Assembly (NCBI RefSeq): GCF_000828515.1
Contig: NZ_AP010872.1
Location: 221,001-285,000 of the forward strand
Length of the DNA stretch: 64,000 nucleotides
Direction of reading: 5' to 3'
Source of the DNA: Candidatus Ishikawaella capsulata Mpkobe
GTDB lineage: Bacteria; Pseudomonadota; Gammaproteobacteria; Enterobacterales; Enterobacteriaceae
In this document: in pieces, positions 1 through 64,000 of the stretch
How the letters are laid out: the number at the start of each line of letters is the position of its first letter
Position numbering within the stretch: the first letter of the stretch is position 1
Made by a program: the position numbers and the translations under genes
Notes under the pieces: generated by a model
Databases searched by the model: none
What the model was told of the DNA's origin: nothing
What the model saw: the letters and a program-made list of their open reading frames with translations, nothing else

Positions 1-1
1 T

Positions 2-1132
2 TTATTATTGGTAATATACTATATTATTCGTCGCTGGATGTTAATTAAATGTCGTCGTATTGCCTTTGATAGAGCTCGCCAACGTCGTGCTGATATATTA
101 GCTACTCGTGCTCGTAACGAAGAAGACAAAGAACTTAATCTCCAAAATTTAGATACTCTAGAAATCGAAGAACCAGTTATTAATATTGATATCATCAGTG
201 CTCAATCATTGCGTTTAGTACGTTCTTTTTTAAAATTAATAGCTATTATTTCGGTAATAGGATTATGGTCTGAAATTCATTCTGCTTTTGATTTTTTAGG
301 AAAGATTCACTTATGGGATACTACTAGGATAATACAAGGTATTGAGAATATTCATTCTATTACTCTTGGAGCAGTAATGCTTTCTATAGTTGTTTTTGTT
401 ATTACTACGCAAATAGTACGTGACTTTCCTGCGTTATTAGAAATAGCAGTATTGCAAAATATAAAATTAACACCAGGAACGAGTTATGCTATTACTACTA
501 TAACTAAATATTTTTTAATGATAATTGGAAATTGCATTAGTTTTTCACTTCTTGGTATAGATTGGTCAAAACTCCAGTGGTTGATAGCAGCTCTAGGAGT
601 AGGTTTAGGATTTGGTCTGCAAGAAATTTTTGCCAATTTTATTTCTGGATTAATTATTTTATTTGAAAAACCAATTAGAATTGGGGATACTGTAACTATA
701 CGTAACTTAACAGGAAGTATTACCCATATTAATATTCGTGCTACTACAATTAGGGATTGGGATCGTAAAGAAATTATAGTTCCAAATAAAGCATTTATTA
801 CTGAGCAATTTGTAAACTGGTCTCTTTCGGATTCTGTTACCAGAATAGTTGTTAGTATTACAGCATCTACAGAAATAAATAGTGAAAAAGTTACAAGAAT
901 ACTCAAACAAGCTGCTCAACGTTGTAATTACGTTTTATCAAGTCCTACTCCTGAAGTTTACCTAGTAGATTTACAACAGGGTATTCAAATTTTTGAATTA
1001 CGCATATATGCTGCTGAAATGAAACATCGTATGCCATTACGTCATGAACTTCATCAAAGTATTCTGCAGTGTTTTAAAGAAAACGGAATTGAAATTCCAT
1101 TTCCTTCTTTTCAAGTAAGAATAAAAAACTAG
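2..1132 (+). CDS. mscM: Miniconductance mechanosensitive channel MscM (YjeP), C-terminal part
   Basis: C-terminal part of a large MscS-superfamily channel of the inner membrane, which releases solutes on hypo-osmotic shock. The frame is open to the left window edge, so the long periplasmic N-terminal domain lies outside. Three hydrophobic segments (about residues 70-95, 115-140 and 165-205) end in the pore helix and the conserved run around GLGFGLQEIFANF, followed by the soluble beta and alpha/beta domains. The region RATTIRDWDRKEIIVPNKAF and the stretch LVDLQQGIQIFELRIYAAEM match E. coli YjeP/MscM rather than MscK, as I recall both. The last 12 codons and the stop form part of the first unit of a 77-bp tandem array. 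The protein ends soon after the MscS fold, without the short E. coli tail. Family call is sure; MscM rather than MscK is well supported. Confidence 0.9.
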   Translation, partial: LLLVIYYIIRRWMLIKCRRIAFDRARQRRADILATRARNEEDKELNLQNLDTLEIEEPVINIDIISAQSLRLVRSFLKLIAIISVIGLWSEIHSAFDFLGKIHLWDTTRIIQGIENIHSITLGAVMLSIVVFVITTQIVRDFPALLEIAVLQNIKLTPGTSYAITTITKYFLMIIGNCISFSLLGIDWSKLQWLIAALGVGLGFGLQEIFANFISGLIILFEKPIRIGDTVTIRNLTGSITHINIRATTIRDWDRKEIIVPNKAFITEQFVNWSLSDSVTRIVVSITASTEINSEKVTRILKQAAQRCNYVLSSPTPEVYLVDLQQGIQIFELRIYAAEMKHRMPLRHELHQSILQCFKENGIEIPFPSFQVRIKN

Positions 1133-1711
1133 TCATAGTATATAAATATACCGTTTATTTATCCTAACGTACTCCATTTCCTTCTTTTCAAGTAAGAATA
1201 AAAAACTAGTCATAGTATATAAATATACCGTTTATTTATCCTAACGTACTCCATTTCCTTCTTTTCAAGTAAGAATAAAAAACTAGTCATAGTATATAAA
1301 TATACCGTTTATTTATCCTAACGTACTCCATTTCCTTCTTTTCAAGTAAGAATAAAAAACTAGTCATAGTATATAAATATACCGTTTATTTATCCTAACG
1401 TACTCCATTTCCTTCTTTTCAAGTAAGAATAAAAAACTAGTCATAGTATATAAATATACCGTTTATTTATCCTAACGTACTCCATTTCCTTCTTTTCAAG
1501 TAAGAATAAAAAACTAGTCATAGTATATAAATATACCGTTTATTTATCCTAACGTACTCCATTTCCTTCTTTTCAAGTAAGAATAAAAAACTAGTCATAG
1601 TATATAAATATACCGTTTATTTATCCTAACGTACTCCATTTCCTTCTTTTCAAGTAAGAATAAAAAACTAGTCATAGTATATAAATATACCGTTTATTTA
1701 TCCTAACGTAC
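1096..1711. repeat. Perfect 8 x 77 bp direct tandem array
   Basis: Eight back-to-back copies of a 77-bp unit, 616 bp in total. The anchor CCGTTTATTTATCC recurs at 1151, 1228, 1305, 1382, 1459, 1536, 1613 and 1690. I see no base difference between copies. Unit 1 covers the last codons and stop of mscM, so the other seven are 3' end plus downstream spacer copied out of the gene. Each unit holds a small inverted repeat, GTATAT-AA-ATATAC. The array ends 15 bp before the stop of the convergent mdh gene. Confidence 0.97.
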
Positions 1712-1726
1712 ATATACGCAATATTA

Positions 1727-2674
1727 TCAATTTCTAGTTCTATTGACATATTTTTCTCCTTTAGAGATATCAATAGGTAAAATATTCACTATTTCTCCTA
1801 ATATTTGTTGTTCGAACAGACTTATATTACCAATACCTTGAAATGATTTTATACCATTTTTTCCTAACAATACTGGTTGAGAAAAAAAGCGACAATATCC
1901 GGTATTACCTTCTACATAAGCATATTCATAAATATTAGATTGACCACTAAGAGCATATAATAAGGAAAGAGTAAAACGTGATGCTGCATAAGCCATAGCA
2001 AGAGTCGCTGAACCCGCTCCTAATTTTCTTTGTACTACTTCTGTACCACAATTACGTACCTGTTGAGTCAATAAAGAAATTTCATCTGTATTCAATTTAA
2101 TATCTCTTACCTGTGAAAATAATGGTAAAATAGTATTATCTGAATGACCTCCAATTACAGGAACATAAATTTTAGTAGGATCTTTACGTTTCATGTATGC
2201 AACTAAATAACTTGATCTGATAAGATCAATAGTTGTTATACCAAAGAGACGATGTTTATCATAAACTCCTACTTTTTTAAGTATATCAGCAGCAATTACC
2301 GTTGTAGTATTTACTGGATTAGTAATAATCCCTATTAAAGATTTAGGACATTCATGAGCTATTGCATATACTAATGAACTTACAATATCAGCATTGATCT
2401 TAAATAAATCCTCTCGTTGCATACCAGGTTTCCTAGTTACACCAGCACAAATAATTGTTATATCTGTTCCTTTTAGTGCTTTTTTTAAGCTTGGCCCGCT
2501 GTAAACAGATACTGGGACTGGGGTAGGAATATGGCTTAAATCTATGGCAACACCTATATTTACGTCTGAAATATCATATAAAACAAGATGTGTATTTATT
2601 GGAAGAAAAGTTTTTAATAAAAGTACAAGACTTTGTCCAACACCACCTGCAGAACCTAAAACTAAAACTTTCAT
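1727..2674 (-). CDS. mdh: Malate dehydrogenase
   Basis: NAD-dependent interconversion of malate and oxaloacetate in the cytosol. The protein has 315 residues (E. coli 312). The Rossmann glycine motif GSAGGVGQSL is at 7-16, substrate-binding arginines fall in RKPGMQR (81, 87) and at 153, Asp150 is in TTIDLIRS, and the catalytic His177 is in GGHSDN, where E. coli has GGHSGV. All catalytic residues are present. The start is an ATG preceded by AGGAA. It converges on mscM, separated by the tandem array. In E. coli mdh sits near the tldD and mre genes, as here. Confidence 0.97.
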   Translation of the reverse strand: MKVLVLGSAGGVGQSLVLLLKTFLPINTHLVLYDISDVNIGVAIDLSHIPTPVPVSVYSGPSLKKALKGTDITIICAGVTRKPGMQREDLFKINADIVSSLVYAIAHECPKSLIGIITNPVNTTTVIAADILKKVGVYDKHRLFGITTIDLIRSSYLVAYMKRKDPTKIYVPVIGGHSDNTILPLFSQVRDIKLNTDEISLLTQQVRNCGTEVVQRKLGAGSATLAMAYAASRFTLSLLYALSGQSNIYEYAYVEGNTGYCRFFSQPVLLGKNGIKSFQGIGNISLFEQQILGEIVNILPIDISKGEKYVNRTRN

Positions 2675-2831
2675 ATTCTATTCCTGTATTTTAAAATAAT
2701 CATAACATATATAATCCGTAGTAACAAAATTTATAACAAATTTATTTTGTAATCAATATGCCATCTTTTTAATAATTCGTTTTAATATAGATATGTGACA
2801 TATTAATTATTAACAGAAAAACTTAATAAAG

Positions 2832-4295
2832 TTAAGCAGAACCACCTACAGTAATTTTATTCAATTTCAAAGTTGGTTGCCCGACACCAACAGGTATATT
2901 TTGTCCTTCTTTACCACAAATCCCAATTCCTGGATCTATTTTTAAGTCATTACCAACCATTGAAATTTGCTGCATAACTTCAATACCAGAACCAATTAAT
3001 GTAGCTCCTTTTACTGGTTTAGTAATTTTTCCTTTTTCTATAAGATAAGCTTCTGATGTGCAAAAAACAAACTTCCCAGAAGTTATATCAACTTGACCAC
3101 CACTAAAATTTGGAGCATATAGACCAAAATCAACGCTTTGAATAATTTCTTCCGGTGTAGATTCTCCCGGCAACATATAAGTATTAGTCATCCGTGGCAT
3201 AGGTAAATGAGCATATGATTGCCGTCTTCCATTTCCTGTGGTTTGCATATCCATAAGTCTTGCATTAAGTTTATCTTGCAAATACTGTTTAAGAATACCT
3301 TGTTCAATCAATATATTGTATTGTCCTGGTACGCCTTCATCATCGACAGCAACTGAACCTCTGTGGTTGTTAAGTAAACCATTATCTATGACTGTACAAA
3401 GCTCAGAAGCAACTAATTCACCTATCTTGCCGGTAAATACTGACGTACCACGGCGATTAAAATCACCTTCTAAACCATGACCTACTGCCTCATGTAGTAA
3501 TATTCCAGGCCATCCAGGACCAAGTACCACTGGTATGGCCCCCGCAGGGGCATTAGTGGCTGCTAATTTAATTAATGCTATTCTTACTGCTTCTTTTGCT
3601 AAAAACTCAGAACGCATTTCTCCGTGAATCTTATCTAGTAAAAAACTATATCCAGTACGAGCCCCACCTCCACTAGAACCAGATTCTCTTTTGCCATTTT
3701 CTTCTACTAGTACACTAATAGAAAGACGGATGAGTGGACGAACATCAGCAGCGAAAGTACCATCAGTGGCTGCTATTAAAATTGGTTCATAACAAGCATA
3801 TAAATGAACGTTAACTTCTTGTACTCTACTATCAGCATTCCGAGCTATTTTATTTATTTGTTGCAATAATAATATTTTCTCTTTAGCTGTGAAATCCATC
3901 AGTGGATTTATATCGTTATAGACTGGTTGTCTTTTGGTCTTAGAAGAAGACAATTTATATGGTTTCTCCACTCCTTGTTCTTCCACTATGCTACGTGCTA
4001 CTTCAACGCTTTGACGTAAAGAATTTAAATTAATTTGATCAGAATAAGCAAAGCCAGTTTTTTCACCATTAATAGCTCGAATGCCTACTCCATTATTTAT
4101 ATGATATGAACCTTCTTTTATAATATTATCTTCTAAACACCAAGATTCTTCATAAGAATTTTGAAAATAAATATCAGCATAATCTAATTTACGCTCTGTA
4201 AGTTGTTCTAACAAAGCATATAAGTCATTATGATAAATACTATTTGCAGTCAATAACTGCTCGTTTACCGTCTGAAAAACATTATTTTTACTCAT
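2832..4295 (-). CDS. tldD: Metalloprotease subunit TldD
   Basis: Catalytic subunit of the TldD/TldE(PmbA) zinc protease, which trims peptides such as microcins and the CcdA antitoxin in E. coli. The protein has 487 residues (E. coli 481). The zinc-binding HExxxH is seen as HEAVGH at 268-273, and the C-terminal part carries the family's [18 protein letters not shown] region. The partner TldE is not in the window. The order mdh-tldD-mre follows E. coli with the intervening genes missing. The reason a reduced genome keeps it is not visible from sequence. Confidence 0.95.
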
Positions 4296-4422
4296 AATTT
4301 TTATTCATTTTAAATATGTATGATTTTAATCATTTTCATATAAATTTAGATAATTTACTTTATAAATGATAACTCTTATTTTAACTATAAGTTTAAATAA
4401 TTGTCAATTATACTTTAAAATA

Positions 4423-4906
4423 TTAATACTTTAGTAAAAATGAATAATGAATCTTTTCCATGCATAAAAATAATAAAGGCCAGAAGAGAGCATTCATTAT
4501 GCTTCTATATAAAAACAAAAAAGTAAAATTATGATGTATTATTAATAATAAAATATAGTTACTAATATTCATTAATAACGATATAATAAATATTATTATC
4601 ATTTGTTTCAACATCACTATCTTATTAAAAGAGAAACATGTCTTTAAAGATATATAATCACTGTGTGTATTAAAGCATATATACCTAATGGACCTCCATG
4701 GACCTCCAATGATTACATCCATTATAAATCCTACAAAAGAAACAACACTAATATTTTTATAACTTGGAATATATACCATCCAATATAGAAAAATTAAAAA
4801 TAACAAAAATTTTTGCTATGAATATATTTTTAAAAATTAAAATAATAAAAACAGAAGTCCATATTATCCAATGATTTTTATTATAAAAATCATAACTATA
4901 ATTTAT
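4423..4906 (-). pseudogene. mreD: mreD, rod-shape membrane protein gene with several frameshifts
   Basis: The family protein is an inner-membrane partner of MreB/MreC of about 162 residues. The longest open stretch (TTG at 4806 to 4423) gives 127 residues, whose ends match MreD (LLFLIFLYWM near the start, RSIMNALFWPLLFLCMEKI near the end). The missing N-terminal part is readable in another frame upstream (NKNHWIIWTSVFIILIF, about 4880-4825) and joins only across an A5T5 run at 4805-4814. Inside the gene a 10-bp direct duplication (4688-4697 and 4698-4707) shifts the frame. Without it the sequence reads GGPLGIYALIHTVIIYL, which fits MreD. At least one further indel must bring the frame back. 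No good ATG start exists for the N-terminal frame. I read this as a pseudogene; assembly errors are the alternative. Confidence 0.75.
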
Positions 4907-4941
4907 TCAGCACTATATTTGTTATTACATTAAAGTGACTT

Positions 4942-5835
4942 TTACTGGCTCAAATGGAATCTTTTGTTAGTTATATTATTGACTTCTTCTTGAGATATAT
5001 TTGCGATCTTATTTATATAAGATGGCCATAATAATAACTCATAATTTAAATTATCGAAATTTGCAGTAGGATGAGCATAAATAATCATATTACCATGAAT
5101 TTTATCAATTATTATTTTATAAATTATCATCACTGGATAACCAGTAGGAAATTGACTTCCTGCTGAAGTTACCATCATATCACCCACACAAACATCTAGA
5201 TTATCTGTAAAATATTTAATACGAAAATCTTTATTAAATCCTTTTCCTCTTGCAATTAAACGAATACCACTGCGTAAGTTTTGTATAGGCAAATAATTTA
5301 AAGGATCGTAAATCAAAAGAACACGACTAGTTAACTTACTGACTTCAATTACTTGCCCAATCAGACCTTTTTCATCTATTACAGGTTGCCCTATATAAAC
5401 TCCATTAATGTTTCCTTTATTGATTATTATTTGATTAATATGATTATAAGTACTATTAAGTATTACTTTTACTAAAGTTTTTTTTTCTTCTAGTAAGAAT
5501 GGAGCACCTAATAACATTCTTAGACGCTTATTTTCTGTTTGATATAGACTTAACTTCAATAAATCTAGATTTTTTAAAAAAAGATCTTTCCTAAGATTTT
5601 TATTTTCTTGAATAATCCTTTGTTTAGATTCAGATATGAATACATTTGAAATATTCTCGATTAGGTTAACTGGACCGCTGATTAAAAAGTAAAAAGGACT
5701 GAAATAACTGCGTATTCTAATCAAAGAACCTACATAACTATCGATGATAATGATCATTATAGCTAAAATCATAATTAAAATAAAACTATCTTTTAGTGAA
5801 TAAGATATTTTGCTTAAAATACGCTTTATATACAT
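4942..5835 (-). CDS. mreC: Cell-shape protein MreC
   Basis: Bitopic inner-membrane protein linking the MreB filament to periplasmic wall synthesis. The protein has 297 residues against about 367 in E. coli, and the missing part is the variable C-terminal tail. One membrane helix lies at about 13-35, a coiled-coil-like stretch at about 65-105 (ESKQRIIQENKNLRKDLFLK), then the beta-domain with LLIYDPLNYLPIQ and VTSAGSQFPTGYPVM. It lies 92 bp downstream of mreB on the same strand. Its next neighbour mreD looks broken, so the mre membrane module is partly decayed. Confidence 0.93.
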   Translation of the reverse strand: MYIKRILSKISYSLKDSFILIMILAIMIIIIDSYVGSLIRIRSYFSPFYFLISGPVNLIENISNVFISESKQRIIQENKNLRKDLFLKNLDLLKLSLYQTENKRLRMLLGAPFLLEEKKTLVKVILNSTYNHINQIIINKGNINGVYIGQPVIDEKGLIGQVIEVSKLTSRVLLIYDPLNYLPIQNLRSGIRLIARGKGFNKDFRIKYFTDNLDVCVGDMMVTSAGSQFPTGYPVMIIYKIIIDKIHGNMIIYAHPTANFDNLNYELLLWPSYINKIANISQEEVNNITNKRFHLSQ

Positions 5836-5927
5836 ATATTCCTTTTAAAAGTAGTAATTAATAAATTTATGTTTAAATAAATATTTAAATCATTTAAGCT
5901 AATTATCCAATTAATTGAAAAAGAATA

Positions 5928-7687
<1,760 letters not shown>

Positions 7688-8137
7688 ATGCATAAGTTTC
7701 ATGTTTTACTTTTGAATGGACCTAATTTAAACTTATTAGGTACTAGAGAAACGGAAAAATACGGTGATGTTACTTTATCTGAAATAGTAAATAATTTAAT
7801 TACAAAAACAAATGAATTTAATTTTTCTTTAACTCACTTACAATCTAATTCAGAAAGTCAATTAATTGATTGTATTCACAACGCTAAAGACAATATAGAT
7901 TATATTATCATTAATCCAGCTGCATTCACTCATAGTAGTATAGCATTAAGAGATGCATTATTAGCAGTTAACATTCCATTTATAGAGGTACATATTTCTA
8001 ATATATATTCGCGTGAATCTTTCCGTCATTTTTCATATTTTTCGGATATATCTTCTGGAGTAATCAGTGGATTGGGTATAGATGGTTATTTATGGGCTCT
8101 ACAAACCATAGCTAAACGTTTAATTAAAGCGAAATGA
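7688..8137 (+). CDS. aroQ: 3-dehydroquinate dehydratase, type II
   Basis: Third step of the shikimate pathway (3-dehydroquinate to 3-dehydroshikimate), leading to chorismate for folate and aromatic compounds. The protein has 149 residues, normal for the type II enzyme. The signature [14 protein letters not shown] is at 8-21, the active-site Tyr25 is in EKYGDVT, and the catalytic His region is seen in NPAAFTHSS and EVHISN. E. coli uses the unrelated AroD, but aroQ just upstream of accB-accC is known in other Enterobacterales, so this is native order. Likely cotranscribed with accB (15 bp gap). Confidence 0.96.
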
Positions 8138-8152
8138 CATGGAATAATACTG

Positions 8153-8581
8153 ATGGATATCCGGAAAATCAAAAAATTAGTTAAATTAGTTGAGTGCTCT
8201 AATATTACTGAGTTAAAAATTTCTGAAGATAAAGAGTTTTTATATATTAGTAAAAAATATATAGAACCTAATATTAATATAAACTCCTTACATTCTCATA
8301 AAAAAAACAAAACAAATATATCAGAAACTTCTAGTGGAAATATCAATAGATATGTTGTACGTTCACCTATGGTAGGTATTTTTTATCGCACTCCTCATCC
8401 AGAAGCTAAAGCTTTCATTCAGATAGGACAAAAAATTAATAGAGGAGATACTCTTTGTATTATTGAAGCTATGAAAATGATGAACTACATTGAAGCTGAT
8501 AGGGAAGGATTTATAAAAGCAATATTAGTAGAAAATGGTCAATCAGTAGAATTCGATGAACCACTAGTTGTTATCGAGTGA
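8153..8581 (+). CDS. accB: Biotin carboxyl carrier protein of acetyl-CoA carboxylase
   Basis: Carries biotin between the biotin carboxylase and carboxyltransferase halves of acetyl-CoA carboxylase. The protein has 142 residues (E. coli 156); the shortening is in the Pro/Ala-rich linker, here reduced and Asn/Lys-rich. The biotinyl domain spans about 66-142, with the modified Lys108 in EAMKM. The stop overlaps the accC region, as in the usual accBC operon. Biotin or a ligase must be supplied from elsewhere. Confidence 0.96.
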
Positions 8582-8592
8582 TGAGGCAAAAT

Positions 8593-9930
8593 ATGCTTGA
8601 TAAAATTGTTCTTGCTAATCGTGGGGAAATCGCCTTGCGTATTCTACGAGCTTGTAAAGAACTAGGTATTAAAACAGTGGCAGTACATTCTAGTGCAGAT
8701 AGATATTTAAAACACGTATTGTTAGCGGATGAAACTATTTGTATAGGTCCAGCGCAATCTATTAAAAGCTATCTTAATATCCCAGCTATCATTTCTGCTG
8801 CAGAAATTACAGGAGCTATTGGAATTCATCCAGGGTATGGTTTTCTATCAGAAAATGCTGATTTTGCTGAGCAAGTAGAGCGTTCTGGTCTTATATTTAT
8901 TGGTCCAAAAGCAGAAACAATCAGGATAATGGGAAATAAAATATCAGCTATTAAAGAAATTAAAAAATTCGGAATTACATGTATACCGGGTTCTCATGGC
9001 TTATTATCATATGATATGAATAAAAATTATGCTCTTGCTCAAAAAATAGGATATCCAGTCATTATTAAAGCTTCAGGTGGTGGAGGTGGGCGTGGTATGC
9101 GTATCGTCCAAACAGAAAAAGAGCTTTATAAGGTAATTAATATCACTCGTACTGAAGCTAAAATGATTTTCAATGATGATGCTGTATATATGGAAAAATA
9201 TATAGAAAATCCACGTCACATTGAAATACAAATACTTGCTGATACCCAAGGAAATATTATTCATTTAGCAGAACGTGATTGCTCCATACAAAGGAAGCAT
9301 CGAAAATTAATTGAAGAAGCACCAGCATTAGGTATGAGTGAAGATATGTGTAATTTTATTAGAAAATGTTGTACTAAAGTTTGTCGTAATATTAATTATC
9401 GTAGTGCAGGAACATTTGAGTTCCTATATAAAGACAATAATTTTTACTTTTTAGAAATGAATACAAGAATTCAAGTAGAACATCCAATTACAGAAATGAT
9501 TACAGGAGTAGATTTAATTAAAGAGCAATTACGTATAGCAGCTCAAGAACCTCTGTCTTTCTGTCAAGAAGATGTAGTAATACGGGGACATTCAATAGAA
9601 TGTCGTATTAATGCTGAGGATTTCAAAACATGTATTCCTAGTTCAGGAAAAATTACTCGTTTTCATGCGCCAGGAGGATTTGGAGTGAGATGGGAATCAC
9701 ATATATATGCGGGTTATAATATACCATCATATTATGATTCTATGATTGGCAAACTTATTACTTATGGAGAAAACCGTGATGTAGCTATCGTGCGCATGCA
9801 AAATGCATTGTCAGAATTAATTATTGAAGGTATAAAAACTAATATTGAACTACAGATAAAAATCTTATCAGATAAAAAGTTCCAACAAGGAAAAATAGAT
9901 ATTAACTTTTTAGAAAAAGTTATACAATAA
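8593..9930 (+). CDS. accC: Biotin carboxylase subunit of acetyl-CoA carboxylase
   Basis: ATP-grasp enzyme that carboxylates biotin on AccB. From the ATG at 8593 the protein has 445 residues (E. coli 449). An in-frame GTG exists at 8578, but GAGG at 8583-8586 precedes the 8593 ATG with good spacing and the protein then begins [17 protein letters not shown] as in E. coli. The glycine-rich ATP loop [12 protein letters not shown] lies near 160-170, and the catalytic region includes [18 protein letters not shown]. Cotranscribed with accB. Confidence 0.97.
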
Positions 9931-9995
9931 ATTTATATGCACAGTGTATCTATAACTTCTCTTATGAAGTATAAGTATGAAAAGATTAGGGTGTA

Positions 9996-10021
9996 ATATA
10001 CCATTATTAGTTATGGTATAT
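9996..10021 (+). terminator. Possible hairpin after accC
   Basis: A perfect 9-bp stem (ATATACCAT / ATGGTATAT) with an 8-nt loop, 65 bp downstream of accC. No T run follows, so a terminator role is only suggested by position. Confidence 0.3.
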
Positions 10022-10183
10022 CATAGATATGAACTACATTTTATAAGATATAATTTATATTTAAACGGAAATATAGTGTATCACTTAACTTATACTACTT
10101 TTCTCTAATTATTGCTAATATTTAGCAGCTTGGTTTGTTAATATTTCTAAAATATGTCTGCTATTTTTAACTAAAAATCTAGC

Positions 10184-10255
10184 GTCCCCTAGGGGATTTG
10201 AACCCCTGTTACCGCCGTGAAAGGGCGAGGTCCTAGTCCTCTAGACGAAGGGGAC
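10184..10255 (-). tRNA. tRNA-Glu (TTC)
   Basis: On the minus strand the acceptor GTCCCCT pairs with AGGGGAC, with discriminator G. The anticodon loop CCTTTCACG carries TTC, and the T arm contains GGTTCAAAT. The sequence is close to E. coli tRNA-Glu. The 3' CCA is not encoded (CTA follows), so it must be added by tRNA nucleotidyltransferase. In E. coli this tRNA sits in rRNA operon spacers; here it stands alone with no rRNA gene within the window. Confidence 0.96.
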
Positions 10256-10341
10256 ATTCAGTCATAAAAAAAAATACTTTTCAATTGCATCTAGTAATTT
10301 ATGTAGGTAAAAATAAATTCATATATTTTAAAGAGGTACTG

Positions 10342-10358
10342 TAACTGCAGTGCAGTTA
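10342..10358 (+). terminator. Possible hairpin TAACTG...CAGTTA
   Basis: Perfect inverted repeat (TAACTGCA-G-TGCAGTTA) followed by TTTTG on the plus strand, between the tRNA-Glu gene and the fdhD relic. No gene is seen reading into it, so it may be a leftover terminator. Confidence 0.25.
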
Positions 10359-10539
10359 TTTTGTTCCTATTTTAATCACAGTCATAAATCACAAACTGGT
10401 AAATGCCCTCCTCTATACTTATTTTGTAACTTACTCGTCATAAACGAACAACAAGACACAATAAAAATTATTCAGGTAGTATAATCAACCCTTACTTATA
10501 TAATTAGCAGACGCTAAACTGAACTACGATATACTTTTT

Positions 10540-10940
10540 GAGCTTTGCTGACAATTGTTGTGTACACTATAGTAGCTCTGGTCTTGATATCCCTACTAAA
10601 TTTAATTTATATCTACTAGCTATCTTCTCTGCGTTTCATGTGATAATAACAAAGGATAATGGTGTGCATGCATTCCCTACTAACCAACATTTCACACTAG
10701 CTGAAAACAGTCATGCAGTAGGTTTTCAACCGCTTTTAAACTCTTCTAACCATCCATATAAGAGTGTTTCGTATCACATTAACAGCTCTCTCTTGGGTTA
10801 GTTAGTCAACGTATTCATTTTAGTTTTCTCCTTGCGGCCGTACTGTCCATCCCAGGATGGTAAACTTAATGCATTTGCTAAAAAATAACAAGTAAAGCTC
10901 ATATTTTTTAAGTAGACATACAGCATATAACTGTGTCCTA
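10540..10940 (-). pseudogene. fdhD: fdhD relic (formate dehydrogenase sulfurtransferase)
   Basis: Minus-strand frames, joined over several stops and at least one frameshift, read like the C-terminal half of FdhD, the protein that passes sulfur to the formate dehydrogenase cofactor. The best parts are NAEKIASRYKLNLVGISRP (about 10625-10575), against AVEVAERCNLTLVGFCKP in E. coli, and then, after a 1-nt shift, ATIVYTQQLS, against ATVYTHPQRLS. Upstream, SFVIIT aligns with LFAVSA and CRTQLYAVCLL with the GCTHAAAWML region. The region is less AT-rich than its surroundings, which suggests fairly recent loss. Limits are approximate. Confidence 0.65.
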
Positions 10941-11049
10941 CACATACTTTTACATTTGAGTTTCATTTTTTTATCTAGGGATTGGCACTTACCCCGAAAA
11001 TCTAGTTTCTCAGTTTCAGATACAGTTCCTAAATTAAGTAAAAGCATTT

Positions 11050-11240
11050 CACATATGATTCAATAAAACATCTATGTGCTCTTTATTGTCAGTAATTCCG
11101 CTAAATACTAATCGCACCACCCTGCATTCCCATCTAGGCAGCTAGTACTGATACTGATTTAGCTGAAAGTTCATCTACAGATAAAGTAAATATCTTCAGC
11201 TGTTTTTAGCTGAAACTATCATAATAGGTTTACTGCCAGT
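11050..11240 (-). pseudogene. folP: Possible folP relic (dihydropteroate synthase, C-terminal end)
   Basis: Minus-strand frames interrupted by stops and shifts read KPIMIVSAKNS, then LSVDELSAKSVSVLAA, stop, MGMQGGAISI, then ITDNKEHIDVL. In order these resemble the end of dihydropteroate synthase (LPLLVGMSRKS, NVGPSERLSGSLA, AAMQGAHIIRVHDV, KETVEAM in E. coli). The fragment is short and broken, so the call is tentative. I do not see the N-terminal half in the AT-rich DNA beyond. Confidence 0.45.
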
Positions 11241-11285
11241 TCTGGCAATAAATCTCAGTGATTATCAACCTATTCAATTTTAAGG

Positions 11286-11325
11286 TAAATATTGTATATT
11301 TTTGTATAAAAATATACAATATTTA
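11286..11325. repeat. Perfect 18-bp stem inverted repeat
   Basis: TAAATATTGTATATTTTT, a four-base loop GTAT, then its exact reverse complement. Almost all A/T but with matched G:C pairs. It lies at the border between the fdhD/folP relics and 1.1 kb of featureless AT-rich DNA. It could be an old terminator or simply an AT palindrome. Confidence 0.6.
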
Positions 11326-12427
11326 TTCTTGATTAAAAAATCAAAAACATGGATTTTTATATTAATAAATATATACATATTATTATATTTAGTGGAAACG
11401 TCAAGCTTTTATTTTAATAAAGCCTCATTTACTACATCATATAATATTAAATATATTCTTTTTTGTTACTATTTTTTTTGTATTAAAATATTATTTTTGT
11501 AAAATTTATTTTATTTAAGTATACAAATTGGTCATATGCAATCATCAAAAATTTTTATAGCCTACTTCTTAGTAAAAAGAGTTGCATAGTAACACTATTA
11601 TTAAATCATTACATTGACTAGTTATTATATGATTGAAATCGTAATATTTGTTTGAGCAACTGGACTAATTGATAAAGTTATTCGTCAAAATAAAATTATT
11701 AGCTATGCCAATTCATTAAATAATATTCAATATACCTCCATTAGTTACAGTAGATAACACTTTTAATTCTCCTTTAACTGCTAAATTTTAAAAAGTACAA
11801 AATATTCTTAACAAGAAATTGCTATTAGTAAATATCTTACATATTTGACTGGCCTTGACTTTTATTATACAAAATTAGATATAAAAGACACTTAGCAAGT
11901 TATTAATCCATATTTTTAATATAGTTAAAATAACTACTCTAGATCATGCTCACATTTATAATTTACTTTATAAAAACACTACAATATTAGTAATACTAAT
12001 TATAGCAATTTCTATTAATAGGACCAATATATTTAGCAAAAAGGAATAGAGCCAAAAATTACTAGTAGTATACTAAAATTTAAAAAATGTTTTCACAAAT
12101 AAAATTTATTCTTATCATTCAGTTGAAGGCATATATGAAGCGAGTAATCTGTCTAATAATAAAACTGTAAAATTTTTGTATTTTATATTGTATGTCAGTT
12201 GAAATATGGTGACATATATAATTACTAATTATTATTATATTATATAATGTATAAAAATTGATTAGGGAATATGAAAGATATGCACATATCTCTCAAAGCT
12301 CATGTAGAATTGCATTATTAACAATAATATTATCTCAATAATACGTATATTTGCCAACAATTTATTTTCAATGACATTTTACTTTTACAATGTAAATTAT
12401 TGATTTATCCATCAATTTAATAATTTA
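11326..12427. other. AT-rich spacer before proS
   Basis: No gene, RNA or recognisable relic. A plus-strand stretch of about 35 codons near 11655-11760 stays open but matches nothing I know. The proS promoter should lie in its last part; no clear hexamers are seen. Confidence 0.5.
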
Positions 12428-12445
12428 ATGTACAGGACAAGGCAA

Positions 12446-14164
12446 ATGCGCACTACCAAATATTTACTATCTACACAGAAAGAAATGCCTTCTGGAACCG
12501 ATATTATTAGTCATCAACTTATGTTAAGAGCGGGTATGATACGTAAACTAGCTTCGGGTATTTATACTTTTTTACCTACAGGATTACGTGTATTAAAAAA
12601 AATAGAAAGTATTATACGTGAAGAGATGAACAACATTTGTGCTATGGAAATAACTATGCCTTTTATCCAACCAGCCGAACTGTGGCAAAAGAGCGGGCGG
12701 TGGGATAATTATGGACCAGAACTATTTCGTATAGTTGATCGTCATGATTGTCATCATGTATTAGCTCCAACACACGAAGAAGTGATTAGTATGCTTATTC
12801 AACGAGAAATTAGTTCTTATAAACAATTACCATTAATTTTATATCAAATTCAAACTAAATTTCGTGATGAAATACGTCCAAGATTTGGGATTATGCGTTC
12901 ACGTGAATTCGTAATGAAAGATGCATATTCCTTTCACTCTTCACAAGAATGCCTGAAAAAAACCTATGAAATTATGTATAGAACATATTCTAAAATTTTT
13001 AAACGTATGGGTTTAATTTTTAAAACAGTTGCAGCTGGTACAGGTATCATAGGTGGAAATGTTTCTCATGAATTTCAAGTAATAGCAAATAACGGAGAAA
13101 ATCATATAACTTTTTCTACAGAATCCGATTATGCTGCAAATCTTGAATTAGCCGAAGCGGTGACACTTATTTGCAAAAGATCTCCTCCCAAACAAGACAT
13201 GATTCAAATTGACACACCGAAAACAAAGACAATTTTATCATTAGTGAAAATATACGGTGTATCAATAGAAAAAATAGTGAAAACTGTAATAGTAAAAGCA
13301 TCTCAGGAAAGCGGATATAAATTAGTTGCATTATTATTACGTGGAGATCATGAGCTAAATACGCGAAAAGCCGAAAAAATTGATATGGTAAAAAGTCCAT
13401 TGACTTTTGCAAGTGAAAAAGAAATCAATGATTGGATTGGTTGTACTACAGGTTCATTAGGACCGATTAATCTACCATTCCCAATAATAGCAGATCGTAC
13501 AGTAGTTAACATGAGTGATTTTATTGCCGGAGCTAATATTGATGGTAAACACTACATGGGGATTAATTGGGAGCGAGACTTACAACTACCATTTGTTGCA
13601 GATCTTCGAAAGGTAGCTGAAGGAGATCCTAGCCCTGATGGCAAAGGTATTTTAAAAATTGTACGCGGAATAGAGGTAGGGCATATATTTCAGTTAGGTA
13701 CTAAATATTCTTCTGTGATGAAAACTAGTATACAAGGAGAAGATGGTAGTAATCATATTGTAAACATGGGATGCTATGGTATAGGTATTACTAGAGTTAT
13801 AGCAGCAGCTATTGAACAAAATCATGATAATAAAGGTATAATCTGGCCCATACAATTAGCTCCTTTTGAAGTTGCTATTTTACCTATTAATATGTATAAA
13901 TCTTTACTGGTAAATAAAGTAACTGAAAAAATTTATCGCTTATTAATTGCTAAAGGTATTGATGTTATTTTAGATGATCGTCAAGAACGTTTAGGAGTTA
14001 TGCTAGCTGATATGGAGCTAATTGGAATACCCTATATTGTTATCATAGGAGATCGTAAATTAAAACATCAAGAACTGGAATATAAGATTCGTAACTTCCC
14101 TCAAATACAAACAATAAAAGAGAGCGAAATAGTTCCTTTTCTTCTAAAGGCTTGTGATAAATAG
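12446..14164 (+). CDS. proS: Prolyl-tRNA synthetase
   Basis: Charges tRNA-Pro. From the ATG at 12446 the protein has 572 residues, the E. coli length, and begins [17 protein letters not shown] as in E. coli. An upstream in-frame ATG at 12428 would add six residues, but AAGG just before 12446 supports the inner start. Class II motifs are present: motif 2 in [20 protein letters not shown], the YbaK-like editing insertion at about 230-390 including [17 protein letters not shown], motif 3 in [17 protein letters not shown], and the anticodon-binding domain at the end. It faces tilS, with 14 bp between the stops. Confidence 0.97.
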
Positions 14165-14178
14165 AGCAAATATTTTTC

Positions 14179-15498
14179 TTACAAAAAATTAAAATTTTTA
14201 TACCATTGTATTTGCCAACCGGTTAGGCCTTGAGCAGAACCTTCATTAGTAGTAAATAATCCAGGAGTACCAATTAATATATCATTATAATAAATCATTG
14301 GTATATATGGTCGCTCCCATGGTGGTATGTTTTTTTCTTGCCAAATTTCTTTTATTGTACGCTTACCTATTCTACCTAATAGGCCATATTTTCCCTTTAT
14401 TTGGAAACGGATATAAATATTTTCATCTGATTTAGGTAAACGAAATTCGGGATTACATGAATGGCAATATAACAATCCTAAATTTTGCGGTAATTTTAGA
14501 GGAATTTTTGTATTAGACCAATGCAAAACACAATTTTGTAATGAGTAACGTATAGGAATAAAAAAAATTAAATTTTTATAACGACGTATCTCATAATTAC
14601 CCATCTTGAAACGTGCTTGTGAATCACTTCGACTCAATACTATATTTTTCCAAATTTGTATTAATTGATCTCTATCAGGCCGAATAAAACCATATTTTAC
14701 AAGCCAACGGCGCAATAATGCATTGCGTTTAACCATACTCATGGTCAACATAGGAGTAAATAATAAACTTTTATCTGGTTGAATTAATTTATATAATTCT
14801 TCAGCTAATAATTCATCTAGTAATTCCTCTTGTTCTCTACACAGAGCAGCACTTCGAGAAGTTGTCTTTAAGAAATAAGGCCAACGTTGAATTAAAGATG
14901 GCAAAATATTTTTACGTAAGAAATTACGGTCATAACGTTCATTATTATTACTTTCGTCTTCTATCCATTGGAGCTGATAATTCTTAGCCCACAATTTTAA
15001 TTGAGTCTTCGAAAAAGATAACATCGGACGTATTAAAGGAACATCGCCTAACATTATATGTGGTGACATAGCTGATAATCCTGTAGGACCACTTCCTCGT
15101 TTTAATGCTAAAAAGAAAGTTTCACATTGATCATCTAGATGATGTCCAGTCAAAAGAACCTCTCCTTTATTTAAATTATTTTTAATAGCTTGATAACGTG
15201 ATTTGCGAGATGAAGCTTCTATTCCTCCATCTCTTTGATCAATTTTGATATATAAAATATCGCATTTGATATTCCAAATATTGCATATATTTAAGCAATG
15301 TTTAACCCAATAATTAGCTGAATAACTTAATCCATGATGTACGTGTAATGCGCGTATCTTTATAAAATTCTTTTGCCACAGCATCATTTGATGTAGTAAT
15401 ACAGTGGAATCTAATCCACCACTGAATGCTATTACAAAAGATCTATATGGAATTGCTGATAATATATCTAAATGAGACAGAGGCATAATATTATCCAT
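14179..15498 (-). CDS. tilS: tRNA(Ile)-lysidine synthetase
   Basis: Converts C34 of tRNA-Ile(CAU) to lysidine so that it reads AUA, a codon that is frequent in so AT-rich a genome. The protein has 439 residues (E. coli 432). The PP-loop ATP motif SGGLDSTVLLHQM is near 24-36, and HHLDDQCETFF, GLSAMSP and RPML follow. The C-terminal TilS domains are present but divergent. It lies downstream of accA on the same strand, as in E. coli. Confidence 0.95.
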   Translation of the reverse strand: MDNIMPLSHLDILSAIPYRSFVIAFSGGLDSTVLLHQMMLWQKNFIKIRALHVHHGLSYSANYWVKHCLNICNIWNIKCDILYIKIDQRDGGIEASSRKSRYQAIKNNLNKGEVLLTGHHLDDQCETFFLALKRGSGPTGLSAMSPHIMLGDVPLIRPMLSFSKTQLKLWAKNYQLQWIEDESNNNERYDRNFLRKNILPSLIQRWPYFLKTTSRSAALCREQEELLDELLAEELYKLIQPDKSLLFTPMLTMSMVKRNALLRRWLVKYGFIRPDRDQLIQIWKNIVLSRSDSQARFKMGNYEIRRYKNLIFFIPIRYSLQNCVLHWSNTKIPLKLPQNLGLLYCHSCNPEFRLPKSDENIYIRFQIKGKYGLLGRIGKRTIKEIWQEKNIPPWERPYIPMIYYNDILIGTPGLFTTNEGSAQGLTGWQIQWYKNFNFL

Positions 15499-15590
15499 TT
15501 ATTAAACTGAATAATAAATTAAAAGCTTTGATGCTAATCCTTTGAATAAATATTACTATATAATATGATAAAAATGTTCAATTAAACATC

Positions 15591-16556
15591 TTAAATAAGA
15601 TATGATCTATAATCATAACTCATTAATCTGCAATAACGACGTTCTAGTAATTGATTAATATTTAAAAGATCTAATTCTTTTAAATCTTTTAGCAATTGAT
15701 TTTTTAAATTATCTGCCATATTTTCTAGATTGCGATGAGCACCTCCTAATGGTTCTCCAATGACAGAATCAATGATCTGTAGTGCCTTGAGACGATTTGC
15801 TGTAATAGCCATATTTGTAGCAGCTAATGCTGCTTGATCTATACTTTTCCATAAAAGAGCTGCACAACCTTCTGGAGAAATAACAGAATATATACTATAT
15901 TCGAGCATATTCACCTTGTCACCTATTCCAATAGCTAAAGCTCCTCCTGAACCTCCTTCGCCAATTATAGTACAAATTATTGGTACTTTTAAAATAGACA
16001 TCTCTAGTAAGTTATGAGCAATAGCTTGCGATTGACCACGTTCTTCTGCTCCAATACCTGGATAAGCACCTGGTGTATCAATAAATGTCAAAATAGGAAT
16101 ATTAAAACGTTCAGCCATTTTCATAATACGCAGTGCTTTACGATATCCCTCTGGTGCGGACATACCAAAATTACAGTTTATTTTTTCTTTAATTTCACGA
16201 CCCTTCTCATGACCAATCACTATGACAGAACGTCCATTTAAACGAGCAATACCACAAATAATAGCTTTATCATTAGCAAATATCCTATCACCTGATAGTT
16301 CATCAAAATCTTCAAACATATTTTGAATATAATCCATGGTATGAGGACGTAAAGGATGACGAGCTAATTGAGTTATTTGCCATGAATTTAATTCGGCAAA
16401 AATTTTTTTAGTGAGTTCTGTACTTTGATGACGTAAATTACAAATTTCTTTAGATAAATTAATCTTATATTTACGGTATTTAGTTTCAATTGATATAAGT
16501 GAATTAATTTTAGTTTCTAATTCTACTATAGGTAGTTCAAAATCTAGATAATTCAT
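15591..16556 (-). CDS. accA: Acetyl-CoA carboxylase carboxyltransferase subunit alpha
   Basis: Half of the carboxyltransferase that moves CO2 from biotin to acetyl-CoA, making malonyl-CoA. The protein has 321 residues (E. coli 319). The oxyanion-hole glycines are in [17 protein letters not shown], and the CoA-site region is [19 protein letters not shown] with [19 protein letters not shown]. It is 17 bp downstream of dnaE, as in E. coli. Its partner accD is not in this window. Confidence 0.97.
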
Positions 16557-16573
16557 AATTTTTTGTTTTGATT

Positions 16574-19500
16574 TTAATCAAATTCTAATTTTACTTGATT
16601 AAATCCTACTAAATATTTTAGATCTTCGATTAAAGAATCATTTAAGGAAATATACCATTTTTTACTGAAAGTGAATTTTATCTGTGCATCTGTATTTTTA
16701 TAATAAACATATAGTGGAATTGATCCACCACAATGAAAACTTAAATATTTCTTTAGGGTGCTTAAGAAACGATTAGTAACTTGTGAACTCGTTAACCATA
16801 GAGATATTCCTCGAACATATTTTTTACGCGCTTCCTTAAGATTCATTATTTTTTGAGCAACAATTTGTTGTCTTTTTCTAAAATTATCATATTGAATTTT
16901 TCCATTAATAATTAAGATATTATCTTTCTTTAATAAGGGCTGATAAATTTCTAAAATATCGGAAAAAATTATTACCTCTAAACTACCTGAATGATCTTCT
17001 AAATAGCACATACTAATTTTTTTATTATTTTTAGTTAAAAAACTACGTATAGTTGTCAGTAAACCAACTATAACGATAATTTTATTACCTTCATAATGAG
17101 AATTAATATCTTTTATCCATAATCCTTTATTATAGAATTTAATTTCTTCTAAATATGTATTAATAGGATGACCAGTTAAATATAATCCTAGAGTATCCCG
17201 TTCACCTTGCAAACGAAGATGATCTGGCCAAACTGATACTTCTTTTGGATAAAAGTGTTTTGACTCAATTGCTCCATTAAACATATCTGCTTGCCCATGT
17301 AACCTAGCTATTGAATTCTGCACAGCAATATTGAAGGCTTGAGATAAACTATTTATCATAGCAGCTCTATGGGAACCTAAACTATCACAACAACCTGATA
17401 AAATCATTTTCTTCATCATGCTTTGATTAAGCTTTTTAGTATCAATGCGATTACATAAATCTAAAAGATCTATAAATCTACCACCTTGGTTACGTGCATA
17501 AATAATATTTTCTATAGCTGTTTTACCTATACCTTTAATTGCACCCATACCATACACAATTTTACCTAAATCATTTACATAAAATGTATATAAACTTACA
17601 TTAATATCAGGAGGTAAAATTGTTAATCCCATCATTCTGCATTCATCTATTAAAGAAACTATTTTATTAGTATTATCCATATATGCGGTCAAAACCGCTG
17701 CCATAAATTGTGCTGGATAGTGTGTTTTTAACCAAAGTGTTTGATATGAGATAAGTGCATAAGCTGTGGAATGTGATTTATTAAAACCATAACCGGCAAA
17801 TTTTTCTAACATAGAAAATATTTTAAGTGCCATTTCACTGCTAATACCCTTCTTTTCAGATCCTCTTTTAAAAAATGAGCGTTGTTTAACCATTTCGATA
17901 GGTTGTTTTTTTCCCATAGCATAACGCAATATGTCTGCTTTACCTAAAGTATATCCTGCTAATACTTGAGCGATTTGCATAACTTGCTCTTGATATAGAA
18001 TAATACCATAGGTAGATTCTAATATTGGCTTTAAACTTTCATGTTGACATTTAATATCAGGATAAGATACTTTTTCACGTCCATGTTTACGATTGATAAA
18101 ATTATCTACCATTCCAGATTGTAGTGGACCAGGACGAAAAAGAGCAATTAGTGCTATTATATCCTCAAAACAGTCAGGTTTTAATCTTTTAATAAGATCT
18201 CTCATACCTTTTGATTCTAGTTGAAATACTGCTGTGGTTTTTGCTTGCTGTAGTATTTGAAAAGTTTTTTTATCATTAAGTGGAATAGAAGCAATATTAA
18301 CAGGGGTTATAGATTGATTATTTCTAGTAAGATTAATCATTTCTATAGCCCAATTAATAATTGTTAAAGTACGTAAACCTAAAAAATCGAATTTTACTAA
18401 ACCTATATACTCAATATCATCTTTATCAAATTGTGTAATAGGATTATTACCATTCTCATCACAATGAAGTGGTGTAAAATCTGTAATTCTTGTAGGAGAA
18501 ATCACTAATCCACCAGCATGTTTACTTGCGTTACGTATTACTCCTTCTAATTTCCTTGCCATATCAATAATAGATTTAACATCTTCATCTATTTTATATA
18601 ATTCTGATAATTTTGGCTCAAGTGTAAATGCTCTTTCTATAGTAATACCTATATCTGATGGTATCATCTTTGAAATACGTTCCACAAATCCATAAGGATA
18701 TCCAAGCACGCGTCCTACATCACGGATAACTGATTTTGCTGTCATAGTACCAAATGTTATGATCTGTGCAACTGCATCTTTACCATAAATATTAGATACA
18801 TGTTCAATTACCATATCTCTTTTTTCCATACAAAAATCAATATCAAAATCAGGCAAAGAAACACGTTCTAAGTTTAAAAATCTTTCAAAAATTAGATTAA
18901 ATTCTAAGGGATTAATATCAGTAATTTGTAGTGCATATGCAACTAAAGAACCTGCACCAGATCCTCTTCCGGGACCAACGGGAATGCAATTATCTTTTGA
19001 CCATTGTACAAATTCCATAACAATAAGGAAATAACTAGGAAATCCCATTTTATTAATAATATTTAGTTCAATATTCAGACGCTTATCATATTCTTTACGT
19101 TTTTCTATACGGATATTTGGATCAGGAAAAATAAATTTAAGTCTTTCTTCTAATCCAGAAGTTGCTTTATTAATCAAAAATTGTTGTGGATTCAGATTAC
19201 CAGTAGGAAATTGAGGAAGAAAATATTTACCTAATGTAATCCTTACATTACAACGTTTAGCAATCTCTACACTATTGATTAAGGCTTCAGGAATATCCTT
19301 AAAAAGATTACACATCTCATTTTCAGTACGCATATATTGTTGCTCATTATATTTATATGATCTATTAGAATCATTTAATATATGACCTTGATGTATAGCT
19401 ACTCGTATTTCATGAGCTTCAAAATCTATTTTAGATAAAAAATATACTTCATTAGTTGCTACTAGAGGTATATTTTCTACCATAGCTAATTTAATTGCTA

Positions 19501-20050
19501 ACGCTAAGTATTGTTCTTCAATTTTGCTCCCTGTACGACTAATTTCTATATAAAAGTTGCTAGGAAAATGTTTTTTATAGAATTCAAGACTATGATTAAC
19601 TAATTCATGGTTTTTATGTATTAGGCCATATCCAATATCACCGCTATAACCTCCTGAAAGAACAATTAATCCTGATTTTAATGCCATTAACCATTCACGT
19701 TTTATGCAAGGTCCATTAGTTCCATATCCTTTTTGATATGCACGTGAAATTAGTAGAGTTAAATTTTTATAACCCACATTATTACTAGCTAAAATAGTTA
19801 ATTTTGTTAATATATTGGGTGATATGGAATTTTTTACTTTAAAATCAGCTCCTATGATAGGTTTAATACCAAATTTATATGTAGCACGATAAAATTTTAT
19901 AAAACCACACAAATTAGTAAAATCAGTAATTCCTAAAGCTGGCATACCTAACAAAGCAGCTTTTTTCACTAACTGATCTATTTTTGCTATACCATGTATC
20001 ATAGAATAATCACTATGTATTCTTAAATGTACAAAACGCGGCTCAGACAT
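16574..20050 (-). CDS. dnaE: DNA polymerase III alpha subunit
   Basis: Replicative polymerase. The protein has 1158 residues (E. coli 1160). The N-terminal PHP domain starts at [20 protein letters not shown]. The palm active site contains the metal-binding aspartates of [15 protein letters not shown] near residue 400 and the downstream [13 protein letters not shown] segment near 555. The helix-hairpin-helix and OB-fold regions follow. No truncation or frameshift. It lies between rnhB and accA as in E. coli. No proofreading subunit gene is in the window. Confidence 0.98.
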
Positions 20051-20106
20051 ATTAAATTCCAGAGTAAAATATATTCTACATATATAAAAATACTGATATA
20101 ATTGAA

Positions 20107-20697
20107 TTATTGATTATTTAAAATTCTCTGCACTGGGTAAAAACTCTTCCTATGATAAGGAGTAGGACCATATTTTAATAAGTTTTTTAAATGTACAGCT
20201 GTAGGATATCCTTTATGCTGTGCAAAACCATATTGAGGAAATAAGATATCAAGATCTATCATTTCACGATCACGTATTACTTTAGCTAATATAGAAGCTG
20301 CACTAATTTCTGCAATGAAATTATCTCCTTTTACAAAACATCTTGACGGTATATTGATTTTTGGAGGATGTTTACCATCTATAAAAACATAATCTGGTAA
20401 AATACTTAAACCTTCAATTGCACGTTGCATTGATATCATAGTGGCTTGTAAAATATTTACTGCATCAATTTCTGCTGGTTCAGCACGTCCTATGTTCCAT
20501 GATATTGCATTTTTTATTATATTTTCAAACAGTAATAATCTTTTTTTTTCGGATAGTTTTTTTGAATCTTTCAGCCCATTAATAGGATGACTTACATTAA
20601 GTATAACAGCCGCACTTATAACAGATCCTGCTAATGGGCCACGGCCTGCTTCATCTACTCCGGCAATAAGTACATTCATTTTTTTCACTAGTGTCAT
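20107..20697 (-). CDS. rnhB: Ribonuclease HII
   Basis: Removes ribonucleotides and RNA primers from DNA. Catalytic carboxylates are seen in [15 protein letters not shown] (Asp-Glu pair), in the [11 protein letters not shown] segment and in [13 protein letters not shown]. From the ATG at 20697 it has 196 residues (E. coli 198). A GTG at 20727 and an ATG at 20679 are in frame; none has a strong ribosome-binding site, so the start is uncertain. In E. coli lpxB lies directly upstream of rnhB; here fabZ is next, 37 bp beyond the furthest possible start. Confidence 0.93.
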
Positions 20698-20764
20698 CCA
20701 TCTATGTAATATAATGCCAAGAGACACCTATATTTTATAGTAATTAGAAATTTTAACTTTTTTG

Positions 20765-21213
20765 TTAATTATCAGGAGATATAACACCTGTTATTTTTGC
20801 TTCACAGACAATTTTATTATTAACAGTAATAATTCCTTTAAATTTCGTAAAATTAAGAATTTTTTTTTCACATGTAACTTCTATAATCAATTGATCTCCT
20901 GGTACTACTGGATATCTAAAACGAACATAATCTATACTTGCTAAATAATATGTTTCTTTTTTTTTGAATTTTCTACTATTCTTATAAAGTAAAATACTAC
21001 TTGCTTGGGCTATAGATTCTAAAATCAATACCCCTGGAAAAATTTTTTTTTAGGAAAATGTCCTTGAAAAATTTGTTCATTCATAGAAATATTTTTTAAT
21101 GCACATATATACTTATTTTTTTTAAATTCTAATACTCTATCAATGAATAAAAAAGGATAACGATGGGGTAATATATCTTCTATTTTTAACTGATGTATCT
21201 CATTAATCTTCAC
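20765..21213 (-). CDS. fabZ: 3-hydroxyacyl-ACP dehydratase FabZ, frameshifted in an A9 tract
   Basis: Dehydratase of the fatty acid elongation cycle. Two adjoining frames together cover the whole protein (about 149 residues, E. coli 151). Frame 1 (21213-21025) runs from [20 protein letters not shown] to [13 protein letters not shown] and stops. Frame 2 (21028-20765) continues [15 protein letters not shown] to the normal C-terminus with [13 protein letters not shown]. On the coding strand the break lies at CCT-A9-T5-CC. One more A restores [16 protein letters not shown], the active-site His motif (HFP...FPG). Nothing else is damaged. Poly(A) frameshifts in essential genes rescued by RNA polymerase slippage are described in Buchnera and Blochmannia; I infer the same here. 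A true null allele or a sequencing error are the alternatives. Confidence 0.88.
21043..21051 (-). other. A9 slippage tract within fabZ
   Basis: Run of nine A on the coding strand (nine T on the plus strand) where the fabZ frame is one base short. Tracts of about nine or more A are the lengths at which transcriptional slippage is known to be productive in AT-rich symbionts. Confidence 0.7.
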
Positions 21214-21397
21214 AAGACTTTCCTTAAAAATTTATTTTTATAATATTGCATATTATCATTGATAGTGATATGCTATAAGTTATAGTTTTTTTATACTTAG
21301 GAATATAAATAAACATATATCTACCAAGTTCATAACAAGTGAATTTGTTACATACAAGCAATTATATTAATAATTACTTGCATTGTAATCAAATTAA

Positions 21398-23614
21398 TTA
21401 TATAAAGTTACCAAAATGAAACTCAACCCTGTGGGTTTTATCTCCTTTAAAGAATACTAGTGGGTGTATAAAAGCAAGGGTTATTAAACCTATTGGTGAT
21501 TTGCACTGTAATTGCAATCCTGTTGACACTCGATATTTGTACATGCTAGCAAAATTTGGAATGTTACTTTTTATACTCTCATGAGTATTTTTCCAATTAC
21601 TATCCCATATAGTACCTGCATCTATGAATATGGATGTTCTAAATATATCTCTAAATTTATCCGGCATATATGGAATAGGAAATAAAGCTTCTAAAGTAAA
21701 GCTTGCCATAGCATTACCTCCAGATTCTTTATTAGAATTATATAGAGGATATGGCATACTATCTGCGTGTTTATATCGATAAATCATTTTAGGACCCAAT
21801 AGCATATTAAATCCTCGCGGTGCACCATGATCATAATGCATAAAATAATGCTCATAAAAGGGAGCTTCCTGACCTTTTATTCCTTGCAGATAACCTATTC
21901 TTGTACTAGCTAATAAACTAATTAGATATTTTTTACTTAAAGGAAAATAATGTTTAAAAGTTAAATTTATTTTTCTATACGAATTATCTGACAGTGGAAG
22001 AGTGATTGTATGATCTAAATTGACATAATTACCTGTGAAAGGAAATCCAGTATTGTTTAGATTACTAAACGTAATACTATTATACAATTTGAAATCATTC
22101 ATTAATAAATTATTTTTGATGGGTTTCTTTCTTAAAGTAGCTAAATAACGCAATGATGCTATATCATTGGGAATATTAGATAATATATTACGAAAATAAT
22201 TACCGCCAATACTAAATACAATGTTTTTAGAAATTGGAATACACAATCTCAAATCACCAGCCATTCTTGTGTCCCAAAAAGGGCTTGAAAATTTCATAAG
22301 TGTTTCAGTAGAGTGATATTGCCATACGTGTCTAAAATTTATATTTGTATTATTTAATAAATGGGGGTTATTCCATAAAAATATAAGTAAATGCTTACTA
22401 ATCTCAAGCATCATATTTCTACCTGTACCCATAAAGTTTGTATCGGTTATTTGTATTGATGTTTTTGGATTAGACGACAGTATATTATGTTTTAAACTCA
22501 CCCTCTTCATTATTGATTCTTTTACCTGATATGTAATATCTATTTTATTCGATGATTTTGATACTCGTTTTATGAGTGGGGTTACATTATATATTAAATT
22601 GCTATTTATTAAACTAAACATATCTTGTAGAATTAAATCACTATTTATCACAGTTTTTTCTGATTGCTTTATTTCTTTTCTTAAAGTTGAATCTTTGGTA
22701 TAACTATTACCTGCGAATTCTATTTTATTGACATAGCATTGTTTACCCGGTCGAATGTATAGTCTTATTTCTACTGTTTTATTTTTACGATTAATAAATA
22801 TTTGCTTACTTATATTGGCATATATATAACCATATATTGCTAAAATATGTTTAATCTTTTTTGCTATTTTTATAATCTTAAAGAGCTTATATGTTTCTCC
22901 TGGTTGAGGTATCCCTGTAATATTATGAAAAATATTTTCTAATTTATCTCCATATAATTCATTTGATGATTTATTTAATAGATTCTCATTATCAAAAAAT
23001 ACCTTACCAATTTTATATGGCTCACCTTCAAATATATTTATATGTATATCAATATCTTTTTTGTCTGGTGTTATAGTTGCTTCAGGATCATAAACTTGAC
23101 TTTCTAAATATCCATGATTATAGTAAAAAAAATGTAACTTCTGCTTATCTCTAATTAATGTATTAGTGTTAAATTGTACATCTGGAGATTTAACAAACCA
23201 ATGTTTTCTATTTAACTTAAATTTACTAATAAGTTTTTTCCAATAATATTTATTAGTTCCAGTGATATTGACTTCTCTAATATTTGTAGTAAAATTATTA
23301 CCCATATTAAAATTAATTAATTTTAATATGGGTAAATTAGTTAATTTTTCAAATTTAGTATATATATCAGATTTATATTTACTTACATTAAAAAAAAAAT
23401 TTCTTATTGATATTTTTGTTGCCTTAAGTGTAAAATAGTTTAGTAAACCATATTGTTGTAGGCCTATAATATGAAAGTTTTTCGAGATAATTGGATCTTT
23501 AAAAGTATTATTATTATTAATAGATACTATAGGATACTCTTTGTATTTTTTATTACATAAAAAAATAGTACTATTACATAACAATGCTAATACTAAAAAA
23601 TACTTTCTAATCAT
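21398..23614 (-). CDS. bamA: Outer membrane assembly factor BamA, shortened and divergent
   Basis: Central beta-barrel of the machine that inserts outer membrane proteins. The protein has 738 residues (E. coli 810). A hydrophobic N-terminal segment (about 1-20) suggests a signal peptide, though the cleavage site is unclear. The first POTRA domains are hard to recognise. From about residue 150 the pattern YYNHGYLESQVYDPEATITP...KKDIDI, INIFEGEPYKIGKVFFDN matches POTRA3. The barrel is clear, with the loop-6 RGF motif (GAPRGFNMLLGPK) and FIDAGTIWDSNW. The last strand ends FHFGNFI, whereas E. coli ends in Trp, so the C-terminal beta-signal is altered. It lies downstream of rseP as usual. The fabZ side has lost skp and lpxD. 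Confidence 0.93.
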   Translation of the reverse strand: MIRKYFLVLALLCNSTIFLCNKKYKEYPIVSINNNNTFKDPIISKNFHIIGLQQYGLLNYFTLKATKISIRNFFFNVSKYKSDIYTKFEKLTNLPILKLINFNMGNNFTTNIREVNITGTNKYYWKKLISKFKLNRKHWFVKSPDVQFNTNTLIRDKQKLHFFYYNHGYLESQVYDPEATITPDKKDIDIHINIFEGEPYKIGKVFFDNENLLNKSSNELYGDKLENIFHNITGIPQPGETYKLFKIIKIAKKIKHILAIYGYIYANISKQIFINRKNKTVEIRLYIRPGKQCYVNKIEFAGNSYTKDSTLRKEIKQSEKTVINSDLILQDMFSLINSNLIYNVTPLIKRVSKSSNKIDITYQVKESIMKRVSLKHNILSSNPKTSIQITDTNFMGTGRNMMLEISKHLLIFLWNNPHLLNNTNINFRHVWQYHSTETLMKFSSPFWDTRMAGDLRLCIPISKNIVFSIGGNYFRNILSNIPNDIASLRYLATLRKKPIKNNLLMNDFKLYNSITFSNLNNTGFPFTGNYVNLDHTITLPLSDNSYRKINLTFKHYFPLSKKYLISLLASTRIGYLQGIKGQEAPFYEHYFMHYDHGAPRGFNMLLGPKMIYRYKHADSMPYPLYNSNKESGGNAMASFTLEALFPIPYMPDKFRDIFRTSIFIDAGTIWDSNWKNTHESIKSNIPNFASMYKYRVSTGLQLQCKSPIGLITLAFIHPLVFFKGDKTHRVEFHFGNFI
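23298..23335. repeat. Perfect 38-bp palindrome inside bamA
   Basis: The 19 bases from 23298 (TTACCCATATTAAAATTAA) are followed directly by their exact reverse complement. It lies in the POTRA-coding part of bamA and encodes LPILKLINFNMGN. RNA from either strand could fold on it. Confidence 0.9.
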
Positions 23615-23645
23615 TATTATATCTAATCAACTCATTTCGTTTTTA

Positions 23646-24992
23646 TTATTTTAAAATATGTAATAAATCATTATAAAATATTAATAATATTAATAAAAGT
23701 AAAACAATTGAACTAATGTGATAACTGATATTATATATTTCTTCAGATAATGGTTTTCCAATTATTATTTCTATAAATAAGAATAACAAATGTCCGCCAT
23801 CTAAAATAGGCAAAGGAAACATATTCATTATAGCTAAATTGATGCTAATTAAAGATAAAAACATTAAATAGGATATCAGTCCATGTTTTGCGGCATTAGC
23901 AGCGTTTTCGACTATAGATATAGGACCACTTAAATAGGTTATTTTCATTTGTCCTGTAAGGATTTTTATTAAAGCAGATATCGTTAATTCAATTAATTGA
24001 AAAATTTTTTTTACAGATAATTCTATCAGTTTTATAGGATTATGATATTTAATTATTTTGTAGGTATTAGATAATACAGCTACTTTAGATGAAAAACCTA
24101 TTAAACATTTATTTTGGTAAATCTCTGGTATGAATTTAAGCTGTAATATAAGACCTTGTCTGTTAACCTTAAGAACAAAAATTCTACCAGGATAACTGTG
24201 TAATAGATTTAAATAATCTTGCCCATTACTAACCGGTTTATTATCTATTGCAATAATTTTATCTCCAATATGCAAGCCAGCTTTACTAGCAGGAGTATAT
24301 GGTTCTACTGCAACTATGATATTTTCAATATTTATATGTTTAGGAATTATGCCTATTGCTAGAAGTGGATCATATTTTACATGAGGATTAAATTGTAGAG
24401 TTTTTAAATTAATTTGCCTTATCTGAATATTATTATCGTTTAAGGATGATAATTTAATAATTACTTTCTTACCTGTTTTATTTAGTAATGTTCTTGTAAC
24501 TTCATCCCAGTCAGAAATTTTTACATCATCAATATACTTAACTTCCATATTTGGCTGTATCTGAGCCTCTGCAGCTAGAGATTTTGTTAATACATCACCA
24601 ATTACAGGTTTAAAATTAGGTATACCAATAAACAAAACTATACAATAAACAGTGATTGCAAAAATTATATTTGCAATAGGACCAGCGGCAAAAATTGTAG
24701 CTTTTTGCCATATTTTTTTTGAATTAAAAGTTTTATGTAGCATTGGCACAGGTACATCGTCTGTACGCGTATCTAACATTTTCACATAACCACCGAAAGG
24801 AATCAAAGCAATAATATATTCTGTACCTTTTTTATCCAAGTACTTCCAAATGGTCTTACCAAAACCAATAGAGAAAGATTGTACTTGCACACCACATAAA
24901 CGAGCTGCAAAAAAATGTCCTCCTTCATGAACAGTTATTAAGGTTGCAAATGTGATGATAAAAGTTATGAAAATTATTATTAAATTCAACAT
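23646..24992 (-). CDS. rseP: Site-2 intramembrane protease RseP
   Basis: Inner-membrane zinc protease that cleaves anti-sigma factor RseA and leftover signal peptides. From the ATG at 24992 the protein has 448 residues (E. coli 450) and the HEGGH zinc motif falls at residues 22-26, exactly the E. coli position. GAGG stands 9 bases before this ATG. An upstream in-frame start at 25007 overlaps the cdsA relic. Two PDZ regions (for example PASKAGLHIGDKIIAIDNKP) and the second metal-site motif NMFPLPILDGGHL are present, with membrane helices at both ends. It sits between cdsA and bamA as in E. coli. Confidence 0.96.
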   Translation of the reverse strand: MLNLIIIFITFIITFATLITVHEGGHFFAARLCGVQVQSFSIGFGKTIWKYLDKKGTEYIIALIPFGGYVKMLDTRTDDVPVPMLHKTFNSKKIWQKATIFAAGPIANIIFAITVYCIVLFIGIPNFKPVIGDVLTKSLAAEAQIQPNMEVKYIDDVKISDWDEVTRTLLNKTGKKVIIKLSSLNDNNIQIRQINLKTLQFNPHVKYDPLLAIGIIPKHINIENIIVAVEPYTPASKAGLHIGDKIIAIDNKPVSNGQDYLNLLHSYPGRIFVLKVNRQGLILQLKFIPEIYQNKCLIGFSSKVAVLSNTYKIIKYHNPIKLIELSVKKIFQLIELTISALIKILTGQMKITYLSGPISIVENAANAAKHGLISYLMFLSLISINLAIMNMFPLPILDGGHLLFLFIEIIIGKPLSEEIYNISYHISSIVLLLLILLIFYNDLLHILK

Positions 24993-25003
24993 TTCACATG
25001 TCC

Positions 25004-25768
25004 TCATATTATATGAGATACAAGAATAAATGGAAATACAGTAATTGCAACTATTAAACTATAGATGCGATCTAATATACCTTTATGACCGGATATTGTA
25101 TTTATGTCCTTGATACCTACTTCCCGTTTAAAGATATTTTTAGTAATATCTGCTAAAATAGTAAATAAATTTACAGTGATTGTATAAATAACTAAGGTAA
25201 TTGAGGATATACCAAGAAGCACAAAAATTACATTTATCCATGCGATTATCATTGATAAAATATTGCCAATCATATATGCTACTGAATCTAATCCACAAAC
25301 TCTAAACATCACAAAAAGTAACCAAAAAGCTCAAGTGTAATGATTAGTTTGAGAGTAGTTGTGATGTTATTAAGATATGACTAGAATAAAATGCAACAAA
25401 TATTAATAAAAAACATAGTTTTATGTATAATGAATTTCACTATATATTTGCTTAATTTAGATAAAAACTATTGATAATAGGGTCTGGGTCTATACCAACC
25501 ATAAAAGTATAATTACTAAAAATAGCAAAATTTAATTTTCAATACAACATACTATATTGATCAGATAAAAAGCTAAAAACCTATATAAACCAGCTAAGAA
25601 AAGTTTTATTTTATTTGATTGTAGTTGCAGTAACTGCCTTTCTTACCAGGAAGTAACAGTACACAAAATCACAGTAAATAATGTAAATACAATATATGGT
25701 AATAAGAATAATACACTTACCACTAATGGAATCAAAACTAAAGTACTCATAACATATATTCTTAACAT
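25004..25768 (-). pseudogene. cdsA: cdsA relic (CDP-diacylglycerol synthase)
   Basis: In E. coli CdsA (285 residues) makes CDP-diacylglycerol, the precursor of all phospholipids. Here the ATG at 25768 overlaps the end of uppS, the native arrangement, and reads MLRIYVMSTLVLIPLVVSVL, clearly CdsA, but hits TAA after Ser-Trp about 40 codons in. The middle is decayed. A 102-codon open frame at the end (25312-25004) keeps GLDSVAYMIGN and FKREVGIKD, but lacks about 25 residues between them and reads GHKGILDRIYS where E. coli has GHGGILDRIDS, losing a conserved Asp. Stops, deletion and the motif change together mark a pseudogene. Confidence 0.9.
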
Positions 25769-26532
25769 GTAGTGCTCCCTACTTTAGTAAAGTTTATTCC
25801 AGAGCTACCGAAGCGTCTTTCTCGTAAATAAAAATCATTTATGGCATTTTCAAATATACTTTCATTAAAATCTGGCCAAAAGACATCAGTAAACCAAAAT
25901 TCTGAATAAGCAATCTGCCATAATAGAAAGTTACTTATTCTATATTCTCCACCTGTTCTTATTAACAAATCTACAGGAGCTAAGTCTTGCAAGCAAAGTT
26001 CATTAGCTAAGGTTTGTTCTTCAATCTGTTGTGGAAATAGTAATCCAGCTTGTACTTTTTGAGCGATTTTTTTAGTCCCTTCGATGATATCCCATTGTCC
26101 ACTATAATTAATGGCAATATTTAGATTAATTCCTTTGTTGTTTTTGGTTGCATTTTCTGCTAATAAAATATTTCTTTGAAGATTTTTATTAAGAAAATTT
26201 ATATCACCAATAACTCGCAAACATATATTATATTTATGTAAATGTTTGAGTTCATATTCTATAGCCAACTCTAATAGTTGCATCAAAGAATTTATTTCTT
26301 GTATAGGACGTCTCCAGTTTTCTCTACTAAAGGCATATAATGTCAAACATTCAATTTTATGATCTAATGCAAAATGAACAGCTCGTTTAACTGATTCTAT
26401 TCCGGCTTTATGTCCAAATATTGGTAATTGACCTCGTTTTCTAGCCCAACGACTATTCCCATCCATAATAATAGCAACATGACGCAGTAATGCTTTTTTT
26501 TGATATGCAATTTTATCATGATTACAAGACAT
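25762..26532 (-). CDS. uppS: Undecaprenyl pyrophosphate synthase
   Basis: Builds the C55 lipid carrier for peptidoglycan from farnesyl and isopentenyl pyrophosphates. The protein has 256 residues (E. coli 253). The catalytic Asp is in IMDGNSRWARKRGQ, with FSRENWRRP and the C-terminal RTGGEYRISNFLLWQ pyrophosphate motif; all look intact. Its upstream neighbour dxr, the committed step of isopentenyl pyrophosphate synthesis, is only a relic, so precursors must come from elsewhere. Confidence 0.97.
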   Translation of the reverse strand: MSCNHDKIAYQKKALLRHVAIIMDGNSRWARKRGQLPIFGHKAGIESVKRAVHFALDHKIECLTLYAFSRENWRRPIQEINSLMQLLELAIEYELKHLHKYNICLRVIGDINFLNKNLQRNILLAENATKNNKGINLNIAINYSGQWDIIEGTKKIAQKVQAGLLFPQQIEEQTLANELCLQDLAPVDLLIRTGGEYRISNFLLWQIAYSEFWFTDVFWPDFNESIFENAINDFYLRERRFGSSGINFTKVGSTTC

Positions 26533-26889
26533 ACAAAATAACCAATTAGAGTTATGATAATTAATGTAATTTATTTAAGATATTTATAATGTATCATTAT
26601 TGGATAGCATATCAATATGCTAAATATATATTTTATTTATAAATATAGTTTTATTTTAGTTTATCTCTATGGTATCTAAAGTAAATAATATCTATAATTT
26701 ACGGTTATTAAATATAATTTGCGGTATGTACAGTTTGTACAAAAATATCACATATAACCATACATAAATTTACTTACTAGTAAATGTTAACTTAATATTG
26801 CTGTAATGACATTGAAGAATATATATCTATTTTGATTAATGAAGATTAATCACATGTTATGTGAAATAGAAATACAGTAAACTGCAAGC

Positions 26890-27180
26890 ATGCTCCATAG
26901 CAGGCTTACCATCAACTATAAATAATCCCTGTACTGCGATATGTTCAAGACCCTTATTCATCAATGAATCCATTGACCAATGAAGATGAACACAATCTGC
27001 TTAGGTATTATTTTAACTATATACTTGCAACAGTTGATCCATGTCATCTAGTGCTTCTATAAATGAATAACAGCAGGTAAGTTATTTTATTATACAGACA
27101 CTGTTTTTTCGGCTAGAATAGCTGCTAATTTATCTAACTACTGGTATTACTTAATCTACTTTAAATAAATACTCTTCAAT
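26890..27180 (-). pseudogene. dxr: dxr relic (DXP reductoisomerase)
   Basis: Between uppS and frr, where dxr stands in E. coli, one minus-strand frame reads HWSMDSLMNKGLEHIAVQGL, against [29 protein letters not shown] in E. coli Dxr; GRKISV is deleted. Upstream, KLAAILAEKTVSV matches LAAIRAGKTILLANKE. Stops and frameshifts separate the pieces and the rest of the 398-codon gene is gone. The flanks (26533-26890, 27180-27253) show nothing else. Confidence 0.8.
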
Positions 27181-27253
27181 TGCTAATTTGTTCATAAGCA
27201 TACTCATAGTAAATGATATAATTTATTTAATATACAAAATATTATTGATATAC

Positions 27254-27811
27254 TTAAATTCGCATCAGTTCTTTTTCTTTTTCATGCAAAATATCATCAA
27301 CCTTTTTGATGTACTTACTAGTCATTTTTTGAATTTCTTCTTGACATTGACGCTCTTCATCTTCAGTAATAATTTTATTTTTTAACAAATTTCTAATTTT
27401 GTCGTTTTCATCTCTTCTTATATTACGTACAGATATACGGCTATTTTCTGCTTCTGTACGAACTATTTTCATAAGTTTTTTTCTACGATCTTCAGTTAAA
27501 GGAGGTATGGGTATTCGAATATCATTCCCTATAACATTAGGATTTAAATCTAAATCAGAATTTCTAATTACTCGCTCAACAGCAGTTTTTATGGAATTAT
27601 CAAATAAACTAATTTTTAACGTATGTAAATCTTCTAGACTAATATTAGCTAATTTATTTAATGGGGTTAATATTCCATAATATTCTATTAATATATCTTT
27701 GATTAACAATGGAGAAGCTCTACCAGTTCTTATTTTAGAAATAGTTTTTTCAAAAGCTAAAATACATTTTTGCATACGAAAATCAGATTGTTTTTTTATA
27801 TTATTAATCAC
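27254..27811 (-). CDS. frr: Ribosome recycling factor
   Basis: Splits post-termination ribosomes together with EF-G. The 185 residues equal the E. coli protein. The N-terminal helix, the domain II segment ASPLLIKDILIEYYG, and NDIRIPIPPLTEDRRKKLMK are diagnostic. It follows pyrH in the rpsB-tsf-pyrH-frr order. Confidence 0.97.
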   Translation of the reverse strand: MINNIKKQSDFRMQKCILAFEKTISKIRTGRASPLLIKDILIEYYGILTPLNKLANISLEDLHTLKISLFDNSIKTAVERVIRNSDLDLNPNVIGNDIRIPIPPLTEDRRKKLMKIVRTEAENSRISVRNIRRDENDKIRNLLKNKIITEDEERQCQEEIQKMTSKYIKKVDDILHEKEKELMRI

Positions 27812-27914
27812 ATGTAATCCTTTAATTATCTAGATATACTCTGTTTCGGATACTTCTCAAGAAAATTAATTTTTAAATATAGGATATATATTATACAATA
27901 TATCCAACCCATTT

Positions 27915-28628
27915 TTAATGGGAAATTAATGTACCTTCTGTTTTACCCATAACGATTCTAATTAAAGCTCCTGATTTATTCATATTAAAAACATGGATAG
28001 GTAATTGATGATCTCTAGCTAATGTAAAGGCTGCTAAATCCATTATTTTAAGTTCTTTTTGTAAAATATCTTTATAATTTAAAGTATTATATAATACTGC
28101 TTTTGGATATATTATAGGGTCTGCTGAGTAAACTCCATCTACTTTTGTGGCTTTTATTACAATATTAGCATTTATTTCAATAGCACGTAAACAAGCAGCG
28201 GAATCAGTAGTAAAAAATGGATTACCAGTACCAGCTGCAAAAATTACTACTTTATTAGCACGGAGTAAACTAATTGCTTTTGTCCAGCTGTAGTTATCAC
28301 AAATACCATTTAATGGTATAGCTGACATTAATCGTGCATTAACTTGTATACGTTGAAGAGAATCTCTTATTGCTAGACCATTTATCACAGTAGCTAACAT
28401 ACCAATGTGATCTGCTACTACACGATTCATGCCAATATTAGCTAAACTAGCTCCACGAAAAATATTACCACCACCAATAACCACTGCTACTTGTACTTTT
28501 AAATTGCTGAGTTCTTTTATTTCTTTAGCGATAATATTCAGTTTCTGTTCATCTATTCCAAAATTATTCGCTCCTTGTAAACCTTCTCCACTCAACTTTA
28601 ATAATATACGTTGATAAATAGGTTTCAC
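27915..28628 (-). CDS. pyrH: Uridylate kinase
   Basis: Phosphorylates UMP to UDP. The protein has 237 residues (E. coli 241). The N-terminal KLSGEGLQG, the [15 protein letters not shown] nucleotide loop, [20 protein letters not shown] and the end region [13 protein letters not shown] are all present. It lies between tsf and frr, as in most bacteria. Confidence 0.97.
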
Positions 28629-28785
28629 TATATATCTCCAAAATATTGCTATTAAAAATAATAAATGTGATAATAAAAATTATTCCCCTATAATAGAGGA
28701 TTAATAATAATACCATTAAAATCAGACTAAAACAGCTATATGTTTCTTCAGAAAATTTAGATACGTAAGCAACTTATGGATTATT

Positions 28786-29583
28786 TTAAATCGCCTCTCC
28801 TAATTCAAACCGAAAAAATTTTTTTACTGTGGCTTGTTCTTCTCTTAAAATATGACCAACAGTTTTGGTATTATCAAAAATAAATTTTTGATTAACTAAA
28901 GAAATTTCATCTGTAAATTTTTTCATTTTTCCTTCAATAATTTTATTTTCAATTTCAATAGATTTGTTCTTTTGTAACACCAGTTCCCGTTGAATTTGAT
29001 ATTCACGTTCAATGATTTTAGCAGGAATGTCTTTATTACTAATATAATCTGGTTTACTGGCTGCAATATGCATAGCAATCTGTTTGATAAAATTTGGTTT
29101 GGCATTAATAGCTGATATTAACACACCAATGCGACTTCCATGAATATAAAAACCTATATGGTCTTCTTGCAAAAAAACCATTCTACGAATAACAATATTT
29201 TCTTTAAATTGACTCATTAATAATGAAAGTTTGTCCTCATATTTTTGTTGAAGTACTTCTATAGATAAAATATTTTGTTTGTTTGCTGTATGTAAAACTT
29301 CTTTACAAAATGTTAAAAAGATCTCATCTCTGGATACAAAGTCAGTTTCACAATTTATTTCAATCATAATGCCTTTGTTATCTTTAACTTCAATAAGAAT
29401 ACAACCTTCTTTAGCTATTCTGATGGATTTTTTTGCTACTTGTGTTTTTCCTGCTTTACGCATATTATCAATAGCAATTTCTATGTTACCATTTGATTGA
29501 AGTAAAGCTTTTTTGCATTCCATGATACCAGAGCCAGTAAGTTCTCTTAATTCTTTAATTAAAGATGCGCTAACATTATTCAT
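28786..29583 (-). CDS. tsf: Elongation factor Ts
   Basis: Guanine nucleotide exchange factor for EF-Tu. The protein has 265 residues (E. coli 283), slightly shortened in the core and coiled-coil part. The N-terminal motif IKELRELTGSGIMECKKAL and the EF-Tu contact segment ETDFVSRDEIF are clear. Same strand as rpsB, 88 bp downstream. Confidence 0.97.
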   Translation of the reverse strand: MNNVSASLIKELRELTGSGIMECKKALLQSNGNIEIAIDNMRKAGKTQVAKKSIRIAKEGCILIEVKDNKGIMIEINCETDFVSRDEIFLTFCKEVLHTANKQNILSIEVLQQKYEDKLSLLMSQFKENIVIRRMVFLQEDHIGFYIHGSRIGVLISAINAKPNFIKQIAMHIAASKPDYISNKDIPAKIIEREYQIQRELVLQKNKSIEIENKIIEGKMKKFTDEISLVNQKFIFDNTKTVGHILREEQATVKKFFRFELGEAI

Positions 29584-29671
29584 ATTAAGTGGCCTTATTT
29601 TTCGTCACCCCTATTAACATAATATTATCTCTAAAGGGTTATGAATCATTACTTTTACTAAAAATGGGTGT

Positions 29672-30382
29672 TTATGTTGTTTCAGAAGATTCTTGTGCTA
29701 TATAATTTTTATTATTTCCAATAACACTTTTAATGATGGAAAGATAAAAATTGATTGAACGCATGGCATCATCATTTCCTGGAATAATGAAATTAATACC
29801 ATCTGGATTTGAATTAGTATCTACTATAGCAAAAACTGGAATACCTAAATGATTAGCTTCTTGCACTGCTATATGTTCATGACTAGCATCTATGACGAAT
29901 AATGCATCGGGTAATCCTCCCATGTCTTTTATTCCACCTAAACTTTTTTGTAATTTAGACAGTTCGCGGGCCCGTATGATAGCTTCTTTTTTAGTTAATT
30001 GTAGAAATGTGCCGTCTTTACTTTGTATTTCCAATTCTTTAAGTCTTTTAATAGATTGACGCACTGTTTTCCAGTTAGTTAGCATACCTCCTAACCATCT
30101 ATGAGTTACGAAAAATTGTTTACATATTATAGCTGTTTCTTCTACTGCTGCACTAGCTGATTTTTTGGTACCTACGAATAAAATTTTACCGTCATGGGAA
30201 ACAATTTTTTTTAATTCAGTTAATGCTAATTTAAACATTAATACCGTTTTTTCAAGATCAATAATATGAATTTTGTTGTATACACCAAAGATGAATGGTT
30301 GCATCTTTGGATGCCAGTAACGTTTTTGATGACCAAAGTGTACACCAGCTTTTAGCATATCTCGCATAGAAATAGTTAACAT
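29672..30382 (-). CDS. rpsB: 30S ribosomal protein S2
   Basis: Small-subunit ribosomal protein. The protein has 236 residues (E. coli 241). It contains [19 protein letters not shown] at the start, [32 protein letters not shown] and the signature [20 protein letters not shown]. First gene of rpsB-tsf-pyrH-frr. In E. coli the rpsB leader is a feedback target of S2; I cannot confirm that fold here. Confidence 0.98.
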
Positions 30383-30855
30383 ATATTACCTCTGATAATA
30401 GCTTCATTTGGTTAATTGTTCATGTAGGTGCATGTTTTATAGGTAGCTAATTTGAACATCAGCTATAAATTATATTCATACAGAATCATAAATAAAACTT
30501 ACAGTACCACAACTACGAAACTATGTAAAATATTAATATTTAAAATGTTATTTTATAAAATCTAATTTAATTACCAAATAACTATTAAATTTTTACAAAT
30601 AAAATGTATATCTAATATTATATATATAGCAATATATATTGCTACATTATATGAAAAACTCAATTTTGAAATAAATATTCACTTAAATAGTAAAATGTAT
30701 GTTACATTATAATGTATATATATATTATATGTGGTATAAATTATCATATTTAGAATAGAATATTCCTAAATTGCTAATTTTATTAAAATATATCTAATGG
30801 GATTTTTATAACTAATATATCTGTGCTATTTCGCATTGCGAATTTAGGAAAAATT
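30383..30855. promoter_or_regulatory. Divergent rpsB/dapD control region
   Basis: AT-rich spacer between two genes reading outward, so both promoters should lie here. In E. coli map and glnD lie between dapD and rpsB; I see no relic of either. An 18-bp perfect palindrome (TAGCAATAT/ATATTGCTA) lies at 30627-30644 and could be a protein-binding site or chance AT symmetry. Confidence 0.4.
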
Positions 30856-31680
30856 ATGCAACAATTAAAGAGTACTATTGAGTCTGCTTTCGAACATCTG
30901 GATAAAATTACACCAAATAATACCGATCCTGTAACTTATAATGCTGTTAATCAAGTAATGGTGTTATTGGATAAAGGTATCCTACGTGTTGCCGAAAAGA
31001 TCGGTAGGAAGTGGATAACACATCAATGGTTAAAAAAAGCTGTATTGCTATCTTTTCGCGTTAATGATAATCTGGTTATGGCAGGTTCTGAAACAAGATT
31101 TTTTGATAAAATACCTATGAAGTTTTCGGAATATGATGATATTCGCTTTAAAACAGAAAAAATTAGAGTTGTTCCTCCCGCCGCTGTGCGTAAAGGAGCA
31201 TTTATTGGACGTAATACAGTATTAATGCCTTCATATATTAATATAGGTGCATATGTTGATGAAGGTAGTATGATTGATACATGGTCTACCGTAGGTTCTT
31301 GTGCTCAAATAGGTAAAAATGTTCATTTATCTGGAGGTGTAGGTATAGGAGGAGTACTAGAACCAATCCAAAATAATCCTACCATTATTGAAGATAATTG
31401 TTTTATTGGTGCACGATCGGAGATCGTAGAGGGTGTAATCGTCGAAGAAGGTTCAGTCATTTCTATGGGAGTATATATTAGTCAGAGTACCAAAATTTAT
31501 GACCGTGAAACAGACGAAATTTACTATGGACGTATACCGGCAGGTTCTGTCGTTATTCCTGGCAATATACCGGCTAAAAATGGCAAATATAGTTTATACT
31601 GCGCAATAATTGTAAAAAAAGTTGACAAAGACACAAATAAAAAAATCAGTATCAATGAGTTGCTGAGAATAATCGATTAA
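30856..31680 (+). CDS. dapD: Tetrahydrodipicolinate N-succinyltransferase
   Basis: Step of the diaminopimelate/lysine route, needed for peptidoglycan. From the ATG at 30856, preceded by TAGGAAAAATT, the protein has 274 residues, the E. coli length, and starts [18 protein letters not shown] as in E. coli. An in-frame GTG at 30823 would add 11 residues. The left-handed beta-helix hexapeptide repeats run from about 105 to 235 ([34 protein letters not shown]). Retention of this step fits retained MreB, UppS and Min proteins. Confidence 0.97.
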
Positions 31681-31697
31681 GCATAAACAGCTAATAT

Positions 31698-31719
31698 GGA
31701 TCGCTACCGCAGGCGGTCC
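31698..31719 (+). terminator. GC-rich hairpin after dapD
   Basis: A 7-bp stem GGATCGC/GCGGTCC (one U-G pair) with an 8-nt loop, 18 bp after the dapD stop. It is strikingly GC-rich for this DNA. No T run follows, so it may pause or end transcription or stabilise the 3' end. Confidence 0.45.
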
Positions 31720-31758
31720 ACTATAATAGATCACTCTAAAAATATTCTGGAGTAATTT

Positions 31759-32475
31759 ATGAAAGTAGGCCTAATTGGAGCCATGGAAGAAGAAATTATT
31801 TTCCTGATTAATAAAATTGAAAATAGGAAAAAAAAAATATTAGCAGGTTATAACTTTTATACAGGAATTTTAAATGATATAAAGGTAATTATATTGCAAT
31901 CAAATATCGGTAAGACAGCTGCTGCCATTAGTACTACTTTAATGCTTAAATTTTACCAACCGGATATAGTTATTAATACAGGATCAGCTGGTGGTTTATC
32001 ACCATTATTGAAAACAACAGATATAGTAGTATCTGAGGAATTACTTTATTATGATGTAGATGTTACTGCTTTTGGTTATCTGCCAGGACAAATGGCAGGT
32101 TGTCCCGAAATTTTCACGGCAGATAGAAAATTAATTACCTTAGTGGAATCTACTATTAAAGAATTAAAAATAAATATTTTACGTGGATTAATTATTAGTG
32201 GAGATACCTTTATTAATGGCGGAAAACAACTGAAAAACATACGTAGGATTTTTCCTAAAGCTATTGCAGTAGATATGGAAGCAACAGCGATTGCTCATGT
32301 ATGTTATCAGTTTCGGATACCATTTGTAGCAATTCGTTCTATTTCTGATTTAGCAGATAGCCAATCACATTTAAATTTTAAGACTTTTTTAAATGAAGCG
32401 GCACAAAGATCATTTTATATGATAGATCATCTAATGGTTAAATTAAGACATTCAGATGGTATATTTGCTAGTTAA
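31759..32475 (+). CDS. mtn: 5'-methylthioadenosine/S-adenosylhomocysteine nucleosidase
   Basis: Cleaves methylthioadenosine and S-adenosylhomocysteine, removing inhibitors of methyl transfer. The protein has 238 residues (E. coli 232). The catalytic Glu is in IGAMEEEI near 12, GSAGGLSP is in the middle, VDMEATAIAHVC binds the ribose, and the catalytic Asp is in RSISDLAD near 200. An A10 tract at 31828-31837 lies in frame, a potential slippage site. RBS CTGGAG. mtn near erpA matches E. coli order with btuF lost. Confidence 0.96.
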   Translation: MKVGLIGAMEEEIIFLINKIENRKKKILAGYNFYTGILNDIKVIILQSNIGKTAAAISTTLMLKFYQPDIVINTGSAGGLSPLLKTTDIVVSEELLYYDVDVTAFGYLPGQMAGCPEIFTADRKLITLVESTIKELKINILRGLIISGDTFINGGKQLKNIRRIFPKAIAVDMEATAIAHVCYQFRIPFVAIRSISDLADSQSHLNFKTFLNEAAQRSFYMIDHLMVKLRHSDGIFAS

Positions 32476-32515
32476 TATTATTTATTCTTATTGTTAAAAG
32501 ATATAAAAATTGTTA

Positions 32516-32860
32516 TTATATGGTAAATGATGACCCGCAACTACACGTAGATTTAGCATTGGGATTTATTACTACAAAACGTGAACCTTTGATATTTTCA
32601 ACATAGTCTATTGAAGCGCCTAATAAATATTGTATACTCATAGGATCTACTACCAATGCCACACCTTTTTTCTCAATGATTACATCATCTTTATTAACCT
32701 TATCATCAAGGAGAAATCCATATTGAAATCCACTACAACCACCACCTGAAATATATATACGTAATTTGAGGGAAAAATTGTTTTCTTTACTAATTAATTT
32801 TTTTATTTTATCAGCTGCTATATCAGTAAATTTTAATTTTATTGATGAATTATCAAACAT
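32516..32860 (-). CDS. erpA: Iron-sulfur cluster insertion protein ErpA
   Basis: A-type carrier that passes Fe-S clusters to apoproteins. From the ATG at 32860, with GAGG six bases ahead, it has 114 residues, the E. coli length. An upstream ATG at 32872 is less likely. The three cluster-binding cysteines are in [10 protein letters not shown] and STCSCGSSF. In E. coli it serves enzymes of isoprenoid synthesis and respiration. Confidence 0.96.
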
Positions 32861-32872
32861 ATGATACCTCAA

Positions 32873-33191
32873 TTAGTAAATTTTATATTTGTTTAAATTA
32901 ATATTACTTCATTAATTTTTCTGGTATTTATGTTTTACTTATAACTAGATAATTTATTTAGTATAGCTGATGGCTAGTAACCATACACAACAATATTAAC
33001 TTGTAAATACATTTAATTATGTGTATCCCTTAATTTATATATTAGACATGTATATTGATAAATATCTTTAGTGAATTATTTGAAATTTAAAAATTTCTAT
33101 TTACACTATAGAAGTAAATAAACATGAAATATTATTGATTGTTAAAATTTATGACTAAATATATATAATAATTTTTATTAGGAGAAAGTAT
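32873..33191. other. AT-rich divergent spacer erpA/dksA
   Basis: Holds the promoters of two divergent genes by position. No relic or RNA is recognised. AGGAG at 33180-33184 precedes the dksA ATG. Confidence 0.45.
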
Positions 33192-33650
33192 ATGCAACTA
33201 AAACCAAAACAAAAGATATTATCTTCGTTAAGTCTTTTCTCTTTAGCTGGTGTTCAACCTTATATAGAAAAGCAAGGAGAACCATATATGAACCAAAATC
33301 AAATAAATCATTTTAAAAAAATTTTAGAAACTTGGCGTAAGCAGTTAAAAGAAGAAATTCACAAAACTCTTTCTTATATGCAAGATAAAGCTATAAATTT
33401 TCCTGATCCAGTAGATCGAGCTGTTCAAGAAGAAGAATTTAATTTAGAACTACGTAATAGTGATCGTGAACGTAAATTAATAAAAAAGATAGAAAAAACT
33501 TTAAAAAATCTGCAAGAAAATCATTTTGGATACTGTGAATCATGTGGTGTAGAAATTGGTATTCGTCGTTTAGAAGCACGTCCTACTGCTGATCTGTGCA
33601 TAGATTGTAAAACAGTAGCAGAAATGAGAGCAAAACAAATAGCTGGTTAA
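33192..33650 (+). CDS. dksA: RNA polymerase-binding transcription factor DksA
   Basis: Binds the RNA polymerase secondary channel and, with ppGpp, tunes rRNA and biosynthetic promoters. The protein has 152 residues (E. coli 151). The coiled coil lies at about 33-110 with the tip Asp residues in [14 protein letters not shown]. The zinc finger [18 protein letters not shown]...CIDC is complete with four cysteines. One of few global regulators kept; it lies upstream of pcnB as in E. coli, with gluQ missing. Confidence 0.97.
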
Positions 33651-34050
33651 ATATTAAAAAGTCAAATATAACTGTTGTTCAGTACAATTTTCAAGATCAT
33701 ATCGTAATGAAGTTTAATGATTAAAGCTATTAACGTAAAATACGTTTACAATCATACTAAATACATGTATTGATTAAATAAAAAGGTAAATAGCAGTATA
33801 AATAAACTTATTTTTAATATGATTATATCAAATAGAATAAATATCTTGATTGATATTTATCAATTATTTGAATATAATTTCTTTAAATAAGGAATAAAAA
33901 TTATTGTTATTTACTTGAAAAAAGTAAAAATAAAAATACTCTTTTAATTAAATTTTGATACAATATCATTGTCATTGATATATAAATTATTTTATAGATT
34001 TATCAATCCCTATTGAAAGATAATTAGTAACTGTTAATATAAAACCAGCT
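33651..34050. other. Spacer dksA-pcnB (gluQ position)
   Basis: 400 bp of AT-rich DNA where E. coli has gluQ. I find no readable gluQ fragment. pcnB has no obvious ribosome-binding site. Confidence 0.45.
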
Positions 34051-35379
34051 ATGATCATCATTTCTCATAAAAGTCACAATATTTATCGCAAAAACATCAG
34101 TCAAAATGCGTTGAAGGTACTTCATCGCTTGAATAAACTAGGTTATGAAGCTTACTTAGTAGGTGGTAGTGTGCGTGATTTACTATTAGGAAAACATCCT
34201 AAAGATTATGATATAACAACTAATGCTACTCCAGAGCAATTAAGAAAACTTTTTCGTAATTGTCGTCTAATAGGTAGACGATTTCGTTTAACACATATAA
34301 TATTTGGACATGAAATAATTGAAGTAGCAACTTTTAGAGGTCATCATATATTTAATAAAGCACAAAAAAAAACAGATAAAAATACTTCTCAGTATAGTAA
34401 AAATGGAATGTTATTAAGAGATAATATATTTGGAACTATTGAAGATGATGCTCATCGCCGGGATATTACAATTAATAGTCTTTATTATAGCATCACTGAT
34501 TGTACGATTCGCGACTATGTAGGAGGGTTACAAGATCTTAAGCAAGGAGTTATTCGTCTTATTGGTGAACCTGAAATGAGATATAGAGAAGATCCAGTTA
34601 GAATGCTAAGAGTAGTACGTTTTGCTGCTAAATTAAATATGCATATTGCACCAGAAACAGCTCAACCCATACCATATCTTGCTATTCTTCTAAATAATAT
34701 TCCTCCGGCACGATTATTTGAAGAATTTTTAAAACTTTTTCATAATGGATATGGTTATAGAACTTATTTAATGCTACGTAAATATAAACTATTTCAATTA
34801 CTTTTTCCAACTCTAACCCATTACTTCACTAATGAAAACGGTACTCCTATAGATAAGATGGTCATACACGTACTTAAACAAGCTGATGAACACAATAACA
34901 ATGATATTATCCTTAATACCGCGTGTTTATTTGCAGCGATGTTTTGGTATCCTCAAATAGAGTTAACTGAGCAAATTATTAAAAAACAAAACATTTTATA
35001 TTACGATGCGTTCCTTATGGCTATAAATAATACATTAAGTGAAGCTTCTAAAAAAATTGCTATTCCTAAAAAGATTATCACTTTTATCAAAGATATTTGG
35101 AATTTACAATTACGTATAGCGTGTATACATGGAAAATATGCTTGGAAGTTAATGAAACATCCTAAATTTCATGCTGCTTATAATTTATTGTATTCACGTG
35201 CTATTATAGAAAATAACTCACAATTATTATATTTAGCAAAATGGTGGCAAAATTTTCAAATAGCTACTATTCATCAACAGAAAATTATGTTAAAAGATAT
35301 TAGCAGTGATTCCACAATCATACGTAGTGAAAATATATATTGTCTATCTAATAATTATAACAATAGTATTTTAATATAA
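34051..35379 (+). CDS. pcnB: Poly(A) polymerase I
   Basis: Adds poly(A) tails to RNA 3' ends, promoting decay. The protein has 442 residues (E. coli 465). The nucleotidyltransferase motif [18 protein letters not shown] carries the catalytic Asp pair, [11 protein letters not shown] and [16 protein letters not shown] follow, then [17 protein letters not shown]. Unlike tRNA nucleotidyltransferase it has the long C-terminal part matching PcnB, but the Arg/Lys-rich tail of E. coli PcnB is missing and the end is neutral ([10 protein letters not shown]). Stop and folK start overlap (TAATG). Start choice is uncertain. Confidence 0.93.
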
Positions 35380-35864
35380 TGACAATAGCTTATATTGCTA
35401 TCGGTAGTAATTTAGCAAATCCACTATTACAAGTTCATATTGCACTGAATTATATAGATAAAATACCCCGTACTAAGCGTATAGCAACTTCTGATTTTTA
35501 CAGAACCATTCCTTATGGAGGTCATAAACAACCAGATTACCTCAACGCAGTAATTATGTTACAAACAGAATTATCTGTAGAAGTGTTATTTAATTATATT
35601 CAACAGATTGAATTAAAACAAGGTAGGTTGCGTACTAAAAACAAATGGCAAGCTCGAAACATAGATTTAGATCTATTACTATTTGGTAATAGTACAATCC
35701 ATACAAAATTCTTAAAAATTCCACATTATGATATGCACAACCGTGCATTTGTACTTATACCTTTAATACAGCTTTCTCCGGATTTACATTTACCTGACGG
35801 ACGTTCTATTATCTTTTGTATGAATAATTTAGATTCAACTAACATTCAATATTGGAATAAATAA
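35379..35864 (+). CDS. folK: 6-hydroxymethyl-7,8-dihydropterin pyrophosphokinase
   Basis: Folate synthesis: activates the pterin for joining to p-aminobenzoate. The protein has 161 residues (E. coli 159). AIGSNLANPLLQV is at the N-terminus, and the signature WQARNIDLDLLLFGNSTI carries the Mg-binding aspartates. The ATG overlaps the pcnB stop, so translation is coupled. The next enzyme, FolP, may exist here only as a relic near 11.1 kb. Confidence 0.96.
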   Translation: MTIAYIAIGSNLANPLLQVHIALNYIDKIPRTKRIATSDFYRTIPYGGHKQPDYLNAVIMLQTELSVEVLFNYIQQIELKQGRLRTKNKWQARNIDLDLLLFGNSTIHTKFLKIPHYDMHNRAFVLIPLIQLSPDLHLPDGRSIIFCMNNLDSTNIQYWNK

Positions 35865-35939
35865 ATATTACTGCAATTTTTATTGTCTACTATAAGTAAG
35901 TAAACATTTATCAAAAATTAGTAAAATAGTGAGTACATA

Positions 35940-36731
35940 ATGCAAACTACTATTTTGGATCTTTTTCAATGGAAAGCTAGCAACCATAAATTTGCTGCTC
36001 TTACTGCTTATGATTTTAGTTTCGCTCGCCTATTCTATAATGAAGGAATACAAGTATTACTTGTTGGAGATTCTTTAGGAATGACTTTACAAGGTTATGA
36101 ATCTACTTTGTTTGTAAGGATTAAAGACATTGCTTATCATACTTCTGCAGTGAGAAGAGGTGCACCAAAAGCATTATTACTAGCGGACTTACCATTTATG
36201 AGTTATTCAACACCACTTAAAGCATTTAAGAACGCAGAAATTGTAATGCGTGCTGGTGCTAATCTAGTAAAATTAGAAGGTGGTGAATGGTTATGTCATA
36301 CAATAAAAATGCTGACAGAAAGATCAGTACCAGTTTGTGGGCACTTAGGTTTAACCCCTCAATCAATTAACATTTTAGGTAAATATAAAGTTCAAGGTCG
36401 TAATAAAGATTCTGCAGAAAAATTAATCTCAGATGCAATAGCACTAGAATCTGCAGGAGCTAAATTAATCGTACTAGAATGTGTGCCTTTTAATTTAGCA
36501 AAAATTATAACTACTACATTAACTATACCAGTTATAGGTATTGGATGTGGTAATGTAACAGATGGTCAAATTCTTGTTATGCATGATTTATTAGGTATTA
36601 CTGGTAATTTAATTCCTAGGTTCGCAAAAAATTTTCTTAAAAATAGCAATGATATTAGATCTGCTATACGTTGTTATATTGATGAAGTACAATCTGGCAA
36701 ATATCCTTCTCTAGAACACACTTTTCAATAA
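35940..36731 (+). CDS. panB: Ketopantoate hydroxymethyltransferase
   Basis: First committed step to pantothenate: transfers a hydroxymethyl group from methylene-THF to ketoisovalerate. The protein has 263 residues (E. coli 264). The metal-binding aspartates are in LLVGDSLGM and LLADLPFM, the catalytic Glu in VKLEGG, and [12 protein letters not shown] is also seen. Directly upstream of panC. Needs folate cofactor, linking it to folK, pabB and folD here. Confidence 0.97.
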
Positions 36732-36750
36732 AGAAATTAGGGTAATTTGT

Positions 36751-37599
36751 ATGCTAATTGTTGAATCTATCTGTGTATTGCGTTTTGTAATAAAACATTG
36801 GCATAGGAAAAACCAAAATGTTGCCTTAGTCCCTACTATGGGTAGTATACATGAGGGTCATTTAAGTCTGGTAGCAGCAGCAAGAAAGCATGCAGATATC
36901 GTTATAGTATCTATATTTATTAATCCTATGCAATTTGATAAAAATGAAGATTTTTATATTTATCCACGTAGTTTAGAAGAAGATTATATTAAACTCAAAA
37001 AAAACAATGTTGATTTAGTATTTTCTCCCTCAATATCTAGTATTTATCCAGAAGGAATATCAAATCATACATATGTTGAAGTACCCAAATATTCTAGAAT
37101 ACTAGAAGGTGTAAACCGTCCTAAACATTTTCGTGGAGTTACCACTTTAATTAGCAAATTGTTTAATTTTATTAAACCAAATATTGCTTATTTTGGAGAG
37201 AAAGACTTTCAACAAGTATTTATTGTTAAAAAATTAGTTGTTGATATGGGTTATGATATCAATATCATTAGTGTTCCAACCTTAAGAACAAAGGATGGTC
37301 TTGCACTAAGCTCCCGTAATAAGTATTTAACAACTGAAGAAAAAAAATTGGCTATTATGCTCAATAAAACCATAAACATAATGGCCACACAATTAAAAGA
37401 ACGCAAATGGTGCATAGAAAAAATTATTTCAGAAGGTGAAATTCTATTGAAAAAATGCGGTTTTAAAATAGATATTTTGACAATTTGTCATCCAATCTCT
37501 TTAGATATATTAAAAGAACACGATGATTGTGCAGTTATTATAGCTGCAGCTTGGCTTGGTAAAACTAGATTAATTGATAATAAAACCCTATATTTATAA
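36751..37599 (+). CDS. panC: Pantoate-beta-alanine ligase
   Basis: Joins pantoate and beta-alanine to give pantothenate (vitamin B5). The protein has 282 residues (E. coli 283). ATP-binding HxGH is seen as HEGH in PTMGSIHEGHLSL, MQFDKNEDF follows, and KDGLALSSRNKYL near 185 holds the KMSKS-like loop. No panD is seen, so beta-alanine must come from elsewhere. The stop lies in a 30-bp palindrome. A decayed second copy of its 3' half lies at 39880-40312. Confidence 0.97.
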   Translation: MLIVESICVLRFVIKHWHRKNQNVALVPTMGSIHEGHLSLVAAARKHADIVIVSIFINPMQFDKNEDFYIYPRSLEEDYIKLKKNNVDLVFSPSISSIYPEGISNHTYVEVPKYSRILEGVNRPKHFRGVTTLISKLFNFIKPNIAYFGEKDFQQVFIVKKLVVDMGYDINIISVPTLRTKDGLALSSRNKYLTTEEKKLAIMLNKTINIMATQLKERKWCIEKIISEGEILLKKCGFKIDILTICHPISLDILKEHDDCAVIIAAAWLGKTRLIDNKTLYL

Positions 37600-37611
37600 A
37601 TATAGGGTTTT
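37582..37611 (+). terminator. 30-bp perfect palindrome over the panC stop
   Basis: AAAACCCTATATTTA is followed directly by its reverse complement, then TATAAATTTTT. The CCC/GGG core and following T-rich stretch suit an intrinsic terminator whose stem includes the panC stop codon. Confidence 0.6.
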
Positions 37612-37688
37612 ATAAATTTTTGATGACTTAACTAATTAATTAATAGTCTTTATTTAAACTAAATGATATTATATAAACAATTAAAAAA

Positions 37689-37715
37689 AGATATTCTCTT
37701 ATAAAGAGAATATCT
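37689..37715. terminator. 12-bp stem-loop between panC and xthA
   Basis: AGATATTCTCTT, loop ATA, AAGAGAATATCT: a perfect stem in the 200-bp spacer where yadH-yadG-hpt appear to have been deleted. Either a terminator or a deletion scar. Confidence 0.4.
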
Positions 37716-37800
37716 TCTATATCTTATAGAATAGCTAGTAAATAAATATATTTAAATATGCATGTTAAAATTAATATTTTCATGAAAAAGGATTTACAGC

Positions 37801-38613
37801 ATGAAAGTAATTTCGTTTAATATTAATGGAATAAGAGCTAGATTGCATCAGCTAGAAGCTTTAGTTAGGTTACATAACCCAGATATTATAGGATTACAAG
37901 AAACAAAAGTACATGATGATTTTTTTCCCAGAGAAGAAATAAATACATTAGGCTACAAAACCTTTTTTTATGGACAAAAAAAAGATTATGGCGTTGCTAT
38001 TCTATGTAAACATTCTCCTATTAAAATATATTATGGATTTCCTGATGAAAATATTGAAATATCACAAAAAAGAATCATAATTACTGAATTCATCAGTCCC
38101 ATTGGGAACATTACTATAATTAATGGTTATTTTCCACAAGGAAATAATCGCAATGATAAAATAAAATTTGCAGCTAAAGAAAAATTTTTTCATGATTTAC
38201 AAAGTTATTTAGAAACAAAATTAACCGCAAATACTCCAATATTAATTATTGGTGATATAAATATTAGTGCAACTGATAATGATATTGGTATTGGTGAAAC
38301 ACAATACAAAAAGTGGTTAAAAATAGGGAAATGTTCTTTCCTTCCTGAAGAACGATTTTGGATTAAAAAATTACTTGATTGGGGATTAATAGATATATGG
38401 CGTTTTCATAATCCAAATGTAAAGAATAGATTCTCTTGGTTTGATTATAAAGGAAACAATTTTGTTAATAACAGAGGATTACGTATTGATTCACTTTTAG
38501 TAAGCAGTATACTTGCTAAGTGTTGTGTGGAGACAGGTATTGATTATAAGATACGGAGCATGTATAAACCATCAGATCATGCTCCTATATGGGCCAAATT
38601 TGATTTGGATTAA
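37801..38613 (+). CDS. xthA: Exonuclease III (AP endonuclease)
   Basis: Main abasic-site endonuclease and 3' repair exonuclease. The protein has 270 residues (E. coli 268). Catalytic Glu34 is in [10 protein letters not shown], the Asp/Asn pair in [11 protein letters not shown], and the C-terminal Asp-His in [11 protein letters not shown]. Intact here, while a dead copy of its 5' half lies at 42911-43330. In E. coli xthA is in the sppA-gapA neighbourhood, so this copy is the displaced one. Confidence 0.97.
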
Positions 38614-38678
38614 CTATTTTAAATAATCTGTATTAATTATGATAGAGTATTATTTTAAATTAATGTGGAGTATCTTCA

Positions 38679-39872
38679 ATGGGTATTTTATCGAAAATAA
38701 TTCATAATATTTTGACTGAGAAGTTAAAAACTATGAATATTATTAAAAAATTTACGATTAATAAATCAGTAATAATTTTAACAGCTTTTCTTATAGTATT
38801 CGGCTGGATTCCTACAGAAAACAACAGTTACAATAAATATATGGTTTTTATTACTAAATCAAGAGAAACATCAAAAATAAATAACAAACTTATGAATGAA
38901 TTTTTATCAAATGTCCACAAATATACTCATGACACTTATATAAGTCTCAAACGTTCTCCTACTCATTCTGAGAAGGATCGAGATTATATAAATAATTTTT
39001 TTGATAACAGTTTTATACATACACATGGTAAAATTATTTCACCATCGAATCATCGCATTCCATATATAAAAAAAAGTACAGCAGCATTAGTTGTAAATCC
39101 TGCTGAAAATACTGTAAAGACTGCTGAAAATACTGTAAATCCTGCTGAAAATACTGTAAATCCTGCTGAAAATACTGTAAAGACTGCTGAAAATACTGTA
39201 AATCCTGCTGAAAATACTGTAAATCCTGCTGAAAATACTGTAAATCCTGCTGAAAATACTGTAAATCCTGCTGAAAATACTGTAAATCCTGCTGAAAATA
39301 CTGTAAATCCTGCTGAAAATACTGTAAATCCTGCTGAAAATACTGTAAATCCTGCTGAAAATACTGTAAATCCTGCTGAAAATACTGTAAAGACTGCTGA
39401 AAATACTGTAAAGACTGCTGAAAATACTGTAAAGACTGCTGAAAATACTGTAAAGACTGCTGAAAATACTGTAAAGACTGCTGAAAATACTGTAAAGACT
39501 GCTGAAAATACTGTTGTAAAGACTGAGGCTAAAAAACTGCTAATAGATAGTGAAGAATTTGCTAATAAAATTGTTAAAAATTTTGATCCAAATAAAGCAT
39601 TCATTCAGTTAGATGCACTAAATCGTTACTTTTTTACTGATGGAAAAAGTCAAAATGATACTAATACTAATCATCAGAACTATGCTAATCGCATTCTGAA
39701 GCCCTTATTTGATAAAGCGTTTATACCGTTCAATGTGGATCAAAACCATAACTATACTTTCTTGCTATTCAAAAAAATACAGGTTTCATTAAGTAGGCAT
39801 ATAGGTTTAAATAATGTAACTGATTACCGAATAAACATAAATTGGTCTACACCTTCAGCTCCAAACAAATAA
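38679..39872 (+). CDS. Chimeric membrane-anchored protein with 20 heptapeptide repeats
   Basis: Uncharacterised, 397 residues. The first about 65 residues and the upstream 60 bp match the start of sppA (43421 on): IINK.., WIPTENNSYN against WIPIENHSQD, then FITKSRE against ITTKPRA. This part includes one membrane helix (about 30-45), giving a likely N-in anchor with the rest outside the inner membrane. Residues about 65-138 are not recognised. Residues 140-279 are 20 exact heptads, 12 NPAENTV and 8 KTAENTV. The last 118 residues (EAKKLLIDSEEFANKIVKNF to STPSAPNK) match nothing I know; they look folded, with normal hydrophobic content. The SppA protease core and catalytic Lys and Ser are absent. 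GGAG precedes the ATG. The frame is open throughout in DNA where dead genes break quickly, so I infer it is expressed. It is bounded by xthA and the panC relic. Confidence 0.7.
   Translation: MGILSKIIHNILTEKLKTMNIIKKFTINKSVIILTAFLIVFGWIPTENNSYNKYMVFITKSRETSKINNKLMNEFLSNVHKYTHDTYISLKRSPTHSEKDRDYINNFFDNSFIHTHGKIISPSNHRIPYIKKSTAALVVNPAENTVKTAENTVNPAENTVNPAENTVKTAENTVNPAENTVNPAENTVNPAENTVNPAENTVNPAENTVNPAENTVNPAENTVNPAENTVNPAENTVKTAENTVKTAENTVKTAENTVKTAENTVKTAENTVKTAENTVVKTEAKKLLIDSEEFANKIVKNFDPNKAFIQLDALNRYFFTDGKSQNDTNTNHQNYANRILKPLFDKAFIPFNVDQNHNYTFLLFKKIQVSLSRHIGLNNVTDYRININWSTPSAPNK
39096..39515 (+). repeat. 20 x 21 bp in-frame coding minisatellite
   Basis: Twenty 21-bp units, each a codon pair followed by GCTGAAAATACTGTA. 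The pair is AATCCT in 12 units and AAGACT in 8; order P T PP T P(x9) T(x6). Apart from these two bases I see no difference, silent or otherwise, between units. A degenerate unit (GTAAAGACTGAGGCT) follows at 39516. Confidence 0.97.
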
Positions 39873-39879
39873 ATCTATA

Positions 39880-40312
39880 TAAAACTCTTAAACATTTTTG
39901 TGAAACTTACCACTTTGATTAGCAAATTAAAATATTACTTAATTCAGGGAAAAAGAATTTTTAAAAGTATTAATTTACAAAATTAATCATTGATATTTCA
40001 ATATTTAATTAACATAACTTGTTTTTATAGTAAATTATTGTAATAAATATTTAACAGTTGAGGAAAAAATTGGCTATATATACTTTATCCTCAATAAAAT
40101 CATAAAAATGATAGCCAAATAATTAAAATAACGATAGTGTATAGAAAAATTTTTTCGGAATATGAAATTCTATTAAAATAATGCGGTTTTAAAATTTATT
40201 TTTTTGATAATTTGCGATGCAATATATTTACAAATAGCACGTTTTTTTGCAATACGCAATTATTATAAGCTTGATAAAACCAGATTAATTGATAAAAAAG
40301 TAACTTTCGTCA
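39880..40312 (+). pseudogene. panC: Decayed second copy of the panC 3' half
   Basis: Nucleotide similarity to panC from about 37113 to 37590 with many substitutions, stops and indels. Examples are TTACCACTTTGATTAGCAAA (39910 region) against TTACCACTTTAATTAGCAAA, TTGGCTAT with TCAATAAAA (about 40070-40100), and AAACCAGATTAATTGATAA near the end against AAACTAGATTAATTGATAA. It stands between the repeat gene and yadH, the native position of panC relative to yadH in E. coli. Confidence 0.88.
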
Positions 40313-40320
40313 TAAGTTAC

Positions 40321-41091
40321 TTAACTAATTAATCCTTTCCCTTTATTTATTAGAATCAAAGATTGCATATATAAAAATATTATAGAAAAACTAATAATAA
40401 GTATAGTTACCTGTAAAGGTATATCTTTATAACCTATATATCCCCATCTAAAGCCATTTATTATATAAATAATTGGATTAAATTTAGAAACAAATTGCCA
40501 AAAATGAGATAAGGACTTTATAGGATAAAATATACCACCCAAATAAATCATTGGAGTTAATACAAAAGTAGGAATAATACTAATATCATCAAAATTACGT
40601 GCTAATATTCCATTTAATAGACCAGCTAAAGAAAAAAGAATAGCAGTTAATACTATTGTAACAATTGATATAGACAAATTATATATTTGATAAGAAGAAA
40701 TGGCCAACCCAACTAATGAAACTAAAGCGCCTATCAATATACCCCGTAATACTCCACCACCGACATAACCAATAATAATCATATTAGTAGATACAGGAGA
40801 AACCAATAATTCCTCAATGCTACGTTGAAATTTAGAACTAAAAAAAGATGAAGCTACATTAGAATAAGAATTAGTAATTACACATAGCATGATTAATCCT
40901 GGTAAAATAAATTGCATATATGAATATCCATTTATATCTCCTATGCGCCGTCCCATTATATTACCAAATATAAAAAAATATAATATAATAGTGATTATGG
41001 GAGGTAAAATAGTTTGTATCCAAATACGCATAAATCTATTTATTTCTTTATACAAAATACTTCTTAAAGCAATCCAATACCAACACATCAT
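40321..41091 (-). CDS. yadH: ABC-2 type transporter permease YadH
   Basis: Membrane subunit of an exporter of unknown substrate. The 256 residues match E. coli YadH in length, with six predicted membrane helices (for example 35-55, 75-95, 115-140, 150-175, 180-200 and 230-250) and the ABC-2 segment EELLVSPVSTNMIIIGYVGGG. The start overlaps the end of yadG by 4 bp, so the pair is cotranscribed and coupled. Its 3' tail appears to survive as a remnant at about 37627. Confidence 0.94.
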   Translation of the reverse strand: MMCWYWIALRSILYKEINRFMRIWIQTILPPIITIILYFFIFGNIMGRRIGDINGYSYMQFILPGLIMLCVITNSYSNVASSFFSSKFQRSIEELLVSPVSTNMIIIGYVGGGVLRGILIGALVSLVGLAISSYQIYNLSISIVTIVLTAILFSLAGLLNGILARNFDDISIIPTFVLTPMIYLGGIFYPIKSLSHFWQFVSKFNPIIYIINGFRWGYIGYKDIPLQVTILIISFSIIFLYMQSLILINKGKGLIS

Positions 41092-42011
41092 AATAATTTT
41101 TCTCTCTTTTGTACTAAGCTGACAAAAAATTCTTCTAATCTACTAGATTTATTACGCATGCTCAACACTTCTACTCCCTGCATACTTAAATATTTAAATA
41201 AACGATTTAAGCCTTGTTCACGTGTTACTTCTACTTCTATCGTAGTAGAATCAATTAAGCGATATCTAAACCCTGGAAGATATGGCATTGGTATTTTTTT
41301 TGTAAAATCCAGTATAAAAGTTTCAGACTGGAGTTGCTTAAGCAAGGATTTTATTGATGTATTTTTTATTATCTGTCCATCTCTCATTATTCCAATATGG
41401 CGACACAGCATTTCTGCTTCTTCTATATAATGCGTGGTAAGAATAATGGTAGTTCCTTTTTTATTTAGTGCTTTTAAAAATGTCCACATAGAACGACGTA
41501 GTTCAACATCTACACCAGCAGTAGGTTCATCTAAGATTAGTAATTTAGGATGATGTATAAGAGCTCGAGCAATCATTAAACGTCTTTTCATTCCACCTGA
41601 TAACAAACGAGATTGCTCATGTCGTTTAGACCATAAATCCAGCTGAGATAAATATTTTTCTGCGCGATAAAATGCTGTTTTCCTTCCTATACCATAATAT
41701 CCAGCCTGAGTGGTTATTACTTGTTCCACTGTTTCAAATTGACTAAAATTAAATTCCTGCGGAACCACTCCTATTTGCATTTTAACATTAAAAGTATCTA
41801 ATTCTATATCAGAACCAAATATCTTGATTTTTCCAGATGTTTTCCTTATTAAGGAACTTATAATTCCGATAGTAGTTGATTTTCCCGCTCCATTCTTTCC
41901 TAATAAAGAATAAAAGTCACCTATTTCTACTTTAAGATCTACTCCTTTGAGAGCCACAATTCCATTAGAATAGATCTTGTTTAAATTATGAATTTCAACA
42001 GCATATTTCAT
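41088..42011 (-). CDS. yadG: ABC transporter ATP-binding protein YadG
   Basis: ATPase partner of YadH. The protein has 307 residues (E. coli 308). Walker A is in GKNGAGKSTT near 39-48, the signature LSGGMKRRLMIARAL, Walker B LLILDEPTAGVD, and the switch His in LTTHYIEEAE. Substrate unknown; retained exporters of this kind often act on lipids or drugs, but that is only family knowledge. Confidence 0.95.
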   Translation of the reverse strand: MKYAVEIHNLNKIYSNGIVALKGVDLKVEIGDFYSLLGKNGAGKSTTIGIISSLIRKTSGKIKIFGSDIELDTFNVKMQIGVVPQEFNFSQFETVEQVITTQAGYYGIGRKTAFYRAEKYLSQLDLWSKRHEQSRLLSGGMKRRLMIARALIHHPKLLILDEPTAGVDVELRRSMWTFLKALNKKGTTIILTTHYIEEAEMLCRHIGIMRDGQIIKNTSIKSLLKQLQSETFILDFTKKIPMPYLPGFRYRLIDSTTIEVEVTREQGLNRLFKYLSMQGVEVLSMRNKSSRLEEFFVSLVQKREKLL

Positions 42012-42098
42012 ATATTATTAAATACCACATATTAAACAATCTATTGAGATTTATATATGGTTCTCATATTATTAGACGTAATTATCAGTATGATATTT

Positions 42099-42635
42099 TT
42101 ATTCATTTATCATCACGACTTTACCAATATAAGGTAAATAGCGATAATTTTGAGCATAATCTAATCCATAACCTACTACAAATACATCTGGAATAGAAAA
42201 ACCTACAAATTTAACAGCTATATTAACTTTTCTATGTTGTGGTTTACTCAATAGAGCGCAAATAGATAATGATTTTGGCTGTCTTAAAAATAAAATTTCT
42301 CTTACTTTATTTAAAGTATTGCCTGAATCTATAATATCTTCTACAAGAAGCACATCTTTACCATAAATATTTTCGTCTAAATCTTTGAGAATTTTGACAT
42401 CATGAGAAGCATACATATGATTATCGTAACTAGATGTAGTCATGAAATCGATCTCATGTTCTATCTTAATATTGCGACACAAATCCGCCATAAAGATAAA
42501 GGAACCACGCAGTAAACCGATTAATACCATCTTATTATTATTATTTTGATAATGCTCTGCAATCTCCTTGCCTAATTCAATAACACGAGCATTAAGTTTA
42601 TTTCTATCAATTAAAACTTCAACGATATGTTTCAC
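42099..42635 (-). CDS. hpt: Hypoxanthine phosphoribosyltransferase
   Basis: Purine salvage: hypoxanthine (and weakly guanine) plus PRPP to the nucleotide. The 178 residues equal E. coli Hpt. The PRPP-binding motif is [17 protein letters not shown], with [15 protein letters not shown] and the end region [20 protein letters not shown]. It suggests import of purine bases from the host. Confidence 0.96.
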
Positions 42636-42910
42636 AAGTGAAATATCTCACAGTAGAATTTTTAAAATAAAATTAATTTTTTAACTTGATCATGTATATA
42701 TAAAGATATACGAAACTTTATCCAGATACATACTATCTGATTATAAATTATGTTAGTTTTAATTAAAAATATTAATTATTATATTTATAAGTAATATATA
42801 ATCTTATTATGTGTAATTTATGATAGAATACTAATTCTATTAAATAGAAAAATCATTTTTGATATAAAATACATATCCATGTCAAATTTATTTTTAAGCT
42901 TAATATTTAC
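42636..42910. other. Spacer between hpt and the xthA relic
   Basis: AT-rich, with no gene. Its last 60 bp resemble the sequence just upstream of intact xthA (37745-37800), consistent with a shared duplicated origin. Confidence 0.45.
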
Positions 42911-43330
42911 ATGAAGGTGATGTATTTTAATATCAATGAGTTAAGAGTTATATTGCGTTAGATTGAAACTTTAGTTACAAAATAATCTAGATATTATCAG
43001 ATTATAAGAAACAAAAGTACATGATATGTTTCCTAGAGAAGAACTAAATAAATTAATATATGAAATATATTATAATAAATAAGTGATCTAACTTTTATTT
43101 ATCAAAATACTCTTATTAGAATAAATAGTAAATTTGCTGATCAAGATACTAAAAAATAACAAAAAAGAATCATTTTTGCTCAATTAAGTTCTATTAAGGA
43201 AATAACTGTAATTACTAGTTAATTACCACAAATAAATAATAACAATGATGATAAAAGAAAATTTCTAGTTAAATCAAAAATTTTTATAATTTCTAAAATA
43301 ATTTAGAAAATTAAATTTAATTAGTGATTT
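42911..43330 (+). pseudogene. xthA: Decayed second copy of the xthA 5' part
   Basis: The ATG at 42911 starts a clear but ruined copy of xthA: ATGAAGGTGATGTATTTTAA against ATGAAAGTAATTTCGTTTAA, then AGAAACAAAAGTACATGAT at 43009-43027, identical to xthA, and the CCTAGAGAAGAA segment. Stops appear within 20 codons and the 3' half is deleted. It sits directly upstream of sppA, the xthA-sppA-gapA order of E. coli, so this is probably the ancestral position. Confidence 0.92.
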
Positions 43331-43420
43331 ATATAATATATTTTTGATTATAGAAGAAATAATATTATTACTGAAGTATATTAATTATGATAGAGTAAAT
43401 ATCAGTGTGGAGCATCTCTA

Positions 43421-45196
43421 ATGTATATTTTATGGAGAATGATTTATAATGTTTATATTTACATGGTTAACATTGTTAATGCAATAGCAAAATTTATAAT
43501 TAATAAAAAAATAACTATTTTAATAGTTATTTTTATTGTATCCTTTTGGATACCCATAGAAAACCATAGCCAGGATTCGCTTATAATTACTACTAAACCA
43601 AGAGCATTAGAACTAAATATAAACGGCCCTATTGTGGATGAAGATCCTTATGACATCCGCATATACCAGCAAAAAGTCTATCCTTCCTTTAATATGAACT
43701 CTATGTATACAATAGCTAATATAATTAATAAGGCAAAGTCTGATTCAACAATTAGTTGTATTCTAATGAATCTACATAATTTTACAGGCGCTGATCAAAC
43801 TTGTTTAGAATATGTTGGCAAATATCTCAAAGATTTTAGCAGTTGTAAACCTATTTATGTATATTCATGTAATTATGATCAAGAAAGATATTATCTGGCT
43901 AGTTATGCTACACAAATTAACTTAGAAAGGTTCTCAGAGATTGATCTACATGGATTAACAGAATCTCATATTTATTTCAATCGTCTACTGAGAATATTTA
44001 GATTAGTTCCTTATATCTTTCGAGTAGGGATTTATAAATCTGCTACAGAACCTTTTACCCGCGATAATATGTCTAAAGAGGATAAAATTGCCTCTTTATC
44101 TGTGATTCAGCAACGTTGGAACAGATTTATAGAGACTATTGCAAATAATAGACATACTTCGGTGCAAGATATCTTTCCTACGAACATAAGAAATAAGTTG
44201 AATGAATTAAAAATGCTCGGAGATTCATCACAATATGCACTTAATCATCATATGGTAGATAATATTTGTTCTGAATATGAATTCAAGGAAAATTTAAAAT
44301 CTATAGTTGGTATGGATGAATCAAATCAACATTTGAACATTATCAATATGTTTGATTATATTACACCGGAAAATGTATCAGTAGAAGATAATAATACTAA
44401 TATTGATATTATATCAATTAATTTTCTAATTAATAGAGGAGCTAAATTAGATAATATTTGTCATAAAATGAACGAACTTATATCGAAAAAAAATATTAAG
44501 GTTGTCATTCTTTGTATGAATAGTCCAGGAGGTGACTTTTTTAGTTCACTAAAAATTAGAGAATTAGTAATTTTATTGAAAAAATCAGGAAAAAAAATAG
44601 TAGTATCCATGGGAAACGCAGCTACTTCCGGAGCTTATCTGATTGCTAGTGCTGCAGATTATATTATAGCAAATCCTATTTCAATGACTGGATCAATAGG
44701 TGCTTTTAATATAATAAATAATTTTTCAAAAATTCTTAATTTTTTAGGTATACATAGAGATGGAGTTTCTATTTCACCATTACATAGCATTGCACCTGAA
44801 GAACCATTAACTCCAGAACAAAAAGAAATGCTAGAAATTATTCTGGAAAATAATTATAAGCATTTTGTACAAATGATAGCTGAATCACGTAATAAAACAT
44901 TTGATCAAATTAATAATATTGCTCAAGGACGTATATGGACTGGAAAAGATGCAATGGATAATGGTTTAATCGATTCTTTAGGAGATTTGGATGATGCTAT
45001 TGCAAAAGCAATAGAATTAGGAAATATAACAGATTCGCACGTAGCATGGTGTGTAAATTATAATACTTCAAATATTTTCCAACCCAGAAGAGTAGTATAT
45101 GATAATAGTGGTGAGTCTAATGATTTTGCTAGGTCGTTATTGGATACTTTTAAATCGATAAGTAATTCATTGAATTTGGTGTCTAATAGTGATTAG
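43421..45196 (+). CDS. sppA: Signal peptide peptidase A
   Basis: Inner-membrane serine protease that degrades cleaved signal peptides in the periplasm. The protein has 591 residues (E. coli 618). One N-terminal membrane helix lies at about 30-45. The catalytic Lys206 is in FRVGIYKSATEPF and Ser403 in GNAATSGAYLIAS; both halves of the tandem-fold subunit are present (NSPGGDFF, GSIGAFNI, GRIWTGKDAMDNGLIDSLGD). GGAG precedes the ATG at 43421. Its first 60 codons have a diverged duplicate at 38679. Confidence 0.96.
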   Translation: MYILWRMIYNVYIYMVNIVNAIAKFIINKKITILIVIFIVSFWIPIENHSQDSLIITTKPRALELNINGPIVDEDPYDIRIYQQKVYPSFNMNSMYTIANIINKAKSDSTISCILMNLHNFTGADQTCLEYVGKYLKDFSSCKPIYVYSCNYDQERYYLASYATQINLERFSEIDLHGLTESHIYFNRLLRIFRLVPYIFRVGIYKSATEPFTRDNMSKEDKIASLSVIQQRWNRFIETIANNRHTSVQDIFPTNIRNKLNELKMLGDSSQYALNHHMVDNICSEYEFKENLKSIVGMDESNQHLNIINMFDYITPENVSVEDNNTNIDIISINFLINRGAKLDNICHKMNELISKKNIKVVILCMNSPGGDFFSSLKIRELVILLKKSGKKIVVSMGNAATSGAYLIASAADYIIANPISMTGSIGAFNIINNFSKILNFLGIHRDGVSISPLHSIAPEEPLTPEQKEMLEIILENNYKHFVQMIAESRNKTFDQINNIAQGRIWTGKDAMDNGLIDSLGDLDDAIAKAIELGNITDSHVAWCVNYNTSNIFQPRRVVYDNSGESNDFARSLLDTFKSISNSLNLVSNSD

Positions 45197-45253
45197 AAAA
45201 CTACTTATTATTCTATTCATTCAAATTTGATGAAATATTTAGGAAAAGTTTAA

Positions 45254-45282
45254 TTGACATCCATGATAGCATATGATGCTAT
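45254..45282 (+). promoter_or_regulatory. Candidate sigma-70 promoter for gapA
   Basis: TTGACA at 45254-45259, a 17-bp spacer, then TGCTAT at 45277-45282 followed by ATAAAA. The -35 box is perfect; the -10 box is weak. The 130-nt leader to the gapA ATG is long. Confidence 0.35.
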
Positions 45283-45411
45283 ATAAAAAATATGTTTATT
45301 ACGAATGAAATGTTTTGATGAATTAATGTTCAGTATATATAAAACAATGAGCAAACTCTTTATATTTTTACGTATAATCTTTGTATCAATTTAAACAAAA
45401 GTGGTGTTAAT

Positions 45412-46422
45412 ATGACTATTAAAGTAGGTATAAATGGTTTCGGAAGGATTGGCAGAGTTATTTTAAGAGCTGCTCAACAGCGTTCTGACATTGAAATTAT
45501 AGCAATTAATGATTTACTAGATGTAGCATATATAGCTTATATGCTAAAGTATGACTCTACTCACGGTTGTTTTGATGGTTCTATTGAATTAATAAATAAT
45601 TCTTTAATTGTTAATGGAAAAAAAATAAGAGTTACTTCACACAAAGATCCTGTTAATTCACAATGGAATGACGTAGATGTTGATATTGTTATAGAAGCAA
45701 CCGGTCTATTTTTAACCGATGAAGCCGCACGTAAACATATTATAGCTGGAGCACGTAAAGTTATAATGACAGGACCGCCTAAAGATAATACTCCGATGTT
45801 TGTATGTGGAGTAAATTTAAATAAATATCAAGGACAAGATATTATTTCTAATGCTTCATGTACTACTAATTGTCTTGCACCATTAGCGAAAATAATTAAC
45901 GATGAATTCGAGATCATTGAAGGACTAATGACCACTATTCATGCTATTACAGCAACTCAGAAAACAGTAGATAGTGCATCGGCTAAAGATTGGCGGGGAG
46001 GTCGTGGAGCTTTTCAAAATATCATTCCTTCGTCTACAGGGGCGGCTCAGGCAGTGAGTAAAGTATTGCCAGAATTACATAATAAATTGACAGGCATGGC
46101 TTTTCGAGTACCTACACCTAATGTTTCTGTTGTGGACTTTACTGTAAGATTAGCGAAATCAGTAAATTATTCAGAAATTTGTAAAGTAATAAAAAAAGCA
46201 GCTAAAAGCAGTATGAAGGACATCGTTAAGTATATTGAAGACCCAGTAGTTTCTAATGATATTAATGGCGAAAGATGTACATGTGTATTTGATGCAAAAG
46301 CAGGTATTATGCTCAATAAGAATTTTGTAAAATTAATAGCCTGGTATGATAATGAAACTGGTTATTCACATAAAGTATTAGATTTAGTATCCTTCATCGC
46401 ATCTAAAAAAAGTGAATATTAA
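45412..46422 (+). CDS. gapA: Glyceraldehyde-3-phosphate dehydrogenase A
   Basis: Glycolytic enzyme. The protein has 336 residues (E. coli 331). The NAD fold begins [13 protein letters not shown], catalytic Cys150 is in [12 protein letters not shown], and the His partner is near 177 in [28 protein letters not shown] and [15 protein letters not shown] are diagnostic. The end is extended by a few residues. It lies downstream of sppA, as in the E. coli region, and is followed by a clear hairpin. Confidence 0.98.
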
Positions 46423-46430
46423 AATAAATA

Positions 46431-46466
46431 GACAAATGAGAGATTCTAAAAATTCTCTCGTTTGTC
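46431..46466 (+). terminator. Intrinsic-type terminator after gapA
   Basis: A 13-bp stem (GACAAATGAGAGA / TCTCTCGTTTGTC, one G-U pair) with a 10-nt loop, starting 8 bp after the gapA stop. The 3' flank is AT-rich but not a pure T run. Confidence 0.6.
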
Positions 46467-46607
46467 CAAAATAAATTTATATTTTATGGGTAATTTAAGT
46501 AGATATTTTGCTTATCTTTCTAAGAATGATCTTTTCAAGAGACTTTTTGATATAATAGTATCCATTATTGATGGATTAATAAGTCAAAAAATAATGAGAT
46601 AGGATAG

Positions 46608-47300
46608 ATGCCAAATTTTTCAATAGAAATTAAGGGTAATCATTTTAAACTATCCGTAGTTCATGCATACGACTCTGAACCAGAAATACTTCGTCAAGCT
46701 TTACAAAAAAAGATAGAACAAGCTCCAGAATATTTAAAAAATGCACCAGTTGTTATAAACGTATCTAGATTGGGTAATGAGGCTAATTGGTATAAATTAC
46801 AACAAGCAATTTTATCAACAGGATTGCGTATTATAGGAGTTAGTGGTTGTAAAAATAATAATATAAAAAGAATGGTCATCAAATCAGGTGTACCTTTACT
46901 ATATGAAGATAATATTATCAAAAAAAAACGACAATCTATAGTTAATATATTATCACAGAAAAATTTTTTTAAAAAAACTCTCATTGTAAATGATCCTATC
47001 AGATCCGGACAACAAGTATACGCACGTTCTTCTGATTTAATTATTGTTAATAATGTTAGTACAGGTGCTGAAATAATAGCCGATGGTAATATCCATATTT
47101 ATGGAATGATGCGAGGCAGAGTTTTAGCTGGAGCTAATGGTGATAAAGAATCACAAATTTTTTGTACTCGTTTTGCAGCAGAATTAGTATCTATTGCAGG
47201 AGAATATTTGATTCTGGAGCAAATTTCATCAAACTTTATTAGTAAAGCTGTAAGTTTTCAGTTAAAAGAAGGAGTTATTTCTATTAAAATGCTGCTGTAG
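46608..47300 (+). CDS. minC: Septum site-determining protein MinC
   Basis: Inhibitor of FtsZ ring formation, carried to the membrane by MinD. The protein has 230 residues (E. coli 231). The N-terminal FtsZ-binding domain (about 1-110) is followed by a Lys-rich linker encoded by an A9 tract at 46920-46928, then the beta-helix domain with VRSGQQVYA-like IRSGQQVYARSSDLIIVNNV and GRVLAGANGD. First gene of minCDE. Confidence 0.96.
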   Translation: MPNFSIEIKGNHFKLSVVHAYDSEPEILRQALQKKIEQAPEYLKNAPVVINVSRLGNEANWYKLQQAILSTGLRIIGVSGCKNNNIKRMVIKSGVPLLYEDNIIKKKRQSIVNILSQKNFFKKTLIVNDPIRSGQQVYARSSDLIIVNNVSTGAEIIADGNIHIYGMMRGRVLAGANGDKESQIFCTRFAAELVSIAGEYLILEQISSNFISKAVSFQLKEGVISIKMLL

Positions 47301-47336
47301 CATTATTGTTTTTGCTTTTATAAAGGAAATAAACTT

Positions 47337-48149
47337 GTGACACGTATTATTGTAGTTACTTCCGGAAAAGGTGGAGTAGGTAAGACCACCTCAAGTGCAT
47401 CTATTGCTACGGGATTAGCTAGAAAAGGTAAAAAAACTGTTGTAATTGATTTTGATATTGGTTTACGAAATCTTGATTTAATTATGGGTTGTGAACGTCG
47501 CGTAGTATACGATTTTATAAATGTTATTCAAAATAATGCAACCATAAACCAGGCATTAATTAAAGATAAACGCAGTGAACAATTATATATACTACCAGCA
47601 TCTCAAACACGTGATAAGGATCATTTAACCGTAAAAGGGGTAGAAAAAGTTTTAAACTCTTTAAAAGCAATGGATTTTGAGTTTATTATATGTGATTCTC
47701 CAGCTGGTATTGAAACTGGAGCCCTTATGGCTTTATATTTTGCAGATGAAGCAATTATTACGACTAATCCTGAGGTGTCTTCTGTAAGAGATTCTGATCG
47801 TATTATTGGTATTATTTCTTCTAAATCTCGTCGAGCTGAAAATAAAGATGATCCAGTAAAAGAACACTTACTAATAACTCGTTATAATCCTAATAGGGTT
47901 AATCTAGGTGATATGATGAGTATAGAAGATGTGTTGAACATTCTGTGTATTCCTTTAATTGGAGTGATTCCAGAAGATAATGCTATATTAGCTTCTTCTA
48001 ATCAAGGTGAACCTGTTATTTGGGATGTAACATCGCAAGCATCTCAAGCTTATTCTGATACTATAGATCGCTTACTTGGTCAAACATGTCCCCTAAGATT
48101 TATTGAAGAAGAGAAGATAAGTTTTTTAAAACGCTTATTTAGAGGATAG
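47337..48149 (+). CDS. minD: Septum site-determining ATPase MinD
   Basis: Membrane-cycling ATPase that positions MinC. The 270 residues equal E. coli MinD. It starts with GTG, preceded by AAAGGAAA. The deviant Walker A is KGGVGKTT (11-18), FDIGLRNLDLIMGCERRVVYD is the classic MinD segment, and the amphipathic membrane-targeting tail EEKISFLKRLFRG is complete. Confidence 0.98.
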   Translation: MTRIIVVTSGKGGVGKTTSSASIATGLARKGKKTVVIDFDIGLRNLDLIMGCERRVVYDFINVIQNNATINQALIKDKRSEQLYILPASQTRDKDHLTVKGVEKVLNSLKAMDFEFIICDSPAGIETGALMALYFADEAIITTNPEVSSVRDSDRIIGIISSKSRRAENKDDPVKEHLLITRYNPNRVNLGDMMSIEDVLNILCIPLIGVIPEDNAILASSNQGEPVIWDVTSQASQAYSDTIDRLLGQTCPLRFIEEEKISFLKRLFRG

Positions 48150-48155
48150 AATATA

Positions 48156-48407
48156 ATGATAATAAATTTCCTTTCATCGCGAAAAAAAAATACCGCGGAA
48201 ACAGCAAAAAAAAGACTTCAATTTATTTTAATAGAAACGAAAAAGAATAATTCTAATCCTCCATATATTCCAGAACTTAAAAGGGATATATTAGAAGTAA
48301 TATGTAAGTATATAAACATTAAACCAGATATGATTAGTATTCACATAAATAAAACAGACAAAAATATAGATACTGTAAAGATGAATATAGTATTATCTAA
48401 ATTTTAA
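48156..48407 (+). CDS. minE: Cell division topological specificity factor MinE
   Basis: Drives MinD oscillation by stimulating its ATPase. The protein has 83 residues (E. coli 88). The anti-MinCD N-terminal part includes AETAKKRLQFILIE, and the C-terminal topological domain is PYIPELKRDILEVICKYINI. The start is 6 bp after minD. An A9 run near the beginning (SRKKNTAE codons) is another potential slippage site. Confidence 0.95.
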   Translation: MIINFLSSRKKNTAETAKKRLQFILIETKKNNSNPPYIPELKRDILEVICKYINIKPDMISIHINKTDKNIDTVKMNIVLSKF

Positions 48408-48494
48408 ATTGTTAATTAATATAGACAGTGTAAGAAAAGACTACTATAGAAACCGATTAGCTTTCTTGTGTCAAGACTTAAGACTTAACTAATA

Positions 48495-49175
48495 TTAAAT
48501 AAACTTTTTGCTTAAATACACAGATTTCACTTCTTCTGGAGAAAGTATTTTACCTGATTGCCATTTTTGATATGCCAAAAAAAGCATATATTTGGCATTT
48601 AAATGTTCTATTTTACTAAATCGAATATTACAAGTATTGCAGATACAGAGTAAAGATGGATAAATTTTCCAAGCATTACCTACAGCAGTCCATTTTCCAT
48701 CTAATTTCTTAATACGTTCTAAAGCATCCTTGTAAGATATAACAATTTCAGATGTTTTACTTTGCCAAAATCCTTGGTTATCACGAGTATATTCAGCCCA
48801 ATAAATTGTATTTCTGCTTGCATCAATTGCACTCAATACATGTGTTGCACCTAAACATTGCCATGCTGCTTCAGCAATAGTTTTCATACTAGAAATACTG
48901 ATAAGTGGTACAGATGATCCTAAAGCTAATCCTTGGGCTATACACGTACTGATACGTATACCTGTAAAAGAACCTGGACCACAGTTAAAAGCAATAGCAT
49001 TAAGCTGAGACAACATTAGATTATGAGATTCTAATAATTGTTTTACCATGGGTAGAATATGCTGAGAATGATTACGCGGTGTAATTTCAATAAGAGAATC
49101 AATATTATTATTATTCATTAATGCAACTGAACAGGTTTCAGTTACTGTAGTTAAAGCTAAAATACTAACTGACAT
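48495..49175 (-). CDS. tsaB: tRNA threonylcarbamoyladenosine complex subunit TsaB
   Basis: Partner of TsaD/TsaE in making t6A37 on tRNAs that read ANN codons. The protein has 226 residues (E. coli 231). The ASKHA-fold start is ILALTTVTETCSVALMNNN, and FNCGPGSFTGIRISTCIAQGLAL is the conserved segment. TsaB lacks catalytic metal ligands by nature. Convergent with minE. Confidence 0.95.
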   Translation of the reverse strand: MSVSILALTTVTETCSVALMNNNNIDSLIEITPRNHSQHILPMVKQLLESHNLMLSQLNAIAFNCGPGSFTGIRISTCIAQGLALGSSVPLISISSMKTIAEAAWQCLGATHVLSAIDASRNTIYWAEYTRDNQGFWQSKTSEIVISYKDALERIKKLDGKWTAVGNAWKIYPSLLCICNTCNIRFSKIEHLNAKYMLFLAYQKWQSGKILSPEEVKSVYLSKKFI

Positions 49176-49335
49176 TCAAATTCCTAAAAATATTTGGCTA
49201 CAGCTAAAATACTATTTTAGTAATATATTATTTATAAGTAATATTCCCATATATAATATGAATCTATATCATTGAAATATTATTTATTATATATAATAAT
49301 ATTCTATTATTCAAAGTGTTTTATTTTTATAATAT

Positions 49336-50688
49336 ATGATACTAAAAAAATTAATTTTAGATTATTCTCCAGAGTCATGGATGAAATATTTTTCCGCTAT
49401 ATCGCATCTACCTTGGGCCATACTTCTCTCTTCAGGTCAAGCAGATCATGATGATAATCGTTTTGATATTATTACTGCTGATCCTGTGATTACATTAACT
49501 ACATGTAGAAAAAAAACTACTATAATAAAAAATAATAAAATATATTCAAGTTTTGACGATCCATTAGTTATTTTACAACAGCAGTTATGTCACTTCAATT
49601 GTTCTCTAGAAAATCATCCAGATTTACCATTCATAGGAGGAGCAATGGGTTTATTTGGTTATGATTTAGGCCGTCATTTTGAAAAATTACCATCTCACTC
49701 ACAAGCAGATCTTCAAACTCCTGATATGACAATAGGTATTTACAATTGGTCAGTTATTATTGATCATCATTTACAAAAAGTAACACTAGTTTCCCTAGAG
49801 AATCCCTATTCTAGATATACCTGGCTAATTCAATATAGAAATATTAAAATCCCTGTATTTAAATTAACTTCACCATGGAATACAAATATTGATTTTAAAC
49901 AATACAGTGATAAATTTAATAAAATTAAAGAATTTATTACCTTTGGTGATTGTTATCAAGTAAACTTAGGACAAAGATTTCATGCTAATTACTGTGGTGA
50001 CGAATGGCAGGCATTTTGTGAACTGAATGTCACTAATAAAGCTCCTTTTAGTGCTTTTTTACGTCTTCCTTATAGTTGTCTTCTCAGTTTTTCTCCGGAA
50101 CGTTTTATTAAACTAAATGATAAGATCATAACAACTAGTCCAATTAAAGGTACCTTACCACGTCTCTATGATCCTGTGTCTGATCAATTACAAATTCAAA
50201 AATTATCGAGTTCATTAAAAGAACGCGCTGAAAATTTGATGATTGTTGATTTATTACGTAATGATCTTGGAAGCATTGCAAAACCAGGATCTGTTTGTGT
50301 TACAAAACTTTTTGAAGTGAAAAGTTTTCCTGCTGTACATCATCTCGTTAGTACTGTACAAGCTTATCTGGATAATGGCAATGCCACAGATTTACTTCGT
50401 GCTTGTTTCCCTGGGGGTTCTATTACAGGTGTACCTAAAATAAGAGCTATGGAAATTATTGAAGAACTGGAACCTCATTGTCGTAATGCATGGTGTGGAA
50501 GTATTGGATATATTAGTCTTTGTGGTCAGATGGATACAAATATCAATATTCGCTCTATTATTGCAGAAAAACAAAAAATGTATTGTTCTGCTGGTGGAGG
50601 TATAGTAGCTGATAGTGATTTAGAAAAAGAATATAAAGAAACCCTAGATAAAATAAAAAATATTATGCTTATTTTAAATAGTTTTTAA
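49336..50688 (+). CDS. pabB: Aminodeoxychorismate synthase component I
   Basis: Makes 4-amino-4-deoxychorismate from chorismate, the start of p-aminobenzoate and folate. The protein has 450 residues (E. coli 453). The chorismate-binding fold is intact, including the active-site lysine in SPIKGTLPR, ERAENLMIVDLLRNDLG, CFPGGSITGVPKIRAMEII and AGGGIVADSD. The glutaminase partner PabA is not in the window. With aroQ and folK it points to folate provision. Confidence 0.97.
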   Translation: MILKKLILDYSPESWMKYFSAISHLPWAILLSSGQADHDDNRFDIITADPVITLTTCRKKTTIIKNNKIYSSFDDPLVILQQQLCHFNCSLENHPDLPFIGGAMGLFGYDLGRHFEKLPSHSQADLQTPDMTIGIYNWSVIIDHHLQKVTLVSLENPYSRYTWLIQYRNIKIPVFKLTSPWNTNIDFKQYSDKFNKIKEFITFGDCYQVNLGQRFHANYCGDEWQAFCELNVTNKAPFSAFLRLPYSCLLSFSPERFIKLNDKIITTSPIKGTLPRLYDPVSDQLQIQKLSSSLKERAENLMIVDLLRNDLGSIAKPGSVCVTKLFEVKSFPAVHHLVSTVQAYLDNGNATDLLRACFPGGSITGVPKIRAMEIIEELEPHCRNAWCGSIGYISLCGQMDTNINIRSIIAEKQKMYCSAGGGIVADSDLEKEYKETLDKIKNIMLILNSF

Positions 50689-50704
50689 TAAATCAATATA
50701 ATTG

Positions 50705-50725
50705 CAGGAGATATTTTATCTCCTG
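50705..50725. terminator. Bidirectional terminator between pabB and htpX
   Basis: A 9-bp perfect stem (CAGGAGATA/TATCTCCTG) with loop TTT, 16 bp after pabB and overlapping the htpX stop codon (50716-50718). Its symmetry would serve both convergent genes. Confidence 0.5.
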
Positions 50726-51633
50726 TATGAGCAGGTCTTCACTTTTTTAATGTATTTACCATCAATTAAAGCTTTTATCCTATTGTTTATTGATGGATGT
50801 GTGCTAAATAAACCAGGAAAGAATTTAATTCTTTTTCCATTGATACAAAAAATCTGTATATTATCTGGTTCTTTCGGTGGATAACTTAATTTTAATTTCT
50901 TCAATGCTGCTATCATTTTTTCAGTACCAACGATAGAAGCAGATCCTGCATCCGCATAGTATTCACGATAACGTGAAAATTTATTGATAATTAGAGTAGA
51001 CACTACCCCAAACAAAATATATTTTAAATACTTTGAACATAGATTATGCACCATACTACGATGATGTGCTATAGTTTCAGAAGTACCCGATACACAATTG
51101 CTACTAATCTGGGCCAAAATATTAGCTATAACCCCCACATATGCATTTATAATACCTTGAATTAACGTCATAGTTACCATATCTCCATTAAAGATATGAC
51201 TCATTTCATGAGCTAATACAGCTTCTACCTCAGATTCCTCTAGATTTTTTAACAAACCAGTTGATACTCCAATTACAGCAGAGTTTTTACGACATCCCGC
51301 CGCAAAAGCATTTACATTATTAGCTTTATATACCAATATCTCAGGCATAGGTAGATGTAATCTTTTTCTTTGTCGTTGTATTGTCTCAACTAAAAAACGC
51401 TCTTGTTTATCTTTAGGTTCTTTTATATTTATAGGTACACCCTGTACAGACTTTAATACCATTTCCTTAGACATCCTGAGTGTAGTAATCACACTTCCCA
51501 ATCCGACTAGTCCAGAGCTTATTACAATTTTATAAATAGTCTGAAATTGTATTCCAGCTATATAAAGAAAAATTCCAAAAACTAACATCACAGAAAGGTT
51601 AGTAAGTGCAAAAAGAATAATGCGTCGTAACAT
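50716..51633 (-). CDS. htpX: Membrane zinc protease HtpX
   Basis: Stress-linked inner-membrane metalloprotease that removes misfolded membrane proteins. The protein has 305 residues (E. coli 293). Two N-terminal helices lie at about 5-25 and 33-50, zinc motif HEMSH is in VLAHEMSHIFNGDMVT, the third ligand Glu is in REYYADAGSASIVG, and two further helices lie between. Expression in E. coli depends on Cpx; no site is seen here. Confidence 0.96.
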   Translation of the reverse strand: MLRRIILFALTNLSVMLVFGIFLYIAGIQFQTIYKIVISSGLVGLGSVITTLRMSKEMVLKSVQGVPINIKEPKDKQERFLVETIQRQRKRLHLPMPEILVYKANNVNAFAAGCRKNSAVIGVSTGLLKNLEESEVEAVLAHEMSHIFNGDMVTMTLIQGIINAYVGVIANILAQISSNCVSGTSETIAHHRSMVHNLCSKYLKYILFGVVSTLIINKFSRYREYYADAGSASIVGTEKMIAALKKLKLSYPPKEPDNIQIFCINGKRIKFFPGLFSTHPSINNRIKALIDGKYIKKVKTCSYRR

Positions 51634-51975
51634 ATGAGTTTATATTCCTATATTAGCTTTTATGAGAAAATATAAATATCTATATATATTGTGTAATATA
51701 TCTTATCTTAAAAGATATTTATTAGTTTAATGAGTAGTATACTTGATGAATATCTAATATAATAGGGTATATTATCAGCTAAAAAATATTTATAGATCAT
51801 TTATTAATGTTATTTATAAAACTAAATATTTAGTAACTATGATCATAGTTATATTAGAAGAATGCTATGCTTTAATACTATGTTTGAATACTTTTATTAT
51901 ACTAGCATATATAATATATATGCTTGATATTATATTAATATCATATGATAGCAATATAATTTATTAGTAAATAGG
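51634..51975. other. AT-rich spacer htpX-zwf
   Basis: 342 bp upstream of htpX and downstream of zwf (both on the minus strand). No gene, relic or RNA recognised. It should hold the htpX promoter. Confidence 0.45.
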
Positions 51976-53442
51976 TTATTTAGAATTATTCCAAAAACGC
52001 CCATCACGAGAAATCATTTGCATTGATCCTATTGGACCACAACTTCCTGCAGGATAAGTCTCTAAGGTAACGATATCCCAAGCATTAATAATGGAATCTA
52101 CCCAACTCCAAGCAGCATCTACTTCATCACGACGAACAAACAATGCTTGAATCCCCCTCATACTTTCAAGTAATAAACGTTCGTAAGCATCTACTAAATG
52201 TGATTGCTGAAAAGTTTCTGAATAACTTAGATCTAATTTAGTTAATTGTAACTTGTGCTTATGATTTAGTCCTGGAATTTTATTTAAAATTTCAATGTCT
52301 ACCCCTTCATCTGGTTGTAAACGAATAGTTAATTTATTGGCAGGTAATGTTTTATAAGAATCTTTAAACAAATTCATTGCGGGATTTTTGAAATAAACTA
52401 CTACTTCAGAACACTTAGTATGAAGACGTTTACCGGAACGTAAATAAAATGGAACTCCTGCCCAACGCCAGTTATCGATATCTACACGAATAGCAACAAA
52501 CGTTTCTGTTTTACTATTTTGTGTAGCTCCATCTTCTTCTAAATAACCTAAAACCATTTTATTTTGTATCAATCCTCTTGTATATTGACCTCTAACAGTT
52601 TTTTGACGTATATTATTTTTATCAATACGTCTTAGTGATTGTAAGATTTTTACTTTTTCATCGCGAATACTATCGGCACTTAAATTAGATGGTGGTGACA
52701 TAGCTATTATAGTTAGTATTTGTAATAAGTGGTTTTGAATCATATCTCTCATTTGACCTACTTGATTAAAATATCCCCATCTTCCTTCTATGCCAACTTG
52801 TTCAGCAACAGTAATTTGTACATGATCAATACTGCGATTATCCCAGTTATTAATAAAAATAGAATTAGCAAAACGCAATGCCAATAAATTTAATACTGTT
52901 TCTTTGGCTAAATAATGATCTATGCGAAATACTTGATTTTCTTCAAAAAATTCACCTACTTTTTTATTAATTTCTTGAGAAGTGTCTAGTGATATCCCTA
53001 AAGGTTTTTCCATAACCACTCGTGTAGGTTGATTATTTAATTTTGCTATTCCTAGACCTTTGCAAATATCACCAAAAGTATTAGGTGGCATAGCAAAATA
53101 ATTAACAGTCACTCTAACTCTTTGATTGAGTAATTCACCTAATTTAAAAAACTGAGATATATGATTGATATCAAGATTACAAAAGTACAAACGATTCTTA
53201 AGTTTCATCCATAGTGATTCTTCTATTATTTCTCCCATAAAATCTTCTAAAGCTTTATACACCAATTTAGCATAACCAGTTCTATCTAGTTCAGCACGAC
53301 CCACTCCAATAATGCGTGTTTGATCATGAATATGACCAGCTTTTTCTAATTGATATAATGAAGGTAAAAGTTTTCTTCGTGCTAAATCTCCCTTAGCCCC
53401 AAAAATTACAAGATCACATGGTTGATATTTTTTTATTACCAC
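51976..53442 (-). CDS. zwf: Glucose-6-phosphate 1-dehydrogenase
   Basis: First step of the oxidative pentose phosphate path, making NADPH. The protein has 488 residues (E. coli 491). The coenzyme loop is FGAKGDLARRKLLPSLYQL (14-32), the active-site region RIDHYLAKETVLNLL (E. coli RIDHYLGK, so Gly to Ala in a well-kept motif), and the substrate region YFNQVGQMRDMIQNH. It starts with GTG, with GGAG 9 bases ahead. Confidence 0.96.
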   Translation of the reverse strand: MVIKKYQPCDLVIFGAKGDLARRKLLPSLYQLEKAGHIHDQTRIIGVGRAELDRTGYAKLVYKALEDFMGEIIEESLWMKLKNRLYFCNLDINHISQFFKLGELLNQRVRVTVNYFAMPPNTFGDICKGLGIAKLNNQPTRVVMEKPLGISLDTSQEINKKVGEFFEENQVFRIDHYLAKETVLNLLALRFANSIFINNWDNRSIDHVQITVAEQVGIEGRWGYFNQVGQMRDMIQNHLLQILTIIAMSPPSNLSADSIRDEKVKILQSLRRIDKNNIRQKTVRGQYTRGLIQNKMVLGYLEEDGATQNSKTETFVAIRVDIDNWRWAGVPFYLRSGKRLHTKCSEVVVYFKNPAMNLFKDSYKTLPANKLTIRLQPDEGVDIEILNKIPGLNHKHKLQLTKLDLSYSETFQQSHLVDAYERLLLESMRGIQALFVRRDEVDAAWSWVDSIINAWDIVTLETYPAGSCGPIGSMQMISRDGRFWNNSK

Positions 53443-54177
53443 TATTTATTTCTCCATATTACATTATTCATATTTTCTGTTTAAAGAAAAATCTGTTTGC
53501 AGATGACAAATAAGGTATTTTAATATATATACTATTATTAATAGTATATATTAATGAACATTATCTATGAATGATGTAAATAGGTATATCAAGATATTAT
53601 GTTGATAACATCAAATAAATTATTTATATCAACAAGAAATTTAAGTTTCAATAAGATTGAAAAAATCATTTCAATATTGCTTTCATTAATTTCAACTATT
53701 ATATCTAATATTTAATTATATAGCAAATTTTTTACATGATATAAATATTTCTGTTTGTTTTTTTTAATGCCTCATATTATTGAGCAACTAAAATAGTTAA
53801 ATTTTGATATATTAATAAATCAAACACTCATAATACAAATACAGTATAATATAATATTATGTATCACCTAATTTTCCTATTATATGAATTTGTTTAACGA
53901 GTTGACGCTATCTTATAGTTTTTAAATGCATATAATATGTAACATAATTATTATGTTGTTGAATGGTAATATCATTATCTACAGCTATTCTTTACTACTA
54001 TCTAATATTACTTTATCATCACTAAAGCTATCACAAGAACATCCATAGCATAGATATATGCATTGATGAGCATATATTTTGTATTATTAAAATGAACTGC
54101 ACTAAATATGAATATACTTAAGTAAGGTAAAATAACTCCTGAATGGTAATTTTATACTGAAAGTATGATAATACTAA
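53443..54177. other. AT-rich spacer upstream of zwf
   Basis: No readable gene. In E. coli lpxM and mepM lie between this region and znuA; no fragment of either is recognised. A perfect 12-bp stem with loop ATT stands at 53525-53551, about 85 bp before the zwf start, and could affect its leader or be chance AT symmetry. Confidence 0.45.
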
Positions 54178-54945
54178 TTATTTGTTCAAACAACTTATAT
54201 ATTGATTAGATAAATTTGAAAGGAATATAAAATAACTTTTTTTTGTTAAATCTATACCCATTAATGGATCAAGCCCTCCTTTCTGCATATTGGTTCTACA
54301 TGAAATGTGTATTTATTATAACAGTAATAAATTGTGGTTAGGTAAAAATACAAATAACTTTATTCTCATTCTTATATTATGAAACAGGTGTTTTATACTT
54401 GGTTGGATACTAGGATTTATACTTAAAAATTCCAAATTGAACAAATGATAATATTTTTAAAATAGCTATAAGCATCATGAAAAATAAAATAACCTTTATT
54501 TCTTACAGTAGTTAAATTATTTAAAAGATTTTTTCTAATTGTATTGCAGATAAATTAAGATTATTATCGAGTGTGTTCTTGCTTTGTAACATTATATTAA
54601 GCAATTTTTTCATGAATCATGATTGCTATTTATGCAGATAACTATAAATACATATTATATGTATTGTAGCACATATTATGTTGATCAATATATTTAGTAT
54701 TTTGAATTATCATTGTTGTATTTTTTATAGTTAATTAGTTCCATTTTTTTGAATAAGGTAATGTTCTAGTAAGTGTAATCATAACATGTTCCATTTCTGG
54801 ACATACCCAGATTACCAAATCTGCATCTTTGATATCCTTTAAATATAAAAAATATAGGCTATAGTGATTTTCAAAAGCGCCATCTAATAAATTTCTACTG
54901 GTAAAACATGAGCAATAGCCCAAACTTAGTGTTTTTTATAAAAGT
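54178..54945 (-). pseudogene. znuA: znuA relic (periplasmic zinc-binding protein)
   Basis: The C-terminal end is clear: LDPLMGIDLTKKSYFIFLSN...NQYISCLNK and stop (54267-54178), against [20 protein letters not shown] in E. coli. The N-terminal part is open for 62 codons (54923-54735): LLDGAFENHYSLY, DADLVIWVCPEMEHVM. The middle, including the His-rich loop, is lost or scrambled, with multiple stops. Position and strand relative to znuC and ruvB follow E. coli. Confidence 0.92.
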
Positions 54946-55059
54946 AATTATAGAAGCAGAAGAAAATGTAGCAAATATATTCTATATTACTAGATAAATT
55001 TTTATATAATATATATTTATAACATATTAACTTATGTATTCGTATTTTATTAAATATAA

Positions 55060-55732
55060 TTTTTTATATTAAAAATGTTTCTGTTAAATTTGAAAAACTA
55101 ACACTTTCAAATATCAATTTGTCTCTTTTTCCTTTCCAGGAAAGATATTGACACTGTTAGGTCTAAACGCTGCGGGAAAATCCACACTTACGAGTAATTT
55201 TAGGATTAATAAATACCATATAAAGAACTGTTTAGCAAAAAAAATAAGTATGGTTTATGTCACAAAAAAGTTACATGTTAACTCAATATTATCTATAATA
55301 TGTAAAAAGTTTATTATTTTATAATGTGGAATAATATCTTATTTAAAATTGGCTATTTTACAACAGGTGGAAGTAAGTCATTTATGGCACTCTCTACGAA
55401 AACTATCTGGAGAGAAATTCAATGCATATTGTTAGCTCGTGTTTTATTAAAAACCCTCGATTGTTAGTTCTTGATGAACATCATCAAGGAATAGATATTA
55501 ATAATCAAATTTTGTTTTCTGATTTTATAGATCAATTATGTCAGGAGTGAAATTGTAGAGTATTATTCATTTCATATTATCTTTATTTAGTGATAGCAAA
55601 AACTGATTATATACTATGTTTGAATAAATATATCTGTTGCTGTAGTTATCTCAACATCCCGCATTTGTAGTTATGTTTGGTAATTTTTTTGCAAAACAGT
55701 TAGCTATTTATATTCATAATAATGATTATTAA
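55060..55732 (+). pseudogene. znuC: znuC relic (zinc importer ATPase)
   Basis: Frames broken by stops and indels read NVSVKFEKLTLSNINLSL, KILTLLGLNAAGKSTLTSNF (Walker A altered from GPNGAGKST), KLSGE, LLVLDEHHQGIDINNQ-like pieces, and the end VVMFGNFFAKQLAIYIHNND and stop, against [20 protein letters not shown] in E. coli. Divergent from the znuA relic. Confidence 0.92.
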
Positions 55733-55777
55733 ACTCAAAATATATTTTGCTGATTAATTTTAATATAAGATTAAATA

Positions 55778-56497
55778 ATGGCAGCATTATTACCGAGTTG
55801 GTTGTGTAGTATATTATTAACATTAGCTACTAGTTCCCTTGGTTCTTTTATTATTTGGAGACGCATCTCCTGGAGATACTTAGCTCATGCTTCATTATTA
55901 AGAGTTTACTTAGGATTATTTTTCATATAAATACTTTTTATACCATTATTGCAGTGATGATTTTTCTATCATTCGAATAATTTGCTTACAAAACCGTTTA
56001 TATTTAGCAATGGATAAATTATCCGGTATAATAGCACATTAGTAATTTTTCATTGAGATTAGTAATAATTATTTTAATTTTTAGAATGCGTATGGATTTA
56101 ATAAACTACTTATTCTGAGACATATTAGCTATAGTTCCACCAGATATTTTATTTATTGCTACTAAACTAGTATTGATAGTTATTATTTGCTGTCAATGAA
56201 AAAAGTTACTTTCAATGACCATAAATTCTGATTTAACTCAAATAAATGGAATGAATATTCAAAATATGCAAATTATTTTAGTGTGACTGTGTTAACAATT
56301 GGTTTTACTATGAAATTTATGGAAGCCCTAATTGCATTCCTAAGGTTACAGCTTATATTTTTGCACGATCTTATGAGCAAATAGCAAGATTAGCGATTTT
56401 ATTTTGTATAATAGCTATTATTAATACAGGTATTGCTCTATCTGTAGATTATAATACACCTAATAGTCCTTTAGTTTTTCTAGTTCTGCTTTTATAG
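55778..56497 (+). pseudogene. znuB: znuB relic (zinc importer permease)
   Basis: ATG at 55778 starts MAALLPSWLCSILLTLATSS, then LGSFIIWRR, LAHASLLRVYLGLFFI and stop, matching ZnuB (FPGWLAGIMLA..., GSFVVWRRMS, LAHASLLGVAFGLLL). Later fragments run to VDYNTPNSPLVFLVLLL and stop at 56497, with stops and shifts between. All three importer genes are thus dead. Confidence 0.92.
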
Positions 56498-56529
56498 TTT
56501 TTGTCTAAGTATTATAACACTTAATTATG

Positions 56530-57528
56530 TTAAATAAAATTGCTCATATAAGAAAAAGCAGATTGTGTAGCAATCCGTCCACGAGATGTACGTTGAATAA
56601 ATCCTTTTTGTATTAGATACGGCTCAATAACATCTTCTATTATTTCTTTTGCCTCTCCTATGGTAACAGCTAAATTGTCTAAACCTACAGGACCTCCAGT
56701 AAAATTATTAATAATCGCTCCTAACAATTTTCGATCCATATGATTAAAACCTTTACTATCTACATTCAATGTTTCTAGTGCTTGTGTTACGATATCATTA
56801 CTCATATTTCCTTGTGCATATACTTCCGCAAAATCCTTCACTCGTCGTAGTAGACGATTAGCTATACGTGGAGTACCACGAGAACGTTGGGCTATCTCCA
56901 TTGCACTTAAATCACTAATTTTTACCCCTAAATTAATTGCACTGCGAATAACAATATCTTTAAGATCAATATCACTATAAAAATCAATATGTTGAATAAT
57001 ACCAAAACGATCCCTAAAAGGTGTAATTAATGAGCCTGCTCTAGTAGTAGCACCTATGAGGGTAAAAGGTGGTAATTTTATTTTAATAGAACGAGCGGCA
57101 GGACCTTCACCAATAATAATATCTAGTTGATAATCTTCCATAGCAGGATACAGTAACTCCTTAAGTATAGGTGAAAGACGATGTATTTCATCTATGAAAA
57201 GAATATCATATGGTTCAATGTTAGTTAGTATAGCAGCTAAATCTCCTGGTTTATATAACACAGGTCCAGAAGTTACACGAAAATTCACCTTCATTTCATT
57301 AGCAACCACATTTGCTAATGTAGTTTTTCCTAATCCAGGTGGTCCAAAAATTAACAGATGATCTAGTGCTTCACCTCTCATTTTGGCTGCTTTAATAAAA
57401 ATTTCCATTTGTTTTATTAAATGGGGTTGACCAATATATTCTTTAAGGTATTTAGGTCTTCTAATAAAAGAAATATTTTCTTCTTTATTAAGATTATTAG
57501 GATTAATAAAACAATCCTTTTTTTTCAT
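56530..57528 (-). CDS. ruvB: Holliday junction helicase RuvB
   Basis: AAA+ motor for branch migration with RuvA. From the ATG at 57528, with GAGG six bases ahead, the protein has 332 residues (E. coli 336). An ATG at 57540 is in frame but lacks a site. Walker [13 protein letters not shown], Walker [12 protein letters not shown], sensor GATTRAGSL and the arginine finger region RDRFGIIQ are present. The first 26 bp overlap the end of ruvA. RuvC is not in the window. Confidence 0.97.
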
Positions 57529-58117
57529 TTTTAACCTCATATATTTTTTTTAAAGCGGCACAAATCAAAGTTTTACAGTCCATATTAGGATTATGTACTT
57601 TGGTAATTATAAAATGAGCTTCCTTTGGCTTGTAACCTAAAGCTATCAGAGCTTTAATAGCATCATCTGCAATTGCTTTTTTTTCTAGAATAGAAGTAGA
57701 TAAATTATCACTTTTTTTCTTAAATAAATCTCTCATTTCTATGAGAATTCTTTCAGCTATTTTTTTTCCTATACCTGGAATCTTCTCTAGCAAAGATACT
57801 TTTCTTTCTTCAATAACATTAATAAATTGTTGTGGTGATATATTAGAAAGTATAATAAGTGCTAGTTTGCATCCCACACCATTAATTTTTATTAAATTAC
57901 GAAATAACGTACGTTTTGCTATTGTTTGAAAACCAAAAATACATATTAAATCTTCTCTTATAATAAAATGAGTAAAAATAAGTGTTTCTTGATTTAGATC
58001 AGGTAGATCATTAAAACAAGTAATTGGCATATTTATTTCATACCCTATACCATTAACTTCAAGCAATACCCAAGGAGCCTTTTTTTCTATAATATTACCG
58101 CGTAAAAAACTTATCAT
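57503..58117 (-). CDS. ruvA: Holliday junction protein RuvA
   Basis: Tetrameric junction-binding protein that loads RuvB. The protein has 204 residues (E. coli 203). The OB domain is at about 1-63, the helix-hairpin-helix pair at [18 protein letters not shown] and [16 protein letters not shown], and the C-terminal RuvB-contact domain is [19 protein letters not shown]. Its 3' end carries the ribosome-binding site of ruvB. Confidence 0.97.
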
Positions 58118-58297
58118 TCTTTAATTATTTTCCTGCTAATGATAATAATATCTTAGTATAAATGAGATCTACGTAATAATTAAAATATTTTATTTTTAAT
58201 TAATTTATCTTTTGACCATATGATATTAACAAATATTAATTTTATAAGATATAATTAATGAAATTAAAAAGGAAAAATGCAAGATCTTTTGAAGGTA

Positions 58298-58371
58298 TAC
58301 GCCCTACAGGACTTGAACCTGTGACCTACAGCTTAGAAGGCTGTTGCTCTATCCAACTGAGCTAAGAGCGC
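58298..58371 (-). tRNA. argU: tRNA-Arg (TCT)
   Basis: Minus strand: acceptor GCGCTCT pairs with AGGGCGT (two G-U pairs), the anticodon loop CTTCTAA carries TCT, and the T arm is GGTTCAAGT. Very close to E. coli argU, which also lies near folD and cysS. Reads AGA, the favoured Arg codon in AT-rich genes. CCA is not encoded. Confidence 0.97.
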
Positions 58372-58384
58372 ATAAATAATATAA

Positions 58385-58412
58385 ATTATACATATAGCTT
58401 AACATGAGTCAA
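58385..58412 (-). promoter_or_regulatory. Sigma-70 promoter of tRNA-Arg
   Basis: On the minus strand TTGACT (58412-58407), a 16-bp spacer, and a perfect TATAAT (58390-58385), 13 bp before the 5' end of the tRNA. The best promoter seen in the window. Confidence 0.75.
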
Positions 58413-58531
58413 TGTGTATATGTAACAATTAACATTCTCTTAATGAAAAAAATATTTTTAGTTTAATGCTAAAATAAATTTTATTTAAGTAGAATAGATA
58501 TGTTCTAAAAATACAGTGGATTTGATATTTA

Positions 58532-59395
58532 ATGTTAGCAAAAATCATCAGTGGTAAACACCTCGCTCAACAAATACTTTTTACCGTTAAAGAAAAATCA
58601 ATGCAAAGGATGGCTAATGGAAAACGCCGGCCGGGGTTAGCAGTGATTTTAGTCGGAAATGATATAGCATCAAAGATTTACGTTAATAGTAAACGTAATG
58701 CATGTATAGCAGTAAATTTCTTATCGCGTTTTTATCATTTTCCAAATGATGTAATAGAAAAAGACTTGATAAATCTAATTTATGAGTTAAATGAAGATGA
58801 AAAAATAGATGGTATACTTGTACAATTACCTCTGCCACTAGAAATAAATAAAAATAGAATATTAGATTCTATTCTTCCCCATAAAGATGTTGATGGTTTC
58901 CATCCATATAATATTGGATGTCTTTGTCAACGAAGGCCCCAATTAAGACCCTGCACACCATTAGGTGTGATTAAGCTTTTAGAAAACTATAATATTGATA
59001 CTCATGGGATTAATGCTGTTATAGTTGGAGCTTCTAATCTTGTAGGGAGACCGATGAGTTTAGAACTTTTGTTGGCAGGTTGTACTACAACAGTAACACA
59101 TCGTTTTACTAAAGATTTACGTAGCCATATTGAAAATGCCGACTTACTAGTGGTGGCTGTCGGTAAACCAAATTTTATTCCTGGCAATTGGATTAAAGTT
59201 GGAGCAATAGTTATTGATATAGGGATTAATCGTACTGAACATGGGAAGTTAGTGGGAGATATTGATTTTTTAGAAGCATCCAAAAGAGCCTCATATATTA
59301 CTCCGGTACCCGGAGGAGTAGGACCCATGACTGTTGCTATGTTAATTCAGAATACATTATTAGCTTGTGAAGTTTATCATGATAAAGAAAGCTAA
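58532..59395 (+). CDS. folD: Methylenetetrahydrofolate dehydrogenase/cyclohydrolase
   Basis: Interconverts methylene-, methenyl- and formyl-THF, supplying one-carbon units and cofactor for PanB. The protein has 287 residues (E. coli 288). The substrate-site Lys lies in [19 protein letters not shown] follows, the NADP fold has [17 protein letters not shown], and [20 protein letters not shown] is at the end. Complete. Confidence 0.97.
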
Positions 59396-59515
59396 TACCT
59401 AGATATTTTGCAATATATGCTTGAGATATAATATTGATATTTTGCTGACTATAAAGCATTTATTAGATCAAGATGTAAAAATAATATTGTATTATAATAT
59501 TATGCGATATTCATT

Positions 59516-60889
59516 TTATTTACTTCTCCATATAGTACCTTTAATGTTATCACTTACGTCAATTCCAATTTCATTTAATTTATTACGTATCATATCTGCC
59601 ATTACCCAATCTTTTTTCTCACGAGCAGAAGCACGCATCTTTACTAATTCTTCAATTTGTGATTTTTGATCTATTTTTTTAAAAAAATCAGAATTTTGTT
59701 TTTGAAACAAACCTAATATTTTACCTAATTCATATAATTTTGAAACTAGAGAACTTGCTTCTTCTGCATGATTTTTCTTAAGGCGATTTATCTCATGAGC
59801 GATATCAAAAAGTACAGATAATGCTTCTGGGGTATTAAAATCATCATCCATAGCTCGACGAAACCGTTTGTCAAAAATCGTATTATTTAAATTTGATACT
59901 AAAGATATATTGGTTTGATGCAATGCAGAATAAAGACGTTTTAAGGATAAGTGTGCTTGAATTAAACTATTTTTATTATAGTTTATTGGACTACGATAAT
60001 GACTTGATATCAAAAAGTAACGTATAGTTTCTGCGTCATACTGTAATAATAGTTCTCTAATAGTAAAATAATTACCATTAGATTTAGACATTTTTTTATC
60101 GTTTATGGTTATCAGTCCAGAATGAACCCAATAATTTACATAAGATATATCATATATACAACTAGATTGAGCTATTTCATTTTCATGATGTGGAAATATT
60201 AAATCCATTCCTCCTCCATGAATGTCAATTTTTTTTCCTAATTTTTTCTCTGTCATTGCAGAACACTCAATATGCCATCCAGGTCGTCCTTTACCCCAAG
60301 GTGATAACCAGTTTGGAGTATCTATTCCAGATACTTTCCATAATACAAAATCCATAGGACACTTTTTTGTGTTAGATATTTCTGTAAGTATTTTACTTCG
60401 CAAGTTTGCGAGATTCTGATGAGATAATAGTCCATAATACTTGTTACTACTGATAGAAAACATTACATCACCATTTTCTGCTATATATGCATGTTTAAGT
60501 TTTATTAACTTATCTATGAATGTAATAATTTCATCTATATGTTGTGTAACGCGTGGTTCACTATGAGGAAGCTGAATATTTAGAGCATCAAAATCTTTAT
60601 GCATTTCAATAATCATACGATTAGTTAATGAGTCAATACTTTCTCCATTTTGATGAGCACGTTTAATGATTTTATCATCTATATCAGTTATATTACGTAC
60701 ATATTTAAGATTGTAACCCAAATAACAAAGATAACGTGCAATTACATCAAACGCTACAAAAGTACGTCCATGACCAATATGGCAAAAATCATAAACTGTA
60801 ACTCCACATACATACATATTAATATTGTTATTATAAATAGGTTTAAATATTTCTTTTTTTCTACTCAAAGTATTAAAGATTTTTAACAT
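59516..60889 (-). CDS. cysS: Cysteinyl-tRNA synthetase
   Basis: Charges tRNA-Cys. The protein has 457 residues (E. coli 461). HIGH-like HIGHGRTFVAFDV is near 36, zinc ligands are Cys28 in YVCGVT and the WHIECSAM and HHENEIAQS segments, and KMSKS is present in KKMSKSNGNYFT. Convergent with folD. Full length. Confidence 0.97.
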   Translation of the reverse strand: MLKIFNTLSRKKEIFKPIYNNNINMYVCGVTVYDFCHIGHGRTFVAFDVIARYLCYLGYNLKYVRNITDIDDKIIKRAHQNGESIDSLTNRMIIEMHKDFDALNIQLPHSEPRVTQHIDEIITFIDKLIKLKHAYIAENGDVMFSISSNKYYGLLSHQNLANLRSKILTEISNTKKCPMDFVLWKVSGIDTPNWLSPWGKGRPGWHIECSAMTEKKLGKKIDIHGGGMDLIFPHHENEIAQSSCIYDISYVNYWVHSGLITINDKKMSKSNGNYFTIRELLLQYDAETIRYFLISSHYRSPINYNKNSLIQAHLSLKRLYSALHQTNISLVSNLNNTIFDKRFRRAMDDDFNTPEALSVLFDIAHEINRLKKNHAEEASSLVSKLYELGKILGLFQKQNSDFFKKIDQKSQIEELVKMRASAREKKDWVMADMIRNKLNEIGIDVSDNIKGTIWRSK

Positions 60890-61975
60890 TTAATGATCCT
60901 GTTTAGAGCGAGTAAATAATTAATTTCATCCTATGTTTCTTGTATAATATTCATTAAAAATTTTCATTTTAAAATTTTCTTTTTTTATTTTTATAACAAA
61001 ACAAAATAATCTCCATCCTAGTATCAGTATTTGGAGAAATATCTATTTCCTGATAATAAGATATTAAAAATAAAATGTCTCTTTATTAGAGAAACCTTTA
61101 ATTAAATTTGTTTTTATGAATTTATTATTGCTAGTATAAACTAAATTATATTTGTAACTAGTTCATCTGCACATAAAATTAAAAAGTCTTTAGATAATAA
61201 TAATTTAACTTTAAGAAAAATATTCTCACTTAATTGAAAAAAAAGAAGTGATTTTACAAAAAAATTAATAAATTTATCTAGTAAATATTATTATTATGTA
61301 AGTTTAAAAGAAATTTAAAATATGTTAAATTATGAAATGTATTCATTTATAGGTAATTAATGATAGATAGTAATGATTATAGTAAATATCATGATTAATG
61401 AATATCAAGCACATCTCACTAGATAACATTTAGCCCCAATGATTTTAAGAAAAACTGGTCAATATAAATTGATAGTTAACAACATTTAAAAAAAATTGTT
61501 ATTTATTGTATAATTGAATATTAATGATATTAAGCTTATTTAAAATTAGATATTTGTATATTTTTATTTGATAACAACATCTTATTTCAACACTTACTGT
61601 GAATAGTAAGTACAATTGACACATGTTATTAAAAATAATAACATATAAAATATTCTCTATAATTTAATAGTCAGTATTTATTAGTAGTAAATTTACTGTA
61701 TCTATCAGATTTTGTAAATTTTTTAAAAAAATAAAGATGTATTGAATTATATAATATTTCATTATAATTATATGATTCTATCTAATATTCAATAATACTG
61801 AATATTTCAAATAAACCAACTATTAAATATCCCAACTTATTTAGAATATTTTATATTCATTCCTAAAACTATTGTTGCTATTCATTTATATAAATTATCT
61901 AACAATTAAAATATACACATAAAGTATATATAAAATTATATCCATGATATAGATATATTATATAAGGAGCTTGAT
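60890..61975. other. 1.1 kb empty AT-rich spacer
   Basis: No open frame of note, RNA gene or recognisable relic on either strand. cysS and ychE are not neighbours in E. coli, so this may be a rearrangement junction or a fully eroded gene. AAGGAG at 61964-61969 belongs to ychE. Confidence 0.5.
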
Positions 61976-62605
61976 GTGAATCATGTTATAAATCTTTCGA
62001 AGTGTATAAAATATTTTATAGGATTATTTGCAATAGTAAATCCTATTGGAGTTATACCTATATTTGTTAGTTTAACTAATAAATATGAACTAAAAGAAAG
62101 GAATAAAATTAATATTATCACAAATTTTGCGGTAGCTATAATACTTTTTATTTCCCTATTTATAGGAAATAGTATTTTAGAAGTTTTTGGTATTTCAATA
62201 GACTCATTTCGCATTGCAGGTGGCATTTTAATCATTATGCTAGCTGTATCTATGATTACTGGCAAAATAGGAGACAGGCAAGAAGATAATAATTCAAATA
62301 CAAATAATATAGCTATTGTACCTTTAGCTTTACCTTTAATGGCTGGACCAGGTGCTATAAGCTTAACTATAGTCTGGAGCTCTCGTTATCATAGTTGGCA
62401 AAATTTATTGGGTTTCAGTTTAACTATTGCAGTTTTTTCTATTTGCTGTTGCTTACTATTTAAAATAGGACACTTTATGGTGACTTTCTTGGGGAAAAAT
62501 GGTATTAATATTATCACTCGTATTATAGGATTAGTTCTTATGTCGTTAGGCATTGAATCTATTATCACTAGTATAAAATCATTATTTCCTTGTTTAATTC
62601 ACTAA
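61976..62605 (+). CDS. ychE: MarC-family inner membrane protein YchE
   Basis: Multi-pass membrane protein of unknown function. The protein has 209 residues (E. coli YchE 215), with about six hydrophobic segments. The family motif GLFAIVNPIGVIPIFVSLT lies near the start, then GISIDSFRIAGGILI and PLALPLMAGPGAIS. It starts with GTG six bases after AAGGAG; the ATG three bases before is out of frame. ychE upstream of clsA matches E. coli with the opp genes lost. Confidence 0.93.
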   Translation: MNHVINLSKCIKYFIGLFAIVNPIGVIPIFVSLTNKYELKERNKINIITNFAVAIILFISLFIGNSILEVFGISIDSFRIAGGILIIMLAVSMITGKIGDRQEDNNSNTNNIAIVPLALPLMAGPGAISLTIVWSSRYHSWQNLLGFSLTIAVFSICCCLLFKIGHFMVTFLGKNGINIITRIIGLVLMSLGIESIITSIKSLFPCLIH

Positions 62606-62679
62606 ACATGTTTGACATGTACCTATACCATTTATGAAGTATTTATATACTAATTAATTTAGTATATATTCACTAGTAT

Positions 62680-63999
62680 TTACAATAAAGGACCAAAAAA
62701 ATAAAAGAATTGTTCTATTATATATTTCCACCATCTTCTTTTATACCAAAGATGAATATCTAATTGTTGTGAACAAGAAATATAATCTTGTTGTATTTTA
62801 GCAAGTTGCTTACTAAAAACAGTATTATCTATTACTAAAGCTATTTCTAAATTTATCCACAAACTACGCATATCAATATTTATTGTTCCTAGTATACTTA
62901 ATTGCTCGTCTACAATAATAGTTTTTGTATGTAGAAAACCTTTTTCATATTGATATATTTTTACACCTGCTTCTAACAGTTCACTAAAAAATACTCTACT
63001 CGCCCATTTAACAAAAATAGAATCATTATACAAAGGTAGAATAATAATAACATTCACCCCTCTCATAGCAGCAGCACATATAGCATATATAATATCATTG
63101 CTAGGTATAAAATATGGAGTAGTAATAACTAATTGTTTACGAGCAGAATAAATTATTGTAAGTAATGATTGATGAATCATATCTTCAGGAAAATTTAGTC
63201 CAGATCCAATTAATTGTATTATAAGCTCCTTTTCGCACGAGGCAATTACCATATTATTACCTAATGATGGAGCTAAAATACGTTTTCCAGTTTCTATTTC
63301 CCAATCACATGAATACACAAAACTCATCAAAGTAGATATAGGCCCTTCTATGCGCACCATTATGTCTACCCATTGACCAATGCCAATATTGTGTTTAAAT
63401 AATTTGGGATCTACTAAATTCATACTACCAGTATAAGCTATGTAATTATCAACTAGAATCATTTTTCTATGTTGACGTAAATCTATGCGTCTAAAAAAAA
63501 AACTCCGTATACTAAGTTTTAATACCTCAACTACTTCAATACCAGCTTGTCGCATGATAACAGGCCAACAACTCCTAAAAAAAGATATGCTACCTACAGA
63601 ATCAAGCATAATACGGCAATATATTCCTCTCTGTGATGCTGCTATTAAAGATTTTGCTATTTCATCTACTCGACCCCCAGGTTTCCAAATATAAAATATC
63701 ATTTCAATATTATGATTGGCGTGCTGAATATCTTGTATAATAGATTGTATTATATCTGTAAAATTATTTATAATTTGTATTTTATTCCCTATTATTCCAT
63801 TAATGCCTTGTCTGTTTTCACACAGTTTAAATAATGGAGATGCTATATCGCTGTAATTGTTACTGAAAATGTGAGGATAACATTTAATATCAGTTATCCA
63901 TTGATTAATATATGGATACATTTTGCGAGCACGTTTTGTGCGTTTTTTTCCAAAATATGATTGACTAAAAGCGAAATAAGCAACTATTCCTAGTATTGG
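62680..63999 (-). CDS. clsA: Cardiolipin synthase A, N-terminus outside the window
   Basis: Phospholipase D-family enzyme that joins two phosphatidylglycerols into cardiolipin at the inner membrane. The frame stays open to the right edge (PILGIVAYFAF then GKKRTKRARKMYP match the E. coli stretch before residue 75), so an ATG at 63921 is not the true start and the N-terminal membrane helices lie mostly outside. Both HKD motifs are intact: HRKMILVD and HTKTIIVD, with the GSMN and GTIN segments. The end FYFFGPLL matches E. coli FYFFSPLL. Kept although cdsA, which supplies the lipid precursor, is dead. Confidence 0.95.
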   Translation of the reverse strand, partial: PILGIVAYFAFSQSYFGKKRTKRARKMYPYINQWITDIKCYPHIFSNNYSDIASPLFKLCENRQGINGIIGNKIQIINNFTDIIQSIIQDIQHANHNIEMIFYIWKPGGRVDEIAKSLIAASQRGIYCRIMLDSVGSISFFRSCWPVIMRQAGIEVVEVLKLSIRSFFFRRIDLRQHRKMILVDNYIAYTGSMNLVDPKLFKHNIGIGQWVDIMVRIEGPISTLMSFVYSCDWEIETGKRILAPSLGNNMVIASCEKELIIQLIGSGLNFPEDMIHQSLLTIIYSARKQLVITTPYFIPSNDIIYAICAAAMRGVNVIIILPLYNDSIFVKWASRVFFSELLEAGVKIYQYEKGFLHTKTIIVDEQLSILGTINIDMRSLWINLEIALVIDNTVFSKQLAKIQQDYISCSQQLDIHLWYKRRWWKYIIEQFFYFFGPLL

Positions 64000-64000
64000 G

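Follow-up and report, generated by a model that had tools for sequence, protein, structure and literature searches.

A putative chimeric gene at a tandem-duplication junction of Candidatus Ishikawaella capsulata, with an sppA-derived start, a perfect heptad array and an orphan tail

Introduction

How could a long open frame of mixed origin arise, and stay open among decayed neighbours, in the shrinking genome of an obligate symbiont? This question is raised by a locus of Candidatus Ishikawaella capsulata, the gut symbiont of the stinkbug Megacopta punctatissima (PMC7218078), whose genome is listed in Table 1 of the same source as a chromosome of 745,590 bp (AP010872.1) and one plasmid. In the assembly used here the chromosome has this same length, and the whole genome comprises 754,729 bp in two contigs. 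We analysed a stretch of 64,000 nucleotides of the chromosome, called the window, to which all coordinates refer. A sequence-only reading of the window had pointed out a frame which starts like sppA, continues with heptad repeats and ends in a part without a recognised family, and had taken it for a half-dead sppA copy converted into a new gene. Obligate symbionts are usually described as gene losers only; if the chimera is a true gene, it may represent a gene gained while the genome was shrinking. In the literature searched, no title or abstract opening mentions this gene, Nikoh et al. 2011 and Brown et al. 2014 being outside the scope of that search.

Results

Structure of the chimeric frame

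The chimeric gene is one open frame of 397 codons with an ATG start on the plus strand (38679-39872), as the sequence-only reading had described it. It is preceded by a leader copied from sppA (38631-38678, plus strand; source 43379-43420), which contains a TATGAT and, ahead of the ATG, a GTGGAG resembling a ribosome-binding site. Codons 1-88 (38679-38942) form a diverged sppA start with one hydrophobic segment, codons 89-138 (38943-39092) show codon-like periodicity and have no relative found, the repeat array follows (39093-39512), and the C-terminal tail, an orphan in our searches, comprises codons 279-397 and the stop (39513-39872); all lie on the plus strand.

The array consists of 20 tandem in-frame units of 21 bp, 12 VNPAENT and 8 VKTAENT, with a TRF score of 734; the final six units are all of the KT type. 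The units are identical within each type and carry no silent variation, as had been claimed, so the array is recent or homogenised. An 84-base piece of it has no other match anywhere in the symbiont's own genome. Each of the other two forward frames has 20 stops in the 20 units while the gene frame is open, and since 21 is divisible by three, the frame is preserved when units are gained or lost. What seem to be half-units flank the array on both sides (STAALV before, VVKTEAKK after, as read from the sequence) and may be worn older repeat copies. An antisense ORF of 184 codons spans the array (39050-39604, minus strand) and was taken as a by-product of the repeat.

Another array is found at 1096-1711: a unit of 77 bp, with no other strong match in the genome, stands in eight perfect copies, one after the other, at the 3′ end of what we take to be an MscS-like ORF and before a presumably mdh-like ORF. 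For this array, as for the 21-bp one, a recent origin or homogenisation must be assumed. According to PMC5037837, the US and Japanese symbiont genomes differ by 41 substitutions and six indels, the US genome being 46 bp longer. Either array could be among those six indels.

Concerning the predicted structure, AlphaFold2 without an alignment gives most of the array as helical (block-mean pLDDT about 60-87) and the rest poorly; the mean pLDDT of this whole-protein single-sequence model is 49. A coiled coil may form in the KT block, because its valines and alanines are three and four residues apart, whereas one continuous helix through the array is disfavoured by the proline in every NP unit (12 of the 20 units). 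The length of the 140 repeat residues would be about 21 nm in a helix and 43 nm in an extended stalk.

Origin of the leader and start

BLASTP of residues 1-87 of the chimera against SppA gives 30 of 88 identical positions (E 6e-10). At the DNA level, the leader and 48 codons are identical to sppA at 135 of 186 bases, codons 1-48 reach a z of about 10 against dinucleotide shuffles, and the leader contains an exact match of 19 bases (38631-38649 = 43379-43397). The proposal that the leader and start are a diverged copy of sppA is borne out by these matches, although the derived part is nearer 88 codons at the protein level than the about 65 first put forward. Codons 49-138 give no signal against sppA DNA (z -0.4), so that the assignment of the stretch 49-87 to sppA rests on the protein alignment. 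The leader by itself reaches z 3.4-3.7 against sppA, yet z 2.9 (3 of 200 shuffles) against the reverse strand of yadHG-hpt as well; its homology is therefore founded on its place and on the exact match of 19 bases. When the own genome is searched with codons 1-146, the gene itself and sppA are the only matches. Also, the residues WIP.EN.S are common to the chimera and the own-genome SppA and absent from the six free-living SppA sequences aligned. Among the other genomes searched with codons 1-138, three of 59 give a match at E 0.1 or better, and the best (genome G030, E 1.3e-4) has three TAA codons inside; the part of its locus examined is the first 300 bases.

The best 19-residue window of the hydrophobic segment begins at residue 26, and this segment is expected to be an inner-membrane signal anchor of the SppA type. 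Anchors of this type put the C-terminal side in the periplasm, as established for E. coli SppA. The leader may act as the promoter of the chimeric gene; a promoter consensus scan (53 sites against 43.0 expected) was uninformative and did not single it out.

The duplicated block

The chimeric gene lies between two sets of related genes. Before it are an intact panC (36751-37599) and xthA (37801-38613), both on the plus strand, which make up copy A together with the sppA start. Directly after it is a panC relic, the 3′ half of the gene (39880-40299, plus strand), adjoined by yadH, yadG and hpt (40321-42635, minus strand), which occur in copy B only and have the order and orientation seen in E. 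coli. Copy B continues with a relic of the 5′ part of xthA (42870-43320, plus strand), with stops and frameshifts, and ends with an intact, full sppA (43421-45196, plus strand), the donor of the chimera's 5′ end. Both relics are 75-84% identical to their parents where aligned. The decay of duplicated neighbours had been noticed before; these relics belong to the same duplication as the chimera. Based on its gene content, the region is best read as a tandem duplication of a panC..xthA-sppA block with reciprocal loss, and the chimera sits at the junction, where copy A ends and copy B begins.

The gene order in relatives locates the new joint. The pcnB, folK, panB, panC, yadH, yadG and hpt genes match their E. 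coli namesakes with 51-67% identity and keep the E. coli order and relative strands. The xthA and sppA of the window match the E. coli genes with 62% and 37% identity; in E. coli the two have one direction, and xthA precedes sppA there and in other enterobacteria. Within the flank examined, 18 of 55 sppA loci contain xthA and 34 of 55 contain gapA; in Pantoea, xthA is found 3.1 kb before sppA and gapA after it. The ORF after the window's sppA is GapA-like, with 71-75% identical matches in the compared sppA loci. Since these orders are those of the relatives, both outer flanks are old, on the left of copy A and on the right of copy B. The joint that is new thus runs from the sppA start to the panC relic, and the chimera fills it. 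The region 36751-45196 is a small worked example of how gene order in a symbiont may change via duplication and loss. Elsewhere in the window, about 3 kb (53443-56529) contain no ORF of at least 200 codons and perhaps hold further decayed genes.

The middle and the orphan tail

The claim that the last 118 residues lack a family holds for the 119-residue tail, which has no relative in profile and genome searches. No Pfam family was found over its cut-off (best E 0.13), no family match in NCBIfam or PHROGs and no significant match among PDB sequences (best E 1.2). Sets of 59 relatives, 391 family, 393 order and 368 class genomes, which are nested and overlapping, contain no convincing relative for this single-sequence query, with which a distant relative could be missed. 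Weak matches were taken as chance: six besides the own genome in the 59-genome set (E 0.014-0.089), and one in the family-genome set (E 0.0057, 28% identity) with a TGA inside. A phage, plasmid or viral source was also considered and set aside, as nothing was confirmed in genome or viral contigs and no match was found in plasmids or phages. The tail model, of low confidence (single-sequence, pLDDT 55), has helices followed by three strands; Foldseek against PDB and BFVD gives no match to it at E 0.001 or better. By VIA-align its best hit is a kinetochore chain (Z 4.8, 68 residues), within 1 of unrelated chains. According to PMC7218078, Ishikawaella has 12 species-specific orthogroups, 11 of them of unknown function.

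A DNA origin of codons 49-138 and the tail was sought in sppA and its neighbours, and no signal was found in panB, panC, xthA, sppA or yadHG-hpt (tail against sppA z 0.7), or in the regions downstream of sppA and upstream of hpt. The best DNA score of the tail is that with the sppA downstream region (z 1.5), reached by 14 of 200 shuffles. Codons 89-138 and the tail, translated in six frames and compared with the masked window and the loci L018, L019 and L063, give a best E of 0.07, and the middle and tail have no SppA profile match. The idea of a converted sppA copy therefore stands for the start and leader, and finds no support for the middle and tail, which bear no sppA trace. Relics of the same block still align to their parents while these parts carry no sppA signal, and a fusion at the junction thus fits better than conversion.

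Evidence for a kept frame

Calculated from the window's single-base composition, the chance that the 257 non-repeat codons stay open is (1-0.0811)^257 = 3.7e-10. Of the 3,296 open runs in the non-gene space, the longest have 193, 191, 163, 155 and 146 codons; the gap list behind them was trimmed by hand, and some of these runs may be real genes. Therefore the stretches of 138 and 119 codons are not outliers singly.

The two decayed sister relics provide a built-in clock beside the frame that stayed open. With a lax gap setting, frameshifting gaps are found at 21 of 403 aligned bases in the panC relic and 17 of 402 in the xthA relic (38/805 together), and stops at 12 of 237 intact aligned codons of both; with a strict setting, the gaps are 4/188 and 3/396 (7/584 together) and the stops 10/185. 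The sppA-derived part contains no frameshifts and no stops, over 194 bases and 62 codons (lax) or 139 bases and 46 codons (strict). Presuming one age for this part and the two relics, it should contain 9.2 (lax) or 1.7 (strict) frameshifts and 3.1 or 2.5 stops; the probability of finding none is 1.1e-4 (lax) or 0.19 (strict) in the case of frameshifts, and 0.04 or 0.08 in that of stops.

Codons 89-138 show base periodicity (p 0.0014), and so does the tail (p 0.0004), compared with a chi-square p below 0.05 in one of six control stretches (the xthA relic, p 0.0042) and a GC1-GC3 difference in two of the six. In codons 1-88, GC1 and GC3 do not differ (p 0.58). The non-repeat parts have a coding score of -0.028, against a mean of 0.182 and a 5th percentile of -0.004 for in-frame gene pieces; it lies within the range of out-of-frame pieces (95th percentile 0.091), so that it is no proof by itself. 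Among the six frames, the coding frame has the highest score for the tail, for codons 1-48 and for the joined non-repeat parts, whereas in codons 49-138 one reverse frame scores slightly higher (-0.076 against -0.100). Differences to sppA are spread evenly over the codon positions (13, 17 and 14 of 48), as in a relic, and the sppA-derived part is 69-70% identical to sppA, below the relics.

In the one genome of the genus that was available, the frame looks kept while its exact sequence appears to drift like a relic. Judged on the DNA, the chimera is taken, on the balance of probability, as a real, loosely constrained gene, and use of its frame as a protein is likely.

Discussion

The explanation that we prefer, and to which we give about an even chance, is that the leader and anchor of sppA were fused to other sequence at a duplication junction and that the product was kept as a periplasmic stalk protein. 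From the observed sequence, relics, fusion and open frame we infer expression, topology and function as follows. A tandem duplication of panC..xthA-sppA would have left a truncated sppA beside a truncated panC, and at this junction the sppA leader and signal anchor would have been joined in frame to DNA that has no counterpart in our searches. The predicted product would have a short cytoplasmic tail and one inner-membrane helix, and then a periplasmic part made of the 140-residue repeat stalk and the 119-residue terminal domain. Its preferred role is that of a passive tether, whose stalk (about 21 nm if helical) may keep this domain close to the cell wall or the outer membrane, and gain or loss of 21-bp units would alter its reach with the frame intact. 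The more far-reaching version, in which an envelope protein was born in a host-restricted, shrinking genome, the junction giving a promoter and anchor to non-genic or unknown DNA and the stalk growing afterwards, is doubtful though conceivable.

The frame could also be a pseudogene that is still open, that is, functionless junction DNA with an amplified 21-bp unit. Even spread of differences over codon positions, the weak coding score and the lack of a homologue in our searches all fit this, and the 77-bp array shows that a perfect array can lie almost wholly outside ORFs of at least 60 codons. Against it are the very small chance of so long an open frame, the frameshifts and stops of relics from the same block, the periodicity in parts that bear no sppA trace, and an array unit that is a multiple of three and lies in the sole open forward frame; we regard this explanation as rather unlikely. 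An old, fast-evolving envelope gene of the lineage, with only its 5′ end swapped for that of sppA, would account for the periodicity of the tail and middle and for the worn half-units at both array edges, which suggest an older repeat. Against it, the tail has no convincing relative in the nested, overlapping sets of genomes searched, and no DNA trace was found near the second block copy. It is slightly less probable still; it overlaps with the preferred explanation, and the two are not exclusive. Remodelling of a complete, decaying sppA copy by mutation into the whole gene agrees with the origin of its start and leader, but codons 49-138 and the tail have neither a DNA trace nor an SppA profile match, six-frame comparison of codons 89-138 and the tail yields nothing, and the relics of the same block can still be aligned to their parents, which makes remodelling improbable.

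Comparison with known systems

The TolA protein of E. coli has the same plan of an inner-membrane anchor, a repetitive stalk and a globular end; its units are 15-mers, whereas those of the chimera are of 21 bp. PMC3477136 reports in-frame TolA repeat numbers of 8 to 16 among 234 E. coli isolates, with altered stress tolerance, and contractions at 6.9e-5. If the chimeric protein is made, its array would be a natural periplasmic stalk of possibly variable length, comparable to these repeats. The likeness raises the question of whether the chimera is a replacement force transducer of the TolA/TonB type, with which it shares the three-part plan of membrane helix, long stalk and terminal domain of about 100-120 residues. 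PMC12204202 names an S-H-L-S motif within the membrane helix of TolA/TonB. In the chimera the full motif is absent in either spacing, and a partial one, S5-x3-H9-x6-L16 (38691-38726), has three of four positions and precedes the membrane helix. Its chance is 0.003 in shuffles of residues 1-60, which speaks for a transducer, and the own-genome SppA has W, Y and V at these positions; lying before the helix, the partial motif is probably chance.

The TolA C-terminal domain (PF06519) has no match in the chimera or in the genome at E 10, and TolQ/ExbB (PF01618) has one match in the genome, of 10.7 bits against a cut-off of 22.9; the E. coli controls were positive for both. The first 100 residues of the ORF with this weak match give 15.2 bits, and the ORF, which lies beside an ABC ATPase, looks like an ABC-transporter permease. 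In the fold comparison, which bears on a C-terminal domain of TolA/TonB type, the low-confidence tail model (pLDDT 55) gave no noteworthy match. The sole OmpA-domain match of the genome at E 1 (positions 1501-1704 of L017 in the own genome) is interrupted by a TAA and shares bases with an ORF of 91 codons. With no TolA domain, no TolQ/ExbB above the cut-off and a stop in the only OmpA-domain match, a force transducer is very improbable, and a replacement of TolA itself was rejected, there being neither a TolA domain nor a motor found in the genome.

The alanine-zipper (Lpp/OprI-like) lipoproteins resemble the array in their heptads with valine and alanine three and four residues apart. PF11839 matches the chimera with 34 bits (cut-off 23.1), the sole one of 18 Pfam rows above its own cut-off, and probably reflects repeat composition, because many coiled-coil models also match weakly; the NCBIfam Ala_zip_lipo model gives 36.2, below its cut-off of 43. 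Unlike these proteins, the chimera has no lipobox and no cysteine in its 397 residues, and a lipoprotein identity was therefore rejected. With SppA (signal peptide peptidase, protease IV, family S49) it shares the leader, the first about 88 residues and the anchor; it differs in having no S49 domain and no SppA profile match, PF01343 being present in the window's sppA and absent from the chimera.

Chimeric genes at tandem-duplication junctions, formed with duplication and reciprocal loss, are a known phenomenon. By title, the literature on such duplication junctions concerns mostly mitochondrial genomes, among the matches listed. The locus resembles these cases in its junction position and in the reciprocal decay of both copies, and differs in belonging to a reduced bacterial symbiont genome and in carrying an array of repeats, along with orphan sequence, where the copies join. 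The novelty is the route of assembly, not a new molecular system.
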